Assembly: GCF_014062315.1 (NCBI RefSeq)
Contig: NZ_JACGLT010000007.1
Coordinates: 1-64,000, forward strand
DNA: 64,000 nt
Direction of reading: 5' to 3'
DNA from: Gelidibacter maritimus
Lineage (GTDB): Bacteria > Bacteroidota > Bacteroidia > Flavobacteriales > Flavobacteriaceae
Shown: positions 1 to 64,000 of the stretch, piece by piece
How the letters are laid out: every line of letters starts with the position of its first letter
Position numbering within the stretch: the first letter of the stretch is position 1
Program-made: the position numbers and the translations under genes
The notes under the pieces: generated by a model
What the model was told of the DNA's origin: nothing
Seen by the model: the letters and a program-made list of their open reading frames with translations, nothing else
Databases searched by the model: none

Positions 1-488
1 AATGGACGGAGCAATAACTTTTCTTCGGTTTGGAAATCTAGTGGAGGCTGTCGATCAACTTCTATTTTTATCTTTAAGGTCTTGTTGGAGCGCACTCCTG
101 TTTCCCTGATGATGTCTTCTAGTACAATTTCTTGCCATATGGTTTCGGCTTTTAGAAAAGCAGAATCGATAGCCGTTTGTTTTGTTTTTTTCTTTTCCTT
201 GATACGAATGGTCAGGCCCAATGACTTAAATTCATCTATAATGGCATTGAAATAGGGCTCAATTGAAAAATGGGGATTGGGCTTAAGTAATGAGAAATCC
301 AAATCTTCTGAATATCTATCCAATCTATAGAAAATCCGGAGCGCGGTTCCTCCATAAAAAGCTGCCTGCTCAAAAAAATCAGTTCTTGATAAGCCTGCTA
401 AAGTAATTTCTTGCATTATTTCTCGTAATGCAGATAATATCTCTTCCTCATTCTGAGGGTTATATTCCTCTATCCATTCTTTTATCAT
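1..488 (-). CDS. abiEii: AbiEii/AbiGii-family nucleotidyltransferase toxin (partial, C-terminus beyond window)
   Basis: This is the toxin half of a type IV toxin-antitoxin and abortive-infection pair. The family consists of cytoplasmic DNA-polymerase-beta-fold nucleotidyltransferases. Reading leftward from the ATG at 488, the protein begins MIKEWIEEYNPQNEEE. It carries the family block GGTALRIFYRLDRYSEDLDF near residues 47-66, where GGTALR and the DLD acidic pair are the nucleotide and metal-binding signature. About 162 codons are visible and the gene is cut by the window edge. Its ATG overlaps the stop of abiEi in an ATGA junction, so the two are translationally coupled, as is usual for this pair. 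Seen: motif, order and overlap. Inferred: an active toxin, because the distal half of the gene cannot be checked. Confidence 0.88.
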   Translation of the reverse strand, partial: MIKEWIEEYNPQNEEEILSALREIMQEITLAGLSRTDFFEQAAFYGGTALRIFYRLDRYSEDLDFSLLKPNPHFSIEPYFNAIIDEFKSLGLTIRIKEKKKTKQTAIDSAFLKAETIWQEIVLEDIIRETGVRSNKTLKIKIEVDRQPPLDFQTEEKLLLRP

Positions 489-1123
489 AATTCCATCAGC
501 GTTTTAATAAGCATTTTTAGACTACTTTTTTTAGGAGCGCTTTCAATCCATAAGTCCATGATTTTTGTATTTAATGTGCTTAATACATCACTGTCCATGC
601 GAAGATCTTCCGTTAAAAATTCCCGTGTTTGTTTGATGCTTCTAAGATGAATTTTGGGTGTTAGAACTATTTTGTCGCACAAGGCCTTTTCTGGTGACGC
701 AATTAACACGGTTTGTTTAGGTGAATAGTCTATGTTTTTTATCCCATATGAATAATAAGGAGCCTTTGATTGTTGGTAACTAAAACGTCCAACAGCAGTT
801 TTATATATCTTTGAAGTTTGTAGGGTTACTGAACTTATTTCATAGGCCCTTTCCGGTATCATGTTCCAATAGGACAATGCGGATTCTAAGGAAACGTAAC
901 TCGGTCCCCTAAGGTGATTGGCTATCAGAAATGGTTCTGGTGTTGGTAAGTCCAATTTAGGTCCTGTTATATATAGTCCTCTTCTGATTGAAATAAGCTT
1001 TTTGCTTTTAAGCAACTCACTGATTTTATCATTTGGACGCTTATAATCTTTTAATATATCTAAAATCAGGTGCCTGGATATAGGTGTTTCTGCATATTCC
1101 TTTATCCTCTGTCTAAACTCCAT
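485..1123 (-). CDS. abiEi: AbiEi-type antitoxin and autorepressor
   Basis: This 212-residue protein is the antitoxin of the AbiE pair. The family has an N-terminal winged helix that represses its own promoter and a C-terminal domain that counteracts the toxin without forming a stable complex. The first 50 residues fit a wHTH (ISELLKSKKLISIRRGLYI), followed by the typical AbiEi segment PEPFLIANHLRGPSYVSLES and later SPEKALCDKIV. It is immediately upstream of abiEii with a 4-nt overlap. Two near-identical palindromes lie just before its start and look like its operators (see 1144-1233). The pair sits downstream of traN, a common place for defence cargo in conjugative elements. A stand-alone transcription factor is unlikely given the coupled toxin. 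Confidence 0.9.
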   Translation of the reverse strand: MEFRQRIKEYAETPISRHLILDILKDYKRPNDKISELLKSKKLISIRRGLYITGPKLDLPTPEPFLIANHLRGPSYVSLESALSYWNMIPERAYEISSVTLQTSKIYKTAVGRFSYQQSKAPYYSYGIKNIDYSPKQTVLIASPEKALCDKIVLTPKIHLRSIKQTREFLTEDLRMDSDVLSTLNTKIMDLWIESAPKKSSLKMLIKTLMEL

Positions 1124-1143
1124 GATGTAATTTTTATGAATGA

Positions 1144-1233
1144 TAATCGGATATTTTCCGATTAATTAATACAAATATAGCATTAATATGTAATGGAGCA
1201 AGCACATAATCGGAATATTTCCGATTATGTGCT
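1144..1233 (-). promoter_or_regulatory. abiE promoter flanked by two TAATCGGA palindromic operators
   Basis: Two inverted repeats share the core TAATCGGA/TCCGATTA. The proximal one has arms 1144-1151 and 1157-1164. The distal one is a perfect 15-bp-arm palindrome, 1201-1215 and 1219-1233, with a 3-nt spacer. Their centres are 63 bp apart, about six helical turns. Between them, on the minus strand, is a full Bacteroidetes promoter: TTG at 1201-1199, a 19-nt spacer, and TATATTTG at 1179-1172. The distal operator touches the -33 element and the proximal operator covers the expected transcription start. Known AbiEi proteins bind two inverted repeats for negative autoregulation, and this layout fits. 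The remaining stretch, 1240-1465, shows nothing recognisable. Confidence 0.8.
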
Positions 1234-1465
1234 GAAATAGTTACAGTGAATTTGTAGTCGTTTATATAAATTGCCTTCGCGTTTTTTACACAAGAACATG
1301 TTTTTCAAAAGTTAGTTCGGTTAAAATCAATATAGCCATAGTGTTTGGGTCAAAATGTTTCAGAAAGGAAACAGAGAATTAAGGATCTGTAAAGGTTGTT
1401 GATAAACAAGTCTTCAAGCTAAACATTTCTATTCCAAATCACAATTGGACACTATTTAAGGTACA

Positions 1466-2320
1466 TTAATGTGGATTGTTTATAAGTCTATGCGATATTC
1501 GCATTTCGACATGGCGTTCTCCATCTTTTTCGTTCAACTCTAAAATAGCCCTACGGTTGCTTGAGAGTGAGAATTTTGGCAGCACATAAACTAATCGCAC
1601 CGATTCACCTTTTATAATTTTGGAGGGCAGGTGCTTTGTGAAAATTGGCTCTTTATAGAGACGTTGTACAGATTTACGTTTTCCTTTCTGTTTTGTTGCG
1701 ATCGAAAGCTTTAGGAAGTTGATATCGTAATCCAGTGTGGACTTGTTATCGATTTTGATAACGAAGTAAAATTCATTTTGATTGTAAACGATAGCTTCCA
1801 CGCCCAAAACAATGTTCTGCCGTCGTTTTTTGGTCTTGCCTCTGCGAGGTTTCCGCTCAAGAAGATGGGAACTTAATTCTTGGTGGTAGTATGCCTTGTT
1901 CTCATTGTTGATTTCTTTGGATGTCGCTGGAATGAAGTCCCTCGGTATTGGTTTTTCGTTTCCGATGCTGCTGGAGATTGGAATGAAATAATTGAGCTTT
2001 GAAAGCTTCTCTTTATAGCTGACAATATACGAGAATACCGAACCATCTCTATTGATGACCAAAAGATTGCTGTCCTTTCCAGGGGTCGCTTGTAGCAGTC
2101 CGAAATAGTGCTCCTTCTCACGGTTATAAGTAAAAACAAAATGAGCGGACCCGGTGATGCCCTGTCGGATGGGTTCAGGAAAAAAAAGGGCGACATTCTT
2201 GGTGTCATTGGCATAAATGGTGTCCAGAGCTTGGGGCGTTCTTATTGCGTCTTGTGCTGAGCAAAGTTGTGGCAAGAACATGCAGATAAAAACAGTTGAA
2301 ATAATAATATAGGTTTTCAT
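1466..2320 (-). CDS. traN: Conjugative transposon protein TraN (DUF4138)
   Basis: This is a periplasmic/outer-membrane component of the Bacteroidetes type IV secretion apparatus, in the VirB9-like position. The 284-residue protein has a clear signal peptide, MKTYIIISTVFICMFLPQLCSAQ, followed by a mature part rich in beta strands (FVFTYNREKEHYFGLLQATP, VEAIVYNQNEFYFVIKIDN), typical of the DUF4138 TraN family. A basic linker (RKPRRGKTKKRRQ) separates the two beta regions. It is the last tra gene seen in the operon, 29 nt after traM. No traO, traP or traQ follows; AbiE occupies the next position. Length is close to the family norm. Identification rests on family resemblance plus operon order. 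Confidence 0.85.
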   Translation of the reverse strand: MKTYIIISTVFICMFLPQLCSAQDAIRTPQALDTIYANDTKNVALFFPEPIRQGITGSAHFVFTYNREKEHYFGLLQATPGKDSNLLVINRDGSVFSYIVSYKEKLSKLNYFIPISSSIGNEKPIPRDFIPATSKEINNENKAYYHQELSSHLLERKPRRGKTKKRRQNIVLGVEAIVYNQNEFYFVIKIDNKSTLDYDINFLKLSIATKQKGKRKSVQRLYKEPIFTKHLPSKIIKGESVRLVYVLPKFSLSSNRRAILELNEKDGERHVEMRISHRLINNPH

Positions 2321-2349
2321 AAGAGTCAGATTTTTAATATCTAATAGGC

Positions 2350-3279
2350 CTATGGCCTTGGTTTTAAAATAAGTTTGTAATTGTTCAGTATGGTTACTTT
2401 AATGCTGCGATTATTGCGTTTCAATACCTTAGTGATACCGCCCACTTGTGGTACACTCGGAATATTGATGTCCCCAATAAGGTCGTCCACCACTTCATGG
2501 GTGGCTTCAGCACGAAAATTATTTTCAATATAAATGCCCTCGCTACCATCTTGCAGGTCAAAGGCTTTGAGCTTGGTAGGCTGATGTTGGATGTTTTCGA
2601 TGTTGATCAGTGCACGATTGGGCTGGAAACTAATAAATCCAAATACAAGGGTATTTTTTGGCAATTTCCTGTTATTGATCACTGCAGCTTTGGTAAGTCG
2701 CATTCGCAAGCGACTATTGGCTTTCACGATCTGGTCGCCATCAACAACGACATGTATGGTTTCATCGGTAGTCCCGATAAATGAGCTTTCATCAGCTTTG
2801 GGTGAGGCGGCAAAGAACAGTTGATGTTCCAGACCCAATTCCTTCGCTGCAATCTGCTGTTCCCTTTTTATTTCCATTGAATCTATTTCTTGTACTTTTT
2901 TGGTTGCTGGTTTTTTATCTCCAAGATTCTGATAGGTCCGTTCAGAATATTTAATTTTCCCTGCGGAATAGATGCTATCCACAATCCGCTCTTTTTCTCG
3001 ATCGGGTAAGTCCCGATCATAAAAGCCCAGGGAGTCCATCAGTTTTTCATCATAGATACTTGGCACAGTGGTTTCCCGTACGTCCTTTAGGTCGTTGATG
3101 GCGTCCAATTTGGATCTGTACTGTTTTTGATTCTCTTCTATAGGTGGAATCAAGGTGTGTTCGAGATTTTCACTCTCACTTTTATCATCGCCCATAACCA
3201 TCAAGGAATAGGCAATCAGGAATATGACAATCACTGCCAATACAGTAACAAAGACAATTTTATTTTTTTCTACTTTCAT
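2350..3279 (-). CDS. traM: Conjugative transposon protein TraM (VirB10-like)
   Basis: TraM is the inner-membrane-anchored scaffold that bridges the membranes of the mating channel. The 309-residue protein has a single N-terminal membrane segment (about residues 8-28), a charged proline-containing periplasmic linker, and a C-terminal domain with TKAAVINNRKLPKNTLVFGF and the region ending VPQVGGITKVLKRNNRSIKV, as in the TraM (DUF3714) family. It overlaps the end of traK by 20 nt, pointing to coupled translation. About 310 residues is shorter than many Bacteroides TraM proteins (400 or more), mainly in the linker. Order traK-traM-traN matches CTnDOT-type operons. Confidence 0.85.
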   Translation of the reverse strand: MKVEKNKIVFVTVLAVIVIFLIAYSLMVMGDDKSESENLEHTLIPPIEENQKQYRSKLDAINDLKDVRETTVPSIYDEKLMDSLGFYDRDLPDREKERIVDSIYSAGKIKYSERTYQNLGDKKPATKKVQEIDSMEIKREQQIAAKELGLEHQLFFAASPKADESSFIGTTDETIHVVVDGDQIVKANSRLRMRLTKAAVINNRKLPKNTLVFGFISFQPNRALINIENIQHQPTKLKAFDLQDGSEGIYIENNFRAEATHEVVDDLIGDINIPSVPQVGGITKVLKRNNRSIKVTILNNYKLILKPRP

Positions 3280-3883
3280 TGGAGGTCTTTTTTAAGGTGT
3301 TTTCAAAATAATCGGTGATCAATAATCCATGCGGATTGTTCGGGAAATTCCGATCAACCAGAATCAAACTGCCCGTGGACACGAGTTCATAGGTGTCGGT
3401 GATCGACCCTCTGTTGATTTCAAAAATGGTGGTTGTGATAAATGTATAGGTGCCGTTGGATTCAGTAATTCTCGAATCAATGCGCAACACTTTTTGAAGC
3501 AATGAATATTGCAGCAAACGATTGTACACCCCATCGGCCTTTTTCTGTCGGTACACATTGTCCACTGAACTATTGCCCAGCCACAGTGCTTTTTGTAGGT
3601 GACGCTCATAATTGCTCGCATCGATATTATAAAAATAGGTATGGAACAGTTCCAAATGTGATAGGGCTTCCACCGTAAAATTCTCTTTTTGGGTGACGAG
3701 CTTTAGGGGAATAACACTGCCATCGGTGTTGATGGCGAAAGCATGGTTGAGCGCATTTTTATGGGTTGTGAAGGCCATCCAAACGGAGAATGTACTGGTT
3801 GTAAAAGCACAAACAACGACTGCCAAAACGATAAGTCTATTCAGTTTGATGAGGTTATAAATGTTCTGATATGGTGTTTTCAT
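3260..3883 (-). CDS. traK: Conjugative transposon protein TraK (VirB8-like)
   Basis: TraK is the small bitopic inner-membrane protein that contributes the VirB8-like ring to the mating channel. The 207-residue protein begins MKTPYQNIYNLIKLNRLIVL, then has one membrane segment (about residues 16-36) and a soluble periplasmic domain with HLELFHTYFYNIDASNYERH and LRIDSRITESNGTYTF, both characteristic of TraK. It begins 11 nt after the end of traJ and overlaps traM at its 3' end. The length is that of the family. Nothing odd was seen. Confidence 0.88.
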   Translation of the reverse strand: MKTPYQNIYNLIKLNRLIVLAVVVCAFTTSTFSVWMAFTTHKNALNHAFAINTDGSVIPLKLVTQKENFTVEALSHLELFHTYFYNIDASNYERHLQKALWLGNSSVDNVYRQKKADGVYNRLLQYSLLQKVLRIDSRITESNGTYTFITTTIFEINRGSITDTYELVSTGSLILVDRNFPNNPHGLLITDYFENTLKKTSNESRKK

Positions 3884-3894
3884 GACATGCTACT

Positions 3895-4737
3895 TTAGTT
3901 GTTGAATAATCTGAGAGTGAAGGAGGTGGCGCGCGCATATAACTTGAATTTTAGAAACACGATAAAACCTATTGAACCCAACTGTACCACCGGTGCGAAG
4001 AACCCTTGCCCGAAGTCGGTACCGAATAGGTTGGTCCAAAAATTGGTGTTTATTTCAGTGTAAATCGCATTGATAAAGATGTTGACCAAGAAAAATGCAG
4101 GAACGAGCATATATACTGCAGCGTAAAGCTTAAAAAAGGAATACGCAAGCGACCGGAACTTCTCGAATACCGCCAGGCTGATGACCAACGGAAAAAATGC
4201 CTGCATGATCCCCAAAAGAAAAAAGCGTTCCGCCAAAAAAAGTGGATAGATGAACAGGTCAAGGATCCACAGGATGACACTCAGAATGAAAGCCAAAATC
4301 TTGAATCCGTACAGCGGGGTGACCAAGGCTTCATAAAGCAAGGTCATAGCGCTTTTCATCGCATCCATGAGATTGATGTCCGCTTCTATGTCAATGTCCT
4401 GCAAATGCAGAGGTAGAAGGGCAGGGGCGGTCCCACGATACTGTGACTCGATCGCCACTAAAATGGCATCAAAAAACCCCAGTACCTGTGTTGAGAAGAT
4501 CACCAAGAGGACTACTGCAAAATTTTTGGCCAGTTCGGTAGGGCTCAATCCCCAGGTGTAGCCGTCCTTGTCCACGATGCCTTCATTGTATTTTTTAAGA
4601 ATATTGACCAGAAAAAACAGTACGGCAAGCGTCTTCATGCCCGCAATGGTATATTGCGAAAAACTGCTGTTCTGTATGGTCTGGAAAATCGTATCGATAT
4701 ATTCCAGTCCGATTCCTAAAATAATCATACTGGTCAT
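3895..4737 (-). CDS. traJ: Conjugative transposon protein TraJ (VirB6-like membrane channel)
   Basis: TraJ is a polytopic inner-membrane protein equivalent to VirB6/TrbL in the translocation channel. The 280 residues contain at least six hydrophobic segments, including TIAGMKTLAVLFFLVNILKK, LAKNFAVVLLVIFSTQVLGF, GFKILAFILSVILWILDLFI and FFAPVVQLGSIGFIVFLKF. The stretch ERFFLLGIMQAFFPLVISLA and the surrounding pattern are typical of Bacteroidetes TraJ. It lies between the VirB5-like gene (2 nt gap) and traK (11 nt gap). Length is slightly below the 300-330 usual in Bacteroides, but all membrane segments appear present. Confidence 0.85.
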   Translation of the reverse strand: MTSMIILGIGLEYIDTIFQTIQNSSFSQYTIAGMKTLAVLFFLVNILKKYNEGIVDKDGYTWGLSPTELAKNFAVVLLVIFSTQVLGFFDAILVAIESQYRGTAPALLPLHLQDIDIEADINLMDAMKSAMTLLYEALVTPLYGFKILAFILSVILWILDLFIYPLFLAERFFLLGIMQAFFPLVISLAVFEKFRSLAYSFFKLYAAVYMLVPAFFLVNIFINAIYTEINTNFWTNLFGTDFGQGFFAPVVQLGSIGFIVFLKFKLYARATSFTLRLFNN

Positions 4738-4739
4738 GT

Positions 4740-5309
4740 TTAGTATTCTGTGTCCCGGTTATTGATTTTGTCCTGCATTTTTCTGAAGGAAATAATGTCT
4801 TTGTAGCGCCGCGTCCGAATGCCAATATTGGAAACCATTTCTTTGGATTCTTCCTCTTTCTGTTTCAGTATGGTGGCACGTTCGGCATCGCTCATTTTGA
4901 GATAGTCACTGGATAGGATCTGATCAATAAAGACCATGGTCTCCAGTGAATTTTCGACGATGGCAGTGAAGGATTCTGAAATGCGTGTCATTTCATCTGG
5001 CTTTATATAAGGGGAATTGAGAATGTCCCTTAAATCATTCTGCATGACCTGGATCAACCGCTGGTTGTTCCGCCCAATCTCCCTGACGGCATTCATCTGT
5101 CGGACCACATTGTTGACGGTCTCGAGATTCTCCTTTTGCTGTTTTAGAAACTCAGCGGTTTTTAAAAGCTGTGAGGTCTGTTTGGCTGATTCTACGAGTG
5201 ATTTCACCAAGCTTACAAAGTTGGTGTTGTCGTAAACAGGCATGCCTTGGGCATGTAAACTAAAACTTAGTAGCAAGGCGATTCCGGTGGTGAGAAATTT
5301 GATTTTCAT
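4740..5309 (-). CDS. VirB5/TrbJ-like conjugal transfer protein (TraI position)
   Basis: This is a secreted, coiled-coil-rich component in the TraI position between traG and traJ. The start at 5309 was preferred over an ATG at 5336: it gives a clean signal peptide (MKIKFLTTGIALLLSFSLHAQ) and lies directly after the traG stop instead of overlapping it by 26 nt. The mature part is almost entirely helical (SAKQTSQLLKTAEFLKQQKE, MNAVREIGRNNQRLIQVMQ), as in TrbJ/VirB5-type proteins that act at the pilus tip or in the periplasm. About 189 residues. Operon position supports a conjugation role; exact equivalence to Bacteroides TraI is less sure because that family is variable in sequence. Confidence 0.75.
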   Translation of the reverse strand: MKIKFLTTGIALLLSFSLHAQGMPVYDNTNFVSLVKSLVESAKQTSQLLKTAEFLKQQKENLETVNNVVRQMNAVREIGRNNQRLIQVMQNDLRDILNSPYIKPDEMTRISESFTAIVENSLETMVFIDQILSSDYLKMSDAERATILKQKEEESKEMVSNIGIRTRRYKDIISFRKMQDKINNRDTEY

Positions 5310-5310
5310 T

Positions 5311-7722
5311 TTATATGGATTTAGAAGTGAATTCAATGATGGCTTTTTTCATATCGCGATGTTGCTCATAGAGTTTCATTATGGTCTCGTTTTCCTGGCC
5401 ATCCGTGAGATAGGCTGCATACACCTCCTTGGGAACTTCGAGTCTGAAAATGTTGCTTTGCTTTCCAATCTTGATAAACATCTCCGTGTATTTTCGAGGC
5501 CCTGTAAGATTGTTCTTGATGGATTTTAATTGGTTGAGATCGTGAGTTGAAAGATTGAGACGCTTAACCAATTCAGCATAGCCTTTTTCATTGTTTAGAC
5601 TATAAATGACTTGGGTGTTTTCCAGAATGCTTGCTGAAGTGGCGTTGTTGGGAAGTTGGTTGATGGATTGCAGAATGATGCCGATGGCACCGTTCTGTTT
5701 ACGGATGGCTTGGTAGTAGAATTCTACACTTTCGAGGACGTTCTCGAACTTCAGTTGCTTGGCAAACTCATCAAAAAGGATCATGCCTTTTTCAGCACGG
5801 TTTTTCCAAATCGTCCGTTGGATAGCCGATTTTATGAGTTTCAACATTACGGACAGGATTTCTTTATTGTCTTTGACTTCATCCAGTTCAAAAACTATCA
5901 GGCGTTTGTCCTCAATTTTATAGGTCTGGTCTTCGCTAACTTCAAATAGAAAGCTATATAGACCATCGCCAACATATTCCGACATGACGTGTAAGAAGCT
6001 GGTAACATTGAAGTAGTCGGGGTGGATTTTTAGTTGATTTAAGAGGTCTTTTTGATTACTCTCTATAAAGTGGTAGAAGCCATCCAGAGAGTGATACTCT
6101 GGTATACTATCGTAATAATGGCGCAGGATTTTTTTGACAGAAACGGATTGTGCCTTGGTCACTTTTAAATCCGAGGCAAACAGCTCAAAGAGAAAAACTG
6201 ATAGGTCTTCTAATCGTTCGGGTGTCAGGTCATTTATGTCGCTGATATAAAATGGATTGATACCGAGATTCTTTCCACTTTCATAACGTAGAATCGTATA
6301 TTGTTCTGGGTAGAGTTTGGCAAATTTGGTGTAAGAGCCACCTAAGTCAATAATGACCAAACGAACGCCACTTTCAAAATATTGACGCAGGATATTATTG
6401 GCCAGAAATGATTTGCCTTCGCCAGTAGGTGCGAAAATGGCAAAGTTCCGTGCCTTGATGCGTTTCTTACGTTCGTCCCAAACATCCTTTAAAACAGGAA
6501 TGTTATGCTCTCTATCATTGAAAATAATTCCTGAAGGGTCAGATTTATAATTGGTGTTATTGATGAACAGGCAAAGCGCGTGTTTCAAATCCGTCACGTA
6601 CATATCGGTATTGCTGAAATTTGAAGAGAAACAACAATAACTGTTGAGTATATAATTCTTTCGTTCTTCGCCTCGTGGATAATATGGGATGATATCCAAT
6701 TCTTTGAATTCAGTCTTGATTTTAGAACCTATCCGAGCTAAATTTTCTGGATTTTTGTCCCAATAGATGATGTTGATATGACCACGAATAATCCTCGAAT
6801 TGTCATCGGCATTTATCTGGTCAAGGATGTGTTGGATTTTGCCGAGAACAACTTTGTTCTGCGAACCGAAATTTGAACTTTTGTTAAGTTCCTCGACCTT
6901 CTTGTCAAGTAGCTTACGCCACTTTTGCTTATCGTCCAAATAGATAATTTGGTTGACAATATGGTTTTCGTTGAGCGTAAGCCCTAAACCATCAATAAAC
7001 CCTTGATGAAACACAAAATCGTCAGATGTGAATTTCTCATTGGTCTTGCTACTCTGTACACTTTCGCCAAAGCACAGTTCGCTATTGATGGCCAGGGCAT
7101 CAAAATAGTTTTCGCCTATAGTGACGCTTTTCTTTTCAAGTAAAATATCGGTGTCAAATCCTTCATTGAACCCATTGAAATAAGAATTGGTCAATTCTTG
7201 GATTTCTTCCGCTTCGCGAGGAATAAGTTCAATCTTTCTACTGTTATTGATAAAGGAAACGGAATCGCTTACAGAACCAATGAAGCTCTTTAAGTTATCG
7301 TCTAATTTTTGAACAATGTCCTTGGTGACGTTTCGGAGCGGATTGACATATTTTGGGTTGTTCAATGTTTTGTTCTTGGTAAGTATGAAGAACAAGTAAC
7401 AACGGTGTTCCATATACTCACGCCCTTTAAAATGGTCGTGCGTTGCCTTTTCCAGAAAGGTTGAATTGGGCAGTTGTTCGGACGTATAAAATTTCTTGAT
7501 ATAGATATCCTGTTTGTGAACTACGGTACCTACAGCCAGTGATTTTAAGGCCTGAAACCAAGCACCGTGTAAATCCTCAAAATCTTTTTCGGATAGAGAG
7601 TATGTTTCAGGTAATATCCCTTCATAACACACAACTACATTGCCATTATTGGCAAAAATGATATTGTCCTGAATATCCGCAATTGGACGATAGGCTGAAA
7701 GGTTAATCTTCTTCATAATCAA
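5311..7722 (-). CDS. traG: TraG-family conjugation ATPase (VirB4-like)
   Basis: TraG is the large cytoplasmic ATPase that energises assembly of the mating apparatus. The 803 residues show a Walker A motif (FAPTGEGKSFL, around residue 430), a Walker B region (GMILFDEFAKQL, around 650) and the following QSINQL segment, all typical of VirB4/TraC ATPases. An extended N-terminal domain begins with the Bacteroidetes TraG opening NLSAYRPI. The start may be the first ATG or the ATG two codons in; both overlap traF by about 20 nt. The next gene starts right after the stop. It should not be confused with the VirD4-type coupling protein, which was not found. Confidence 0.92.
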   Translation of the reverse strand: MIMKKINLSAYRPIADIQDNIIFANNGNVVVCYEGILPETYSLSEKDFEDLHGAWFQALKSLAVGTVVHKQDIYIKKFYTSEQLPNSTFLEKATHDHFKGREYMEHRCYLFFILTKNKTLNNPKYVNPLRNVTKDIVQKLDDNLKSFIGSVSDSVSFINNSRKIELIPREAEEIQELTNSYFNGFNEGFDTDILLEKKSVTIGENYFDALAINSELCFGESVQSSKTNEKFTSDDFVFHQGFIDGLGLTLNENHIVNQIIYLDDKQKWRKLLDKKVEELNKSSNFGSQNKVVLGKIQHILDQINADDNSRIIRGHINIIYWDKNPENLARIGSKIKTEFKELDIIPYYPRGEERKNYILNSYCCFSSNFSNTDMYVTDLKHALCLFINNTNYKSDPSGIIFNDREHNIPVLKDVWDERKKRIKARNFAIFAPTGEGKSFLANNILRQYFESGVRLVIIDLGGSYTKFAKLYPEQYTILRYESGKNLGINPFYISDINDLTPERLEDLSVFLFELFASDLKVTKAQSVSVKKILRHYYDSIPEYHSLDGFYHFIESNQKDLLNQLKIHPDYFNVTSFLHVMSEYVGDGLYSFLFEVSEDQTYKIEDKRLIVFELDEVKDNKEILSVMLKLIKSAIQRTIWKNRAEKGMILFDEFAKQLKFENVLESVEFYYQAIRKQNGAIGIILQSINQLPNNATSASILENTQVIYSLNNEKGYAELVKRLNLSTHDLNQLKSIKNNLTGPRKYTEMFIKIGKQSNIFRLEVPKEVYAAYLTDGQENETIMKLYEQHRDMKKAIIEFTSKSI

Positions 7723-7987
7723 AACCGGAATTTTTTTTATTGCTGATAATTCTTGGAAAGGCTTTCACTATTTGAAAAAGCTGTGGATTGTGGGTCAATT
7801 TTGACAGGGCTACATAAAGGGTTGCATTGAAAATCAGGATGCCAATAATCAACATAAAGCTGAAAGAGAATATGATGATTAAGAGCGAAGCTATAATCGA
7901 CACCATCATTAATGCAAACAGGGAGATGGGCAGTCCAAATATGACCGCCCGTTTCCTGATGTTCTTATAGATCTCGAATTTCTTCAT
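7703..7987 (-). CDS. traF: Conjugative transposon protein TraF (DUF4133, VirB3-like)
   Basis: This 94-residue inner-membrane protein is in the VirB3 position of the secretion system. It begins MKKFEIYKNIRKRAVIFGLP and has two adjacent hydrophobic segments spanning residues 20-60, followed by a short cytoplasmic tail. That is the standard DUF4133/TraF pattern (IRKRAVIFGLP, YVALSKLTHNPQLF). It lies 31 nt after traE and overlaps the start of traG, the invariant E-F-G order of Bacteroidetes conjugative elements. Confidence 0.87.
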   Translation of the reverse strand: MKKFEIYKNIRKRAVIFGLPISLFALMMVSIIASLLIIIFSFSFMLIIGILIFNATLYVALSKLTHNPQLFQIVKAFPRIISNKKNSGFDYEED

Positions 7988-8018
7988 ATCGCTTTAATAA
8001 TATATTCCTCTTAAAGAG

Positions 8019-8306
8019 TTAGACGACGATGGAGATTAGGTAAGTGAATATCCCGACCACCGCACCAGCAATAAGGACAAACACAAGAACTCTTGTAATC
8101 CCTTTTTTAAGATCTGCGTTTTCCCCAAAGAAGTGTCCTGCGTTAAACAGAAAGCCCACAAGGAAGATGACCCCTAGAATAATTGGAAAAATTGTTCTAA
8201 TGGTGTCCGAAACATCATTAACGGAATCTTCAATACCTCCAATCTGCGCAAAAAGTGAAGTAGAGAACAGTGAAATAATAGCTGCGAAATAGTTTGATTT
8301 TTTCAT
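8019..8306 (-). CDS. traE: Conjugative transposon protein TraE (DUF4134, VirB2-like)
   Basis: TraE is the pilin-like small membrane protein of the conjugation system. The 95 residues comprise a signal peptide (MKKSNYFAAIISLFSTSLFA) and two hydrophobic helices (IFPIILGVIFLVGFLFNAGH and VLVFVLIAGAVVGIFTYLI) separated by a short polar loop, as in VirB2. It is the first gene of the leftward tra operon, so the promoter should lie in 8307-8494, shared with the divergent amidase. That gap also holds TTGTTT-AC-AAACAA (8360-8373), a short inverted repeat. Confidence 0.85.
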   Translation of the reverse strand: MKKSNYFAAIISLFSTSLFAQIGGIEDSVNDVSDTIRTIFPIILGVIFLVGFLFNAGHFFGENADLKKGITRVLVFVLIAGAVVGIFTYLISIVV

Positions 8307-8329
8307 AACGGAACAGTTTAGATTTTTGA

Positions 8330-8362
8330 TTGTTTTCGTTATCGGAAATTTACATATATTTG
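8330..8362 (+). promoter_or_regulatory. Predicted Bacteroidetes promoter for the amidase
   Basis: TTG at 8330-8332, a 22-nt spacer, then TATATTTG at 8355-8362 matches the -33/-7 consensus. Transcription would begin near 8369, giving a leader of about 125 nt before the amidase start at 8495. The downstream edge overlaps the inverted repeat 8360-8373. Prediction from consensus only. Confidence 0.4.
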
Positions 8363-8494
8363 TTTACAAACAATTGATAATCAAATATTTATAAATAAAA
8401 TATTATTTGATTTCATTTGAATTCCTTTACTATTATTTGGTGTTAAATTTTATGGGATTTTGTACACTTCTTGTTGATATCCTGAAAAATAAAA

Positions 8495-9127
8495 ATGAAA
8501 AAAGTGCTCAAAAACGTCAGCTTTGTCATTTTGCTTCTAAAAATGTGTTTCATTTTTGGACAGGAATCGGCAACTCAAAAAACAATAATTATAGATGTAG
8601 GACACGGTGGAAAAGATACTGGTGCCATCGGAATAAATGGCATCCAAGAAAAGGATGTTGTAATGAGGGTTGCGAAGGAAATTTTAAGGCTTAATGAACT
8701 GGCGGAAAAACCGCTCGATATTTATTTGACCAGATATGGTGATACGCTCATAACATTATCAGATAGAACTAAACTTGCGAAAGCCCTAGAAGCTGATCTA
8801 TTTGTTTCCTTGCATTGCAACCATGCCAATAATTCGGAAGCTAGGGGAATTGAAGTGTATGTGTCTAAGGTAACCTCACAATATGCGAGAAATGCCATCT
8901 GGTTGGCTTTTGGATGGCAAGCGATGTTCAAGGAAAAATTGGGATTTGAGAGTAGGGGTGTGAAGTTTGGGAATTTTCAGGTGTTACGGGAGACTGTAGA
9001 CCAGTGTCCTTCATTACTTTTGGAAATGGGTTTTTTGAGTAATTTAGATGAGCATGCGTATCTATCCAGCAATCGGAACGCGAAGGCCATTGCACAAGTA
9101 ATTTTATTGACAATAATGAAATATTGA
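8495..9127 (+). CDS. Secreted N-acetylmuramoyl-L-alanine amidase (Amidase_3)
   Basis: This is a zinc amidase that cuts the bond between muramic acid and the stem peptide of peptidoglycan, probably to open the wall for the mating channel. The 210-residue protein has an N-terminal hydrophobic export segment ending FIFGQ. Ligands of the Amidase_3 family are visible: His in IIIDVGHGGKDTG (about residue 37), Glu in NGIQEKDV, His in FVSLHCNH, and the catalytic Glu in LLLEMGFLS. There are no SPOR or LysM domains, so it is a minimal catalytic unit. It lies between the tra operon and the replication-like genes on the opposite strand, a usual place for such amidases in Bacteroidetes conjugative elements. 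Confidence 0.9.
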   Translation: MKKVLKNVSFVILLLKMCFIFGQESATQKTIIIDVGHGGKDTGAIGINGIQEKDVVMRVAKEILRLNELAEKPLDIYLTRYGDTLITLSDRTKLAKALEADLFVSLHCNHANNSEARGIEVYVSKVTSQYARNAIWLAFGWQAMFKEKLGFESRGVKFGNFQVLRETVDQCPSLLLEMGFLSNLDEHAYLSSNRNAKAIAQVILLTIMKY

Positions 9128-9129
9128 TT

Positions 9130-9228
9130 ATGAAAGCGATTTATTTTTTGCTTACCAAACGTTTAAGGGAAATAGTGACGCAATTTGTTATAGAGTTAGT
9201 AATCATCTACAAATCATGGCATAAATAA
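9130..9228 (+). CDS. Possible 32-residue small protein downstream of the amidase
   Basis: An ATG two nucleotides after the amidase stop opens a 32-codon frame, MKAIYFLLTKRLREIV followed by TQFVIELVIIYKSWHK. It is basic and amphipathic with a hydrophobic core, and ends two nucleotides before the convergent ATPase gene. It fills the gap exactly and would be coupled to the amidase. Such a short frame could be chance; no family was recognised. Confidence 0.3.
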   Translation: MKAIYFLLTKRLREIVTQFVIELVIIYKSWHK

Positions 9229-9229
9229 A

Positions 9230-9892
9230 TCATTTTCTCTTATCAATTGCCCTTTCATCAAAGGCCATTAAATTAAACAATTCCCGCATTCTGCTCCGTA
9301 CCCGGTGACCATAATGTTCTTCAAGTTCATCGGCGCCGAGATTGGTGGTAGCGTACGTTTTAATTCTTTTATTCGAATCCAGGTACAGTTCGTATCGGGA
9401 TAACAGCACTTCACCCATGACATTTAAGTCCTTTCCATAAAATCGGCCTGCAGGCTCTATGCCGAGATCATCAAAACAGAAGGATTTACTGTTGCCGTAA
9501 TCTTCGATGGTCTTAAAGCCAAGGTGATTAAAACTAAACACTATATTGCGGCAAGGAATAACTTCATACGGTCTTTGCAGAGGTACGATATGTCTTAAAA
9601 GTCGCATCAATGTCGTTTTTCCGCATCCCACGGGGCCTGAAAGAAGAATGCCTTTAGTAGGATCTATATCCATTTTTTTGCAATACGTCCTGTCCTTGAT
9701 AAAATAATGGCATAGTTTGCTAATAATTTCAAGGTCTTCTTCGTAAATTTTGAAGTGGTCACCAAATAATAACTTTCCCTTTACGGATAAATAGGTTAGG
9801 ATCAGGTCAAAATCATAAATCACGGTTTTGCCATCAAACGTACCCAATGAATATTCTACGTCATTTTCGATAATTTTAGAGGGGTTGGCCAT
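9230..9892 (-). CDS. P-loop ATPase, DnaC/IstB-like helicase loader type
   Basis: This 220-residue ATPase has a textbook Walker A, GILLSGPVGCGKTTLMRLL (about residues 85-103), a Walker B at SFCFDDLGIEP, and a sensor-type segment IKTYATTNLGADELEEHYG followed by an arginine-rich stretch (HRVRSRMRELF). This is the architecture of DnaC/IstB AAA+ proteins. Such proteins load replicative helicases or assist transposition. No IstA-type transposase is beside it. Instead it overlaps by 17 nt an initiator-like gene, which favours a replication role for the conjugative element. Specific partner unknown. Confidence 0.75.
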   Translation of the reverse strand: MANPSKIIENDVEYSLGTFDGKTVIYDFDLILTYLSVKGKLLFGDHFKIYEEDLEIISKLCHYFIKDRTYCKKMDIDPTKGILLSGPVGCGKTTLMRLLRHIVPLQRPYEVIPCRNIVFSFNHLGFKTIEDYGNSKSFCFDDLGIEPAGRFYGKDLNVMGEVLLSRYELYLDSNKRIKTYATTNLGADELEEHYGHRVRSRMRELFNLMAFDERAIDKRK

Positions 9893-10661
9893 AATCTTTG
9901 TATTTGGTGGTTTTTAAGTTGTCCCTAAATTTGGACGGTGGTTTTGTGTTTGCATTGCTGTCTTTTTTGAATAACTCGGCTTTTTCCATCCAATGACTGG
10001 CGAGGGCACGCCAATCTCGAATGCTGTTGCCATCACCTGTTTTCCAATTCCGGCTCTCGTAATACTCGAAGAATTTTTTTCCTTCATCAGCATGAAAACC
10101 TTTTTCAACAAAAATATCAATAACCGTCTGCCAGTCCTTTGGCTGTTTGTTATTGTTTACTTGTTTGGTATTGTTTATAGTAGATCCCATTATAAGTCTC
10201 CGTCTGGGACCATACCGTCCCAACTTGGGTTCTGTCCTGGGATGGTAGTGTTCCGCTATCTGTTCCAATAAGGGACTGTACTGTCCCTGAGCAGGTTCAT
10301 TTTTGGGACGGTACCCATCATCAACCTGTTCCAAATCAGCATTGTTTTGTTCCTTGACATTGTCATCGTCGACCCATAACACTGACATCTGTATTTTGCT
10401 GCCTTTGTAAGGACTATTGGAAGGAATATAGGAGAGATAATCCCAATCGTGGAGGTCCCTGATGCATCGGTGATACGAGGATTTTGACCCTATTTTTGAA
10501 GCGGTCATCAGGTCTCTGCGGTTCACCTTGAAGATTTCGCCAAAGCGGTTACAGTTCCATTCCTGAAACAATGCCAGGTAAAGGCTGATATGTGTTGGCT
10601 TGAGACGGTCATCAACAAAGAATTTTTCAAAAGCCGCATTAAGTAGCTTTATGTAGTTCAT
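9876..10661 (-). CDS. Replication-initiator/DnaD-like DNA-binding protein (putative)
   Basis: This 261-residue protein has two ends with a loose middle. The N-terminus (residues 1-105) reads as a winged-helix replication-type domain (LKPTHISLYLALFQEWN, VNRRDLMTASKIGSKSSYHR). The centre (110-175) is low-complexity and hydrophilic. The C-terminus (FVEKGFHADEGKKFFEYYES, then NSIRDWRALASHWMEKA) resembles the DnaD/phage replisome-organiser tail. It ends inside the ATPase gene and starts 3 nt after the HTH gene, so the three form one operon. Together they look like an initiator plus helicase loader. The assignment is by architecture, not by a recognised family. Confidence 0.5.
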   Translation of the reverse strand: MNYIKLLNAAFEKFFVDDRLKPTHISLYLALFQEWNCNRFGEIFKVNRRDLMTASKIGSKSSYHRCIRDLHDWDYLSYIPSNSPYKGSKIQMSVLWVDDDNVKEQNNADLEQVDDGYRPKNEPAQGQYSPLLEQIAEHYHPRTEPKLGRYGPRRRLIMGSTINNTKQVNNNKQPKDWQTVIDIFVEKGFHADEGKKFFEYYESRNWKTGDGNSIRDWRALASHWMEKAELFKKDSNANTKPPSKFRDNLKTTKYKDYGQPL

Positions 10662-10664
10662 GAC

Positions 10665-10949
10665 CTAAGAATTTAATCCGTGCTGTATCCGGTTCTTTGT
10701 AAGAACCTCCTGTATTTCTTCGGCATCGTAGTATATAATCCCACCAACTTTACTGTAGGGTAGGGTGCCATTGATACGAAGATTTTGCAAGGTTCCTGGG
10801 CTTAACTGTAGCAAATCCATAACCTCAGAAGATTTGAGGTATCTTTTTAATTGCCCTTTAGATTGTTTGGCTAAAAGGGTTTTAATGGCATCGAGCAATT
10901 CCATTTTGAATTCCCGAAGGTCATCGGTGGTAATAATACTTGTCGGCAT
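10665..10949 (-). CDS. Excisionase-type helix-turn-helix protein (HTH_17)
   Basis: This 94-residue protein has a C-terminal MerR-like HTH of the excisionase class: LKSSEVMDLLQLSPGTLQNL, then LPYSKVGGIIYYDAEEIQEVL, the pattern of Xis2c/Xis2d-like proteins of CTnDOT. The N-terminus is a short helix. It is the first gene of a leftward operon with the initiator-like protein and the ATPase, and lies about 325 bp downstream of rteC on the same strand. In CTnDOT, RteC activates the xis operon, so this may be the RteC-controlled excision gene here. That link is inference; a topology or transcription regulator is the alternative. Confidence 0.7.
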   Translation of the reverse strand: MPTSIITTDDLREFKMELLDAIKTLLAKQSKGQLKRYLKSSEVMDLLQLSPGTLQNLRINGTLPYSKVGGIIYYDAEEIQEVLTKNRIQHGLNS

Positions 10950-10970
10950 AATAAAAGGGTTTTAGTGAAA

Positions 10971-11008
10971 GGGACTATCGCATTGATGTCAACAAAAGTG
11001 ATAGCCCC
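10971..11008 (-). promoter_or_regulatory. Inverted repeat upstream of the excisionase-type gene
   Basis: GGGACTATC (10971-10979) and GATAGCCCC (11000-11008) form a 9-bp inverted repeat with one mismatch and a 20-nt centre, 22 nt before the HTH start codon. It could be an operator or a leader hairpin. RteC of CTnDOT binds inverted half-sites upstream of the excision promoter, which makes this a candidate site. The rest of the 324-bp gap 10950-11273 shows no convincing ORF. Confidence 0.4.
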
Positions 11009-11273
11009 TGACTTGATTTAGCTCACGACTTTAAATATTTTAATAAATACGAGTTCGTGAATCTTCGATTTGACTTTCGTTATGCAAATTTGATGGCTTT
11101 TATTGTCAAAGCATCAATAGTCCGTCCAGAGGTGGGAAAGAATTATTGTCATAGAATTTGACGAGTTTTATTGGATATCGACAAAGAAGTGCAGAGATTC
11201 TGCCTTTAAACGGTATCAAAAGCTATGCAGAAAGCGATGGATTAATTTTTCCCAAGTTGGGATGACCTAGGGA

Positions 11274-12113
11274 TTATTCGTCGGAGTCTTCAAACCGTCT
11301 GTTCAGGGAGTCGGTCAGTTTATCCAGAAATTTAGTTTTACTCGATTTTCGAGCTCTGATTTCTATAAAAGTGTGGTAGTAGTTGCCGAGATCAATTTTG
11401 AACATCTGCTCAAATACTGAAGCCAGTTCTTTGATGTCCGCCGTACCACTATTAATTGCACCACTACTATGTAGGGCGTAGATCAATTCAATTAATTCGG
11501 TTTTGTTTCCCGTCCAAAATAGTTTTGACGATGTGTTTTTCATGACATTATGATTTACATGATTATTGGATTCCAATTTTTCAATTTCCTGTTTTAAATA
11601 CACAATAAGCATGTCGTAGGCCATGATCATGGCCACGGTACTGTCCTGGGATGTGGCAAATTGATCGTCTATAAAAAAATGATAGGATTCCGTGGGCATC
11701 CTTAGATCTGACTTGCCCCTGGTGAAATATTCCGCATCCAGTGTGGTGGCACCTCTCCGATAATAGTGGTAAAACTCTAGGTTGTCATTAAAGTACACCT
11801 GTAATTTGTTGATGTGTTCATTGAGATATTTGATCTGGAATTTGGAACTGCTCCTAGGGCGTTTGCTCTCAATATTAAAAAGTTTCACATAATAAATGAG
11901 CTTACTGAAGATTTGGGGCTTGATATGCTTGAAAAAGCTGATTTCCTCTTCCTTACTTTTAAAACCTATTTCAACAACCTTTTGGCGTAGTGATTTGATG
12001 TATTTCTCCGTACGGGAAATGCCGTGTTCTGCTTTATATAAAACATCATCGGTTCTAGTTTCTAGGGCATCGAGGTGCATTTCAAATTCCGATATAAATT
12101 CTTGATAATTCAT
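11274..12113 (-). CDS. rteC: RteC-family conjugative-element regulator
   Basis: RteC is the transcription factor that switches on excision in CTnDOT-type elements. The 279 residues match the family in length and pattern: a helical N-terminus (ISEFEMHLDALE), the central HINKLQVYFNDNLEFYHYYR with TTLDAEYFTRG, and a C-terminal winged-helix region (KLFWTGNKTELIELIYALHS, then FEQMFKIDLGNYYHTFIEIR). The sensor-regulator pair RteA/RteB that drives rteC in CTnDOT is not present. The gene is 25 nt downstream of the oxoamine-synthase gene, in the same direction, so the two may be cotranscribed. Confidence 0.9.
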   Translation of the reverse strand: MNYQEFISEFEMHLDALETRTDDVLYKAEHGISRTEKYIKSLRQKVVEIGFKSKEEEISFFKHIKPQIFSKLIYYVKLFNIESKRPRSSSKFQIKYLNEHINKLQVYFNDNLEFYHYYRRGATTLDAEYFTRGKSDLRMPTESYHFFIDDQFATSQDSTVAMIMAYDMLIVYLKQEIEKLESNNHVNHNVMKNTSSKLFWTGNKTELIELIYALHSSGAINSGTADIKELASVFEQMFKIDLGNYYHTFIEIRARKSSKTKFLDKLTDSLNRRFEDSDE

Positions 12114-12138
12114 ATTTAAACACTATCACTTTTTCTAA

Positions 12139-14541
12139 TTATTTGGATTCCATCAGGCCGATGAGTTCCAAAGTAAAGTTGTCAGAAGTTTGAACATAAG
12201 CGTAGTTGTCTGCCACTGTGGCTCCAAGTTTTCTTTTTTCAAAAGAAGCTGTCAGTCCTATATTAATACGTTGGAAACTGAGATCGATAGCTCTTTTTAT
12301 GGTTTGATATAACAATTGCCGGTAAGTGTGGTAAAGATTGAGTTTGTCGTAATCCATCCCCACTAACGAAGGCACATAGGTCAGCTTGTTTTTATAGCAG
12401 AACATCACGCCTATGATCTCTTGGGGCGTGTCCTTAGGGGACAGGATTATAAATTCCCAATTGGGGTGCTCAGACATGTGCAGGAATAGTTTCTCGGGAT
12501 AAACAAAGGTGTTTAGACCTAAATTATGTTGTTGGACGTTGGTGTATAATTTATACACCTGAGATACCTGATCGTAATCCAGTTCCTGTAGGACAGATAT
12601 GTTCAACCGGGGCTCATAGGCCAAAATTTCCTTTCTCAAATGTCTTTTGTTTCTTGCGGAAAGTTTGGAAGTATAGCGCTCTATCGACTCGTTGTTTGCT
12701 AAGTGTATTTCGCAGGCCTTTGGCATTTGGATCCGAACAAAGCCCTGGCCCTGAAAATAGTTGTGTAAACTGTGTGCTTCAGTAAAATCACGTAAAACAA
12801 TCATCTGGGCACCAGCCTCTGATTCCAATATTTCCAAGTTTTTCATCAACATTATGAGGGCATCATTCTTTAAAGGATGTGCTTCGTCTATAAAAAGATG
12901 TTCTCCTTCGGTAAAAAGGGAGCCCAATGACAACACTTTTGAGGTTAAATGATAAGGGTCTGATAGACGTTCTTTTTCAATGGTCTTTGATGCCACTACA
13001 TTCGCGAACATATCATCCTTCCATAAGCACACTGTCATAAAAGTAGCCAAAACGGGTTTCTCGTTTTCGTCAAGGATCAAAATATAGTAAAAGTCCCAGT
13101 TGTGCTCCTTTAATTGATTTCCCCTAAATGTCTGTTCGAGAAAAAGTAGGCCGTCCCAGTTATGGATGCCATTCTGACCTATATGGGAGTTCCAAAGGGC
13201 TTTATCAATTTTAGTTATTGTAGTTTCCATGCCAAAATTGAGATTTGTGCTTGTTAATTGTTTTTTTGGTTTTGGCTTGCGCTCCATCTTAAAGGCACTA
13301 TGGACACGATTGAGATCGGTGTGGGTTTCCTCAAGTGCTTTTGGTAAATGGTAAGCCATGGCATCCACAAGTCCCTTAATTTCTTCCTTTTGGTTGTGAA
13401 GAGATATCGTTATTCTTACCCCTGTGTTCTTAACTGGAACGGCAGGGAATAACCCAAGATTTGTATAATATCCTTCCTTCATTAAACGGTTCACAAAGTT
13501 GTAGCCTGTTTTTGGCATCCCTGTTCCTATATAAAATACAGGCGAATTGTTTTTGTCTACAAGAGGCAATGTCGTCTCATGAATAAGATCATTAAAGTAG
13601 GCGATGCGTTGTTCCAGCTCATATTGAAGCGTATAGATTTCAGTACTTAAATGAATTTCCGCCGAGGCCGTGGCGGCAGCAACCGAAGCAGGTTCAAGTT
13701 GAGCGGAAAATGTTAGTGGACCTCCAAAGGTTTTTATTTCTTGATGCATTTTTTTATTGGGGCATACCAAAACCGAGCCACTGGCACCAAATGTTTTGCT
13801 CAGGGTCCCGAACAAGAGCATGTTTTCTGAAAGTTCATCCAATTCACTCATCACATATCCAGAGCCATTCTTTCCAATCCAGCTCATTCCGTGGACGTCA
13901 TCAAAATAGAGATGCAATTGTGGGTATTTGTCGCCTAACATTTTTAATTCCTTAACCGGTGCAAAATCTCCAAACATTGAATAAATACCATCGGCCATAT
14001 ACCAAATTTTTCGTCTCCCATTCGAATGGCGTTTGATTTTATCCTCCAACATGTTCAGATCGTTATGGCGAATCATGTCAATAGGTACACTTCTTGTTTT
14101 TAAGATTTTTGCCGCACTTTGCACACTCCAGTGTACCTGATGGTCCAGGATAATGGCATCTTGATCTTTGACAGCACTCGGGATGACGCCTAAATGCCCG
14201 AGGGTGCTGTTTTTGGTAATCACAATCGGATGGTTGTACATACCGTACACCTTTTCTTCCAACGCTTTATAAAGCGGGTTGGAGATATAGGACTTTGATA
14301 GCGGAAACTGCGTGCCATATTTGTCAATGGCAGTAATCGCCGCTTCTTTTAAACGAGGGTCTTGTTCCAATCCTAAATATCCCGTCGTTCCAAAATGGAA
14401 TAATGAATTGTTTTCAACGCTTATGGTGCGTCCGGAAAACTGATTGCCGTCGGCGTATAAATGTAGAACGCCGGCCTTTTTTGCATCTGTAAATACATCA
14501 TTTACAGAATCTAAAAAGTTGTTGTGTTGGATTTTTGCCAT
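12139..14541 (-). CDS. Alpha-oxoamine synthase (serine palmitoyltransferase/KBL-like) fused to a GNAT-like acyltransferase domain
   Basis: This two-domain protein has 800 residues; single-domain members of the family have about 400. Residues 1-400 are a fold-type I PLP enzyme of the alpha-oxoamine synthase family, which condenses an amino acid with an acyl-CoA and releases CO2. The stacking His (LDHQVHWSVQSA, about 137), the PLP-contacting Asp and His (YFDDVHGMSW, about 217-221) and the Schiff-base Lys (FGTLSKTFGASG, about 250) are all present. After a basic linker (ERKPKPKKQ), residues 430-800 resemble GNAT/FemAB-type acyltransferases (KLSARNKRHLRKEI, VMFCYKNKLTYVP). Inferred role: making an N-acylated amino-ketone lipid or signal in one polypeptide. 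It is divergent from a small STAS-like gene and a PAS/AraC regulator, and just upstream of rteC, so it may be element cargo. Substrates unknown. Confidence 0.8.
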   Translation of the reverse strand: MAKIQHNNFLDSVNDVFTDAKKAGVLHLYADGNQFSGRTISVENNSLFHFGTTGYLGLEQDPRLKEAAITAIDKYGTQFPLSKSYISNPLYKALEEKVYGMYNHPIVITKNSTLGHLGVIPSAVKDQDAIILDHQVHWSVQSAAKILKTRSVPIDMIRHNDLNMLEDKIKRHSNGRRKIWYMADGIYSMFGDFAPVKELKMLGDKYPQLHLYFDDVHGMSWIGKNGSGYVMSELDELSENMLLFGTLSKTFGASGSVLVCPNKKMHQEIKTFGGPLTFSAQLEPASVAAATASAEIHLSTEIYTLQYELEQRIAYFNDLIHETTLPLVDKNNSPVFYIGTGMPKTGYNFVNRLMKEGYYTNLGLFPAVPVKNTGVRITISLHNQKEEIKGLVDAMAYHLPKALEETHTDLNRVHSAFKMERKPKPKKQLTSTNLNFGMETTITKIDKALWNSHIGQNGIHNWDGLLFLEQTFRGNQLKEHNWDFYYILILDENEKPVLATFMTVCLWKDDMFANVVASKTIEKERLSDPYHLTSKVLSLGSLFTEGEHLFIDEAHPLKNDALIMLMKNLEILESEAGAQMIVLRDFTEAHSLHNYFQGQGFVRIQMPKACEIHLANNESIERYTSKLSARNKRHLRKEILAYEPRLNISVLQELDYDQVSQVYKLYTNVQQHNLGLNTFVYPEKLFLHMSEHPNWEFIILSPKDTPQEIIGVMFCYKNKLTYVPSLVGMDYDKLNLYHTYRQLLYQTIKRAIDLSFQRINIGLTASFEKRKLGATVADNYAYVQTSDNFTLELIGLMESK

Positions 14542-14596
14542 GATTTTTATTTTTTATGTGGGATAAAATTTAATATCTTTTGGTCGATTTTGTAGG

Positions 14597-14693
14597 ATTT
14601 AACCTAACTATAATCCCGATTAGTCAAACATTTATCCGTTTTAGGCAAGTTTTTAATCCTTATTTGCTAATCCTCCCTCCTGATAGGTTAAAT
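14597..14693. promoter_or_regulatory. Perfect 10-bp inverted repeat spanning the divergent promoter region
   Basis: ATTTAACCTA (14597-14606) and TAGGTTAAAT (14684-14693) are exact inverted copies, 77 nt apart, placed symmetrically in the 208-nt gap between the leftward synthase and the rightward regulator operon. Between them is TTTTTAATCCTT (about 14650), which recurs with one insertion upstream of the MauE-like gene (about 16132-16146, TTTTTAATCCCTT). These are candidate binding sites for the neighbouring AraC-type regulator, with looping possible. Pattern seen, binding inferred. Confidence 0.45.
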
Positions 14694-14749
14694 AAAACAA
14701 TAGTATATTTAGTAATTTTGAGTTTGCCAGTTTTTAAAAATGCTTAATT

Positions 14750-15115
14750 ATGTTAGCTGAAAATGATTATGCAACCTATGAGATAATTGATGGAATAGTA
14801 CATGTCATATACAAGAACATTGACCTGGACATTTCAAGATCGGTCCGTATAGTAAAAGATCGACTTCAGTTACAGGCAGGGCGATTTATGCCCGTACTTT
14901 GTGACATTAGGGCCATACAGGGAATAAATAAAGCAGCACGTGCCTATTTATCCTTAGAAGGATCCGCTTTTGTTAATGCCGTTGCCTTTGTTATTGATTC
15001 TCCAGTTTCAGAAATGTTATCCGACATATATGTAACAACCAATGCGCCTACCATACCTACAAAATCGTTTTTGAACCATAAAGAGGCTATTAAATTTTTG
15101 AATAGGTTCAGGTAA
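14750..15115 (+). CDS. Small STAS/SpoIIAA-like protein (DUF7793-like)
   Basis: This 121-residue soluble protein has no signal peptide. Its pattern of alternating short strands and helices (YATYEIIDGIVHVIYKNIDL, FMPVLCDIRAIQGINKAARA, AVAFVIDSPVSEMLSDIYV) suits a STAS-like alpha/beta fold of the kind seen in small Bacteroidota proteins encoded beside AraC regulators. It is 21 nt upstream of the AraC gene on the same strand, so probably one operon. It may be a sensor or anti-regulator partner, but there is no direct evidence. The family number is from memory and not certain. Confidence 0.5.
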   Translation: MLAENDYATYEIIDGIVHVIYKNIDLDISRSVRIVKDRLQLQAGRFMPVLCDIRAIQGINKAARAYLSLEGSAFVNAVAFVIDSPVSEMLSDIYVTTNAPTIPTKSFLNHKEAIKFLNRFR

Positions 15116-15136
15116 ATTTTTTAAAAGCTCGCTACC

Positions 15137-16111
15137 ATGGAAGAACATATAGAACAAAGACTATCTTCACTTAGAGTGATGCTATTAAAAATGTTATCAG
15201 GAAGTTATTACCAAAGAATCAAACGCTCAGAACATAATGACATTCTTGAGTCTTTTATCCTTGGTTTTAATGTTTTGGCAGAAGAGTTTCAAGACGTTTT
15301 GATCCATCAGGGTTATGTCAATCGGAATGCTGCCATTTTGGATGTTGTTCAAATGAGTTTCATCATTGATGAACATGGAATGGTTGAGATGGTTAATAAG
15401 CTAGCTTGTAAAACCCTGTCGCGCCGTAAAAGGAATATCATTGACCGACCTTTTGAAGCACTTTTAACGGAGGGTTCTGTCAAAAAATGGAAAAATGTTT
15501 TTCAGCAGTGCGCAAAGAGGCGCGCCTATGATACCTCCGTCGACTTGGTATTCAAATCCAAAGGCGGCCTTGAGATACCTAAAACTGTATATGTCTCAAG
15601 ATATTATAAAAATGCACAAGGCTATCGCACACTTATCACCGTCATTCACCATACCAATTATCAAAAGAAACTTCAATCTGGGATTTCTGGTAAGATCAAT
15701 AAAGTAAAGCTTAAAGGAAACAAGAGGTCTTTAAAAGACAGGACCGCTTTACTGAAAAAGTCAAAAGTACGATTGAGTTTGGAGGATATTCAAAAAATCA
15801 AAAGAGCCCACGACATGATTCTTGCCAATCTAGAGGATGACTTTCCATCGCTTAAAGAATTTGCACTACAACTTGGAACCAACGAATTTAAGCTCAAGTA
15901 TGGTTTCAAGGAGTTATACGGCACTACGGTCCATAAGTTTTTGATTGAGGAGCGTCTGAGAAAGGCATTGATGATGGTGCTCTACAGCGACCGCCTCTTT
16001 AAAAGTATTGCCGAAATGACCGGTTTCAAAAGTTTGCCTCATTTTTCAAGAGCGTTCAAAAACGCCTATGGACATTCGCCAAGCGAGATGCGCAAAATGA
16101 ATAATGTATAG
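15137..16111 (+). CDS. AraC-family regulator with PAS-like sensor domain
   Basis: This is a 324-residue cytoplasmic transcription factor. Residues 70-180 resemble a PAS domain (SFIIDEHGMVEMVNKLACKT, FEALLTEGSVKKWKNVFQ). The last 100 residues are a typical AraC double HTH: LKEFALQLGTNEFKLKYGFK with LYGTTVHKFLIEERLRKA, then SIAEMTGFKSLPHFSRAFK and HSPSEMRKM. It follows the STAS-like gene by 21 nt and precedes the MauE-like gene by 101 nt. Likely targets are the divergent synthase and this module, using the repeats at 14597-14693. PAS sensing of a small lipid product is a reasonable but untested guess. Confidence 0.82.
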   Translation: MEEHIEQRLSSLRVMLLKMLSGSYYQRIKRSEHNDILESFILGFNVLAEEFQDVLIHQGYVNRNAAILDVVQMSFIIDEHGMVEMVNKLACKTLSRRKRNIIDRPFEALLTEGSVKKWKNVFQQCAKRRAYDTSVDLVFKSKGGLEIPKTVYVSRYYKNAQGYRTLITVIHHTNYQKKLQSGISGKINKVKLKGNKRSLKDRTALLKKSKVRLSLEDIQKIKRAHDMILANLEDDFPSLKEFALQLGTNEFKLKYGFKELYGTTVHKFLIEERLRKALMMVLYSDRLFKSIAEMTGFKSLPHFSRAFKNAYGHSPSEMRKMNNV

Positions 16112-16212
16112 GATTTTATTAATTACTTCAATTTTTTAATCCCTTTTCTACAAAAATTACTCCCTTATAATCAAATAGATGTCCCGAACTTTACCATATC
16201 AAATCAAATGAT

Positions 16213-16650
16213 ATGAGAGTTCCAGAATCCTTTACTAAAAAAATACCGTGGATGGTCAGTTTACTGTTCGTTCTGTTGTTTGTATATGCAGCGGTGAGTA
16301 AACTTTTGGATTTTAAAACGTTTCAAATACAATTGGGACAGGCTACATTGTTGAGGCCAGTGGCAGGTTGGTTGTCTTGGGTGGTAGTTGTGACAGAACT
16401 GCTTATTGCCAGTTTATTATGTTTTGTAAAAACCCGCCTTTTGGGGCTCTATATGTCACTTTTCCTCATGATATTGTTCACAGTTTATATCGTTATCATA
16501 TTAAATTCTGCAGCCAATACTCCTTGTTCATGTGGTGGGGTGTTGCAAGCGTTAGGGTGGAAGGATCATTTAATTTTTAATAGTTTCTTTTTTTTGATCG
16601 CACTAATCGGAATTCTAATTCAAAGGAAGCAGAAATATAATCTCAATTAA
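16213..16650 (+). CDS. MauE/DoxX-type redox-associated membrane protein
   Basis: This 145-residue inner-membrane protein has four hydrophobic segments: WMVSLLFVLLFVYAAVSKLL, WLSWVVVVTELLIASLLCF, LYMSLFLMILFTVYIVIIL and HLIFNSFFFLIALIGILI. The KLLDFKTFQIQLGQ opening is typical of MauE-like proteins. A CxC pair (TPCSCGG) sits in the loop before the last helix, the position where the family is thought to support disulfide chemistry of exported proteins. The next gene encodes a small secreted protein with two cysteines, a plausible client. Seen: helices and CxC. Inferred: redox role. Confidence 0.75.
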   Translation: MRVPESFTKKIPWMVSLLFVLLFVYAAVSKLLDFKTFQIQLGQATLLRPVAGWLSWVVVVTELLIASLLCFVKTRLLGLYMSLFLMILFTVYIVIILNSAANTPCSCGGVLQALGWKDHLIFNSFFFLIALIGILIQRKQKYNLN

Positions 16651-16727
16651 AATATTACTACGTAGTGACAGGGGAAGATCGAAAACCTGTAAAACAGAGT
16701 AGATCATAATTTATTAATATAAGTATT

Positions 16728-16973
16728 ATGAAAACTAAAGTTTTTAAATTTATTTTACCGCTCTTGGTTATAGTCATGGCCGTGAGCTTCGCTTTTGCTA
16801 CAAATTCCACTTCTGATAATCAAATTGCACACTACTTTGACCCATTGTTTGGTTGGCAGTCCGTGGTAATCGGAGATGAATGTGGACCGGTAGGGGAGAA
16901 TGCATGTGAGTTTATGGGTAAACAGTTGTATTCACAACCAACTACCGAAAGTATTGCATTGCGTAAAGATTGA
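16728..16973 (+). CDS. Small secreted two-cysteine protein (DUF6520-like)
   Basis: This 81-residue precursor has a clear signal peptide (MKTKVFKFILPLLVIVMAVS, cleavage near FAFA) and a mature part of about 55 residues containing only two cysteines, within DECGPVGENACEFMGKQLY. This shape, with the cysteines in a Gly/Pro context and a short polar tail, is that of DUF6520 peptides found beside MauE-like genes in Bacteroidota. It lies 77 nt after the MauE-like gene and is followed by a strong terminator, so it closes the operon. A perfect palindrome ACTACGTAGT (16657-16666) lies in its leader. Function unknown. Confidence 0.7.
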   Translation: MKTKVFKFILPLLVIVMAVSFAFATNSTSDNQIAHYFDPLFGWQSVVIGDECGPVGENACEFMGKQLYSQPTTESIALRKD

Positions 16974-16993
16974 TCATTAAGAATGGTTAATAA

Positions 16994-17024
16994 AAAAGGG
17001 TGCCTTCATTGAAGGCGCCCTTTT
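16994..17024. terminator. Bidirectional intrinsic terminator
   Basis: The stem GGGTGCCTTC/GAAGGCGCCC, with one G-T pair and a near-zero loop, is flanked by six A residues on the left and four T on the right. It ends the secreted-peptide operon on the plus strand and, from the other side, the metalloprotease operon whose last gene stops at 17093. Confidence 0.85.
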
Positions 17025-17092
17025 ATGATTGTTTTCAACAAATGGTTTATGTAAAGCTTATTTTCTATTGAGCACAATCAACCGACTTTTAT

Positions 17093-19393
17093 TTATAATA
17101 ATGTATTAAGTTTTTTTAAGCAAAACTCCCAATGACCAACTGTAGGTGCATCTTTGTTATTATTAAGCCAGCCCACTATCTCCGCTTTTAAAATTAGTAA
17201 TTGCTCCATAATATGACCTTTTATATAATCAGGATAATCAAAATATTTTGATTCAGCATCAAAAGTCATTCGTTTTTTTTCTAACACCATGACTAACATA
17301 TCAATATAAGTCTTTTGTATTTCTTGTTTCCGTCGATTCTTAGCTACGACATTACCACTTAGTTCTTTGAAAAGTCCTGTTTGAAGTTTGGTTAAATAAT
17401 CTCGAACAGAACCTTTATGATCGGATAATGTTTCCAGATAATTCAATCGTTTAAATCTTGCGGCATCGAGCATATCTATAAGCAATTGTTGTTGATAGGA
17501 GACAACATAATCTGGATAAGTTGAATACATTGTTCTTACTTCAAATTCCGGTTCTGTTAACCAATGTGGTGGATCGAATACATTCTCTAATAGAAAATCA
17601 AGTGCTTCTTCTTGAATCTTCCAATTAATTGGGGTGTAAAGCTTACCTGGTTGATTGATGGACTTATAGTGGATGTCATAGCCTCCAATAAGAGTCAATA
17701 CGTGTTTCATATGATTCCACCACAATTTAAGAGTCTTTTTATATAGACGTTCCAATCTGGCATTATCTTTTTGATCACTGCACACAATTGGCAATAGCGC
17801 AATAACTCGTTTGATGTTCTTGAGTGCCATATTAGTGCTTCGCACTGGATCTTTTGTTTCAACGACCTCATTAGATGCCGCTGGACCGATAATTTCAAAC
17901 AAAGTATTGTTATAACGGTACCATGGTATTGAATCCTGTAATCTAACCATTCCTTCCAATGTTTCTTCTTTTTCATTTTCAGATATGCTCTTTGAGAACT
18001 CGGTGTAGGCCCATTCAATATTGTAAATATCCGCGGGTCCCACTTTTTTAATCAGTAATGATGGTGAAATGCTATCCTCGGGTTGGACGATGTTATTATA
18101 TCGTGTATAGTTCATGACACTTGGAGTATAGCCCATAGTATCAAGCCATTTTACATCATTCATTTTTTCAAAAGGATAGCTATATTCTCCAAAATTACCA
18201 TCCATTATTCCTACCGCATGCCCTGCTTCGTGTGCAGTTAATTCTTGGATCAAAGAGCCTAAAAGATCATCTGGAAAAGGAAACTTTTGCGACCTTTTGT
18301 CCATAGGACCAACCCTGATGAAATAATTGTCGGTCAGGGATTTTAGGGAAGAACCCAAATGAATATCAGCTTTTAAAATCTCGCCAGACCTGTGATCGAT
18401 AATTTTAGAAATGGTGCTACCTCGTGAATCTTCAAAACCTCTTAAATATCTTTTTTGTCCCCAATGTACAACAGAATTACTGATACTATGCAACGCCCAA
18501 TTATCTAAGCTTTCAACTTCCTTTACGACAATCGCATTGTTAAATCCTGCTGCTTTGAATGCCGGCAACCACTCCTCTATTCCAGCTTTAATATATGGGC
18601 GCCATTTTTTTGGAATCTCAGGTGACATTAGGAAAGTAATTGGCTTAATCGGGACGCTAATTAATTGGTCTTTATTTTTTTTTTGAAGTCTCCATCTGGT
18701 TATATTAGCTATTCTGTTGTTGGTATCAAAGTTTTTCACTGTGGCTAATTCAGTAAAAAAGCCCATTCGATAATCATACCGCCTAGACTCCATAGGTTTT
18801 GGTAAGGCACAAAAACCAAAGAATACAGGAATAGAAACCTTAGATTGGTTAAGAATTATTCCCCGTTGGGTTTTTATAATCACTTCATTCTCCAAACCTT
18901 TAACATCCATAAGCATGGAGATCTGTGGCACAATGCTTTCTGTAAAATCAGAAGTCCATTCAATGACTTGATTAAGAACAAGATTGGTGATGTTGACCGT
19001 ATAGATGTCTTTATAGTTCTTCTGAGGCTCCACAGGAAAGATAGATAGAATATTTTCACTCAGGGCAAGATTCGGTTTTAAAGGCAAAATATTTCCAGCA
19101 GATGAATGTATTGGTGGGACTTTTAATAGAATTTTATCTTTATGCAAGGACCACTCCACTTGCATGAATTTTCGTTCCATACTTTGATCATACCTTACAA
19201 ACAACATGGGCGTATCCAGTAATTGGTGTGGTATGTTCAGAAATAGGTCCCCATTCTTCATTAAGGTGGTCAAAAATGGTTGTTTCGCGGCTTGTTCTGA
19301 AGTTGATGACGGATCGATAATTGTCTGGATATTACCAAATGATAACTTTATGTTAAGTCCTATCAATAAACAGATTAATGCAATATTTTTCAT
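17093..19393 (-). CDS. Secreted zinc-dependent metalloprotease (met-zincin, DUF5117/DUF4953-like)
   Basis: This protease of about 766 residues is exported to the periplasm or surface. The start at 19393 was preferred over 19423 because it gives a compact signal peptide (MKNIALICLLIGLNIKLSFG) and begins 17 nt after the SusD stop. The active site is HEAGHAVGIMDGNFG around residue 385, followed by the Met-turn SVMNYTRYN, in the same order as Bacteroidota enzymes usually reading HEVGHTLGLPHN...SIMDYARFN. The third zinc ligand is therefore Asp instead of His, a change known in snapalysin-type enzymes. It is the last gene of a SusC-SusD operon, so it probably processes the peptide that this transporter handles. 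Confidence 0.85.
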   Translation of the reverse strand: MKNIALICLLIGLNIKLSFGNIQTIIDPSSTSEQAAKQPFLTTLMKNGDLFLNIPHQLLDTPMLFVRYDQSMERKFMQVEWSLHKDKILLKVPPIHSSAGNILPLKPNLALSENILSIFPVEPQKNYKDIYTVNITNLVLNQVIEWTSDFTESIVPQISMLMDVKGLENEVIIKTQRGIILNQSKVSIPVFFGFCALPKPMESRRYDYRMGFFTELATVKNFDTNNRIANITRWRLQKKNKDQLISVPIKPITFLMSPEIPKKWRPYIKAGIEEWLPAFKAAGFNNAIVVKEVESLDNWALHSISNSVVHWGQKRYLRGFEDSRGSTISKIIDHRSGEILKADIHLGSSLKSLTDNYFIRVGPMDKRSQKFPFPDDLLGSLIQELTAHEAGHAVGIMDGNFGEYSYPFEKMNDVKWLDTMGYTPSVMNYTRYNNIVQPEDSISPSLLIKKVGPADIYNIEWAYTEFSKSISENEKEETLEGMVRLQDSIPWYRYNNTLFEIIGPAASNEVVETKDPVRSTNMALKNIKRVIALLPIVCSDQKDNARLERLYKKTLKLWWNHMKHVLTLIGGYDIHYKSINQPGKLYTPINWKIQEEALDFLLENVFDPPHWLTEPEFEVRTMYSTYPDYVVSYQQQLLIDMLDAARFKRLNYLETLSDHKGSVRDYLTKLQTGLFKELSGNVVAKNRRKQEIQKTYIDMLVMVLEKKRMTFDAESKYFDYPDYIKGHIMEQLLILKAEIVGWLNNNKDAPTVGHWEFCLKKLNTLL

Positions 19394-19409
19394 AATATGT
19401 TTTATTACG

Positions 19410-20837
19410 TTAATAACCGTCATTTTGGGGTTGTAAATTCCGATTTAGTTCCAATTCAGCTTCTGGAATAGGAAGGTGCACATCGGTTGTTTGCCAATAA
19501 GGTTTTAAGTCTTTTAAAGTTTCATGGGTACGACCGGTACGTTTAAGATCAAGCCAGCGCTGGCCGTGCTCCGCAAATAGTTCCACGCGTCGTTCATGTA
19601 AAATAGCATCCAAGAGGTCATTAACCGTATTGGCAGGAGTAGGGGGTAGGCCTGCTCTGTTTCTTATTGTATTTAAGTCCTGTTGTGCGGCAGCTTTATT
19701 TGCCAAATTGGCCATTGCCTCTGCCCGAATGAGATACTGTTCCGCCAATCTAAAGATTATAGAATATTCCAATGATTCCAATTCACCAAAATTCGCTTTA
19801 TACTTATTGGCGTAATATAATGTTATGTTGTTTTCTGCATCAGAAATACTATCCACCCATTTAGCATATCTTAAGTCCCCAGCCTCAAAATCATCCAATA
19901 ATGAATTGGAAAGAGCATATTTTTGACCGGGAATATTTCGTATGATCAATTGGTTAGCTTCTTGGGTATTTCGTGGGTGTTCGCCTGGTTTAAGCTGCCA
20001 AATGGTTTCTGAAGATTTTTTAAGAAAGACATCGTTCACATCTTCTTCCAAACTGTATTTGTCGATTAGTACAGTAGCGGTTGATGCTGCCAATTCCCAT
20101 TGTTCATTATAGAGATACATTCTTGCTAATAATGCCATGGCGGCATGATAACCCGGCCAGACCCGTTCTCCATCGATAGCATTAATATCTTTGAGAAAAT
20201 AGGTAGCATTAACAAGATCGGTAATTATCTGCGAATTTACTTCAGATATAGACATGCGGGACATCTTGTTATTTTCCAAATAATCGGTGGAGGTTATGTA
20301 AGGGATATCACCAAAGATATTAGTCAATAGATAATGGATATAAGCGCGTACGAACAATGACTGTCCCAGAAATATTTGTTTGTCAGAAGAGGACAAAGTT
20401 TCTGAGTTTTCTAAACCTTCAATGATGTCGTTTGCACTATAGACAAGGTTGTAGGCGTGATTCCACCATCCTAATATTTTGGTGTTATTAGTCATGACAT
20501 TGTTGTGATATAAGTTCTGGTACTCAGTATCAGAACCGAAATAATCAAGCTCATCACTGTATGTCCCCATAGTGGTGGTCAGTCCAAAATCGCCAGAAAC
20601 CATACCCTTTTCCCTCATTTTATAGTAAATATTTGCTAAAGCTGATTCAACTGTCGATTTGTCTTTGAAAACAATATCTGATGTCAATAAATTCTTTGGA
20701 GCGTCAACTATAACGAATTCGGAACAACCTAACGAGAACATTACGAAAAAGAACAATGTCCATCGATTAAGGATGTTGCACATGTTCATGGAGAGCTTTT
20801 TATTGAATTTTATGTCTCTGTTGTGTTTTATTTTCAT
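19410..20837 (-). CDS. RagB/SusD-family surface lipoprotein
   Basis: This is the substrate-binding lid that pairs with the SusC-type channel encoded upstream. The 475 residues include a lipoprotein signal: from an internal Met at 20789 the sequence is MNMCNILNRWTLFFFVMFSLGC, so the true start may be there. SusD-typical blocks follow: SSDKQIFLGQSLFVRAYIHY in the TPR-like helices, RLAEQYLIRAEAMANL, and the C-terminal RRVELFAEHGQRWLDLKRTG. Shorter than most glycan SusD proteins (about 550), as is common for peptide-type systems. It is 17 nt downstream of the SusC gene and 16 nt upstream of the metalloprotease. Confidence 0.92.
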   Translation of the reverse strand: MKIKHNRDIKFNKKLSMNMCNILNRWTLFFFVMFSLGCSEFVIVDAPKNLLTSDIVFKDKSTVESALANIYYKMREKGMVSGDFGLTTTMGTYSDELDYFGSDTEYQNLYHNNVMTNNTKILGWWNHAYNLVYSANDIIEGLENSETLSSSDKQIFLGQSLFVRAYIHYLLTNIFGDIPYITSTDYLENNKMSRMSISEVNSQIITDLVNATYFLKDINAIDGERVWPGYHAAMALLARMYLYNEQWELAASTATVLIDKYSLEEDVNDVFLKKSSETIWQLKPGEHPRNTQEANQLIIRNIPGQKYALSNSLLDDFEAGDLRYAKWVDSISDAENNITLYYANKYKANFGELESLEYSIIFRLAEQYLIRAEAMANLANKAAAQQDLNTIRNRAGLPPTPANTVNDLLDAILHERRVELFAEHGQRWLDLKRTGRTHETLKDLKPYWQTTDVHLPIPEAELELNRNLQPQNDGY

Positions 20838-20854
20838 TGTTATGTGAGTTTTAG

Positions 20855-23800
20855 TTAAAAGGCTATTTTCATACCCAAGGTGAATTGTCTTAAAGGAGGT
20901 AAGCGGCTGTAACTGGGATACTCTGGGTCGGGACCTTTATAATTTGTGAAAGTCAGTAAATTTTGTCCCTGGAGGTAAACATTAATGTCCAAGTTATTGC
21001 TTATTTGAGGTACTTTATAATTTAAGGAAATGTTCCTAAGTCTTATAAAAGAGGCATCCGAAACGGCTGCGCTACTATCTTGTTGTAATGAACCAGTATC
21101 CACACCCATTCCGAAGCCACCAGATGATTTTTGGATAGCTTTAATATCTCCATTCTGTTGCCATCTGTCGAATAAGTCTACAGGTGCATTTCTTCTGTAT
21201 CCAGGGATTGTAGAAAACCGCATCAGGTTGAATGCCTGCTGTTTTTTAAACTGGAAGAAAACGTTAAGTGTCAGATTGCCGTAACTGAGGGTATTACCAA
21301 AGCCTCCATAGAATTCAGGAGCTAAGTCTTTTGCCCATTGTCTGTCTGCTAAACTGCTAATATTCCCATCCCCATTATAATCTTTAAATTGATATATCCC
21401 AGTTTCAGGGTTTACACCCAAGGCATGATACAATTTTACAATTGTAAGAGGTTGTCCGATGACATAACGGTTGGCGAAAGTTGAATTTTCTAGATCGTCG
21501 AATTTTACCAACTTATTTTCGGGTAACGTGATATTGAAGGAGGTTGACCATTTTAAATAATTAGTTTTTAAATTGACGGTCTGTATATCCATTTCAAAAC
21601 CTGTATTCTCTACGGTTGCATCAAAGTTTCCTGTAAGTTGTGAAAAACCGGTGGTTGCTGCTAATGGTATGCCAATGAGTTGGTTGGAGGATTTGTTGCG
21701 ATACCATGAAGTGGTGAGGTTGATTCTGTCTTTTAATAAAGCCAGTTCTATGGCAGTTTCTAATTTTTTATTGGATTCCCAGCCGAAAATCGGATTGAAT
21801 ATCCCTGTGGGCTGCAGCGCGGTTGTGCCATCATAATCATAACCGGTAATGTTGTAAGTGTTCAAAAACTTATAGTCACCAATGTTATCACTACCTGTGA
21901 TACCATAACTCGCTCGAAACTTTCCAAAGCTTAAAATAGTATTGTTTTTAAATATGTCTTCTTCGGAAAATACCCAAGCTATACCCACGGCTCCGAAATT
22001 CCCAAATTGTCTGCCTGGTCCAAACCGAGAGGAGCCATCCCTCCGTCCGGTGAGATTTAAAATGTATCTTTCATCAAGATTTAAGTTTATTCGTCCAAAA
22101 ACGGCTGTGTAACTATATTCGCCATCCATATCTCGTTGAACTTTCACAATCTCTGCGGCGGCTAGATTACGCAATAGGCTGTTATTGGGGTAACCGGTTC
22201 CTTTTTGGACCAATTGTTTGTTCGTTTCCTTTTGAAATGTTGTTCCAAACAGAATGTCCAGCTTAATTTTTTTCCATTGGTGTTTCCATTGAAGCTGAGG
22301 TTCCACAATCCAGGATTGTCTTTGGGAAGCGTTTGTAGTAAGGTTTGAGTAATTTTGGGGAATGAATCCCAAAGCTGGATTTGTTGCCGAACTTGGTAAA
22401 GTTTTGAAAGAATCTAACCTGTAGCTGTTAAACCCCAGACTAGATTTAAACTCTAAGTTGGGCATTAGCTTATATGAAATATAAGTATTTGCGTTAAGGG
22501 AGTTTATATTTGCTCTGTACTCTTCAAGTAAAGAAGCCAAAGGATTGTCCCATGAATTGTTTTCCCAATTCAACTCACCAACTTCATTATAAAGTTTAGG
22601 AGCATTGGGTTCGAGAGTGTAAGCTGAATAAGAAAAGTCTTCTTGAGGTAACGAATTTTTTTCATGGGTATATATAGTTGAAAGATTAATCGTGAATTTA
22701 CCTCCTTGTGAATGATGGTTGATATTGTTGTGGACTGAGGTTTTTTTATAATTCGATTTTCCAGGGAATACTGTGCTTTCATTTTGATGAGCTGCACTAA
22801 TCAAATACCTTGTCTGTGGATTTCCTCCTGAAAGTCTTAACTGTGCATTTCTTCGATGTGCATTACCTCCGATTAATTCTTTTTGCCAATCCGTATAACG
22901 ATTTTGATCCCAGGTCTTTAGATCGGGCCAAGCAAAATCGAATGATGGATTGTCAAGATATGCTTCAAATCCATCGTTTATGATACCTTCTCTGCGTACT
23001 TCCAAATATTGTTCAGTATTCATTAATTCAACAAAATTGGATACTTGTCCCAAAGAATTGCTGAAATCTATTTGTAGTTGTGTTTTTCCTACAATCCCTT
23101 TTTTTGAGGTTATCAAAACCACTCCATTGGCTCCTCTGGATCCATAAATTGCCGTGGCATCTGCGTCCTTTAAAACCTCAATGCTTTCTATGTCATTCGG
23201 GTTAATTGAATTTAGCGGACTTATATTTCCCCTTAGGATAAGTCCTGATACTTCAGTAGCTCCTAATGACTGTGAACTAAAAGGAACCCCATCAACAATA
23301 AAAAGAGGATCGGTCCCACCATTGATAAAATTCTTCCCTCTAATTTGAATATCATAACCACCACCGGGCACGCCTGTATTTTGCACAATATTTACGCCTG
23401 ACATATAGCCTTGCATGGCGCCTAAGGGATTATTAACCGGCTGCAATTCAATCTCCTTAGCCGTAATCCGCGCAATACTTCCCGTTTTCTCACGGTCGGT
23501 AGTGCTGTAATAGCCAGCGTTGATTTGTACTTCTCCTAATGCGGTAGCATCTTCTTGTAAGGTAACATTGATGGTGCTGTGGTTGTTTATGGGGATGGTA
23601 AGCGTTGTATATCCCAAATAGGATATTTGCAGCGTATCAGTTGGTCTGGCTGTAATAGTATAACGCCCATCAAAGTCTGTTACTACACCATTTGTAGTAT
23701 TTTTAATAAGCACATTTGCGCCAGATATGGGTAGCTGCCCATCAGTAACCTGGCCGGAGACCAACAGGTCCTGCGCAGATAGAGTCAGGGAAACACTAAG

Positions 23801-23860
23801 GAAGAAGAGACAGCTGACAAAAATGCGCCGCCTCCTTACTGATTTATAATTTTTTATCAT
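20855..23860 (-). CDS. SusC/RagA-family TonB-dependent outer-membrane transporter
   Basis: This 1001-residue outer-membrane channel is powered by TonB. After a signal peptide (RRIFVSCLFFLSVSLTLSAQ) come a carboxypeptidase-regulatory-like domain (VSGQVTDGQLPISGANVLIK, residues 34-115), a plug domain with the SusC signature DADATAIYGSRGANGVVLIT (about 240-260), and a long beta barrel ending in the export-competent LRQFTLGMKIAF. It starts the SusC-SusD-protease operon. The 5' leader is long, and a predicted small RNA is transcribed opposite to it from a promoter that abuts the start codon. No anti-sigma FecR or ECF sigma gene is adjacent, so regulation may rest on the leader elements. Confidence 0.94.
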   Translation of the reverse strand: MIKNYKSVRRRRIFVSCLFFLSVSLTLSAQDLLVSGQVTDGQLPISGANVLIKNTTNGVVTDFDGRYTITARPTDTLQISYLGYTTLTIPINNHSTINVTLQEDATALGEVQINAGYYSTTDREKTGSIARITAKEIELQPVNNPLGAMQGYMSGVNIVQNTGVPGGGYDIQIRGKNFINGGTDPLFIVDGVPFSSQSLGATEVSGLILRGNISPLNSINPNDIESIEVLKDADATAIYGSRGANGVVLITSKKGIVGKTQLQIDFSNSLGQVSNFVELMNTEQYLEVRREGIINDGFEAYLDNPSFDFAWPDLKTWDQNRYTDWQKELIGGNAHRRNAQLRLSGGNPQTRYLISAAHQNESTVFPGKSNYKKTSVHNNINHHSQGGKFTINLSTIYTHEKNSLPQEDFSYSAYTLEPNAPKLYNEVGELNWENNSWDNPLASLLEEYRANINSLNANTYISYKLMPNLEFKSSLGFNSYRLDSFKTLPSSATNPALGFIPQNYSNLTTNASQRQSWIVEPQLQWKHQWKKIKLDILFGTTFQKETNKQLVQKGTGYPNNSLLRNLAAAEIVKVQRDMDGEYSYTAVFGRINLNLDERYILNLTGRRDGSSRFGPGRQFGNFGAVGIAWVFSEEDIFKNNTILSFGKFRASYGITGSDNIGDYKFLNTYNITGYDYDGTTALQPTGIFNPIFGWESNKKLETAIELALLKDRINLTTSWYRNKSSNQLIGIPLAATTGFSQLTGNFDATVENTGFEMDIQTVNLKTNYLKWSTSFNITLPENKLVKFDDLENSTFANRYVIGQPLTIVKLYHALGVNPETGIYQFKDYNGDGNISSLADRQWAKDLAPEFYGGFGNTLSYGNLTLNVFFQFKKQQAFNLMRFSTIPGYRRNAPVDLFDRWQQNGDIKAIQKSSGGFGMGVDTGSLQQDSSAAVSDASFIRLRNISLNYKVPQISNNLDINVYLQGQNLLTFTNYKGPDPEYPSYSRLPPLRQFTLGMKIAF

Positions 23861-23945
23861 AGTTTTGTAATGGTTAAAGTGATAGATTAATTTTAACTGT
23901 TGGCCTGCTCCGATGTCGTGGTAAACTGGGAGCGGGCTTTTTTTT
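23860..23945 (+). ncRNA. Predicted antisense sRNA opposite the susC leader
   Basis: The plus-strand -7 box TAGTTTTG (23860-23867) begins at the base complementary to the susC ATG. Expected start near 23874. The transcript would end at a strong intrinsic terminator: stem 23903-23911 with 23929-23937 (GCCTGCTCC/GGAGCGGGC), then eight T residues to 23945, giving about 72 nt. No + strand gene is available to use this terminator. Bacteroides PULs are known to carry similar cis-antisense RNAs of this size beside susC (DonS type), where they repress the operon. No -33 TTG was found. Confidence 0.6.
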
Positions 23946-24024
23946 GTGCCGTTTTATGCGTTACGGCTTTGTTATCTGTTTTTTGTTATGTCATAGGCAA
24001 TTGGTGTTATTATTTAGGGAAGCG

Positions 24025-24106
24025 GGGCTGCCGTTTAATGTTAGCAAATCTCCAGTTTGTGGCAGCCCTTTCCCAAAGACTAATTCTAATATTTTGTTAT
24101 GTGGCA
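24025..24106 (-). promoter_or_regulatory. susC leader: 5' hairpin and conserved promoter-like element, copy 1
   Basis: On the minus strand, the conserved block (24106-24061) reads TGCCACATA, a short spacer, then TATTAGAATTAGTCTTT. It is followed immediately by a hairpin whose perfect 8-bp arms are 24061-24068 and 24025-24032 (GGGCTGCC/GGCAGCCC). The block is shared with copy 2 at 24526-24569. It is most simply a dedicated promoter, with the hairpin forming the 5' end of a leader of about 200 nt in front of susC. The sigma factor class is unknown. Confidence 0.5.
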
Positions 24107-24129
24107 TTAGTTGCAATATTTCCGTCTTT

Positions 24130-24366
24130 TCACGATCTATAGTTTTGCAGTGCCGGTATTGATGACCACCCTTTCAGATTTTGGGTATCATCATCTAATA
24201 CAAGGATGGTACGCGCTCTCTGAAGTGGGTTTTCCATGGGTTTATTGTTAAAAAATGCAAGCGCCGTTGTGTGTTTGGCTATTAATGGGGGATAAGAAGT
24301 GACGCGTGTTACAAAAATCAAAAACAATAAAAGGCGCCTGCATTGGGTTATATGTTTTAATGTCAT
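24130..24366 (-). CDS. Small putative secreted protein upstream of susC
   Basis: The 78-codon frame begins MTLKHITQCRRLLLFLIFV, a basic-hydrophobic export-like segment (compare the SusC start, also with RR before the hydrophobic core), and continues to a polar C-terminus containing TILVLDDDTQNLKGWS. No family was recognised, and no cysteine follows the signal-like region. The argument for it being real is its 5' region: a conserved promoter-like block, a hairpin, and an antisense promoter abutting the start codon, in the same arrangement as in front of susC. It might be a peptide handled by the SusCD-protease system, or a truncated gene left by duplication of the leader. Confidence 0.45.
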   Translation of the reverse strand: MTLKHITQCRRLLLFLIFVTRVTSYPPLIAKHTTALAFFNNKPMENPLQRARTILVLDDDTQNLKGWSSIPALQNYRS

Positions 24367-24449
24367 AAATTTGCTAAAGTAATTGTTATATTAGTTAATT
24401 TGACCTCCGGAACGATTGTGCCAACATTTGTAAGGAGGTTTTTTTTTTT
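24366..24449 (+). ncRNA. Predicted antisense sRNA opposite the small secreted ORF
   Basis: The -7 box TAAATTTG (24366-24373) starts at the base complementary to the ATG at 24366, exactly as in the susC copy. The predicted transcript is about 24380-24449, near 70 nt, ending at stem ACCTCC (24403-24408)/GGAGGT (24434-24439) and a run of eleven T. No plus-strand protein gene lies upstream to use the terminator. Prediction only. Confidence 0.5.
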
Positions 24450-24500
24450 GTGACTACAATAAGTGCATAGGCTTCAATTTTTAAAGTTAAATTAGGAAGT

Positions 24501-24569
24501 TGCCGCATATGGTTTTTCGCATAGCGGCAGCTATCCTAAAGACTAATTCTAATAGTTCGCTATGTGGCA
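24501..24569 (-). promoter_or_regulatory. Leader hairpin and conserved promoter-like element, copy 2
   Basis: The block 24526-24569 repeats 24061-24106 with AAAGACTAATTCTAATA identical and the flanks GGCAGC and TATGTGGCA conserved; the two differ by a 2-nt length change. On the minus strand it is followed by a hairpin (TGCCGC 24501-24506 with GCGGCA 24524-24529, extended by TATG/CATA). The arm sequences differ from copy 1 but both keep a GCNGCC-type base, so the structure looks conserved. It would drive the small ORF 24130-24366. Confidence 0.5.
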
Positions 24570-25062
24570 CTGTTGTTTATAGTGCTGCCTTGTTCTTAGG
24601 GGATTTTAGAGCTTGCAATTGGCGATAGCGAGGTGTTTGTTGCAAACTCCTTTTGTATTGTCTCAATAATGATGTGTAACCATAGGCAAATTCCGCAATT
24701 AAATTTTATACTATTTATCATTTACATATGCATAAGCAGAGATCAAATGATTTTTGGTAAGTGGAGTAACGCCCTTGAGGTATGGAAACGAAAAGGCGTG
24801 GAACTCAACTTACTGCATCAGGGGTACTGGTATACCGAGGAACAATAAGAGAGCCCACGCCAGTTGACGTGAGCATCTACTTATCATCTCGTTCCTTTAA
24901 ATTACCAGTTTTCTGATACGAGACTCAAAGCGAATGCTTCAATATTTTATCATGAAGAATCGCAAAATTAAAATATTATTGGCTAATATAATAAATCTTT
25001 TTTAATTGTGGGTTATTTCACCCACATTTTTTATTAAGATTTTGGCCACATTGCAATTGCAT

Positions 25063-25311
25063 ATGGCAAAAAGTAATAATAAAGATAATTTTCAAATTCA
25101 ATTTGGGAAACGAATAAGGGCGCTTCGCAAGGATAAAAACCTTAGTTTAAGGAAACTTTCTCAAAGATGCAATCTTGACTATAGTGATATTGCCAAATAT
25201 GAAAAAGGAGAGGTAAATATTCAATTATCTACTATTTATGAATTGTCTGTGGGTTTACAAGTTGCCCCGAAAGAACTATTTGATTTTGATTTTGTATTTA
25301 ATGATAATTAG
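25063..25311 (+). CDS. XRE-family helix-turn-helix regulator
   Basis: This is an 82-residue DNA-binding protein from the ATG at 25063; the upstream in-frame ATG at 25006 adds an unconserved hydrophobic stretch and was not chosen. Residues 10-70 are a Cro/CI-type HTH: IQFGKRIRALRKDKNLSLRK, LSQRCNLDYSDIAKYEKGE, then IYELSVGLQVAPKELFDFD. There is no sensor domain. Stand-alone small XRE proteins like this often sit at the edge of mobile or defence islands, and the restriction-modification island begins just after it. No partner toxin was identified. Targets unknown. Confidence 0.85.
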   Translation: MAKSNNKDNFQIQFGKRIRALRKDKNLSLRKLSQRCNLDYSDIAKYEKGEVNIQLSTIYELSVGLQVAPKELFDFDFVFNDN

Positions 25312-25579
25312 TGAAACATTCAATATTTGATCATATGAATTACTTAAAAGAGATAAATTATCAGAATAGGAGTGTTCTGGAATACAAGAAACGAAATTCA
25401 CCGAATAAAATGAAAGCTATTACTTAACTGTAAAGGCTTTTTTGTTGACAGGAAGAACGTTGGCATAATTTAAATAATAGTATGAAAATTACGTAGTTCT
25501 ACTTATAGGAACAATGGATATATGTAAGTATTTTTGAGGACGCAAAAATGTGAAATAAGCGAGTGATATCATCGCATGG

Positions 25580-25634
25580 ACTATCCATGCACTATCCATG
25601 GAGTATCCATGGAGTATCTATGGAGTATCTATAG
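25580..25634. repeat. Five tandem 11-bp repeats
   Basis: Units run 25580-25590, 25591-25601, 25602-25612, 25613-25623 and 25624-25634: ACTATCCATGC, ACTATCCATGG, AGTATCCATGG, AGTATCTATGG, AGTATCTATAG. They change gradually from one end to the other and several contain the palindrome CCATGG. They lie in the 613-bp gap 25312-25924, which otherwise holds only a coding relic. An 11-bp period is one helical turn, so the array could be a protein-binding or iteron-like site, or simply slippage. Confidence 0.9.
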
Positions 25635-25738
25635 CGTTGATACGCCATGCCTATTTATAGATACCCGTTCTGTAATTGTTCAATTAAACCTTCTAAGCTT
25701 TGATTGGCTTTTTAGTTCTCTGGGGGTGTTGGGCCTAG

Positions 25739-25870
25739 CAAATTGAAAAGCAATATGATTTCAATCAGGTGAATCCCATAATTAAAAATATTGAGAATCA
25801 ATTTCATGAGATGGGAATATTGGATTATATTACGAAGGTAAAAGCACCAGAAAGTACGCCTTCCTTTTGA
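25739..25870 (+). pseudogene. Short coding relic without start codon
   Basis: A 43-codon open stretch, QIEKQYDFNQVNPIIKNIEN followed by QFHEMGILDYITKV and KAPESTPSF, looks protein-like (amphipathic helices, no low-complexity) but is bounded by a stop at 25736-25738 and lacks an ATG. It may be the C-terminal remnant of a deleted gene at the edge of the defence island. Family not recognised. Confidence 0.3.
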
Positions 25871-25924
25871 AATTGAATAGGTGTGTTTGGTGCTTGTGTA
25901 TACAAGTTGTGCAAAATATGAAAA

Positions 25925-26662
25925 ATGAGAAACCTTGATTTAGACGAAATAACAGATAAAATTGCAACTTACGCTTCTGACATTAGATATGCTGATAGAA
26001 ACCATCTTCAAATAAAAATAACACAGTTTTTCAATTTTCTTTATGAACAACCAATATCAAATAGAACTTTAGAGAGAATTAGTGAGGATTTTAAAGATTT
26101 AAACAATAAAAGAATTGAAGTAAAAAAATCTCATAATAGATATAAAGAAAGTGCTGAATTTATTGACACATTATCAACCCGTGAAATTCAAGGAGCATTT
26201 GCTTATTTTGAAATAAAAGATAAATTTGAAATAGAAAGAAAATTTACGAACTTTTATATCGAATTAGCCTATGAATGGTATGAAGCTAGTGGAAATTATA
26301 ATGAATGGCAAGAGCTTTTTAAAAGTTACTTTTTTGAACCTTTTATTGAGTTAATCGAATGGTATTTTAGGGAAAGTAAAATCAAACAAGAATATGATTA
26401 TTTCTCTAGAGAGGAAATTAGTCAGATTGAGCATAATTTTGAGAATCTTAAAAGTCAAATATCAAAACTGGAATTCGGACAAGAAATTATATTTAACGAA
26501 ACAGATGAAATTAAAGATTTAATAAGTGGATTAAATAAAAAGAATTGGACTGAAATAATAAAGGCGAAGTTTAACGATATGATTTTAGGAAAAATCATTT
26601 CTTTAGAAACAGCTGAATTATTAATTAAGACAATAACAGGAGAAAACATAAAGCTGAAATAA
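25925..26662 (+). CDS. Hypothetical protein, helical, AT-rich
   Basis: This 245-residue soluble protein was not recognised. It is rich in Glu, Lys, Ile and aromatic residues, with long predicted helices (QIKITQFFNFLYEQPISNRT, ERKFTNFYIELAYEWYEAS, FKSYFFEPFIELIEWYF). The C-terminus, LNKKNWTEIIKAKFNDMILG and onwards, is a compact helical module of a sort seen at the end of several uncharacterised defence-island proteins. No signal peptide or membrane segment. Its AT content is higher than the tra and SusCD genes, suggesting separate acquisition. It stands 96 nt before the next two overlapping genes and could belong with them, or be independent. Confidence 0.6.
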   Translation: MRNLDLDEITDKIATYASDIRYADRNHLQIKITQFFNFLYEQPISNRTLERISEDFKDLNNKRIEVKKSHNRYKESAEFIDTLSTREIQGAFAYFEIKDKFEIERKFTNFYIELAYEWYEASGNYNEWQELFKSYFFEPFIELIEWYFRESKIKQEYDYFSREEISQIEHNFENLKSQISKLEFGQEIIFNETDEIKDLISGLNKKNWTEIIKAKFNDMILGKIISLETAELLIKTITGENIKLK

Positions 26663-26758
26663 ATACTTATGCCTAATAAAGTATAATTAATGACTGGTTT
26701 TAACTTTCTTACGAAAATCTTCGCGGATTTTCTATTCGGTTTTTATTTGCTAAATTAG

Positions 26759-27217
26759 GTGATCGAACACGCCACTAATCAAGATACACAAGACCGTTGG
26801 AAAGACAAGCTAAAAAATAAGATTGATAGAATGAAATTAAAGTTTCAAGAAAATATTGACAAAATAAAAAACTGCCCATCGCAAAACGAAATAGGAGAAA
26901 TGAATTTATTCCGTTGCGTAGAAAGTGATATTTCGGAAAAATCATTTGTTCCACAAGCCGTACTGCTAAAGCCAAAGTATCAGGATATGTGTATTGCTTG
27001 GGGGATATCAGTTTTCAACAGCTTTGATTCAGCCAATCAAATGCTAAAGAGCTTGTCGAAAAATAAAAGAGTTAATTATTCCAAAATTGCTCGTGGAATT
27101 ATTAACGATAGTCACGGAATAAAATATGGCGGAAATAACAAAAAGCATTATACATTTTTCCCGACAGAAGAGTTTAATGTCGTAGAAAATTTCGAAATTG
27201 TGAACCGAAATGACTAA
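26759..27217 (+). CDS. Hypothetical protein, first gene of an overlapping pair
   Basis: This 152-residue protein starts at GTG 26759; a later ATG (MKLKFQENIDKIK, residue 25) is an alternative. The N-terminus is a charged coiled-coil-like helix. Residues 75-150 form a compact alpha/beta-looking domain: MCIAWGISVFNSFDSANQML, NYSKIARGIINDSHGIKYGG, KKHYTFFPTEEFNVVENFE. Not recognised. It overlaps the next gene by 8 nt, so the two are translationally coupled and likely act together. Small-plus-large unknown pairs of this type beside restriction systems are often toxin-antitoxin or phage-defence units; that is inference only. Confidence 0.55.
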   Translation: MIEHATNQDTQDRWKDKLKNKIDRMKLKFQENIDKIKNCPSQNEIGEMNLFRCVESDISEKSFVPQAVLLKPKYQDMCIAWGISVFNSFDSANQMLKSLSKNKRVNYSKIARGIINDSHGIKYGGNNKKHYTFFPTEEFNVVENFEIVNRND

Positions 27218-28547
27218 CCAAAACAAAAATATAGATTTCGACTTAAGCCAATTCCAAAAGATTGAAGACATTATTTATTTGGATGAACCAATATTAACTC
27301 ATCTGATAAAAAATAATAGACACTACCTGCTCTATCTTGTTGATACATTAAAAATTAGCGATATATATTTACTTCTTGAACTAGAGGAGCAAACAATTTT
27401 TGACTACCTAACAAAACAAACTACACTAAGAGAAGTAATCTTTTCAAATCAAAATTTCATTTATAAAATTGAGCAAGATTTTAATGGAAAGATTATTGGT
27501 GTTGATATTACTCAAAGTAAATTCTTGTCGGAAAATTACCTTCCTACTCGAGATTCCTATTTGAATTTCGAGCCAACAGTTCAATCATACTACTATGATT
27601 TTATAAAAAACTTTGAAACTAAAGCTTATTTACGTTCACTTCGTGAACAAGCCTTTTATATCAAATTAGCACCAACGAGTAGTAAATATTCTGATACGAT
27701 TGGATTTAATGAGCTTGTGAGTGAGCTTTTAAAGAATATTTCAACTTCATTTAAAAGCTTTTTGAAAGCTGATTTTTTCGAATCCTTTAAGGAAGTAATG
27801 ACTGATGAGAAAAAACTAAATGCATCATTTAAAAAACTTGCACCTGACTTGGATTATAGAATGGTAGATTTAGATTTCGGGAGTTTTGAAATTGGACTTG
27901 CAGTTGACAAAGTAATGAAGCAATCAATTGAAAATAAGGAAATACGAGATTGGGCAATTGATGTTGGTTACAAATATCAAAATATAGTTTTAGATGACGA
28001 TTATGATGAGGAAAATGTATCAGAAATAATTTCAAATTACAGTCCTGAAGATAGAAAGAAAATATTTGAACCAATTTTTAAAATCACAGAGAACTCTAAT
28101 TTTGATTTCAAAATAAAGGACTCAAAAAGTAAAGAGTATTCTAAAATACTAATTAAGGATAAGTCAAAAATTGAGAGAATATTACCGAGTAAATTAGAAG
28201 TTGTGGAAGATGAAAAATCGAAAGAATTTGAGATTATTCAAGTTACAACTATAAAAGAAAAAGACAAGATTCGTAAAATAATAAGACTTGATGAAAATAC
28301 TCTTTTTGAATCGACTGATACAAAGCAAGTAATTCTTAAGAAAAAAGACTTTGAAAAGTTTGAGTATGACTTGGAATATGACGTGGAAATTCCATTGAAC
28401 ATTTCGACTGAAAAAGGACAAGTACTATTCGAAACTGAATTTGACGGAATCAAATTCAAAAAAGTATTGGGCACAGGAAAATTCGATGACGGAATCAGAC
28501 AAATAATTGCTTCGATTTACGAATACATAGTAAATAAATCAGAATAA
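27210..28547 (+). CDS. Hypothetical protein, DUF6575-like N-terminus
   Basis: This 445-residue protein follows the 152-residue one with an 8-nt overlap. Residues 15-75 (YLDEPILTHLIKNNRHYLLY, then LVDTLKISDIYLLLEL and FDYLTKQTTLREVIF) recall the DUF6575 pattern of a small beta domain followed by a coded helix. A middle segment (150-300) is acidic and helical. The C-terminal third is repetitive beta and Lys/Glu rich, with two related stretches (SKILIKDKSKIERILPSK and KEKDKIRKIIRLDENTLFES). No enzyme motif was seen. Part of an AT-rich cluster immediately before hsdM. Possible defence function by location only. Confidence 0.55.
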   Translation: MTNQNKNIDFDLSQFQKIEDIIYLDEPILTHLIKNNRHYLLYLVDTLKISDIYLLLELEEQTIFDYLTKQTTLREVIFSNQNFIYKIEQDFNGKIIGVDITQSKFLSENYLPTRDSYLNFEPTVQSYYYDFIKNFETKAYLRSLREQAFYIKLAPTSSKYSDTIGFNELVSELLKNISTSFKSFLKADFFESFKEVMTDEKKLNASFKKLAPDLDYRMVDLDFGSFEIGLAVDKVMKQSIENKEIRDWAIDVGYKYQNIVLDDDYDEENVSEIISNYSPEDRKKIFEPIFKITENSNFDFKIKDSKSKEYSKILIKDKSKIERILPSKLEVVEDEKSKEFEIIQVTTIKEKDKIRKIIRLDENTLFESTDTKQVILKKKDFEKFEYDLEYDVEIPLNISTEKGQVLFETEFDGIKFKKVLGTGKFDDGIRQIIASIYEYIVNKSE

Positions 28548-29100
28548 AAACCCATGCCAACAATGGCAACCGTTGCACAACCCCATAAAATTTCAGAATC
28601 TGAACTTTTTCAAGCCGCTTTAAGAGCTTTTGTTTTGTAGCCAATCAGTTTGTAAACTATGTAGCCTTCCGTCTTTTGTAGGCTTCCCCAAAAAATGGGA
28701 AAGCCTACATTAGCATTCGTGTGATCGGTGCGACTCAACATGAATGCCGTGTCGACTGCATCACCTCTATTGTACTAATTCAGGAGTTTTCAACAAAAGC
28801 TAAAACATCCATTAATAAATATTATGTACTTTAGTATCCTTTAAACTTTAACTAACCAAATGCCATCAACCCTCTAATCAAAATCTGAACCCATAGCTTA
28901 CGCTGCAATTAACAGATTAGCAAAAAAACACGTTGGTTATGGCTATCAAAAAAATGGACTCACAGAGCGTAAAAGCAAACCGACCTAGAACCCGAATTTC
29001 CGCGAAATTCACCTAACAATCTTTTTAGATAAACTAAAAAATAATATTATAGAAAGTCACGATGAACCGTGAATTTATATTTTAAAAGCATTGAATAAAA
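28548..29100. other. Intergenic region before hsdM
   Basis: 553 bp without a convincing gene. Two 25-codon frames (from 28564 and near 28939) are too short to support. A short inverted repeat TCACG/CGTGA near 29057-29072 lies about 30 nt before the hsdM start and could be a control site. The sequence looks like degraded spacer between unrelated insertions. Confidence 0.4.
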
Positions 29101-31863
29101 ATGAACAAACAACAACTAGCAGCCAAAATTTGGGAATCGGCCAACCAAATGCGTTCAAAAATTGAAGCTAACGAATACAAAGATTATATATTAGGCTTCA
29201 TCTTTTATAAATACCTATCAGAAAAACAATTACAATTTTTACGCCAACAAGACTTTACCGCAGACGATATTCTTGATCTTAACGAAGCCGATACTGAGAC
29301 AGTAGATTTTATAAAGAGAAACATCGGCTACTTTATTGCTTACGACGATTTATTCAGCACCTGGATTAGCAAAGGTAAAGACTTTGACGTGTCCAATGTG
29401 CGCGAAGCCTTGTCTGCCTTTAGCCGATTAATAAGCCCAAAACACAAAAAATTATTTGATGGTATCTTTAAAACATTAGAAACGGGATTAAGTAAACTAG
29501 GGGAAACAGCAGGAAAACAAACCAAAGCTATTAGCGATTTGTTACACCTTATTAAAGATATCCCTATGGATGGCAGGCAAGACTATGATGTGCTGGGCTT
29601 TATCTATGAGTATCTTATTGAAAAGTTTGCTGCCAATGCCGGTAAAAAAGCAGGGGAATTTTACACCCCACACGAGGTATCCGTTTTAATGTCAGAAATT
29701 GTATCAGACCACCTTAAAGACCGTAATGAAATACAGATTTACGATTCCTGTAGTGGTTCCGGGTCCTTGCTTATCAATATAGGTAACAGCATTGCAAAGT
29801 ATATGGATGATAAAAACAACATCAAGTACTACGCACAAGAGCTCAAACAAAACACCTATAACCTAACCAGAATGAACCTGGTTATGCGTGGTATGCTACC
29901 AGAAAACATACAAACCAGAAATGGAGATACCTTAGAAGACGACTGGCCATACTTTGATGAAAACGATCCTGCGCACACTTACAATACATTATATGTAGAT
30001 GCTGTAGTATCAAATCCACCATACTCGCAAAAATGGTCTCCAGACAACAAAGAGACAGACCCAAGATATTCGCGTTTTGGACTGGCGCCTAAAACAAAAG
30101 CAGATTTTGCATTCCTTTTACATGATTTATACCACTTAAAACCAGATGGTATAATGAATATTGTACTACCACACGGGGTGCTATTCCGTGGTGGTGAAGA
30201 GGGCAATATTCGTAAACAGCTTATTGAACACAACCATATAGACGCCATCATCGGCCTACCTGCTGGCATTTTCTTTGGCACAGGTATTCCTACCATTATT
30301 TTTGTACTAAAACAAAAACGAAGCCATACAGACGTGCTCATTATAGACGCTTCAAAAGGATTTGTTAAAGAAGGAAAAAACAACAAACTACGCGCTAGCG
30401 ACATCAAGCGCATTGCAGATACGGTACGCGACAGAGAAACCATACCGAAGTTTTCTAAAGTAGTAACGCGCGATGAAATACGTGTCAATGAGTATAATCT
30501 CAACATTCCTAGATACGTAGATTCATCACCAAATGCCGAAAAATGGGATATCTACGCATCAATGTTTGGTGGTATTCCTGTAAATGAAATAGATGCACTA
30601 AAGGACTATTGGAGTGCTTTTCCAGGCTTACGCGACGCCCTGTTTGAAAGAACATCAGATGTCAACGCAAAACTTAAAGTGGACAACATTACCGAAAGTA
30701 TTACCTCGCACGCCACTGTAAAAGATTTTATAGCGCAATATAACGAAGCTTTCAACGACTTTGAGCCGTATTTAGACCAGCGTTTATTAAAAAATATAAA
30801 CGAAGTCAAAATCAATAAAGAAAAAACCATCTTAAGTAACGATATCTTTAAACGCCTTGAACCAATTCAGCTAATAGATAAATACCATGCTTACCAACTA
30901 TTAGATGATAAATGGGAAACTATTAATGTAGATTTAGAAATCATACAAACCGAAGGCTTTAATGCTACTCGTGTGGTAGAACCTAATATGGTGATAAAAA
31001 AGAAAAAGGGTAAAGAAGTAGAAGTACAAGAAGGATGGAAAGGACGCATTATGCCTTTTAACCTTGTGCAAGAACGTTTTTTAACTGAAGAACTAGAAGC
31101 ATTAACTAAAAAAGAAAACCGTCTTCTCAATATTGCTACAGAGATTGAAGAACTTATCGAAGCACTTCCTGAAGAAGAAAAAGACAGCAATTTACTAAAC
31201 GATAAAAATGATGCTTTTGTGGTTAAAGAATTAAACGAAGCAATCAAAGAAGTTTATGCAGATGTAGAAACCGAAGAAATAAATGCTCTCAAAAAGTATA
31301 TCGCTCTACTCGATAATAAAGCACGTAAGCCAGAAAAAGAGCAGTTTATTAAAACGCACAAACTAATACAGTGGGATGCTATGGATGCGAATAAAGATGG
31401 CACCTTCAGCAAAACAAACGTGAATAAGTACCTTGTACAGTTGCAAAGTGAGTTTAGCTTTCCAGAAGATTCCTTAGAGTATCAACTGGTAATAGCTAGC
31501 CAACTACTTACAGAACAAAAAGAACTAAAAGCAGAAGTAAAAAAAGAAGAAGCAGCTTTACACATGCTAACCAAAGAAACCATAGAAAATTTAACCAATG
31601 GGCAAGTAAACAACCTACTAGAACACAAATGGGTTAAACCAATAGTGCACGCCCTAATCAACTTACCGAGCGCAACTATAGATACCTTTTCTCTAGAGTT
31701 AAAACATCTAGCCGAAAAGTATGCTACCACCTACTCACAGGTAGCACAAGACATAAATGAAGCCGAAAATTCATTGGCAGAATTACTGGACGACCTTACA
31801 GGAAATGAACACGATGTAAAAGCCCTCACCGAGTTTAAAAACCTTTTAAAAACCAATGCATAA
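29101..31863 (+). CDS. hsdM: Type I restriction-modification methyltransferase subunit
   Basis: This is the modification subunit that, with HsdS, methylates adenine in the recognition site to protect host DNA. The 920 residues begin with the HsdM_N helical domain (KIWESANQMRSKIEANEYKD, FIFYKYLSEKQ). The N6-adenine methyltransferase domain has a SAM site (IYDSCSGSGSLLINIG, where most relatives have DPTCGSG) and the catalytic NPPY (VVSNPPYSQKW). The C-terminal 400 residues are helical and coiled, longer than the 500-residue minimal HsdM. It overlaps hsdS by 8 nt. The atypical SAM motif keeps the Gly-x-Gly core, so activity is expected. Confidence 0.93.
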   Translation: MNKQQLAAKIWESANQMRSKIEANEYKDYILGFIFYKYLSEKQLQFLRQQDFTADDILDLNEADTETVDFIKRNIGYFIAYDDLFSTWISKGKDFDVSNVREALSAFSRLISPKHKKLFDGIFKTLETGLSKLGETAGKQTKAISDLLHLIKDIPMDGRQDYDVLGFIYEYLIEKFAANAGKKAGEFYTPHEVSVLMSEIVSDHLKDRNEIQIYDSCSGSGSLLINIGNSIAKYMDDKNNIKYYAQELKQNTYNLTRMNLVMRGMLPENIQTRNGDTLEDDWPYFDENDPAHTYNTLYVDAVVSNPPYSQKWSPDNKETDPRYSRFGLAPKTKADFAFLLHDLYHLKPDGIMNIVLPHGVLFRGGEEGNIRKQLIEHNHIDAIIGLPAGIFFGTGIPTIIFVLKQKRSHTDVLIIDASKGFVKEGKNNKLRASDIKRIADTVRDRETIPKFSKVVTRDEIRVNEYNLNIPRYVDSSPNAEKWDIYASMFGGIPVNEIDALKDYWSAFPGLRDALFERTSDVNAKLKVDNITESITSHATVKDFIAQYNEAFNDFEPYLDQRLLKNINEVKINKEKTILSNDIFKRLEPIQLIDKYHAYQLLDDKWETINVDLEIIQTEGFNATRVVEPNMVIKKKKGKEVEVQEGWKGRIMPFNLVQERFLTEELEALTKKENRLLNIATEIEELIEALPEEEKDSNLLNDKNDAFVVKELNEAIKEVYADVETEEINALKKYIALLDNKARKPEKEQFIKTHKLIQWDAMDANKDGTFSKTNVNKYLVQLQSEFSFPEDSLEYQLVIASQLLTEQKELKAEVKKEEAALHMLTKETIENLTNGQVNNLLEHKWVKPIVHALINLPSATIDTFSLELKHLAEKYATTYSQVAQDINEAENSLAELLDDLTGNEHDVKALTEFKNLLKTNA

Positions 31864-31864
31864 A

Positions 31865-33055
31865 ATGGAAACAAAAAAGATAAGTCCAGAATTGCGGTTT
31901 GCGGGGTTTACGGAGGATTGGATTCAGGATAATGCTGAGAACCTATGTTCTATATCAACAGGAAAAAGTAATACGCAAGATAATATTAAGAATGGAGAAT
32001 ATGATTTTTATGTAAGGTCAGCAACAATTGAGAAAAGTGACAAATATCTATTCGACGAGGAGGCGGTATTAACCGTTGGTGATGGTGTTGGAACTGGGAA
32101 AGTTTACCACTATGTTAATGGAAAATATGATTTGCATCAAAGAGTTTATCGAATGTTTGATTTTGAGAAACTCACAGCTAAATATTTCTACTATTATTTT
32201 TCTGAAAATTTTGGCAAGAGAGTTTTGGCAATGACCGCAAAATCATCAGTGGATTCTGTGAGAATGGAAATGATTACCAAAATGTTAATTTCATTTCCTT
32301 CAGAAATAAAAGAACAAGAGTTAATAAGCGCTTTCTTATGGCAATTAGATAATTTGAACAATAACCACCAAACCCAACTCACAAAACTCAAAAACCTTAA
32401 AAAAGCTATGCTCACCAAAATGTTTCCTCAAAATGGGGCAAGCGTTCCAGAGATACGTTTTAAAGGATTTGATGGGGAGTGGAAAAGTTTTCAACTTGGT
32501 AATATCGGTAGTACTTTTACTGGTCTTTCAGGTAAAACTAAAGATGACTTTGGTAAAGGTACAGCTCATTACATTCCTTACACAAATGTTTTCAATAATG
32601 AGATTACAGATAAGAATCAATTAGAAAAAATTGAAATCGATGATACTCAGAATTCAGTTCAGTATGGCGATATTCTATTTACCACCTCCTCAGAAACACC
32701 AGAGGAAGTTGGAATGTCTTCTGTATGGTTAGAAAATGATAAGAATGTTTATTTGAATAGTTTTTGCTTTGGATATCGTTTTAAAATTAAAGTTGATAGT
32801 CATTATGCAGCCTACTACATGCGTTCTCAATTTTTCAGAGAAAATATGAAAATTCTAGCTCAGGGAATATCAAGATTCAACATATCTAAAACAAAAGTTA
32901 TGGAAATAGATATTTTGTTGCCTAGTGAAAATGAACAGTTTAAAATTGGAAGATACTTCACAAATTTGGATGAACTTATAGCAGGACACACCATGCAACT
33001 AAAAAAACTCAACAACATCAAAAAAGCCTGTCTCAATAAACTATTTGTTTCCTAA
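31865..33055 (+). CDS. hsdS: Type I restriction-modification specificity subunit
   Basis: HsdS carries two target-recognition domains that read the two halves of the DNA site. The ATG at 31865 starts METKKISPELRFAGF; an ATG at 31856 overlaps hsdM and would add three residues. TRD1 spans about residues 10-150, followed by the conserved spacer helix (LDNLNNNHQTQLTKLKNLKK). TRD2 spans 190-355 and is followed by the matching helix (LKKLNNIKKACLNKLF). The repeated RF-GF-WK starts (LRFAGFTEDW and IRFKGFDGEW) show the two-fold symmetry. Intact, about 396 residues, normal for the family. A relic of a different hsdS lies at 37981. Confidence 0.93.
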   Translation: METKKISPELRFAGFTEDWIQDNAENLCSISTGKSNTQDNIKNGEYDFYVRSATIEKSDKYLFDEEAVLTVGDGVGTGKVYHYVNGKYDLHQRVYRMFDFEKLTAKYFYYYFSENFGKRVLAMTAKSSVDSVRMEMITKMLISFPSEIKEQELISAFLWQLDNLNNNHQTQLTKLKNLKKAMLTKMFPQNGASVPEIRFKGFDGEWKSFQLGNIGSTFTGLSGKTKDDFGKGTAHYIPYTNVFNNEITDKNQLEKIEIDDTQNSVQYGDILFTTSSETPEEVGMSSVWLENDKNVYLNSFCFGYRFKIKVDSHYAAYYMRSQFFRENMKILAQGISRFNISKTKVMEIDILLPSENEQFKIGRYFTNLDELIAGHTMQLKKLNNIKKACLNKLFVS

Positions 33056-33084
33056 TACCAACCCAACCAGTACCGTTTATACCT

Positions 33085-36000
33085 ATGATATTCAATAAAG
33101 AAAGTGAGTTTGAAAAAGCCCTTATAGAAGCCTTAACACACAAAGGCTGGGAAAATAAAATCATTAAAAACCCAACAGAAAAAGATTTACTTAATAACTG
33201 GGCAAATATTCTTTTCGAGAATAACCGCGATATAGACCGTCTTAATGATCACCCACTTACAGAAGGCGAAATGCAACAAATAATAGAGCAGGTAAACACC
33301 TTACGCACACCGCTAAAATTAAATGGGTTTATCAATGGTAAAACAGTAGCCATTACTAGAGACAATCCTGATGATACCCTACACTTTGGTAAAGAGGTGA
33401 GCCTAAAAATATACGACCGCCACGAAATTGCAGCTGGGCAAAGTAGGTACCAAATCGCACAACAACCGCGGTATAAAAGTAAATCTAATATATTGGGCGA
33501 CCGTCGTGGCGATTTAATGCTACTTATCAACGGGATGCCTCTCATCCATATAGAGCTTAAAAAAAGTGGTGTGCCTGTAAGTCAGGCCTACAACCAGATA
33601 GAAAAATACGCTCGTGCTAATGTGTTTACAGGTATATTTTCCCTGGTTCAGATATTTGTGGCTATGGAGCCAGAGCAAACCAGATACTTTGCAAACCCGG
33701 GTCCAGATGGAAATTTTAATAAGGATTTCTATTTCCAATGGGCAGATTTTAATAATGAGCCTATTAATCTTTGGTCAGATATCGCCACATCATTGTTGTC
33801 TATTCCAATGGCACACCGCCTAATAGGTTTCTATACCGTACCAGATAGTTCAGATGGCGTGCTTAAAGTAATGCGTAGCTATCAGTATTATGCAGCTAAT
33901 GCTATAAGCGATAAAGTTGCCAAAACAGACTGGAAAAGTAAAAATGCCCTTGGTGGTTTTATATGGCACACAACCGGTTCTGGTAAAACCATGACCAGCT
34001 TTAAAAGCGCACAGCTTATCGCTAACTCTAAAGATGCAGACAAGGTGGTATTTTTAATGGATAGAATTGAACTTGGTACACAGTCACTTAAAGAATACAG
34101 AGGTTTCTCAGATGATAATGAAGAAGTACAAGCTACAGAAAATACAGGTGTTTTAGTCACAAAATTAAAAAGTGACGATCCTGCAAATACATTAATTGTC
34201 ACCTCTATCCAAAAAATGAGCCTTATTAACGACGAAGAAGGGGGCTTAAATGCCGCAGATTTAAAAATAATGAACAGTAAACGTATGGTGTTTATTGTAG
34301 ATGAGGCCCACCGTTCCACTTTTGGCGATATGTTAATTACCATTAAAGAAACATTTCCTTGGGCAATTTTCTTTGGTTTTACAGGCACGCCAATACAAGA
34401 TGAAAATCAAAAGAAAATGAATACCACAGCTACTGTGTTTGGAGACGAATTGCACCGTTACAGTATTGCCGATGGCATTAGAGATAAAAACGTTTTAGGC
34501 TTTGACCCGTATAAGGTTTTAACCTACAAAGATAAGGACCTGCGTACCGCTGTGGCTTTAGAGAAAGCCAAAGCAAATAATGTTCAAGAGGCCTTGGAGG
34601 ACCCTAAAAAGAAAAAAATCTTTTTAAAGTATATGAATGAGGTCAAAATGGCTGGCTCCTATAACAATGCAGGAAAATACGTTACAGGTATAGAAGACCT
34701 TTTGCCTGCCTCACAATACGAACGGGCAGAGCACACACATACAGTAGTTGATGATATATTAGAAAATTGGTTGCTTTTAAGCCAAGGCGGAAAATTTCAC
34801 GCCATATTTGCAACACAAAGCATTCCTGATGCTATTAATTATTATCGATTACTGAAAAATGCAAAACCAGATCTAAAAGTCACCGCATTATTCGATCCAA
34901 CTATAGACAATAATGGTAATTCAGAGTATAAAGAAGATGCACTTATAGAAATCATTGAAGATTATAATGAACGGTATGATCAAGATTTCAAATTAGCCAA
35001 CTATGGCAAAATGAAAAAAGATATAGCTTCTAGATTAGCACATAAAGCTCCATACTTAAGAATAGCTACTGAACCAGAAAAGCAACTTGATATCTTAATT
35101 GTGGTAGATCAGATGCTGACGGGTTTTGATAGTAAGTGGGTAAATACGCTATATATGGATAAACTAATGGCCTACGAAAATATCATCCAAGCTTTTTCGC
35201 GTACAAACCGTCTTTTTAAAAGAGATGAAAAACCACACGGAACCATACGCTATTACCGTAAACCACATACCATGGAACGCAACGTTGATGCGGCTATAAA
35301 GTTATATTCGGGAGATAAACCTACAGGCCTGTTTGTAGAACGATTACCGTTTAACTTAAAGGCAATGAACAATGTTTATAAGGATATTGCGCAACTATTT
35401 AATCTTGCCGGAATTGATAATTTTGAGAAACTTCCAGATGACCTAGCGGAACGGGGGCGTTTTGCAAAGTTATTTAATGAATATAATGCGTTTTTGGAAG
35501 CAGCAAAAGTGCAGGGTTTCACTTGGTCTAAATTAGAATACACTTTTGGAAAAGGAAAAGGGAGAAAAACAATAACACTGGCACTAGACAAATATATTTA
35601 TGACATCCTCGTACTACGTTATAAAGAATTGTTGGGTAACGGTGGCAGCGGTGGTGACTTGGAGGTCCCTTATGAAATTGAAGGTCACATCACAGAAATC
35701 GATACAGGGAAAATTGACGCCGATTATATGAACTCCCGTTTTGAAAAGTATCTCAAAAAACTAAACAGTAAGGATGTCAGTAAAGACGAATTACAGCAAA
35801 CATTGGACGAGTTACATAAATCTTTTGCCTCGCTAACACAAGAGCAGCAAAAATATGCCAATCTGTTCCTGCATGATGTGCAACGTGGTAATGCTAAACT
35901 TGAAGCTGGTAAAACCTTAAAAGATTATATCAACATTTACCAATTTAATGCAAAAAACGATCAAATACGTAAAGTAGCAACCATATTAGGATTAGACGAA

Positions 36001-36213
36001 ACACGCTTAAGGAGTATGATGGATTTAGGACTTACAGTAAAAAACATAAACGAATACGGTAGATTCTCGGAGCTCAAAGAAACAGTTAATAAAGAAAAAG
36101 CCAAAGCCTACTTTGAAGAAATAGAAGATACTACAATGCCTCAATATAAAGTGAATATTAAAGTAGATGCGTTTTTACAGAAGTTTATTCTGGAAGGCGG
36201 CTTTGAGTTTTAA
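33085..36213 (+). CDS. hsdR: Type I restriction endonuclease subunit (HsdR)
   Basis: HsdR is the motor and nuclease subunit that translocates and cuts unmodified DNA. The 1042 residues show the PD-(D/E)xK nuclease (GDLMLLINGMPLIHIELKKS, about 140-160), superfamily 2 helicase motifs I (HTTGSGKTMTS, about 295), II (FIVDEAHRS, about 406) and III (FFGFTGTPIQ), and motif VI (AFSRTNRLFKR). A C-terminal helical domain for complex assembly follows. It starts 29 nt after hsdS. All motifs are intact, so the system is probably active. It is the last gene of the M-S-R operon. Confidence 0.94.
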   Translation: MIFNKESEFEKALIEALTHKGWENKIIKNPTEKDLLNNWANILFENNRDIDRLNDHPLTEGEMQQIIEQVNTLRTPLKLNGFINGKTVAITRDNPDDTLHFGKEVSLKIYDRHEIAAGQSRYQIAQQPRYKSKSNILGDRRGDLMLLINGMPLIHIELKKSGVPVSQAYNQIEKYARANVFTGIFSLVQIFVAMEPEQTRYFANPGPDGNFNKDFYFQWADFNNEPINLWSDIATSLLSIPMAHRLIGFYTVPDSSDGVLKVMRSYQYYAANAISDKVAKTDWKSKNALGGFIWHTTGSGKTMTSFKSAQLIANSKDADKVVFLMDRIELGTQSLKEYRGFSDDNEEVQATENTGVLVTKLKSDDPANTLIVTSIQKMSLINDEEGGLNAADLKIMNSKRMVFIVDEAHRSTFGDMLITIKETFPWAIFFGFTGTPIQDENQKKMNTTATVFGDELHRYSIADGIRDKNVLGFDPYKVLTYKDKDLRTAVALEKAKANNVQEALEDPKKKKIFLKYMNEVKMAGSYNNAGKYVTGIEDLLPASQYERAEHTHTVVDDILENWLLLSQGGKFHAIFATQSIPDAINYYRLLKNAKPDLKVTALFDPTIDNNGNSEYKEDALIEIIEDYNERYDQDFKLANYGKMKKDIASRLAHKAPYLRIATEPEKQLDILIVVDQMLTGFDSKWVNTLYMDKLMAYENIIQAFSRTNRLFKRDEKPHGTIRYYRKPHTMERNVDAAIKLYSGDKPTGLFVERLPFNLKAMNNVYKDIAQLFNLAGIDNFEKLPDDLAERGRFAKLFNEYNAFLEAAKVQGFTWSKLEYTFGKGKGRKTITLALDKYIYDILVLRYKELLGNGGSGGDLEVPYEIEGHITEIDTGKIDADYMNSRFEKYLKKLNSKDVSKDELQQTLDELHKSFASLTQEQQKYANLFLHDVQRGNAKLEAGKTLKDYINIYQFNAKNDQIRKVATILGLDETRLRSMMDLGLTVKNINEYGRFSELKETVNKEKAKAYFEEIEDTTMPQYKVNIKVDAFLQKFILEGGFEF

Positions 36214-36691
36214 ATAATTGAATTTCTCTAATTAACCTGTTAGCGTTATAAAATAATAGAAGTCAACAACAATTTAAGCAAAAGTGTTAACGGTTAACTT
36301 TTTAAACAAATTAAAAAGGCGTTTGGAAATGAGGATACAAAATTGGATTTTTTTATTTTTTAATCAAGATTTATTACTCTACTGAGATGATATACGGTTG
36401 CAGACGTGTTGCACCACCCATCGGTTTTAGCACGGATATCTGACTAAAATGAGCATTTAGAGTAGCTAATGTTTAGGGTGGAAGCAAAGGGATGAGAGGC
36501 TAGCAATAAAGATTGAAAGATTGTTAAGAGCACAAGAACTAAATCAGAGCATTCTTGAAAGCAGCTTATGTACCGTCCGTGTTAAGTGAAGTAGTAATTT
36601 TAAGTTGCCATCAAGAGTAGGATTATGGGCGGGCAAGTGTGTTGTTGGAGAAAATTAAAGCAAAGATTAAGAATTAAAAATTTATAACTCA
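36214..36691. other. Intergenic region after hsdR
   Basis: About 480 bp with no intact gene. Around 36512-36570 the plus strand reads IKIERLLRAQELNQSILESS, reminiscent of the C-terminal helix of HsdS proteins, but no frame extends it. It may be an old recombination scar. Nothing else recognisable. Confidence 0.3.
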
Positions 36692-36776
36692 TTTGTGAAT
36701 CACAAAACAATTTGTGATTCATATTTTGTTATATTTGGGTCACAAAGATTATTGTTACTCATGCATAAGTCACAAA
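36692..36776 (+). promoter_or_regulatory. fic promoter with TTTGTGA/TCACAAA operator array
   Basis: A perfect 15-bp palindrome TTTGTGA-A-TCACAAA occupies 36692-36706. Further half sites are TTTGTGA 36711-36717, TCACAAA 36740-36746 and TCACAAA 36770-36776, the last one base from the fic ATG. The -7 box TATATTTG (36730-36737) lies between two inverted half sites. The arrangement predicts repression by a dimeric DNA-binding protein, most simply the Fic protein itself through its C-terminal winged helix. Confidence 0.65.
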
Positions 36777-36777
36777 G

Positions 36778-37869
36778 ATGAAACCCTATATACCACATAC
36801 ATTACCAATTGAAGCTATAGAATGGCATAAGTTCATAGACCTTATGGGAAAAGCGAACAGGTATATAGCCCGTTATGATGGTCTTCTACAATCAGTTATC
36901 AACCCTGATGTGCTTTTAGCGCCATTACGCACGCAAGAAGCTGTACACTCATCAAAAATTGAAGGAACTCAAGCCTCTTTAAGAGATGTTTTGCAGTTTG
37001 AAGGAGAACAAGATGTTGAAGACTACAAGAAAGACGATATTTATGAAGTTATAAATTATCGTATTGCCTTAAAGGAAGGAAGAGAGCAGATGCAAAGTAT
37101 CCCACTTACGCTAAACCTAATTCGTAAAATGCACAATACTTTAATGCATGACGTTAGAGGTAGCAGCGCAGATCCAGGAAATTTTAGGCGTATTCAAAAC
37201 TTTATTGGTGCACCAGGGTCTACTATAGATGATGCCAGATTTGTACCGCCAACCGTTCCAGTTATGATGGAGGCACTAAGCAACTGGGAAAAATATATGC
37301 ATCATGAAGAATTGGATGTGATTGTTCAATTGGCGATTGTACATGCACAGTTTGAGATAATTCATCCATTTTTAGACGGAAACGGTAGAATGGGACGGAT
37401 CCTAATTCCTTTATTTTTGTATCATAAGAAAATAATACATGAACCTGTTTTTTATCTCAGTGATTATTTAGAAAATCACAGGTCTGAGTATTATGATGCT
37501 TTAAAAAATATTACAGATAGTGGGGTTTGGACAAATTGGATCCGGTTTTTTTTAAATGCTATTATTGTTCAGGCAGAAAAGAATATAAATAAGACAAGAG
37601 CAATTATTAATCTATACGAGGAGGTTAAAAAGGAAATAATAGAAAGCACCCATAGCCAATATGCGGTTCATTGTTTAGACACTATTTTTATTCAACCCAT
37701 ATTTTCCTCTAACTATTTTTCGAAAAATTCGGGTATTCCAAAATCGAGTACAACACGGCTTTTAGATATTTTAGTGAAAGAAAAGGTTCTTGTTATTGCA
37801 GAAGCGGGCGCAGGGAGGAGACCAACTATTTATGCTTTTAAAAGATTACTGTCTATAGTAAATGATTAG
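36778..37869 (+). CDS. Fic-family AMP-transferase with C-terminal winged helix
   Basis: This 363-residue enzyme transfers AMP (or a similar group) from a nucleotide to a hydroxyl of a target protein. The catalytic motif HPFLDGNGRMGR starts near residue 196 and is complete. An inhibitory helix motif of the (S/T)xxxEG type is present near the N-terminus (Ser58 to Gly63, SSKIEG), marking a class II, self-inhibited Fic. The C-terminal 80 residues look like a winged HTH (YFSKNSGIPKSSTTRLLDIL). TCACAAA sites upstream suggest self-regulation. It lies next to a complete and a relic restriction locus, which is a common place for such genes. Confidence 0.9.
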   Translation: MKPYIPHTLPIEAIEWHKFIDLMGKANRYIARYDGLLQSVINPDVLLAPLRTQEAVHSSKIEGTQASLRDVLQFEGEQDVEDYKKDDIYEVINYRIALKEGREQMQSIPLTLNLIRKMHNTLMHDVRGSSADPGNFRRIQNFIGAPGSTIDDARFVPPTVPVMMEALSNWEKYMHHEELDVIVQLAIVHAQFEIIHPFLDGNGRMGRILIPLFLYHKKIIHEPVFYLSDYLENHRSEYYDALKNITDSGVWTNWIRFFLNAIIVQAEKNINKTRAIINLYEEVKKEIIESTHSQYAVHCLDTIFIQPIFSSNYFSKNSGIPKSSTTRLLDILVKEKVLVIAEAGAGRRPTIYAFKRLLSIVND

Positions 37870-37980
37870 CAAATGATGTTGCAAATCATCTATGAGCCAC
37901 GAGATAATTTGCAACTTACATGATTAAAAATGTAAGTTACAAAACTATAAGGTTCATGGCTGCTAACTCAGTAGTTTTTT

Positions 37981-38223
37981 GGTTCGGAAACAGGAAATAC
38001 TGGACAAGGTAGTGTAGGAGTGAAATCTATAAAGGAAACTTTAGTTCTATTTCCAGACCATAAACATCAACAAATTGTCCAAGCAATAGAAAGTCGTTTA
38101 TCAGGACATAGCAGAGCGTTTAGAACAAGCTCAAGTCCTATGCAAGGTATTTTGAAGACAGCTTTTGTAAGCAGATTGTTAAGCGAAGCAGAGATTGAAA
38201 GATGCAAGCAGGAGAAAGATTAG
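37981..38223 (+). pseudogene. HsdS C-terminal relic
   Basis: From 37981 the frame reads GSETGNTGQGSVGVKSIKET, the end of a recognition domain, then QQIVQAIESRLSG, the start of the distal spacer helix. It shifts frame twice: the expected DIAERLEQAQVL is found in another frame. It returns to LKTAFVSRLLSEAEIERCKQ, the classic HsdS tail. The upstream part is missing. This is a deleted and frameshifted specificity subunit, different from the intact one at 31865, showing an older restriction locus here. Confidence 0.75.
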
Positions 38224-38331
38224 GAAAAATAGTCAATTATTAATTACCGGAAAATACTCAATGGTTTAAAAAATAGGCTATTCGGAAATTCCGTCAGACC
38301 AATGAAATACTAAATGAAAGAATAAAACCAA

Positions 38332-38751
38332 ATAGAAATTTATCAAACCAAAGATGGTTCTACTCAAATTAAGGTACAATTTTAACAGGAGACGGTTTGG
38401 CTTACCCAAGCCCAAAAAGACAACAGCTTTGAAAGTTCCATAGCTCAGATTACAAAAGGTTTTAGTGAAGATGATTTTTATATAACCTTAGAAGAAAAAG
38501 CAATAATGTTCTTATATTTAATTGTAAAAAATCACTCCTTTGCAGATGGCAATAAGCGAATAGCAGCAGCTTGATTTTTTGAAATTTTACAACAAAATGG
38601 CAGACTTTTTAATGCGCAAAAAAAAACCATTAATTAATAGTGATATTTTGGCAAGTTTAACTCTTTTTTAGCTTCGAGTCAACCTGAAGAAATGGAAAGG
38701 GTAAAACGTTTAGTGACCAGTGTATTAAATAGAAGTACACAAAATGATTGA
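38332..38751 (+). pseudogene. RhuM/Fic-type protein relic
   Basis: In one frame, 38332 onward gives IEIYQTKDGSTQIKVQF, stop, QETVWLTQAQ, the N-terminus of RhuM-family proteins. After an internal deletion come EEKAIMFLYLIVKNHSFADG and NKRIAAA (a Fic/Doc-type motif), then a stop. In a shifted frame it resumes SSQPEEMERVKRLVTSVLN and ends at 38751. Several stops and a deletion show it is dead. RhuM and Fic genes are frequent passengers inside type I restriction operons, so this and the HsdS relic are likely the debris of one locus. Confidence 0.75.
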
Positions 38752-38797
38752 CAGATTAATTAAATAATAATAAATACCTATTAACAATTTAACAATT

Positions 38798-39487
38798 ATG
38801 AAAATTTACACACGTCCTTTAAGCGTCTTTTTATTTTGCATCTTAACTTCAACGTCTCAGGGTCAAGATTGGCCTAATTTGAAAAGATATCAAAATCTTA
38901 ACGCTCAATTAGATGCTCCTAAACCAACTGAACATCGTATTGTGTTTATGGGTAATTCCATTACGGAAGGCTGGGGAAAAAAGCGACCTGAGTTTTTTGC
39001 GAACAAGGATTATATTAATCGTGGGATAGGGGGTCAGACCACGCCTCAAATGCTTTTGCGTTTTAGGCAAGATGTAGTCAATTTAAATCCATCAGTAGTC
39101 GTGTTATTGGCAGGAACAAATGATATTGCCCAGAATACGGGACCGTCAACAATTGAAATGATTATGGATAATATTAAATCCATGACTGAAATAGCTGTGG
39201 CTAACAATATAGAAATTATATTGTGTTCTGTATTGCCTGCTTCAGATTTTCCTTGGAGACCAGGGTTAGAACCGGCGCAGAAAGTTGTTGAACTCAATGG
39301 CCTCATAGAGAAGTTTGCCCACGAGCGCGACCTTATTTATGTAGATTATTTTACCGCTATGGTTAATGCTTCAAATGGATTAAGAGCTGAATTGGGTGAT
39401 GACGGAATCCATCCTAACAAGGAAGGGTATTTAATTATGGAGCCACTCATTGAAGAGGGAATAAGAAAGGCTTTAGAAAGCAAATAG
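38798..39487 (+). CDS. Secreted SGNH/GDSL-type esterase
   Basis: This 229-residue hydrolase has a signal peptide (MKIYTRPLSVFLFCILTSTS ending near GQD) and all four SGNH blocks: Ser54 in MGNSITEG, Gly79 in IGGQT, Asn108 in AGTNDI, and Asp202/His205 in DDGIHPN. These enzymes usually remove acetyl or other acyl groups from carbohydrates. It lies just outside the leftward PUL-like operon, converging on it and sharing a terminator. It could deacylate the same substrate, though it could also be a general esterase. Motifs complete. Confidence 0.88.
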   Translation: MKIYTRPLSVFLFCILTSTSQGQDWPNLKRYQNLNAQLDAPKPTEHRIVFMGNSITEGWGKKRPEFFANKDYINRGIGGQTTPQMLLRFRQDVVNLNPSVVVLLAGTNDIAQNTGPSTIEMIMDNIKSMTEIAVANNIEIILCSVLPASDFPWRPGLEPAQKVVELNGLIEKFAHERDLIYVDYFTAMVNASNGLRAELGDDGIHPNKEGYLIMEPLIEEGIRKALESK

Positions 39488-39578
39488 ATTCATTTATAAT
39501 GATTTTTAAGCGGGTAATTAGCCTCTCTTTTTACCCACATTAATCCACTATAAAAGATCTTCTGATTCTTCTAAAAAC

Positions 39579-39619
39579 AACAAGCAGTTAAAGGTTGATA
39601 TAGCCCTTAACTGCTTGTT
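39579..39619. terminator. Bidirectional terminator between esterase and phosphatase
   Basis: AACAAGCAGTTAA (39579-39591) pairs with TTAACTGCTTGTT (39607-39619), a perfect 13-bp stem with a 15-nt loop, flanked by an A-rich left and T-rich right side. It would end the esterase transcript and the long leftward operon. Confidence 0.85.
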
Positions 39620-39704
39620 CTGTTTTACTTGCTTTTCAATAGTGTGTTTAAATTGCCTTAACCCAAGCTATCCGGTGTAGATAGTTCTTGCATAAATTTA
39701 TTAT

Positions 39705-41354
39705 TTAATCAAGTAATTGAAACAAAGGTTGCCCTGAAACACCATTAGGATTTGGTATGTTTAAAAGGTTTGAAACTGTAGGCGCAATATCAACTATGGA
39801 AGTATATTCCGATGTGCTGCCGTGCTTAACTCCATGTCCATAAAAAATTAATGGAACATGGGTATCATACGTATGTCCGCTACCATGTGTGGTTCCTTTT
39901 TTAACTACAGTTGGTATAGTGCCAGGTTCTAAGATATAAAGGACGTCTCCGCTACGGTTATGATCATAACCATTTTGAAGCATAGATGCAATGCCTGAGT
40001 TATAGTAGCCGTTCAACATTTGGGAACGCACATACACTTTGTCTACCATATCTGTTGCCAATACAAATTCTGCTACATCACGCTCTAAATCTTTAGCATT
40101 GATTTTTGCATTCCTGAGAGCTGAGTGATTGAAGAATATTTGATTATTGGATACGTTGCTAATAAGATTAGCAATTCCATATTTCTCTTCTAAATAAGTC
40201 TTAAGAGCATTTCTCATGGCTCCAGTGTTAAAGTTGTAAGCAGGAATTTTTACCGACTCTAAATAGGATGGTACTTCGGCTGCACCATGATCTGAAGTTA
40301 AAAAAAGAGTGTATTTGCCTTTTCCGACTTGCTTATCAAGGTGATCAATAAGAGTAGCAATATTAAGATCCAAACGAATGTAAGCATCTTGTAGTTCTTT
40401 GGAATTGACCCCGAAGTTATGGCCAATATAATCTGTATTTGAATAACTTATTGTCAGAAAGTCGGTATTTTCTCCTTGACCCAGTTTTTCTCCGTCGATG
40501 GCAGCAATTGCGAAGTCAGTGGTTAAATCGCCACCATAAGCAACTGATTTTAAAATGTCATAACCGCCATTTTTTGCTTTCAAGGCTTTCAAATCATAGG
40601 GGAAGGAAGCGGTTTCTTTTCCTTTGAATCCTTTTTCAAAATTATTGATATCTGGTCCGCTTTCAGTATAAGATTCTATATCGTAATAAGTGTCCCAAAC
40701 TTTTAGATATTCATCTACTTTCCTTGAATTATTAAATTTGGTGACCCATTTTGGAAGTTTTTGCATATAATAGCTGCTGGTAATCCATTTACCTTCATTT
40801 TCCCCGTGGAACCAATATGCTGCATTTGCCGTGTGGCCTGCGGGCAATATGGCGCTTCGGTCTTTCAGCGCAATTCCTATGGTTTTGCCTCGGAATTGTG
40901 AGCTCAACCTGTTTTCATCTGTAATGGTGGTTGATTTTAAACGGTGCGGAGACATAGCGCCAGCCTTTGATGTTGTACCCACTGGTGAGACTCCCGGATC
41001 GGAAACGCAATAAATGGTCTCTGCGGTTTGTTTGTCGAACCATTCGTTGGCAATGATGCCGTGGTTCATTGGACTTGTTCCAGTAAAAATTGAGGCATGT
41101 CCTGGTGCGGTATAGGTGGGTATGTAATTATAATGATTGTTTTTGAAAATGAAACCTTGATTTACAAGTTTTTTGAATCCATTATTACCATACTTATTCC
41201 AGTATCTATACACGTAATCCGCTCTCATTTGATCCACTACAATGCCAATAACTAGCTTTGGCTTTTCTTGTTGTTTGTCAATACTATTATTTTGAGCATA
41301 AAGACTGTTCTGTAAAAATAAAATTACAACTAATGTTAGGGTCTTGATTTTCAT
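39705..41354 (-). CDS. pafA: PafA-type alkaline phosphatase (periplasmic, phosphomonoesterase)
   Basis: This 549-residue exported enzyme of the alkaline phosphatase superfamily has a signal peptide (MKIKTLTLVVILFLQNSLYA). Active-site residues match PafA: metal ligand Asp41 (VVDQMRADY), nucleophile Thr82 (PTYTAPGHASIFTGT), Asn103 (GIIANEWFD), and Lys164 and Arg166 (ALKDRSAILPAGH). PafA enzymes hydrolyse phosphate monoesters and are not inhibited by phosphate. It is the last gene of the operon, 74 nt after the epimerase gene. Its presence suggests release of phosphate from the imported substrate, supported by the EEP gene two positions upstream. Confidence 0.88.
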   Translation of the reverse strand: MKIKTLTLVVILFLQNSLYAQNNSIDKQQEKPKLVIGIVVDQMRADYVYRYWNKYGNNGFKKLVNQGFIFKNNHYNYIPTYTAPGHASIFTGTSPMNHGIIANEWFDKQTAETIYCVSDPGVSPVGTTSKAGAMSPHRLKSTTITDENRLSSQFRGKTIGIALKDRSAILPAGHTANAAYWFHGENEGKWITSSYYMQKLPKWVTKFNNSRKVDEYLKVWDTYYDIESYTESGPDINNFEKGFKGKETASFPYDLKALKAKNGGYDILKSVAYGGDLTTDFAIAAIDGEKLGQGENTDFLTISYSNTDYIGHNFGVNSKELQDAYIRLDLNIATLIDHLDKQVGKGKYTLFLTSDHGAAEVPSYLESVKIPAYNFNTGAMRNALKTYLEEKYGIANLISNVSNNQIFFNHSALRNAKINAKDLERDVAEFVLATDMVDKVYVRSQMLNGYYNSGIASMLQNGYDHNRSGDVLYILEPGTIPTVVKKGTTHGSGHTYDTHVPLIFYGHGVKHGSTSEYTSIVDIAPTVSNLLNIPNPNGVSGQPLFQLLD

Positions 41355-41428
41355 TTTTTTATGGCGTTTTAGTCTAATTATTGATTGAAGTAGCGGTGCT
41401 AAAATAATTGCTGAAAATGTTATATGTT

Positions 41429-42637
41429 TTATAACTGAGCAATTGGAACCTTTTTTTCCTGCATTTTCTCCAGTTTATCCATCAGTTGCCAAAGATTAAA
41501 TAATCCTCTTGGCACGTGAAAACAGCCTTTCCATTTTCCACCTTTTAGATCATGGGTAACCTTGCCTTCACGGCTTAAATACCCAAACCACTCACCATGC
41601 TCTTCATCAACAAATTTGCCCCATGTATAATCATGAAGTTTTACAAACCATTGCCATAATTCAGGATTTTGCGTGTGATAAAATCCTTTTAAACACGCAA
41701 TCATAGCCTCAATATGTGGCCACCATAATTTCTGATCCCATTCCAATTGCTCTGGAGGATTCCCCTTTAAATCCATAAAATAGAAAATACCACCATGGTC
41801 TTTGTCCCAACTGTATTCTAAGGTTGATATGACTATGTTTGCACACTTTTCAATTAATTTAGGATCTTTTAGTTTTTCTCCGACATCCATTAAAAACCAA
41901 AGAGTCTCCAAGCCATGGCCAGGATTGACAAGTCGCCCGGCAAAGCTGTCAACAAACTCTCCATTTGGACCTACGTTTTCAACAATAATTCCTTTATCGG
42001 CATTGTAAAACTGATTTATTATTAAGTCTTTTACTGAAGTGAGTTGGTCCTTGACCGTAGTTTCGTCCAAGATGTGACTTAATTCCTGGACGAGGTTGCT
42101 GAGGATCATAGGAAGTGCTAAGTTTTTTAACTCTCTAGTGCCCGGATAAGATTTATTATAAGTGCCTTTGGGATTGCTCTGTCTTAGCAAAATATTCTCA
42201 AAGGTTTGTTTTGCTATGCGAGTGTAATTTTCATTATTAAGAGCTTTGCTTAGTTGGGAGAATGCCATTGCCGCAAAACAATCAGAAAATATATTGTATG
42301 GCTGAATCAATGGCGCGCCTTTTTCTTGTAAGGAAAAATACCAATTACCGGCTTTATCACGCCCATGCTTCTCTAAAAAATCAGCACCATGTTTTGCAAT
42401 GTTTAACCATTCTGTATTGCGCTCAATTTCATTGTAAAATTTGGCGAAGGTCCACACTTGTCTGCATTGTAACCAAATTAACTTCTCTGTGTCATAAACG
42501 TCACCATTAGTTTTTAAACAGCTATAGTAGCCTCCATTTCTTTTATCTAAAGAGTGGGTCATCCAAAAAGGAATGACGTTGTCGAATAGGTTTTCACGAT
42601 AGAGTTTTTTATAGCGGGTAAAATCTTCTTTCAGCAT
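41429..42637 (-). CDS. AGE-family sugar 2-epimerase (N-acylglucosamine/cellobiose-type)
   Basis: This 402-residue cytoplasmic (alpha/alpha)6-barrel epimerase interconverts the C2 configuration of free sugars, such as N-acetylglucosamine/N-acetylmannosamine or glucose/mannose types. Family landmarks are NGGYYSCLKTNGDVYDTEKL, WLQCRQVWTFAKFY, a catalytic-type His in NPGHGLETLWFLMD, and another in KLWWPHIEAMIA. Without a signal peptide it acts inside the cell. It is the sixth gene of the leftward operon. The substrate cannot be fixed from sequence; the operon lacks the aldolase and sialidase of a sialic acid pathway. Confidence 0.85.
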   Translation of the reverse strand: MLKEDFTRYKKLYRENLFDNVIPFWMTHSLDKRNGGYYSCLKTNGDVYDTEKLIWLQCRQVWTFAKFYNEIERNTEWLNIAKHGADFLEKHGRDKAGNWYFSLQEKGAPLIQPYNIFSDCFAAMAFSQLSKALNNENYTRIAKQTFENILLRQSNPKGTYNKSYPGTRELKNLALPMILSNLVQELSHILDETTVKDQLTSVKDLIINQFYNADKGIIVENVGPNGEFVDSFAGRLVNPGHGLETLWFLMDVGEKLKDPKLIEKCANIVISTLEYSWDKDHGGIFYFMDLKGNPPEQLEWDQKLWWPHIEAMIACLKGFYHTQNPELWQWFVKLHDYTWGKFVDEEHGEWFGYLSREGKVTHDLKGGKWKGCFHVPRGLFNLWQLMDKLEKMQEKKVPIAQL

Positions 42638-42690
42638 GACATTTAAATTGTTAAATAGTTTTAGGTTAATATTGATTAATTTTCGACTGA

Positions 42691-43518
42691 TTATTCTGTC
42701 GAGTACTCTAATTCCATAATGAGCGGAAGATGGTCAGATGCATAATTTTCCTCCACCGTGTAGTAATCTTTGATTGTAAATTTATTAGCGGCCACTTTAT
42801 TTAGCAGAATATAATCAATGGTGGTGTTTGCATTTACTGCTGGAAACGTTCCTGGACAAACTGTACACCCCCTAATAAATGTAGTGTTGAACGTATTCCA
42901 AATTTCATTCTCAGGAGTCATGTTGAAATCGCCTCCCAATATTATTGGAATATTCTCATAAGGCTTTAAAAATGTAATTATTTCCCTGGCCTGTACACGA
43001 CGGCTATCGTCAGATTTGTGATCAATGTGTGTAGAACCAAAAATTACTTTCTCTCCAGTAGTTAGCGTTACTTCAACAATGCCAATAGTTCTGAGTTCTG
43101 CTTCCATGCCGTCAGCTCCTGGCAAGGCGTGTTGTTTGGTGCTAAGTAATGGATATTTGGAAAGTATGGCAACGCCATAATCACCTCCTGAGCGGTTGAG
43201 TGCCTTTGCAAAGTAATAGTACATGTTGGTTTGATCAGCAATTGCTTTGGCTTGATCAAGGTCTTTTCCGGAACGTTCTGTAAAACGGTCCACCTCTTGT
43301 AAGGCCACCAAGTCTGGTTTTTCAGTATTAATGACATTGGCGATAGCATTTATATCCACAAAACCTGCTCCTTTAGAAGGAGGGTTGGCAATATGGATAT
43401 TATAGGTCATTACTTTTAAATTGGACTTAGGTTTCTCTGCATCCACGTCATCTTTTGTAGAGTTATCGCTCGAGCAAGCGAGGATAAATGCGGACATTAA
43501 AATAGATAGAAATTTCAT
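42691..43518 (-). CDS. Endonuclease/exonuclease/phosphatase (EEP) family lipoprotein
   Basis: This 275-residue protein has a lipoprotein signal (MKFLSILMSAFILACSSDNS) and a DNase I-like fold. EEP residues seen: Asn in MTYNIH, Glu in LQEVDRF, Asp/His in STHIDHKSD, the GGDFN motif, and the final SDHLPL. The family includes phosphodiesterases, sphingomyelinases and nucleases, all cutting phosphate ester bonds with a metal. Membrane-anchored outside the cytoplasm, it could release phosphate esters that PafA then finishes. It follows susD by 18 nt in the operon. Confidence 0.85.
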   Translation of the reverse strand: MKFLSILMSAFILACSSDNSTKDDVDAEKPKSNLKVMTYNIHIANPPSKGAGFVDINAIANVINTEKPDLVALQEVDRFTERSGKDLDQAKAIADQTNMYYYFAKALNRSGGDYGVAILSKYPLLSTKQHALPGADGMEAELRTIGIVEVTLTTGEKVIFGSTHIDHKSDDSRRVQAREIITFLKPYENIPIILGGDFNMTPENEIWNTFNTTFIRGCTVCPGTFPAVNANTTIDYILLNKVAANKFTIKDYYTVEENYASDHLPLIMELEYSTE

Positions 43519-43536
43519 AGTATTTTTATTTTTTGA

Positions 43537-45303
43537 TTACCACCCCGGGTTTTGTCCTAGGTTTGGATTAATTAGACGATCAGCTTCAGGTATTGGATAT
43601 AAATAGAATTTGTCCTTCCATTCAATTGGAATATTGCCAAGCCAAATGATTTCGCCACTTGTTGTATTTGATAATTGCATCGGATTGCTCTCTCCACGGA
43701 TATAGTCAGAAACGTCAACATAGGTTACTCCCTGAATTGGATTAGGTGAAGTTCCACGATAAAATGAAACATCCATTTGACCATCTTGATTTAGATCTAA
43801 CGGTGTATTTAGAGACGGTACGTACATGCCATTCCAAGGCTTCTCCACCAACTCACCCTTAGCCCACCGAACCAAGTCATAGAATCTAAAACCTTCTAGG
43901 GCTAATTCTATGCCACGCTCTCTTCGGACTTCCAAAAGAATAGGGTCGTTAATTTCGGGATAAAACTCACGTTGCAGGTAAGTGTCTACAATTGTAGGTA
44001 AGGAGGTTGTTCCACCCGTAACACCTGCTCTTCTTCTTAAAGCTCCTATCGTGTTATTCCAATCTGTATCTGTCAGTTCATTCATTTCCGCTTTGGCCTC
44101 GGCATAATTTAACAGAACCTCACTGTATCTAATAATTGGTATAATATTGTCATTATGCCCACCGCTGTCGTAAGTATCATCATCTAAGACCCATTTAATA
44201 GGCTGATATCCAGTATAGGTGTAAGAAAATGTCGGAGGTGATTCTACTGACTGTCCCCCGATTACTCTCTCATAACCAGGAGTACGGATAGTTTGCGAAA
44301 GCCTATGGTCTCTGTTTACTACTTCTTCTTGAAAAGTTAATTCTCTATAGCCAGCTCTGGAAGAGAATGGAGTACCATCGGAATTGAGATAGGTGTTTAC
44401 AAATCGGCGTGTTAGGTTTAACCGATCGCCATAAGTAGAACTCGTGTAATACCAATTGGCATCGTGAAGAATACCGAGGTTTTCGTCATAAAGATTGGCA
44501 AGAATGACTTCAGAGCTAATCACAGATTTGCTGGTAAAAAGATTTCGATAAGGTGTACTTCCCGCATTATTAAGCGAAAACCCTCCTTGGTTCATCACTG
44601 TTTCCGCAGCTTCTACTGCCTTCAGCAAGAACTTGTTTGATGTATCCTGAAGATTATAATCTGTATGGTATTTTCTGAATGTTCCTTCAAATAACGCCAC
44701 TCTTGACTGAAAAGCGGCTGCCACGTTTGATGTTATTAATGACCTAGAGTCGTCGCTAACCGTATTGACATGTTCTATTGCGTAATCTAAATCTGCAATA
44801 ATAGAGTCCATAACTAAGGTCCTAGAGTCTCTATTTCCATATAGAACGTCATCATCTTCCACATCTAAAGCTTTGTTGATCCATGGCACGTCGCCAAACC
44901 GTTTAACTTTATCGAAATAAAACCAAGCTCGAAAAAATTTGGCTATTCCCATATAATGAGCTCTGATTGCCGGAGAGACATCTTGACTATGATTTTTTTC
45001 TATGAAGTAATTTATATTTCGAAGTTGACTCCAGCTCCAACCGGTACTCTGTCTTGGGCCATATGCGCCTGGTCTAAAAAAGTCAGGAACATCTTTTCGG
45101 GCTGTAATGTCTGACATGTTGTCTCCTCTAATGATACTTGTTGTTGAAGGAAGGACATTGTAAAATGAATTAGAATACAATTTGAGTCCGCTTTCTGAAT
45201 TAAAAACAGCTTCAGGTCCTACGGTTGATACAGGGTCTTGCTCTAGCTTGCTACAGCTATTGAATGCAATGATGACAAGACCGATATAGAATATTTTTTT
45301 CAT
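43537..45303 (-). CDS. RagB/SusD-family surface lipoprotein
   Basis: This 588-residue lid of the SusCD complex has the signal MKKIFYIGLVIIAFNSC, with Cys17 as lipid-attachment site. SusD landmarks: HYMGIAKFFRAWFYFDKVKR, FGDVPWINKALDVED, IIRYSEVLLNYAEAKAEMN, and the C-terminal REREIELA-type block (RGIELALEGFRFYDLVRWAK). The length is normal for glycan-type SusD, larger than the first SusD in the window. It lies 22 nt after the SusC gene. Binds the substrate for the adjacent channel. Confidence 0.93.
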   Translation of the reverse strand: MKKIFYIGLVIIAFNSCSKLEQDPVSTVGPEAVFNSESGLKLYSNSFYNVLPSTTSIIRGDNMSDITARKDVPDFFRPGAYGPRQSTGWSWSQLRNINYFIEKNHSQDVSPAIRAHYMGIAKFFRAWFYFDKVKRFGDVPWINKALDVEDDDVLYGNRDSRTLVMDSIIADLDYAIEHVNTVSDDSRSLITSNVAAAFQSRVALFEGTFRKYHTDYNLQDTSNKFLLKAVEAAETVMNQGGFSLNNAGSTPYRNLFTSKSVISSEVILANLYDENLGILHDANWYYTSSTYGDRLNLTRRFVNTYLNSDGTPFSSRAGYRELTFQEEVVNRDHRLSQTIRTPGYERVIGGQSVESPPTFSYTYTGYQPIKWVLDDDTYDSGGHNDNIIPIIRYSEVLLNYAEAKAEMNELTDTDWNNTIGALRRRAGVTGGTTSLPTIVDTYLQREFYPEINDPILLEVRRERGIELALEGFRFYDLVRWAKGELVEKPWNGMYVPSLNTPLDLNQDGQMDVSFYRGTSPNPIQGVTYVDVSDYIRGESNPMQLSNTTSGEIIWLGNIPIEWKDKFYLYPIPEADRLINPNLGQNPGW

Positions 45304-45325
45304 TATTTATTGTTTTAAATTGCTC

Positions 45326-48300
45326 TTAAAAGGTAATGCTAGCACCTACAGAAATGTTTTTTAATATAGGATAGTTAAAGGCATCGCCATAATTAGAATT
45401 TCCTAAATCTTGATCGGACGCTCCTATATTCTCTACATCTATCCCTTTCGTGTTTTTATACATTGGAGAATATGTCCATAAATTTTCTCCTGAAACATAT
45501 AATTGAACTTGATTTGCTCCAATCATTTTTGAAACATCTTCAGGTAAATTATATCCAATTTGGATATTCTTTAACCGAACATATGCTGCATTTTGTAGGT
45601 ATCGGGTTTGTTTTTCACGCAAGGTGCCCCCAGAAGCCCACGCAAGGTATCCAGTATAACGAGGGAAATATGCGTCCGGATTTTCTGGACTCCAAATATT
45701 GCCTATTTGAGACTCTAAAGGGTGGCCATATGGTGCGTTATATTGACCCCAGAAGGCATTTGCTCCTCTGCTGGGATACCAATCTCTTTTGCCTACACCC
45801 TGGAAAAATGCATTGAAAAATATATTGTTCCAATCGGCGCCTAAATTTAAACCAAACATATATCGAGGGCTCGAGTTACCTATAATTCTTCGATCTCCAG
45901 GGTTTGTTGCGGTGTTCTCTCCATGATTAATGGCACCATCATTATTAAGATCCTTAAATTTTATATCACCCGGTCTCCAAATTCCTGCAGCCGTTGAGCT
46001 AAAAAGGCTTTGATCTGCAGAGGTACGGATATCCTGTTCGGACAAGAAAAAACCATCAGTTGTTAAGCCCCATATTTCGCCGAGCTTTTGGCCTACATAA
46101 TAATCGTTTAACCTTTTGTTCGGGTTATTATATTTTAAAATGGTTGTTTGATTATCAGCAACATTAGCTTTGATAGAGTAGTTGAAAGGTTTTGTGGCAA
46201 GCGCAAAACTATTACGCCATGCTACCGATAATTCCCATCCAACAGTTTCTAGATCTGCGTAATTACCTCGTGGCGGTCGAGCCCCAAAAATGGCAGGTAA
46301 CTCAGGCCCTAAAGTAAACATATCGGTGGTCTTACGATTAAAAACATCTGCTGAAATGTTAAGCTTGTTTTTGAGCATAGCTAAGTCAATTCCAATATTT
46401 TTAGTAGTTACCGTTTCCCAAGTCAATCCATCAGGTATTACCGTAGGGTCAGATGTGGTCATGGGTAAATCGCCGTTTAAAATTCTGTTGGAGCGATTGA
46501 CAACCAGTTGTTCTTGGAACATATAAGATGAAATATTACCATTTCCTAAAGAACCATAGGATGCTCTTACTTTTAAATATGTAATTAAGTCCTTTGAAAT
46601 ATTCCAAAATGGTTCAGAAGAAATATTCCATCCAGCAGAAATTGATGGGAAAAATGCATAACGCTGGTTTTTTGGAAACTTAGAGGACCCATCATATCTA
46701 CCATTTACTTCTAATAAATACCTGTTTTTGTAATCATAGTTAAATCTGAAGAAGCCTCCAGCCACTGCCCATTGCTCGTATCCTCCACTGGTTAATATAG
46801 ATTCTCCAACAGCAAGATTTAAGTCATTGGCATCTTCATACAAGAGTCCGTTACGTTGTGAGCCCAGCCGTTTAAAAGTATTTAGCTCGTAATTGAAACC
46901 TCCGAGAATTTTGAAGTTGTGCGCATCATTAATTTTAGTTACATATTCACCATATAGGTTGGTGGAGATATATTCGGTTTCTTGTTGAATTACCCTGTAA
47001 TCATTATATGCAGAACCAAGATATTGGATAACACCAGGCGTTCGGCTATAAGGAACTGGAACGCGCTTTCGTGTTTCATCTCTGTTAGTTAGTTGATATG
47101 TAAAATCACCTTTAATACTTAGAGAGTTATTGAAGAAATTGGTTTCAAAATTTGTGGTGTTCCTAAATACCTTACTTTCTTTGTCGTAACCGTTTTTACC
47201 ATAAAAATAATCCCCTACGGTATACGCTGCAGAATGGGTTAGAGTGCCATCTGGATTGAGCATTGGAGCCATTGGATGCCCTTCTGCAACCATGTTTCTC
47301 CAAATTCCTCCAGCTTCACCAACGTTCATTGGATTGTGGTACTTAACCTTTGAAAAGCTAGCGTTATTGCCTACTCTTAGCCATGGAAGTAACTCTACAG
47401 ATCCTTTGGCTCTAAAATTATACATTTGATAGTCATCTGAATTATACTTAAATAATCCCGGCTGGCTTAAGGATTGTCCCGTCAGATAAAACTCCGATTT
47501 TTCACTACCTTGCGATATTGAAATGTTTTGATCCAAAGAATGTGTAGAGCCTTTATATAACTCGTCTTGCCAATTAGTGCTGTAGTAATACACATACTCT
47601 CCAGTGGCCGGATCAATTTCAATTTTAGGAGCATCAGGGTCCATTGAGCGCCTTTTTAACTCTTCCAAGTATTGTTGCGAGAACCTCATGGTTTTATTGA
47701 CATTTTGAGGTGTGCTGGCATAGTTGTTCCAACTTGAAAATGCTTCGTTAAACATGGAGGCCCAGGTGTATCCATCTGTTACATAATCTGGAATGACTGT
47801 AGGTGATTTTAGGCTATAGTTTCTTGAATATTTTATTTGCATTCTTTCCTTGCCTGCAGTTTTTGTAGTAATCAACACTACACCAAATGCTGCTCTTGCT
47901 CCATATATTGCCGCTGAGGAGGCATCTTTCAAAACAGATACCGTAGCAATATCATTAGGATTTAATAGTGCTGGATCACCTTCAACACCATCAATCAATA
48001 CAAGCGCATTTCCTCCTTGTCCAATGGAAGTAGCACCTCTGATATTGAAAGCAGCAGATTGGGTGGGCTTCCCGTCGGCAGGGGTTAGGTTCAAATTGGC
48101 AATAGCGCCCTGAAGCCCTTGTGCTATATTAGTGATTGGACGATTCTCAAAAATTTCCGAATCTACTTGGTCAACGGCTCCCGTCATATTTTCTTTTTTC
48201 TGAGTGCCATAACCAACAACTAATATTTCATCTAATGCCGTAATATCTGGCGTTAACTCAATTGTATAGTCGGTTTTGGTTCCGTCAAAAGCCAATTTTA

Positions 48301-48556
48301 ACTTTTTATATCCTAAATAAGAAATCTCTATATGACCTGATTGCGCGGATAAGGTTAATTCAAAATCACCGTCAAACCCAGTCAAGGTATATTTGTCACT
48401 TTCGGTATGTTTTATGACAGCGCCAGGAATGGGCTCTTGGGTTTCAGATAAAATGACCCCACTTAATGTCACTGGGTCTTGTTGAGACTTGCTATATATG
48501 TCACTTGGAAACGCCATGATAATTAGAGCTCCCAATATTATTTTAATAATTTTCAT
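45326..48556 (-). CDS. SusC/RagA-family TonB-dependent transporter
   Basis: This 1076-residue outer-membrane channel has a signal peptide (MKIIKIILGALIIMAFPSD), a carboxypeptidase-like domain (VTLSGVILSETQEPIPGAV, residues 27-110), the box EILVVGYGTQKKENMTGAV, and a plug with VLKDASSAAIYGARAAFGVV (about 205-225). A barrel follows, ending ILKNISVGASITF. It lies 20 nt after the DUF5689 gene, so it is in the middle of an operon; most PULs begin with SusC. Transports the substrate bound by SusD. The substrate itself cannot be read off the sequence. Confidence 0.94.
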   Translation of the reverse strand: MKIIKIILGALIIMAFPSDIYSKSQQDPVTLSGVILSETQEPIPGAVIKHTESDKYTLTGFDGDFELTLSAQSGHIEISYLGYKKLKLAFDGTKTDYTIELTPDITALDEILVVGYGTQKKENMTGAVDQVDSEIFENRPITNIAQGLQGAIANLNLTPADGKPTQSAAFNIRGATSIGQGGNALVLIDGVEGDPALLNPNDIATVSVLKDASSAAIYGARAAFGVVLITTKTAGKERMQIKYSRNYSLKSPTVIPDYVTDGYTWASMFNEAFSSWNNYASTPQNVNKTMRFSQQYLEELKRRSMDPDAPKIEIDPATGEYVYYYSTNWQDELYKGSTHSLDQNISISQGSEKSEFYLTGQSLSQPGLFKYNSDDYQMYNFRAKGSVELLPWLRVGNNASFSKVKYHNPMNVGEAGGIWRNMVAEGHPMAPMLNPDGTLTHSAAYTVGDYFYGKNGYDKESKVFRNTTNFETNFFNNSLSIKGDFTYQLTNRDETRKRVPVPYSRTPGVIQYLGSAYNDYRVIQQETEYISTNLYGEYVTKINDAHNFKILGGFNYELNTFKRLGSQRNGLLYEDANDLNLAVGESILTSGGYEQWAVAGGFFRFNYDYKNRYLLEVNGRYDGSSKFPKNQRYAFFPSISAGWNISSEPFWNISKDLITYLKVRASYGSLGNGNISSYMFQEQLVVNRSNRILNGDLPMTTSDPTVIPDGLTWETVTTKNIGIDLAMLKNKLNISADVFNRKTTDMFTLGPELPAIFGARPPRGNYADLETVGWELSVAWRNSFALATKPFNYSIKANVADNQTTILKYNNPNKRLNDYYVGQKLGEIWGLTTDGFFLSEQDIRTSADQSLFSSTAAGIWRPGDIKFKDLNNDGAINHGENTATNPGDRRIIGNSSPRYMFGLNLGADWNNIFFNAFFQGVGKRDWYPSRGANAFWGQYNAPYGHPLESQIGNIWSPENPDAYFPRYTGYLAWASGGTLREKQTRYLQNAAYVRLKNIQIGYNLPEDVSKMIGANQVQLYVSGENLWTYSPMYKNTKGIDVENIGASDQDLGNSNYGDAFNYPILKNISVGASITF

Positions 48557-48576
48557 CTATAGAATGGTTTTGTAGA

Positions 48577-49773
48577 TTAATATATGAAGGTGAAATCATC
48601 AATACTTATCCTAGGTTTGTTGTTGTTTCCGAATGGAGTGGAAGAGTTGACCAATCTAAATCGCACTTTTTCTCCAGTTTCAACTTGAACTGGAACTTCT
48701 TCAGTAATCAGCATGTCAGAATTAACATCAATTGTGAACATAGAGACAAACTCATACGTGTTTCCATTATCCCGTGAAATTTCTAAATCAACCGTGGTAG
48801 GGTTAACATTATTAACTTCAGCGTTGGCAGGGTAGATGCCATGGGATAGTCGGATGCCTTTCACATTTTCAACATCAAATTCCATTTCTAAAATCCCTGT
48901 TCTGTTTTCATTAGTGATGCTGCCTCGAAGTCGGATACTTTGACTACCATTTTTTAAATCAGCGGAGGTGGATGCTGTGATACCACCTGAGAGCATCCAA
49001 GTTCCAGTTTTAAAATCAAGTGTTTTGGTATCATAACTTGTGGAGGTGTCATCCTCAAAATCTTCTTTTACTTCTGTAACAGCAAGAGTCAAGTCTTCTG
49101 CGGTTCTTGGGTAAATAATTAAGTCATCATTATGTTGCCTAGAAATCCCAACAATCTTATCAAATTTCTCTGGAGCTTGCTCATTGTAGAAATCGGCTGA
49201 TTCAATAACCGCTAACTTGGCATTGATAACACCGTCGTTAATATCATTAATTCCCCCTAAAATTGTAGGATTCGAAGAAAATGCAATTGATTCGATCGCT
49301 ACTAATATAGGGCCCCAATATTGCGTTTCGGCAGATAACGTTGGGAGATCGGTTGTGCGTGGTTGAATTTCCAACTTTTTACCAGTTGGGCTTACATTTA
49401 CAGCAGAGAGGTTTTTTACTCTTAATTCTCCATCAACATGATGTAAAGTTGATCCATCCAGATTGATAGTCACTTCATCACCAACTTCATATCTTACAGC
49501 ATTGGTTAATTCTAATAAGATTCCTGCGGTTGCTCCCATTTGCTGCACTGCAAGAATATCACTTTGAAAGTTTCCATGATTAGGATCTGAAATAACAACA
49601 CCAGAGATTGAAGTTTCACCGAATTTCAAATTATCTGTGAGTTGTACTTTTCTTAATGCAGTTATGCTTTCTGGTTTAGATGTAGCATCAATTGTGGGAG
49701 AATCGTCGTTAGAACATCCAGTACTAAATGTTAATACGATAAGCGTTAAACTTAATAAGAGGTGATTTTTCAT
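48577..49773 (-). CDS. DUF5689-type surface lipoprotein
   Basis: This 398-residue lipoprotein has the signal MKNHLLLSLTLIVLTFSTGC. The N-terminal half contains the DUF5689 pattern (FGETSISGVVISDPNHGNFQ, VRYEVGDEVTINLDGSTLHH), an OB-like beta domain found on surface proteins near SusCD. The C-terminal half (about 230-398) is a beta-sandwich-like module (TLDFKTGTWMLSGG, EMEFDVENVKGIRLSHG, RISIDDFTFIY), resembling carbohydrate-binding or adhesion domains. It replaces the accessory SusE/F-type binding protein in this operon. 32 nt after the six-hairpin gene. Enzymatic activity not seen. Confidence 0.75.
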   Translation of the reverse strand: MKNHLLLSLTLIVLTFSTGCSNDDSPTIDATSKPESITALRKVQLTDNLKFGETSISGVVISDPNHGNFQSDILAVQQMGATAGILLELTNAVRYEVGDEVTINLDGSTLHHVDGELRVKNLSAVNVSPTGKKLEIQPRTTDLPTLSAETQYWGPILVAIESIAFSSNPTILGGINDINDGVINAKLAVIESADFYNEQAPEKFDKIVGISRQHNDDLIIYPRTAEDLTLAVTEVKEDFEDDTSTSYDTKTLDFKTGTWMLSGGITASTSADLKNGSQSIRLRGSITNENRTGILEMEFDVENVKGIRLSHGIYPANAEVNNVNPTTVDLEISRDNGNTYEFVSMFTIDVNSDMLITEEVPVQVETGEKVRFRLVNSSTPFGNNNKPRISIDDFTFIY

Positions 49774-49805
49774 AGTTTTCTAAATTAAAAATTGAAATTG
49801 TAATG

Positions 49806-51950
49806 TTATTGAGTAAGCATTGTGTTAATTTTTGAGGAAGTTATGTTCTTGAATTCAGAATTCTGATAATGTTTTTTCGAAGAATCCCAAAGGTTCGTGT
49901 TAGTATGATGGTGAATCAATCCATTAATGATCCAACTTTGTGTCCAACCGGTAAGTGTTCCCCAAGGACCCCAATCTGAATCGGCATTTGACGCCCAATA
50001 CTCCCACTTTCCATAGTCAAAAGCTCTAAACCATGCGCCATCCAAATCGGGTTGATCGGTGGAGGCAATCTGAATCTTAACTAAGAAGTCAGCAATGCTC
50101 TTTGTCAATGCTTCGTAGTGGTTGTTTCCTGTCGCTTGGTAGGCCTCGTTTAATGAAAACAACGCAAAATTCATCGTATAGAGCATATCAGAAACTTTGT
50201 CTTCTGTAGAGCTTATTAAAGGAGCCTCTTTTGTTCCATATTCCGCATTGGATTGTATTTTTTCATATCGTCCAAAACCTGATTTTCCGAATCTTTCAGG
50301 AATAGCTCCCGATGGATCCAAATCTTTCGTCAGTTTTTGAATTACCATATTGAGCCACTCTCTGTGCTTAGGAGTATCATCTACCCGAACTAGCCAGGCA
50401 AGAGGAAGTATCATGCGGGTATATTCTTGTTGGATCCCGTTGGTCCATTTCCAATCTGGAAATGCCTCCATTGTTATAGCAATAGCTGCTTTTGATTTTT
50501 CCAGCAAAGGAGCGTATTCAGTTTTATCATAAAGCCATAAATAGAGCGCCCACAACCAAGATTCATAATGAGGATGAATATTGACAATATTTCTCTGACC
50601 CAGCTTTTGCCAAGTTGTTTTTTGCATACCTGCATCTCTGAACCATGGACCTCTAAATCCATTCGTTCCTGCAGTTCTGAAATTAGCTAATATGCCTTCT
50701 ACCAATTGCTCGTTCCAGTCTGATATGTTAAGGTTTGTGCTTGCACCTATAACAGCAAGTAAGGCACGCGCATTATCATCGCCATAATAAGCGTCTGGAT
50801 CTGTTGTTGACCATCCAATAAGTCCAAATGAAGGACTGTCAGGATCATTTCTTTCTCCTTGACGAAGATTTGAGTTTTTGAAGAGGTAAGTCAAAAGATT
50901 TTTTGCCGTAGCGGTATATTTTTCATTGTCTTTCAAAAGCGCTGAAGAAGAGAGGGCAAATGCGGTTTCTGCTTGACAATCAGCCCTGATCCACCAACGG
51001 TAAGGCTGCGATCCATCGGGATTAATTCTTGAAGCATGGCCTTCTAAAATGCCATTCAGGCCATTTCCGATAGGCTTATGTTTAGCAACCGCTGGATGCA
51101 CTACATTCTTACCGTTTTTATCAGTTTTTTGATAATACTCGCTTTCCCAATTAGGATGAACAAGTAATTTTGTGTTGAAAAACCACTCAGAACCTTTGGT
51201 CACAGACTTGGTAATTGCATCCTTATCTATTTGAGAGTTTGCGTTATGGTTAGGGTGAACAGAGGTGGGCCAAGAATCCAAAATTGTTGGTGAACTTCTT
51301 AGCCAAGATATTATATAACCAAACAAATGCTTCCAATTTTCAGTTGGTCCAAACCTTCCTTTTATCACATTGCTAAGCCTTGTGGCTGAGACTAAAAAAT
51401 TTTTTTCCATATGAAATAACAGCGGATATGTTTCAATATCCTCAATTCCGTATTCTGCCCTTTCTGATCCAGCAACTTTACCAAGCACAACTAATGGGCT
51501 CTTAAATAGTTTGATATCATCTTCATACAGAACTATTTCTTTATTATTGATACCGAGTATATCCATTGAGGACAAACCAGGAATGGTATTGGTTAAGACC
51601 ACTCCTCTTTCTTTAAGAATATTAAGTTCTCCTGCTGAAGAAAGACCGGGTAGGCCGAGCCCCCCTTCAATATATATATGGAGGTTTTTTGATTTGGCTT
51701 TTTTAAAAATTTTTAAATCGATTTGCTTTTGAAGTTCTCCATCATTGCTGATAAGAAATAATCCTTGTCCTCGTTTTGCCTTTTTTATGGCTTTGGAAAT
51801 GTTTTGATAATAGTGGTGTTGAATATTATTCGCTTTTAATATAGTGACAATATCATTGTCCGGTTGGCCACCCGCAACGATAAGCGTAGATTGAGCGAAT
51901 CCTAAAAAAGTGATAAGCGCGAATGTTAAATTCAAGATTATTTTAGACAT
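49806..51950 (-). CDS. Secreted protein with six-hairpin glycosidase-like domain (putative glycoside hydrolase)
   Basis: This 714-residue exported protein has the signal MSKIILNLTFALITFLGFAQ. The N-terminal 215 residues look like a small Rossmann/glutamine-amidotransferase-like domain (STLIVAGGQPDND, LFLISNDGELQKQIDLK). Residues 225-714 are helical repeats typical of (alpha/alpha)6 six-hairpin enzymes: RWWIRADCQAETAFALS, LIGWSTTDPDAYYGDDNARA, HPHYESWLWALYLWL, and acidic residues in DDNAR and YESW. This resembles unclassified carbohydrate-active proteins in PULs. It is the first gene of the operon. The family was not recognised with certainty, and the catalytic residues are not known. Confidence 0.65.
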   Translation of the reverse strand: MSKIILNLTFALITFLGFAQSTLIVAGGQPDNDIVTILKANNIQHHYYQNISKAIKKAKRGQGLFLISNDGELQKQIDLKIFKKAKSKNLHIYIEGGLGLPGLSSAGELNILKERGVVLTNTIPGLSSMDILGINNKEIVLYEDDIKLFKSPLVVLGKVAGSERAEYGIEDIETYPLLFHMEKNFLVSATRLSNVIKGRFGPTENWKHLFGYIISWLRSSPTILDSWPTSVHPNHNANSQIDKDAITKSVTKGSEWFFNTKLLVHPNWESEYYQKTDKNGKNVVHPAVAKHKPIGNGLNGILEGHASRINPDGSQPYRWWIRADCQAETAFALSSSALLKDNEKYTATAKNLLTYLFKNSNLRQGERNDPDSPSFGLIGWSTTDPDAYYGDDNARALLAVIGASTNLNISDWNEQLVEGILANFRTAGTNGFRGPWFRDAGMQKTTWQKLGQRNIVNIHPHYESWLWALYLWLYDKTEYAPLLEKSKAAIAITMEAFPDWKWTNGIQQEYTRMILPLAWLVRVDDTPKHREWLNMVIQKLTKDLDPSGAIPERFGKSGFGRYEKIQSNAEYGTKEAPLISSTEDKVSDMLYTMNFALFSLNEAYQATGNNHYEALTKSIADFLVKIQIASTDQPDLDGAWFRAFDYGKWEYWASNADSDWGPWGTLTGWTQSWIINGLIHHHTNTNLWDSSKKHYQNSEFKNITSSKINTMLTQ

Positions 51951-52297
51951 GGCATAAATTAAAGTATGAATACAAATCTCAATAATAATGCTAATATAAA
52001 ATTTATTTATTAATTAATGGATTATTGTTAAATTAAATTATTATTAATAAATTATTAAGTTTAGTTTTGGTTTGTTTTAATAAGATTCATAGTATATTTA
52101 TAAAATGATGACCTGAAATTATTAAGTTGCTGATTCTGTATTGATTATGTCTGAGTCTTAAGGTGTGTTATTAAAATGTAGTTTCTTCTTAACTTCAGTG
52201 TTCTTTGATGTGAATAATATGTTTGTATCTTAATAAAAATCAATTTTAAACATAACGCCAAGACTTTATCGAGTTTAGGGATCAAAAATAACCTCCT
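51951..52297. promoter_or_regulatory. Divergent control region between the nutrient operon and the ROK gene
   Basis: 347 bp, very AT-rich (runs of TTAATTAA, TTATTAAT). Two matches to TAnnTTTG occur on the plus strand: TAGTTTTG at 52063-52070 and TATGTTTG at 52218-52225, the second about 73 nt before the ROK start. No clear promoter was found for the leftward operon. Operators for the ROK protein are expected here, but no outstanding palindrome was seen. Confidence 0.35.
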
Positions 52298-53533
52298 ATG
52301 CAAATTAAGAATCATGTATTTTTTAATCAACCTTCGGTTAATCAAATGACAGGTGTAGTCTTTAAGAATTATGTCTTGAAGAAAAAGATTGTTCAGCATA
52401 TGGATAAAAAAAACTCCTTAACAATTAATGAGCTGTGTAAAAAACTTAACACGAGTGCTCCCAAGATAAGTACATTGCTCCAGGAATTAATAGATGATGA
52501 GGTTGTTGAAGACTTGGGGAAAGTGGGAACGGGTGTTGGGCGTCGACCTAATAAGTATGGGTTGTTAGGAGGGTCTAATTTTTTTCTGGGGGTCGAATTA
52601 GAGAATAATTCACTCGATCTTTGTCTTATGGACATTAAAGAAAAGGTGATTGCTTATGAAAAAAACATAAAATTTGATCTCGAAAATAATGAGCAATCTT
52701 TAAGCAGGCTATGTGAGATTATTTTGAATTTTATGGAAACCAATCCTTTGTGGAAAAAAAATCTCATTAGGATTGGATTGAACGTTTCGGGAAGAGTTAA
52801 TCGCCATACCGGGCATAGTCATAATTATTATAACTTTCATGATAAATCTTTAGGGGAAATAATACACGAAAGGGTGGGCGTAATGACCTATGTTGAGAAT
52901 GATACACGAGCAAAGGCATTTTGTGAATTTAGAAGAGAGGATCTCAAAAGCAGATCTAATGTCATCTACATAAATGTTGATTATGGTGTCGGGCTAGGGG
53001 CTATGGTCAATGGAAAACTTCAATATGGCAAATCTGGGTATTCTGGAGAATTTGGGCATATTCCGTTCTTTGAAAATGAACTGATATGCCGATGTGGTAA
53101 AAAAGGATGTCTCGAAACGGAAGTTTCTGGAAGAGCTTTAGTGAATCAGATAGTTGATAAGCTGGGCCAGGGATCAAGTTCGTCGCTTCAGAAGAAATTT
53201 AAAGATTGGAATAAAATTAAAATGATGGACATTGTGGATGCTGCGAAGAAAGATGATATGCTGGCTATAGAATTAATTGGATCAATGGCTAGTAAACTAG
53301 GGAAGGGGATTACGAGTGTGCTTCATCTTTACAATCCCGAATTGATCGTTTTTGGCGGTGCCTTAACGCGTTCAGGAGATCATTTTTTCTTGCCGCTCCA
53401 GATGGCCATTAATAAATACTCATTAAGTTTGGTGAGGAATGATACTAGGATAGAAATTTCTAAGATAACGGAAGGGGCGGGCGCCATGGGTGCTTGTTTT
53501 CTAGCAAAAAATAAGTTGTTAACATCCTTTTGA
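52298..53533 (+). CDS. ROK-family transcriptional regulator
   Basis: This 411-residue protein combines an N-terminal winged helix (residues 20-85: NSLTINELCKKLNTSAPKIS, TGVGRRPNKYGLL) with a ROK sugar-kinase-like domain. The ROK zinc site is seen in FGHIPFFENELICRCGKKGC, with the His and three Cys. VNVDYG-type sugar/ATP residues (YINVDYGVGLGAMVNG) and the adenosine motif LIVFGGALTRSGD are present. Such proteins (NagC, Mlc, XylR types) release DNA on binding a sugar. Divergent from the nutrient operon and convergent with the MFS gene. Likely repressor of the locus; the sugar is unknown. Confidence 0.9.
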   Translation: MQIKNHVFFNQPSVNQMTGVVFKNYVLKKKIVQHMDKKNSLTINELCKKLNTSAPKISTLLQELIDDEVVEDLGKVGTGVGRRPNKYGLLGGSNFFLGVELENNSLDLCLMDIKEKVIAYEKNIKFDLENNEQSLSRLCEIILNFMETNPLWKKNLIRIGLNVSGRVNRHTGHSHNYYNFHDKSLGEIIHERVGVMTYVENDTRAKAFCEFRREDLKSRSNVIYINVDYGVGLGAMVNGKLQYGKSGYSGEFGHIPFFENELICRCGKKGCLETEVSGRALVNQIVDKLGQGSSSSLQKKFKDWNKIKMMDIVDAAKKDDMLAIELIGSMASKLGKGITSVLHLYNPELIVFGGALTRSGDHFFLPLQMAINKYSLSLVRNDTRIEISKITEGAGAMGACFLAKNKLLTSF

Positions 53534-53589
53534 TTTGCGGTAACATCTTAGGTTCTTATGGTTGTGTTGTATTGCTTTCAATCCATATT

Positions 53590-54999
53590 TTATTTCCAAA
53601 ACTCTTCAATTTCCTCAAGCGTTTTGCCAGTTGTTTCTGGAACTAATTTCCATATTATATACATGTAGGGCAAGCACATAATTGCAAACAGTAAGAAGGT
53701 GCCTTCAGGGGAAAGTGTTTCTAATAGCCATGGGGTTAGCTGACCTACAATAAAAGTTCCAACCCATAATGAAAAGCCTGATATTGACATGGCTATGCCT
53801 CTAATTTTTGTTGGGTACATTTCAGAGAGCAATACGAAGATTACAGCCGAAATAGAGATTGCCGTAAAGAAAATGTAGGCTAAGAAAAATATTAGAAGAA
53901 AATGGCTCGGAAAGCTTAAAGTGTTTTCGGTGTAAAAATATCCTGATATGAGCAGAAGTGTTACAATCATTCCTGTTACCCCAAAATACACCAGTTTCTT
54001 TCGTCCAACCTTATCGATAATATAGAATGCCAATATGGTGGTGAGAACGTTGACCCCTCCAACCAAAACTTGATAAAATAAAGCGTCGCCGCCTGATAGA
54101 CCGCTTTGCTCAAATATAGAAGGTCCGTAATACAGGACGGCGTTAACACCCATAAATTGACCTAATATGGCAATGGCGGCCCCGATTAATACAGCTTTAA
54201 AGAGTGCAGGCGTCTTGAGTGTTTCCCAGGTGGACAATTGTTGTTTGCTCAGCGCCTGTTGCATGTCTTTTAATTGTATCATAACTCTTTCTTTAGAGCG
54301 AAATATATCCGATAGTACTTTGACTGCTTTATTCTCTTTGTTTTTCATAAAAAGCCATCTTGGACTCTCAGGTAATAAAAAAACAATTATTAAAAAAATT
54401 GCGGCAGGAATGGCTTCCATACCTAACATGCCTCTCCAAACTTCCTTAATAAAAACCAGGTCCATTAAGTGGTTGCCTTTTAAAGGTGCAGATGTGGAAT
54501 GATCAAGGAGCTTGAAATTTACTAAATATGCTCCTAAAAACCCTAGTGTGATGGCTAATTGGTAAAGGGTTACTAAACTTCCTCTGATTTTCTCATGAGC
54601 AATTTCAGAAATGTACATCGGCGAAATTATTGAGATCATTCCAATGCCAATACCTCCCAATATTCTATATACTACTAAAATATCCATAGTAGTCGCTAAC
54701 GCACAGCCTGTTGCAGAAATTAAAAAGAAAAGAGCTGATAGTCCCATGCTTTTTTTTCTTCCAATTAAGTCACTAAACCACCCTGCAATTGAAACACCCA
54801 AAATTGAGCCAATGAGTGCAGAACTAACGTACCATCCCTGCATGACGGGGCTTAAATCGAATTGCTTTGTCACCATGCTTATGGTTCCCGATATTACAGC
54901 GGTATCGTATCCAAATAAGAAGCCCCCTAGGGCGGCTACAATCGAAAGAAAGCTTAAGTAGGCAAAATTTACTTCTTTGTTGATCATTTTTATATCCAT
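53590..54999 (-). CDS. MFS sugar/H+ symporter
   Basis: This 12-helix inner-membrane transporter has about 469 residues; from the ATG at 54999 it begins MDIKMINKEVNFAY. Starts at 55026 and 54987 are also possible. Sugar-porter signatures are complete: GGFLFGYDTAVISGT, SDLIGRKKSMG, PESPRWLFMKNKE, GRKKLVYFG in the central repeat, and PETTGKTLEEIEEFW at the end. It probably brings in the monosaccharide liberated by the neighbouring SusCD system, feeding the epimerase. It is separately transcribed, convergent with the ROK gene. Confidence 0.92.
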   Translation of the reverse strand: MDIKMINKEVNFAYLSFLSIVAALGGFLFGYDTAVISGTISMVTKQFDLSPVMQGWYVSSALIGSILGVSIAGWFSDLIGRKKSMGLSALFFLISATGCALATTMDILVVYRILGGIGIGMISIISPMYISEIAHEKIRGSLVTLYQLAITLGFLGAYLVNFKLLDHSTSAPLKGNHLMDLVFIKEVWRGMLGMEAIPAAIFLIIVFLLPESPRWLFMKNKENKAVKVLSDIFRSKERVMIQLKDMQQALSKQQLSTWETLKTPALFKAVLIGAAIAILGQFMGVNAVLYYGPSIFEQSGLSGGDALFYQVLVGGVNVLTTILAFYIIDKVGRKKLVYFGVTGMIVTLLLISGYFYTENTLSFPSHFLLIFFLAYIFFTAISISAVIFVLLSEMYPTKIRGIAMSISGFSLWVGTFIVGQLTPWLLETLSPEGTFLLFAIMCLPYMYIIWKLVPETTGKTLEEIEEFWK

Positions 55000-55269
55000 G
55001 GCAAAAAGAATGGTTAAGACTTGCAATGTTAAATAAAATTATTTATATACCATGTATTAATTAAAAAAATTAATAATTAAATTCTGTAAGAATGGATTTG
55101 ATGAGTAAAATCATTTAATCTATAAAAGATATCTTTAGTTTGAAAACGTATTGGGTTGCAAAGTAAAAAGCGCTATGGTGAATAGGGGAGATTACGTTGT
55201 TTCGTGATCGGATTAAATGGAGGAGGAGTAATCCTGATTCCTTAATAAAACGAGATTGTAATATACAAG

Positions 55270-55297
55270 AAAACCCCTCCAAAACTGAAGGGGTTTT
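55270..55297 (-). terminator. Intrinsic terminator after the histone-like gene
   Basis: AAAACCCCT (55270-55278) pairs with AGGGGTTTT (55289-55297), with a T-run on either strand. On the minus strand it follows the small histone-like gene that stops at 55369. The rest of 55027-55269 shows no gene. Confidence 0.75.
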
Positions 55298-55368
55298 TGA
55301 TTGTAATTGGATATGGTAAGCATTAAATTCTTATCCTTATGCGTGCGATTCTCACTGGGTGTTAATGC

Positions 55369-55545
55369 TTATTTTTTTGATTCCGCAATAGACACCTTAC
55401 GGAATTCTTTCAATAATTTTTCTAAGGCCAATGACGCTTTTCTCGCTCTTGTTCCTGCAGATTTGTTTCCGCTTTCCAACTGTAATTTAGCGTCACTTTC
55501 AAATGCTTCGTAAGTGCTTTGCATGTTTTCAATAAGTTCTTTCAT
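55369..55545 (-). CDS. Small histone H1-like protein
   Basis: This 58-residue, Lys/Arg-rich, all-helical protein begins MKELIENMQSTYEAFESD and continues with NKSAGTRARKASLALEKLL, ending AESKK. It matches the size and pattern of the tiny histone H1-like proteins widespread in Bacteroidota, thought to bind DNA. An intrinsic terminator follows at 55270-55297 with only a short 3' region, supporting a real monocistronic gene. Upstream promoter not resolved. Confidence 0.85.
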   Translation of the reverse strand: MKELIENMQSTYEAFESDAKLQLESGNKSAGTRARKASLALEKLLKEFRKVSIAESKK

Positions 55546-55863
55546 AAGATTTGTATTTTAAATTTTTAAAATGGCGAAAATATAATTTTTCTGCCTAAAT
55601 ACCTGCAATAGATCAAGAAATTACCAACGCTGGAGTTTGTTTACGATCAGGGTTCGAAAGGATTGATAATAGAGAAAATCCAGTCTTATTCTTAAGTAGA
55701 TAGTCCAGAAAACCGTCAATGAGTGAAGTTTTTTAACGGATAGTATTGATTCCATGAGTATATTCCGTGATCTGATCCAGATCTTGACAAATGAAATAAA
55801 AAACATTTATATAGAATTCAGAAAATTGCAGCAGGGGTGTATGGGAAATATTATTTTTTACCA

Positions 55864-55957
55864 TAGATTTGAAACGGTTGAAATGATGGATTTATTTTTA
55901 TTGTTTTAATTTTAGGCCTACTCCGTCGTCGTAGATTTTAAGGAGTAGGCTTTTTTT
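55864..55957 (+). ncRNA. Predicted orphan sRNA with CATAnnTTTG promoter
   Basis: The -7 box TAGATTTG (55864-55871) gives an expected start near 55878. A strong terminator, GCCTACTCC (55916-55924)/GGAGTAGGC (55942-55950) with seven T, ends at 55957, so the RNA is about 80 nt. As in the two cassettes at 23.9 and 24.4 kb, a minus-strand ATG (55864) abuts the -7 box; here it opens only a 43-codon frame (55733-55864). No conserved GACTAATTCTAATA block was found beyond. The rest of 55546-56133 holds no gene. Confidence 0.45.
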
Positions 55958-56133
55958 ATAAACTATGATCATGATCCGAAGCTTGTTGAATTTTAATATA
56001 TATAAAGCGTTGCAATGATGAACAATAGCTTTATTATCTCTAATACAATGGTATTGGATCTCATTGTAGTTTAGAAATTGACTAACTTGGTAGATTAATT
56101 TATTTAGACCAAGTATGTAAAAACAATAATACC

Positions 56134-59100
56134 ATGGCGGACTCCAATTTGCATGATTCTAACATATATCAAACAGCTTTTGAACTGGCACCTTTCCCTA
56201 TGTGGATATATGATTTGGAAACGTTACGTTTCTTGAAAGTCAATAATGAAGCCATCATGCAATACGGTTACAGTCAGGAGGAGTTTTTTAACATGACCAT
56301 TACAGAGGTCCGTTCTACATTAGATACTCCTGACTCGGAAAACGGAGTCAACGATTCAATACTCAGTAGCGAACCTTATGAAGAGAGGGAGGTCAGGCAT
56401 CGAAAGCGGGATGGGAGTTATATAAGTGCTCGGATTAAAAGCAACTTAATTGAGTATGGAAAAAAAACAGCGAAACTTGTTATTGCCATCAATTTAAACG
56501 AATGTGATTATCGTGGAGAACAAATAGATTCACAAAAGCCATATTTAAGTGCGATTGACGAAATTAATCAATTATTACTTAAAACTGACGACGTCTTCAA
56601 ATCATTACATGATTGCTTCAACACCATAGGAAATATAGTTGAAGTGGATTGTATTTTTCAGTTCAAGAATAATCTTGAGGATAAATCAACGTCGCATAAA
56701 TTGGAGTGGCATAAAGGAAGTTTAGACTTCGAAAATTACGATCTTGACCTTCAAGATATTCCTTTTTCTAATTTAACAAATGTCATGCAACGGCTTCAAA
56801 ATAAAGATCATTTTGAGGGAGCTGTTGATAGCCTAAATTCTCCGTGGATTCAAGAATTTTTAGAAAATAGAGACATTAAATATATTCTGCTGATTCCGAT
56901 CTGGGTACGAGAAGAGTTTTATGGGTTTATTGGTTTTGGTAATAGTCACAATACCAAGGAGGTGTGTGCGGCTGATTTTCAGTTTCTTAAAACAATGGCT
57001 TCCCATCTTGGACATGTCCTGAAAAGAAGTGAAATGTACCAAGACCTGATTTACAGTGAGGCCCAATTTAAATCATTGATTGAAAATGGTAAAGATCTTA
57101 TTGCAATACTAGATAGTAATGGAACATTTAAATATGTGTCACCAAGTTCAAATACGATTTTAGGCAGTGATCCTGAGGTCTATGTCGGTAAAAGTTTCTT
57201 TGATTTTATCTATGAAGTTGACGTGCCTCTTATGGAAACCTATTTGAGTGAGATATTAGAAAAAAAGAGCATATCAATTCAACCATATCGATTTCCTGAT
57301 GCTGAGGGCAATTGGCGGTGGATTCGAACGGAATTGACTAATCATCTTAACACTCCGCTAATTGAGGGGATTGTAGCCAATACAGTTGATGTTACTGCCG
57401 AAGTTGAGAAAAAAATGGTGGATAACTTAGTTACTGCCATGACTTTGGCTATAGGGAAACCAGGATTACTGACAAAATGTTTAAATAAGGGTTTAAACCA
57501 TCTATTACAAATTTCTAGAATATGTGTCAGCGAAATTTGGCTCGTTTCTCCTGATGAAAATCGACTAAATTTAATTTCTAAATCGAGTTGTAACGAAACG
57601 ATCGAAAAATTTTATCATAATTCTTCAAGTTTAGACAGTTTAAGTCCTGGAGAAGGACTGCCTGGTTACACATGGACTGAGAAAAAAGTTACGGTATGGA
57701 CGGATATTTCCAATGATAGGAAGTTCCTCCGGTATGCCGCAGCAGATGCTTCAAATATCCATACGGCAATAGGTCTACCATTACTATATAATGAAGAATA
57801 CTTGGGCTGTATTATTTGTTTTTCCCACCTTAGGGAAGGTGAGCTTAATGATCAAATTAACATACTTGCAGCAGTAAGTAAACAAATAGGGGCCATTGTA
57901 AAACAGAAAATTACAGAAGTAGAATATCGTAACTTTTTCAATATTTCTCCTGATCCACATGTCATCGTTGGTTTTGATGGGTATATTAAGAAATGCAATA
58001 AAGCATTTATTGAATTGCTCGAATATGATGATGACAAAATCAAAAATCGATCTATTTCTCAATTTATTCATAGCGATGATCAACGCACATTTCTATATAA
58101 GTTGAAAAAAATGGTTGATGCGGTTGATGATTCAAAATCAATTGAAACCAGGTTTATAACGAAAAATGGTCAGATAAAAATACTGAAATGGTCGGGCACA
58201 AGTATATCTGAATCGAAAGTTTTTGTAGCTGCAGCTCAAGATGTTACAGAGCAAAGAAGTGTAGAAGAAAACTTGAAAAAAGCATATGAACGTCTCCGAA
58301 CTGCCCAAAAGATTGCTAAAATTGGTTATTGGGTTAAAGAGTTTAATTGCGATGAGTCAGTTTGGAGTGAAGAAACCTACAGTATTTATGAACGTTCTCC
58401 TGAGACATTTACTCCTACAATGGAAAGTATTGCCAAAGCATTCCACCCTGACGATAGATACCTAATCACAAGTAATCCTTCTGAGAATTTGGAGCCAGGA
58501 AAGTTGCGAAGCTTTGAGCATAGAATACTAACCAAATCGGGTAAAGTGAAATGGGTGCGTCAGGAGATTAGGATGTTGACAACTAATTTAGGTGAGCCCA
58601 TTCAGTTAGAAGGAACGATTCAAGACATTACAGAGAGGAAAAAATATGAAGATCAATTGACCATCAGTAATGAGAAATTTAGATTGGCTATGCAGGCCAG
58701 TAATGAAATTATATGGGAAATTGATCATGGAAAACAAAAGGTAGTGCGGGGCAAAAGTCGTAAGCAGCCATTTAGATATGGAAAGACTGAAACGTTTTCA
58801 AAGGAAAACTCTTGGTTTAGCAAAATGCATGCGGAGGATCGAGATAAAACATGGGAATCGATAAACAGAGCATTTCGTAATAAACGAAAAAAATCTTGGC
58901 AGGGTGAGTATAGAATTCTCTCTTCTGACGGTTCTGAAGTGTTTTTTGTTGATAGGTGTTATATTTTAAGGGATAAATTAGGAAATCCAATTCGATCCGT
59001 AGGCTCGTCATTAGATGTCACAGATTCTCGTCAACAATTACAACGCATTAAAAAACAGAATAAAAACCTGCGAGAAATTGCTTGGTTGCAATCTCACGTC

Positions 59101-59292
59101 ATTCGCTCTCCACTTTCTAAAATAATGGGCTTAACATATCTGTCCAGGGAGCTTAATGGGGGAGGGAAGTCCAATGATGAAATTATGGAAATGATTTCGG
59201 AGGCAGCCAACGAACTTGATGTGGTTATCCGTGAAATTACTAATAAAACCAATACCATTCAGGATGAAGATTCACGAAATTTTATTAATTGA
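56134..59292 (+). CDS. Multi-PAS/GAF sensor with histidine-phosphotransfer helix but no ATPase domain
   Basis: This 1052-residue cytoplasmic protein has no membrane segment. Domains in order: PAS (10-125), GAF-like (145-305), PAS (310-430), GAF-like (435-590), PAS (595-715), PAS (720-840), PAS (845-970), and a terminal dimerisation helix with the H-box-like LQSHVIRSPLSKIMGL (His about 988). The protein then stops after about 60 residues; the N, G1 and G2 boxes of an HATPase domain are absent. It overlaps the response-regulator gene by 29 nt. It may be phosphorylated by another kinase, or act by dimer switching. Confidence 0.85.
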   Translation: MADSNLHDSNIYQTAFELAPFPMWIYDLETLRFLKVNNEAIMQYGYSQEEFFNMTITEVRSTLDTPDSENGVNDSILSSEPYEEREVRHRKRDGSYISARIKSNLIEYGKKTAKLVIAINLNECDYRGEQIDSQKPYLSAIDEINQLLLKTDDVFKSLHDCFNTIGNIVEVDCIFQFKNNLEDKSTSHKLEWHKGSLDFENYDLDLQDIPFSNLTNVMQRLQNKDHFEGAVDSLNSPWIQEFLENRDIKYILLIPIWVREEFYGFIGFGNSHNTKEVCAADFQFLKTMASHLGHVLKRSEMYQDLIYSEAQFKSLIENGKDLIAILDSNGTFKYVSPSSNTILGSDPEVYVGKSFFDFIYEVDVPLMETYLSEILEKKSISIQPYRFPDAEGNWRWIRTELTNHLNTPLIEGIVANTVDVTAEVEKKMVDNLVTAMTLAIGKPGLLTKCLNKGLNHLLQISRICVSEIWLVSPDENRLNLISKSSCNETIEKFYHNSSSLDSLSPGEGLPGYTWTEKKVTVWTDISNDRKFLRYAAADASNIHTAIGLPLLYNEEYLGCIICFSHLREGELNDQINILAAVSKQIGAIVKQKITEVEYRNFFNISPDPHVIVGFDGYIKKCNKAFIELLEYDDDKIKNRSISQFIHSDDQRTFLYKLKKMVDAVDDSKSIETRFITKNGQIKILKWSGTSISESKVFVAAAQDVTEQRSVEENLKKAYERLRTAQKIAKIGYWVKEFNCDESVWSEETYSIYERSPETFTPTMESIAKAFHPDDRYLITSNPSENLEPGKLRSFEHRILTKSGKVKWVRQEIRMLTTNLGEPIQLEGTIQDITERKKYEDQLTISNEKFRLAMQASNEIIWEIDHGKQKVVRGKSRKQPFRYGKTETFSKENSWFSKMHAEDRDKTWESINRAFRNKRKKSWQGEYRILSSDGSEVFFVDRCYILRDKLGNPIRSVGSSLDVTDSRQQLQRIKKQNKNLREIAWLQSHVIRSPLSKIMGLTYLSRELNGGGKSNDEIMEMISEAANELDVVIREITNKTNTIQDEDSRNFIN

Positions 59293-59659
59293 TGATGATA
59301 GTGTTACAAATTTTGTTCAAAAAAAGGTTATAGAATCAGAGTTTGAAAATTTCTCCATAGAGGTTTTTCAAAATGGCTTAACAGCAATTGATTATATCCA
59401 TAAAAACCCTAAAAAATCTTATCTAATTTTTTTGGATATCAATATGCCTGTCATGAATGGCTGGGAGTTTTTGGAGGCTATTACAAATGATAAGTATTTC
59501 TATAACTTAAAGGTTTTTATTTTAACTTCGTCCTTGGATTTATCTGATATGCGTATGGCCGAGAAGCATCAGTTAGGCTCTTCATTTTTAGTAAAACCAT
59601 TAAAACGAGAGGTTCTGAAAGAAATAAAATTGAATTATGGCGTGAAGAATGCCATTTGA
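59264..59659 (+). CDS. Single-domain response regulator
   Basis: This is a 131-residue receiver domain with no output domain. The start at 59264 (MKIHEILLIDDDSVTN) was chosen over an in-frame ATG at 59216, as the latter lies deep in the sensor gene. Phosphorylation site Asp58 (YLIFLDINMPVMNG), acidic pocket at DDD10-12, Thr/Ser in LTSSLD and Lys in FLVKPLKRE are all present. It overlaps the multi-PAS sensor, so the two are coupled. It may work as a phosphate relay or by protein contacts. Confidence 0.9.
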   Translation: MKIHEILLIDDDSVTNFVQKKVIESEFENFSIEVFQNGLTAIDYIHKNPKKSYLIFLDINMPVMNGWEFLEAITNDKYFYNLKVFILTSSLDLSDMRMAEKHQLGSSFLVKPLKREVLKEIKLNYGVKNAI

Positions 59660-59791
59660 TTCTGCGCTGCTAGTGCTTCAATTGAGTCCTTATTGAGGAT
59701 TCTAATACCACACCTGCTATTTAAACGAATATAATACGTACATACGAAAAACTAAAACTACTAATAACCCTCCCAAATCACCTCGCAAATA

Positions 59792-60433
59792 ATGAAAAAA
59801 ACCAATATATTGCTTATCACGATTGGCTTCATGTGCTCCATGGCTTTAACTGCACAAAATGATTTCAAAATAGGATTAAATGCTGGAATAAACTATCCGC
59901 ATGTCAGAGGATCTGAATATGCATATAATAATTTTAAAGTAGGTTATTTGCTAGGTGCGACATTGGACTATTATCTAACGGAAAACCTATCTCTTAAAAC
60001 CAATATCAACTACGAACGCAAGGTTAAGAAAATACAACTCATTTATTTCGATAACCAAGCTCAACAAACTGGGAAGGAAAATTTCAATCAAATCCATGAG
60101 TATATCAATATCCCTGTCTTGCTTAAGTACGAGTTTGGAAGCTCTAAATTCTTTGTAAATGGTGGTCCATTTTTTAACTATCTATTTAATACCAAAATAA
60201 GTTCAGGATACGCGTATGACGATAGTGACAGTGTTTCAGAACAGAAAGATTTTGATTTCGGACTCTCTCTCGGGATAGGTACTAATATTTCTCTTAATGA
60301 GAACAATGATCTTACCATTGAGGTAAGAAATGATCTTGGGTTGATAGATACGGGGAACGTCCCAAAACACCTGGATGGCACTTTAAAAACAAATGCCATA
60401 AAATTAATATTGGGTTGGAATTTAGGGGTTTAA
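59792..60433 (+). CDS. Outer-membrane beta-barrel protein (PorT-like)
   Basis: This 213-residue exported protein has the signal MKKTNILLITIGFMCSMALT ending near AQN. The mature part has the repeated alternating pattern of an eight-stranded barrel (FKIGLNAGINYPHVRG, NLSLKTNINYERKVKK, YINIPVLLKYEFGSSKFFVN, FGLSLGIGTNISLNENND) and ends AIKLILGWNLGV, a typical OMP C-terminus. Such proteins are often annotated porin family or PorT-like. It lies 132 nt downstream of the response regulator, possibly independent. Role unknown. Confidence 0.85.
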   Translation: MKKTNILLITIGFMCSMALTAQNDFKIGLNAGINYPHVRGSEYAYNNFKVGYLLGATLDYYLTENLSLKTNINYERKVKKIQLIYFDNQAQQTGKENFNQIHEYINIPVLLKYEFGSSKFFVNGGPFFNYLFNTKISSGYAYDDSDSVSEQKDFDFGLSLGIGTNISLNENNDLTIEVRNDLGLIDTGNVPKHLDGTLKTNAIKLILGWNLGV

Positions 60434-60468
60434 GAGTGGTTTTGAAGGTTTGCATGCGCGTAGCATTC

Positions 60469-60582
60469 CTATTTTTTGTCTTTAGGAAGTCTTGAAGAAA
60501 TAGTTTTAGAATCAAATTTTGCACGTACCAGCTGTAATCTTCTTGGGTCGATTTTAATTCCTTTTGGTCTTTTGTTTATCAT
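60469..60582 (-). CDS. Possible 37-residue basic protein
   Basis: A minus-strand frame starts at 60582: MINKRPKGIKIDPRRLQLV, then RAKFDSKTISSRLPKDKK. It is strongly basic and hydrophilic, not low-complexity, and ends in the 3' region of the convergent barrel gene. No family recognised; could be chance. The surrounding 60434-60917 holds no other gene; the 60583-60806 part is AT-rich with nothing seen. Confidence 0.35.
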   Translation of the reverse strand: MINKRPKGIKIDPRRLQLVRAKFDSKTISSRLPKDKK

Positions 60583-60917
60583 AACAATTTGGATTTATAA
60601 CGGTATAAACATAAGTTATAAAACTTAAAAAAGCAACAGGTGAGAAGTTGCAGTAAGGTAGCGTTCAGGTTTTTAGTATGGTCACAATATAACTTATTAA
60701 TAAAACCATCTTTAAGTTATCTATTTCTGTTTGATTTCTAGCAGTGAATCCAGATGCAAGGTGCCAAACATTTTGGTTCAACTTGTAGAACTATTTTCAA
60801 TTCCCGTTGTCCGTCGTTAATTGTGAAGTACTTCAAGATCTATCAAAAAAACTTGTATTTTTATACACAAATAAATGGTTTTTTGGTCATCAATTTCCGA
60901 AATTGAAAACACCTAGC

Positions 60918-61484
60918 ATGAAAAATAATCTAAACGGTATGATGTGTCTGGATGTGTATTTATCCGCTCTATCTAAAGAAGAATTCGAAAAAGTTGAGCC
61001 ACACATCCAAAACCCAAAAGTTAAGTCAATGCCATTGTTGAGTTGGGATCTCTATATGGAAGGATTTAACCTACAGGTAAAAAAGGCGATAAAACGACAG
61101 GAAAGGGAGAAGGTATTAGAATTAGCAAAAAAATTCAATTGGAGTAACGACCTGAGCGCCGTTTTCCCTGAAAATGATTATGAGGCTATAATCATCACAG
61201 ATTTACAACAAAACATAATTTGGGTCAATGATGGATTTTCAATCATGACTGGATATTCCAAGAGCTTTGCAATGAATAAAACACCCAGATTTTTACAAGG
61301 AGAAGAAACATTGAAAGTCAGCAAAAGCAGGATCAGAAATAAAATCCTGAAGCAAGTGCCATTTAAAGAAGTAATTGTTAACCATAAAAAAGATGGGACG
61401 GCGTATTCCTGTGAGGTTAATATTATTCCATTAATCAATGACAGACCCACCCACTTTATAGCCTTTGAAAAAGAAGTAATATGA
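60918..61484 (+). CDS. PAS protein with LOV-like core lacking the photoactive cysteine
   Basis: This is about 188 residues from the ATG at 60918 (MKNNLNGMMCLDVYL); an upstream ATG at 60807 adds an unlikely tail. The N-terminal 75 residues are helical. Residues 85-188 are a PAS domain of LOV type: WVNDGFSIMTGYSKSFAMNK, TPRFLQGEETLKVSKSRIR, HKKDGTAYSCEVNIIPLIN. In true LOV domains the third strand region reads GxNCRFLQ; here NKTPRFLQ replaces it, so the flavin-adduct Cys is missing. It overlaps the thioesterase start by 4 nt. It may be a redox or ligand sensor. Confidence 0.78.
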   Translation: MKNNLNGMMCLDVYLSALSKEEFEKVEPHIQNPKVKSMPLLSWDLYMEGFNLQVKKAIKRQEREKVLELAKKFNWSNDLSAVFPENDYEAIIITDLQQNIIWVNDGFSIMTGYSKSFAMNKTPRFLQGEETLKVSKSRIRNKILKQVPFKEVIVNHKKDGTAYSCEVNIIPLINDRPTHFIAFEKEVI

Positions 61485-61867
61485 TAAACGTACAAGAACA
61501 AATTGATCAATCGAGAACCTCAATTTTTAAAGCTGTTTTCCCCAATACCACGAACCATTATGATACTCTTTTTGGAGGTACTGCTATGCAGCTCATGGAC
61601 GAAACGGCCTTTATTACGGCAACCCGATTTAGCCGCCAACAAATGGTAACAGTTTGTAGTGATAAGATAGATTTTACAAAACCAATACCAGCGGGAACCA
61701 TTATTGAATTGAATGGTTATGTGACTAAGGTCGGAACGACAAGTTTAAAAGTGAGGGTTGATATATTTGTTGAGGAAATGTATACAAATGCTAGGGAAAA
61801 AGCGGTTTCTGGTGAGTTTACGTTTGTTGCAATTGATGGCAATAAAAAACCGGTAAAGATCATATAG
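61481..61867 (+). CDS. Hotdog-fold acyl-CoA thioesterase (YciA-like)
   Basis: This 128-residue cytoplasmic thioesterase hydrolyses acyl-CoA to free acid and CoA. Catalytic-region motif NHYDTLFGGTAMQLMDETA has the conserved Asn, GG and Asp, and it continues VTVCSDKIDFTKPIPAGTII. Length is normal for the single-hotdog family. ATGA overlap with the PAS gene couples the two, suggesting that thioesterase levels are linked to the sensor. The convergent AraC gene lies 26 nt after its stop. Confidence 0.9.
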   Translation: MINVQEQIDQSRTSIFKAVFPNTTNHYDTLFGGTAMQLMDETAFITATRFSRQQMVTVCSDKIDFTKPIPAGTIIELNGYVTKVGTTSLKVRVDIFVEEMYTNAREKAVSGEFTFVAIDGNKKPVKII

Positions 61868-61893
61868 CCCATATAACGATTTATTTTATTTAG

Positions 61894-62847
61894 TTATATC
61901 AATCGCGATAAACTTGTTGGTGGTTTTCCGTAGAATTTTTTAAAAGCGGTCGAAAACTGAACCAATCCTTTGTAACCACATTTATGGGCAATATCCGTAA
62001 TGGAATGCTCTCCCTCTTTTATGAGATCCATGGCATATTTCATTCTCAAGCTTATGACATATTGTTTGATCGTCGTTCCAAAACAGATTTTAAATTCTTT
62101 TTTTAAGGCATATTCATTTAAATAAATCTGTTTCGATAACTCTTTTAAACTTGGGGCATTCACGTAGTTGGTGTCTAGAATACTTTTAGCCTCTTTCAAC
62201 TTTTCAAAATTTTCATCTGAGATTTTTTGGGCTTGGGAGTTTAAATGGTATTGCTGATAAAGATCGAAATGCAGCAGAAGTAATTCTTGAATTTTATTTT
62301 CGAGATAAAGACGTTTAAGTTCTCCTACATAATTACATTTGTCAATATCGTTGAGAACGGATTGAATCCATGTGGTAAAGGTGACATAAGAATCAAACAG
62401 ACTGCAGCTTTTGCCTAATTTAATACTGTCAGAAAATTTATTAAGTAGACCAGAGTTTTTTGGGATCAATCTAAAGTATAACTCAAGTGAGAGGATAATG
62501 ACGATCATATCTGATGGATTGACCTCAGGTATTCTAAATTTTTGTTCCATCGCTGGAGAAAAATGAACGTTGTGCGTGTTCACTGGAAATCTTTCTTTTT
62601 CTTGGCTTCCCAATCCGCTTCTTGCGCACTCAAATATGAATTCCATGATAATGCAATCCCCATCCACCTTGAAACAATAATCACAGTCAGGTTCGAATTC
62701 TATTGATACATCTAAGAGTAAAAAATTCCTGGAAAGGTGCTTTGAGCATTTAGAGCAGCCAATTTTAGTGTTGATAATCTTTATCTTATGTTCTTCCAGC
62801 CAACCAGAGTCAATTGTTAAACGTCTTTTATGTGATTGATGAGGCAT
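61894..62847 (-). CDS. AraC-family regulator next to a siderophore permease (PchR-like)
   Basis: This 317-residue regulator has a variable N-terminus with four paired cysteines (GCSKCSK near residue 30, DCDYCFK near 55) and a C-terminal AraC double HTH: LKELSKQIYLNEYALKKEFK, then FGTTIKQYVISLRMKYAMDL, SITDIAHKCGYKGLVQFSTA and FYGKPPTS. Divergent from the ABC permease of the next gene with about 163 bp between. In Bacteroidota and Pseudomonas, PchR-type AraC regulators control siderophore uptake, so it is likely the local iron regulator. The cysteines could be a metal or redox switch, which is a guess. Confidence 0.82.
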   Translation of the reverse strand: MPHQSHKRRLTIDSGWLEEHKIKIINTKIGCSKCSKHLSRNFLLLDVSIEFEPDCDYCFKVDGDCIIMEFIFECARSGLGSQEKERFPVNTHNVHFSPAMEQKFRIPEVNPSDMIVIILSLELYFRLIPKNSGLLNKFSDSIKLGKSCSLFDSYVTFTTWIQSVLNDIDKCNYVGELKRLYLENKIQELLLLHFDLYQQYHLNSQAQKISDENFEKLKEAKSILDTNYVNAPSLKELSKQIYLNEYALKKEFKICFGTTIKQYVISLRMKYAMDLIKEGEHSITDIAHKCGYKGLVQFSTAFKKFYGKPPTSLSRLI

Positions 62848-63010
62848 ACCATGTGCTTTATTAAAATCTGTAATATTCCAATTATATTAAAAAGGTTTCC
62901 ACTTCTATTAAACATCATTTACAGGTCCTTTCTATTTTTGTGTAAATATAATTTAAACTTAGTCTAAATAAGAATAAGATTATTTTAAAATATAGAACAA
63001 GCAAAAAAAA

Positions 63011-64000
63011 ATGATAAAAGCACTCCAAAAAGTCTCTAATAAAATGTTGTTTAATGAATCAACATCTGCCTCGGGAGTTTCTTCAATGAAAGGCAATAAG
63101 CTAAAAATAAGGCATCTTTTGATCGCACTGTTATTAGGGGCATCTGTGGTTTCGATTTTTGTGGGAGTGGCTGATATTTCAGTTTTTGATATTTTAACTG
63201 GGGATGCTGATAAATTATTTTTAATAAGTGCAAGTCGATTTCCACGCACCATTTCTTTGGTCCTGGCAGGAATTGGAATGAGTGTTTCTGGATTAATCAT
63301 GCAACAACTCACGCGCAACAAGTTTGTATCTCCAACGACTGCAGGTTCTCTGGATGCGGCACAGTTGGGGCTTTTATTGGGTTTGATCTTAATTCCGTCA
63401 GCCGGGACGCTTATGAAAGGTGGATTTGCCTTTGTCTTTACGTTTGCAGCAAGTTTACTGTTCTTAAAGATTGTCGACAGCATCCGAATTCGGAATGTCA
63501 TTTTTGTTCCGCTTGTAGGTTTGATGTTTGGAGCCATTCTGAATTCCGTAGCCACTTTCTTTGCTATAAACCTCAATATCGTTCAGGATGTCAATGCATG
63601 GATGATGGCAGACTTTTCTGGGGTTCTAAGCGGCAGGTATGAAATGATTTATTTCAGCCTTCCAGCAGTTGCAATAACTTATCTCTATGCCAATAAGTTC
63701 ACTTTAATTGGAATGGGTGAAGATTTTTCAAAAAACTTAGGACTTAATTACCGGTTCGTAATGAACCTTGGTCTCTTTAGTGTATCTCTTACTTTAAGCG
63801 CTATCGTACTTACCGCAGGTGCCATTCCTTTTTTGGGGTTGGTGGTTCCAAATTTGGTAACCATGATTTACGGGGATAATATTAAGAAAGTTCTACCTGA
63901 AATCGCACTCTTTGGAGCGATTTTCCTACTCACATGTGACATTATCGGGCGTCTGGTTATCTATCCTTTTGAGATACCCATTGGACTCATGGTAGGTATA
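63011..64000 (+). CDS. FecCD-type iron-siderophore ABC transporter permease (partial)
   Basis: This frame is open to the window end (330 codons). From the ATG at 63011 it begins MIKALQKVSNKMLFNES; an ATG at 63086 is an alternative. FecCD landmarks are SRFPRTISLVLAGIGMSVSG, LIMQQLTRNKFVSPTTAGSL, and GAIPFLGLVVPNLVTMIYGD with the final DIIGRLVIYPFEIPIGLMVG. At least eight hydrophobic helices are visible. It imports ferric siderophore across the inner membrane with an ATPase and a binding protein that must lie beyond the window. An AraC regulator is divergent. Confidence 0.92.
   Translation, partial: MIKALQKVSNKMLFNESTSASGVSSMKGNKLKIRHLLIALLLGASVVSIFVGVADISVFDILTGDADKLFLISASRFPRTISLVLAGIGMSVSGLIMQQLTRNKFVSPTTAGSLDAAQLGLLLGLILIPSAGTLMKGGFAFVFTFAASLLFLKIVDSIRIRNVIFVPLVGLMFGAILNSVATFFAINLNIVQDVNAWMMADFSGVLSGRYEMIYFSLPAVAITYLYANKFTLIGMGEDFSKNLGLNYRFVMNLGLFSVSLTLSAIVLTAGAIPFLGLVVPNLVTMIYGDNIKKVLPEIALFGAIFLLTCDIIGRLVIYPFEIPIGLMVGI

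Follow-up and report, generated by a model that had tools for sequence, protein, structure and literature searches.

What do two regulatory regions of the same build control when one of them fronts a gene for a SusC transporter and the other a 78-codon open reading frame (ORF)? The question arises in a 64,000-nt stretch of Gelidibacter maritimus DNA (hereafter the window, to which all coordinates refer), in which susC (20855–23860, minus strand), encoding a TonB-dependent outer-membrane transporter with matches to the CarbopepD_reg and Plug domains, is followed on the same strand by the genes for SusD (19410–20837, family match) and, directly after it, a DUF5117/DUF4953 Met-zincin protease (17093–19423). 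Genes for DUF7793, AraC, MauE and DUF6520 proteins are convergent to these three, and the nine locus proteins that we scanned (SusC, SusD, Met-zincin, MauE, DUF6520, AraC, DUF7793, an HTH protein and a remnant without family) included no glycan enzyme. The genome holds 36 SusC matches above the family cut-off, and in its C69 we found a second operon of the same kind (SusC/SusD/Met-zincin) with a likewise similar leader; among relatives, two such operons occur in Gelidibacter gilvus and a single one in a genome that fits G. japonicus as well as in one that fits an uncultured Algibacter.

The two cassettes lie on the minus strand in the same order, which can be read directly from the DNA and had been correctly described by an earlier, sequence-only reading of the window: a conserved block, a hairpin, a plus-strand terminator and a plus-strand TAnnTTTG box that begins at the base paired with the A of an ATG (positions 23860 and 24366). 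In the cassette next to susC, the box TAGTTTTG (23860–23867, plus strand) would be the -7 element of predicted antisense RNA 1 (23874–23946, plus strand), ending at an intrinsic terminator with its hairpin at 23902–23938 and its T-run at 23938–23945. The box TAAATTTG of the upstream cassette (24366–24373, plus strand), locked to the ATG of what we interpret below as a susC remnant, would likewise serve predicted antisense RNA 2 (24380–24450, plus strand; terminator hairpin 24402–24439, T-run 24439–24449). The terminator is thus placed about 75–85 nt past the locked box, and both antisense segments fold better than their shuffled versions (23874–23950, z -2.26; 24380–24456, z -3.68). On the sense strand, a GC-rich hairpin precedes susC (24017–24074, minus strand; z -3.18 relative to shuffles for 24010–24075) and another the remnant (24492–24539, minus strand; z -4.09 for 24490–24545), the latter cassette yielding in Rfam only a sub-threshold match to COG2908 at 24498–24532. 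Similar GC-rich hairpins are seen by eye in Gelidibacter leaders.

The conserved block is a 39-nt repeat (24068–24106 and 24531–24569, minus strand) whose copies are 87% identical and contain GACTAATTCTAATA at 24078–24091 and 24541–24554, respectively. In the whole genome, the exact GACTAATTCTAATA is confined to these two copies, and two further places differ by one mismatch, one in another susC leader (C69:178584) and one inside a susC gene (C15:19959). Looser matches are not in excess: with up to two mismatches we counted 53 places in the genome versus 96 for the reversed control pattern, and with up to three mismatches 11 in the window versus 13.4 expected. The exact GAATTAGTC occurs in 5 of 75 SusC leaders. 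We therefore rejected the block as a general SusC element and regard it, at the sequence level, as a local feature.

The sequence-only reading had proposed that box, terminator and their spacing be sought in related SusC leaders, and we ran this comparison on 79 loci from a scan with the protease alignment, which together with locus L041 and the window made 81 sources and, after removal of 6 lacking a complete SusC start, 75 SusC starts. The locked box was scored as CAAAnnT directly before the ATG, that is, as an antisense -7 box; where several ATGs were possible, our script preferred a box-bearing one, which favors the box count, and the control ORFs were accordingly scored at any ATG within their first 80 codons too. 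The box was found at 34 of 75 SusC starts; among 624 further ORFs from the same loci that encode at least 200 amino acids, 1 has it (Fisher p 1e-35). An antisense terminator with its T-run 74–102 nt from the ATG was present in 27 of the 34 box leaders, our own detector script calling none in the remaining 7, versus 1 of 41 boxless leaders (Fisher p 7e-13), the sole boxless exception (L068) carrying a near-box. Reduction to one SusC per 80%-identity group (53 SusC) left the picture unchanged (25/31 with box versus 1/22 without; p 2e-8), whereas the same detector, run upstream of 621 other ORFs, recorded an antisense terminator for 8 of them, and a sense-direction terminator in a single one of the 75 SusC leaders. 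On the tree of the 75 SusC proteins, box and terminator are scattered and change together: in six two-row sister pairs one member has the box and the other lacks it (L080/L093, L054/L120, L081/L060, L094/L101, L095/L092 and L099/L109), and in every one of them the terminator differs too. The association recurs within the window's own genome, where 30 of the 36 SusC genes above the cut-off were fetched and 22 could be parsed; 6 of these have the box, and the terminator accompanies it in 5 of 6 cases versus 1 of 16 boxless leaders. The association of box and terminator thus exceeds chance. The 27 predicted antisense RNAs have lengths of 65–93 nt (median 72). Between the window and G. gilvus, the susC leader (-100 to 0) is 94.1% identical, as compared with 85.7% for codons 1–42 and 73.7% for codons 43–400. 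These comparisons bear out the earlier proposal that susC is preceded by a conserved unit of antisense transcription whose -7 box is locked to the start codon, and a predicted DonS-like cis-antisense RNA of about 70 nt is, on comparative grounds, well supported.

Judging from this anatomy, a sigma-A type promoter opposite susC, its -7 box overlapping the start codon, would fire away from the gene, and the resulting short RNA of about 70 nt would stop at its own intrinsic terminator within the susC 5' leader. Over the stretch from about -14 to -85 relative to the ATG, the susC mRNA leader would be able to pair with such an RNA, which would therefore most likely lower SusC and the products of the genes behind it. 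Repression may proceed by pairing with the leader and/or, as the antisense promoter would face susC transcription, by head-on interference, as reported for DonS. In a transcriptome study of Flavobacterium psychrophilum (PMC9723704), flavobacterial mRNAs are described as having no Shine-Dalgarno sequences, so leader pairing may impede ribosome entry or trigger decay; the same source reports antisense transcription of 281 genes from 287 regions and terms the list a starting point for investigations of this kind. We thus consider it quite probable that both cassettes are 5' regulatory regions of susC genes, each with a predicted antisense RNA that would lower SusC, the upstream one fronting a decaying susC copy.

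The box could partly reflect a habit of SusC translation starts. Carried to its end, this argument says that the locked box is nothing but such a habit, translational or compositional, that the plus-strand hairpin is unrelated to it, and that no antisense RNA is made. A TTG at -33 lies in the expected range in 3 of the 27 leaders with box and terminator, so that our promoter call rests on the -7 box; this scarcity, the AT-richness of the leaders and the A-rich starts common in Bacteroidota would all fit a start habit. A habit of this kind is nevertheless hard to reconcile with a box seen at 1 of 624 non-SusC ORFs and absent from 41 of the 75 SusC starts, and with a terminator that tracks the box on the antisense strand while being rare before other ORFs and in the sense direction. 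We therefore judge this explanation unlikely, though the strongest of the competitors to be weighed here, and retain the antisense unit as our preferred reading.

DonS, the closest known counterpart, was reportedly first described by Cao et al. in 2016. RNAs of the DonS type from Bacteroides are given as 78–128 nt long and as lowering susC-homologue expression (PMC7366714), and for B. thetaiotaomicron PMC10994844 counts 32 PUL-associated antisense RNAs, with examples of inverse as well as positive correlation. Like DonS and the PUL cis-antisense RNAs as portrayed in the two sources, the unit predicted here would be a short RNA opposite the susC start with an expected repressing role, its promoter and terminator being predictions in our case. 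By position it is antisense to the start of a susC homologue, and an intrinsic terminator is found at the frequencies given above. The likeness is one of position, and the predicted length is 65–93 nt as compared with the 78–128 nt of PMC7366714. Differences are that the window locus belongs to a member of the Flavobacteriaceae and combines a Met-zincin protease with MauE and DUF6520 neighbors, and that the DonS type sits in glycan utilization loci; the overlap of the -7 box with the start codon is a trait recorded here for the window cassettes. Because the nine scanned proteins hold no glycan enzyme, we term the units DonS-like rather than members. FopS sRNAs of B. thetaiotaomicron, which according to PMC11697453 target several mRNAs through a common 5' seed and bind RbpB, with four of 14 being antisense RNAs by position, resemble our units by that description in that they are short terminated RNAs acting at the susC translation start; any action of the window cassettes, in contrast, would be on their own leader.

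For the upstream cassette, the sequence-only reading had gone further and taken the 78-codon ORF (24130–24366, minus strand) for a secreted peptide gene driven by the cassette. The frame is indeed open and starts with a signal-like hydrophobic stretch; it has no match in Pfam or NCBIfam. Among 58 other genomes searched, a relative was found in one, G. gilvus, at the same place, and this counterpart of 169 amino acids matches the SusC N-terminal domain, with E values in two-sequence comparisons of 5e-18 to its own SusC and 1e-15 to that of the window. In the window copy the middle is lost and the remainder is out of frame relative to SusC, and as a protein it retains no match to SusC (E 6.5, two-sequence comparison). 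At the DNA level, however, the whole remnant still aligns to susC with a score of 31.5 versus at most 28.5 in 200 shuffles, and its 3' part with 21 versus at most 18.5 in 500 shuffles. Between the window and G. gilvus, the first 42 codons of the remnant differ 8, 7 and 9 times at codon positions 1, 2 and 3, as compared with 5, 4 and 9 for codons 1–42 and 3, 6 and 26 for codons 43–100 of the intact susC; since the intact gene itself gives 5/4/9 in its first 42 codons, the codon test alone is weak in the signal-peptide stretch. Judged by homology, the 78-codon ORF is the decaying 5' end of a susC duplicate (24113–24366, minus strand), and the second cassette is the leader of that copy.

The remnant and its leader might have been kept as a decoy, with the sense leader or antisense RNA 2 titrating a shared regulator. 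The pattern of conservation between the window and G. gilvus would fit such a role, as the remnant leader is 81–86% kept while the body decays (39.5% with gaps). The first 42 codons, however, are equally kept (81.0%), so that shared ancestry suffices to explain the conserved leader; moreover, the remnant is present only in the window and G. gilvus among the genomes searched, and the two antisense RNAs of the window differ from each other in sequence. A decoy function is therefore improbable, a little more so than a mere start habit. Joint control of SusC and a small secreted peptide through the duplicated cassette is scarcely credible in our view, and we have rejected it on homology, codon positions and distribution: the hydrophobic start, the related open frame in G. 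gilvus with its conserved cassette and the missing protein match of the window ORF to SusC would speak for a gene of its own, but the G. gilvus frame is a SusC N-terminal domain, the frame-shifted window copy still aligns to susC as DNA, a relative was found in one of 58 other genomes, and Pfam and NCBIfam gave no match. Since the ORF corresponds to a shortened 5' part of susC, neither a peptide gene driven by the cassette nor its joint control with SusC is supported.

Upstream of the remnant lies a further element, which we label SPL-RNA (24787–24940, minus strand): a covarying, structured RNA with a T-rich 3' end that possibly adopts two states. By k-mer analysis, the leader DNA shared most widely is found about 400–650 nt before susC; in the window the intervening remnant puts SPL-RNA at 926 nt from susC. 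Its length is about 155 nt in our alignment A2, for which filtering at 95% redundancy left 38 of 49 SPL sequences. The outer stem P1 varies freely and yet remains paired (mean 7.5 bp versus 3.86 for partner-swapped strands; sd 0.20, maximum of 500 shuffles 4.39), and the outer stem P3 likewise covaries (7.58 versus 5.18, maximum 5.82). One internal strand is complementary to an upstream and a downstream copy of the same sequence; when it pairs with the downstream one, the helix crosses P1 and P3 and ends in a T-run, at least four T residues being found near the end of the model in 44 of 54 SPL loci. The terminator-side helix contains covarying pairs (columns 94/154, p 4.7e-5; columns 106/140, p 2.6e-4; statistics that ignore kinship). 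The competing upstream-copy helix pairs well yet hardly varies; a single pair in it does vary (columns 60/106) and shows no association (p 1.0). Two competing folds thus appear likely from the alignment, with a single pseudoknotted fold as a possible alternative. Cells with G-U outnumber those with A-C in the terminator-side helix (105/3), P5 (22/0), P1 (11/4) and P4 (15/6), which favors transcription of SPL-RNA from the susC strand. At its 5' edge, a putative operator- or promoter-like inverted repeat, TTGCGA...GAAGC..TCGC (24931–24965, minus strand), is recognizable, and both halves of the repeat TTGCGA..GAAGC..(T/C)GC recur at this edge in 51 of 54 loci.

In 82 sources, a covariance model gave 63 SPL-RNA matches, of which that in L096 is weak; in the window's genome there are three matches, all before SusC; in wider surveys, matches were found in 47 of 249 Flavobacteriaceae and 44 of 395 Bacteroidota genomes, the window's own being counted in both. 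SusC follows within 1.5 kb downstream at 22 of 32 fetched places. The other ten comprise two with an ECF-type sigma gene and then a FecR-like gene, as judged by eye, one of which (L191) goes on to SusC, four with a sigma gene plus dCas12f (L187–L190), and four with neither arrangement (L165, L168, L173 and L177). Where neighbors were read, SPL-RNA therefore mostly precedes SusC, ECF sigma-FecR or sigmaE-dCas12f genes. In the window it adjoins a divergent gene for an XRE/Cro-type HTH regulator (25006–25311, plus strand, family match), and a divergent ORF lies close upstream at 62 of 64 places (54 SPL-SusC loci and the ten others), at least 46 of the 62 matching HTH_3. Our 54-locus counts omit L059, L062, L085 and L096 as well as the five loci L047, L052, L083, L091 and L122, in which SPL-RNA lies about 2 kb upstream. 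Between SPL-RNA and susC, 49 of the 54 leaders carry a frame of about 37–49 amino acids (61 in L114) with a shared C-terminal motif, ..FDILFKKKPKNP[IV]-stop, which closes the frame in 48 loci; the window's SPL-susC leader lacks this frame. When the final 14 codons and the stop are compared across their 46 different DNA versions, minority letters number 44 at the first, 25 at the second and 248 at the third codon position, and this concentration at the third indicates that the small frame is coding. The peptide has no match in Pfam or NCBIfam. A fixed C-terminus combined with a free N-terminus resembles arrest leader peptides.

SPL-RNA has the looks of a new class of leader RNA, as far as alignments can tell. 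Rfam gave no match over it in the window or in six relatives, and in the literature searched, where neither was sought by name and which leaves most subscription journals outside its coverage, we met no description of SPL-RNA or the leader peptide. It would probably control susC, be it as a leader or as a standalone RNA; a separate sRNA with its own terminator and a leader co-transcribed with susC are equally possible. A strand complementary to two places, with the second pairing ending in a T-run, is shared with leaders of the attenuator or riboswitch type; in contrast to these, SPL-RNA has no known ligand or family. Although still tentative, and short of an even chance in our estimate, the following could integrate these observations: SPL-RNA may be a new switch-type leader class of Bacteroidota that acts with a divergent HTH repressor before SusCD operons and their regulators (ECF sigma-FecR, sigmaE-dCas12f), the peptide of about 37–49 amino acids in one Flavobacteriaceae branch may arrest ribosomes, and the separate, interchangeable antisense RNA would add a second control at the susC start codon. 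The near lack of covariation of its own in the second competing helix slightly lowers the odds for a switch.

We also considered a guide function for SPL-RNA, in which a dCas12f-sigmaE RNA-guided transcription system would use it to act on susC. In L187–L190, a sigma factor and a dCas12f homologue are encoded directly downstream of SPL-RNA, and the L187 pair is very close to chains of PDB entries 9n9c (dCas12f, E 3e-195) and 9n9q (RpoE, E 2e-102), which we take to be the sigmaE-dCas12f RNA-guided transcription system; SPL-RNA is thus found upstream of such operons in several genomes. Tested against its own susC leader, it also showed a weak excess of matches on the opposite strand (5.1 versus 3.6 with swapped leaders, sd 0.65) and was weakly above the partner-swapped value on the same strand (4.3 versus 3.5, sd 0.56). 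Among the 40 genomes surveyed out of 88 SPL-bearing ones found, however, 29 have no dCas12f match, the window's own genome included, and the T-run that follows SPL-RNA in most loci stands where a free guide would be expected. We have therefore rejected the guide function on distribution and consider it very unlikely.

The predicted DonS-like unit extends the theme of SusC antisense RNAs from Bacteroides glycan loci to a transporter-protease system of Flavobacteriaceae, and the comparative test behind it, the joint evolution of box and terminator as a single module, needs no RNA data to be repeated. SPL-RNA is the part most worth pursuing: if it is a switch, it would represent a widespread control point for nutrient transporters and RNA-guided sigma factors, and what turns SusC systems on would become directly testable.

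In the window, SPL-RNA, our label for the covarying structured RNA upstream of susC, occupies 24787-24940 on the minus strand, with its promoter side reaching to 24965 and a divergent HTH gene adjoining it, and the model search returned matches to it in 44 of 395 Bacteroidota genomes. The SusC operon faces a convergent set of genes for DUF7793, AraC, MauE and DUF6520 proteins (14750-16973); MauE- and DUF6520-like frames were also recognized by eye in four of the loci fetched from related genomes (L041, L042, L043 and L044). Visual inspection of L043 also revealed frames resembling Cas1/Cas2 together with a repeat array (12487-15498); they adjoin an HTH gene located upstream of the Algibacter SusC.

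The final part of the susC remnant (the decayed 5' end of a susC duplicate) holds a third TAGTTTTG-like stretch, ATAGTTTTGCAGTG, at 24139-24152, which is 86% like the susC box region. The TGCCTATG box is found near the antisense terminator, about 100-140 nt 5' of the ATG in the leaders (in the window at 23991-24000, minus strand); when searched for anywhere in 700 nt, it was present in 16 of the 34 leaders carrying the ATG-locked TAnnTTTG box, at a median of 134 nt before the ATG.

In L047, L052, L083, L091 and L122 the N-terminus of SusC is extended and SPL-RNA instead lies about 2 kb upstream; L191 probably covers the L052 locus again, and there a gene resembling an ECF sigma factor and another resembling FecR were seen by eye between the two. 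Directly 3' of SPL-RNA, a sigma factor gene paired with dCas12f is found in L187 (2424-4309), L188 (5936-7818), L189 (2460-4351) and L190 (7144-9040), and also in L198 and L202. Judged by coordinates, 10 of 12 full-length dCas12f genes have an SPL-RNA match within about 1.2 kb, a rate that is biased because the genomes behind these genes were selected for having SPL-RNA.

Between SPL-RNA and susC, 49 of the 54 SPL-RNA-bearing SusC leaders contain a conserved ORF of about 37-49 aa ending in FDILFKKKPKNP(I/V)-stop, which is absent from the window; in L120, for example, it spans roughly 54-174 nt past the SPL-RNA end (3880). Codon-level constraint on this ORF is strong.
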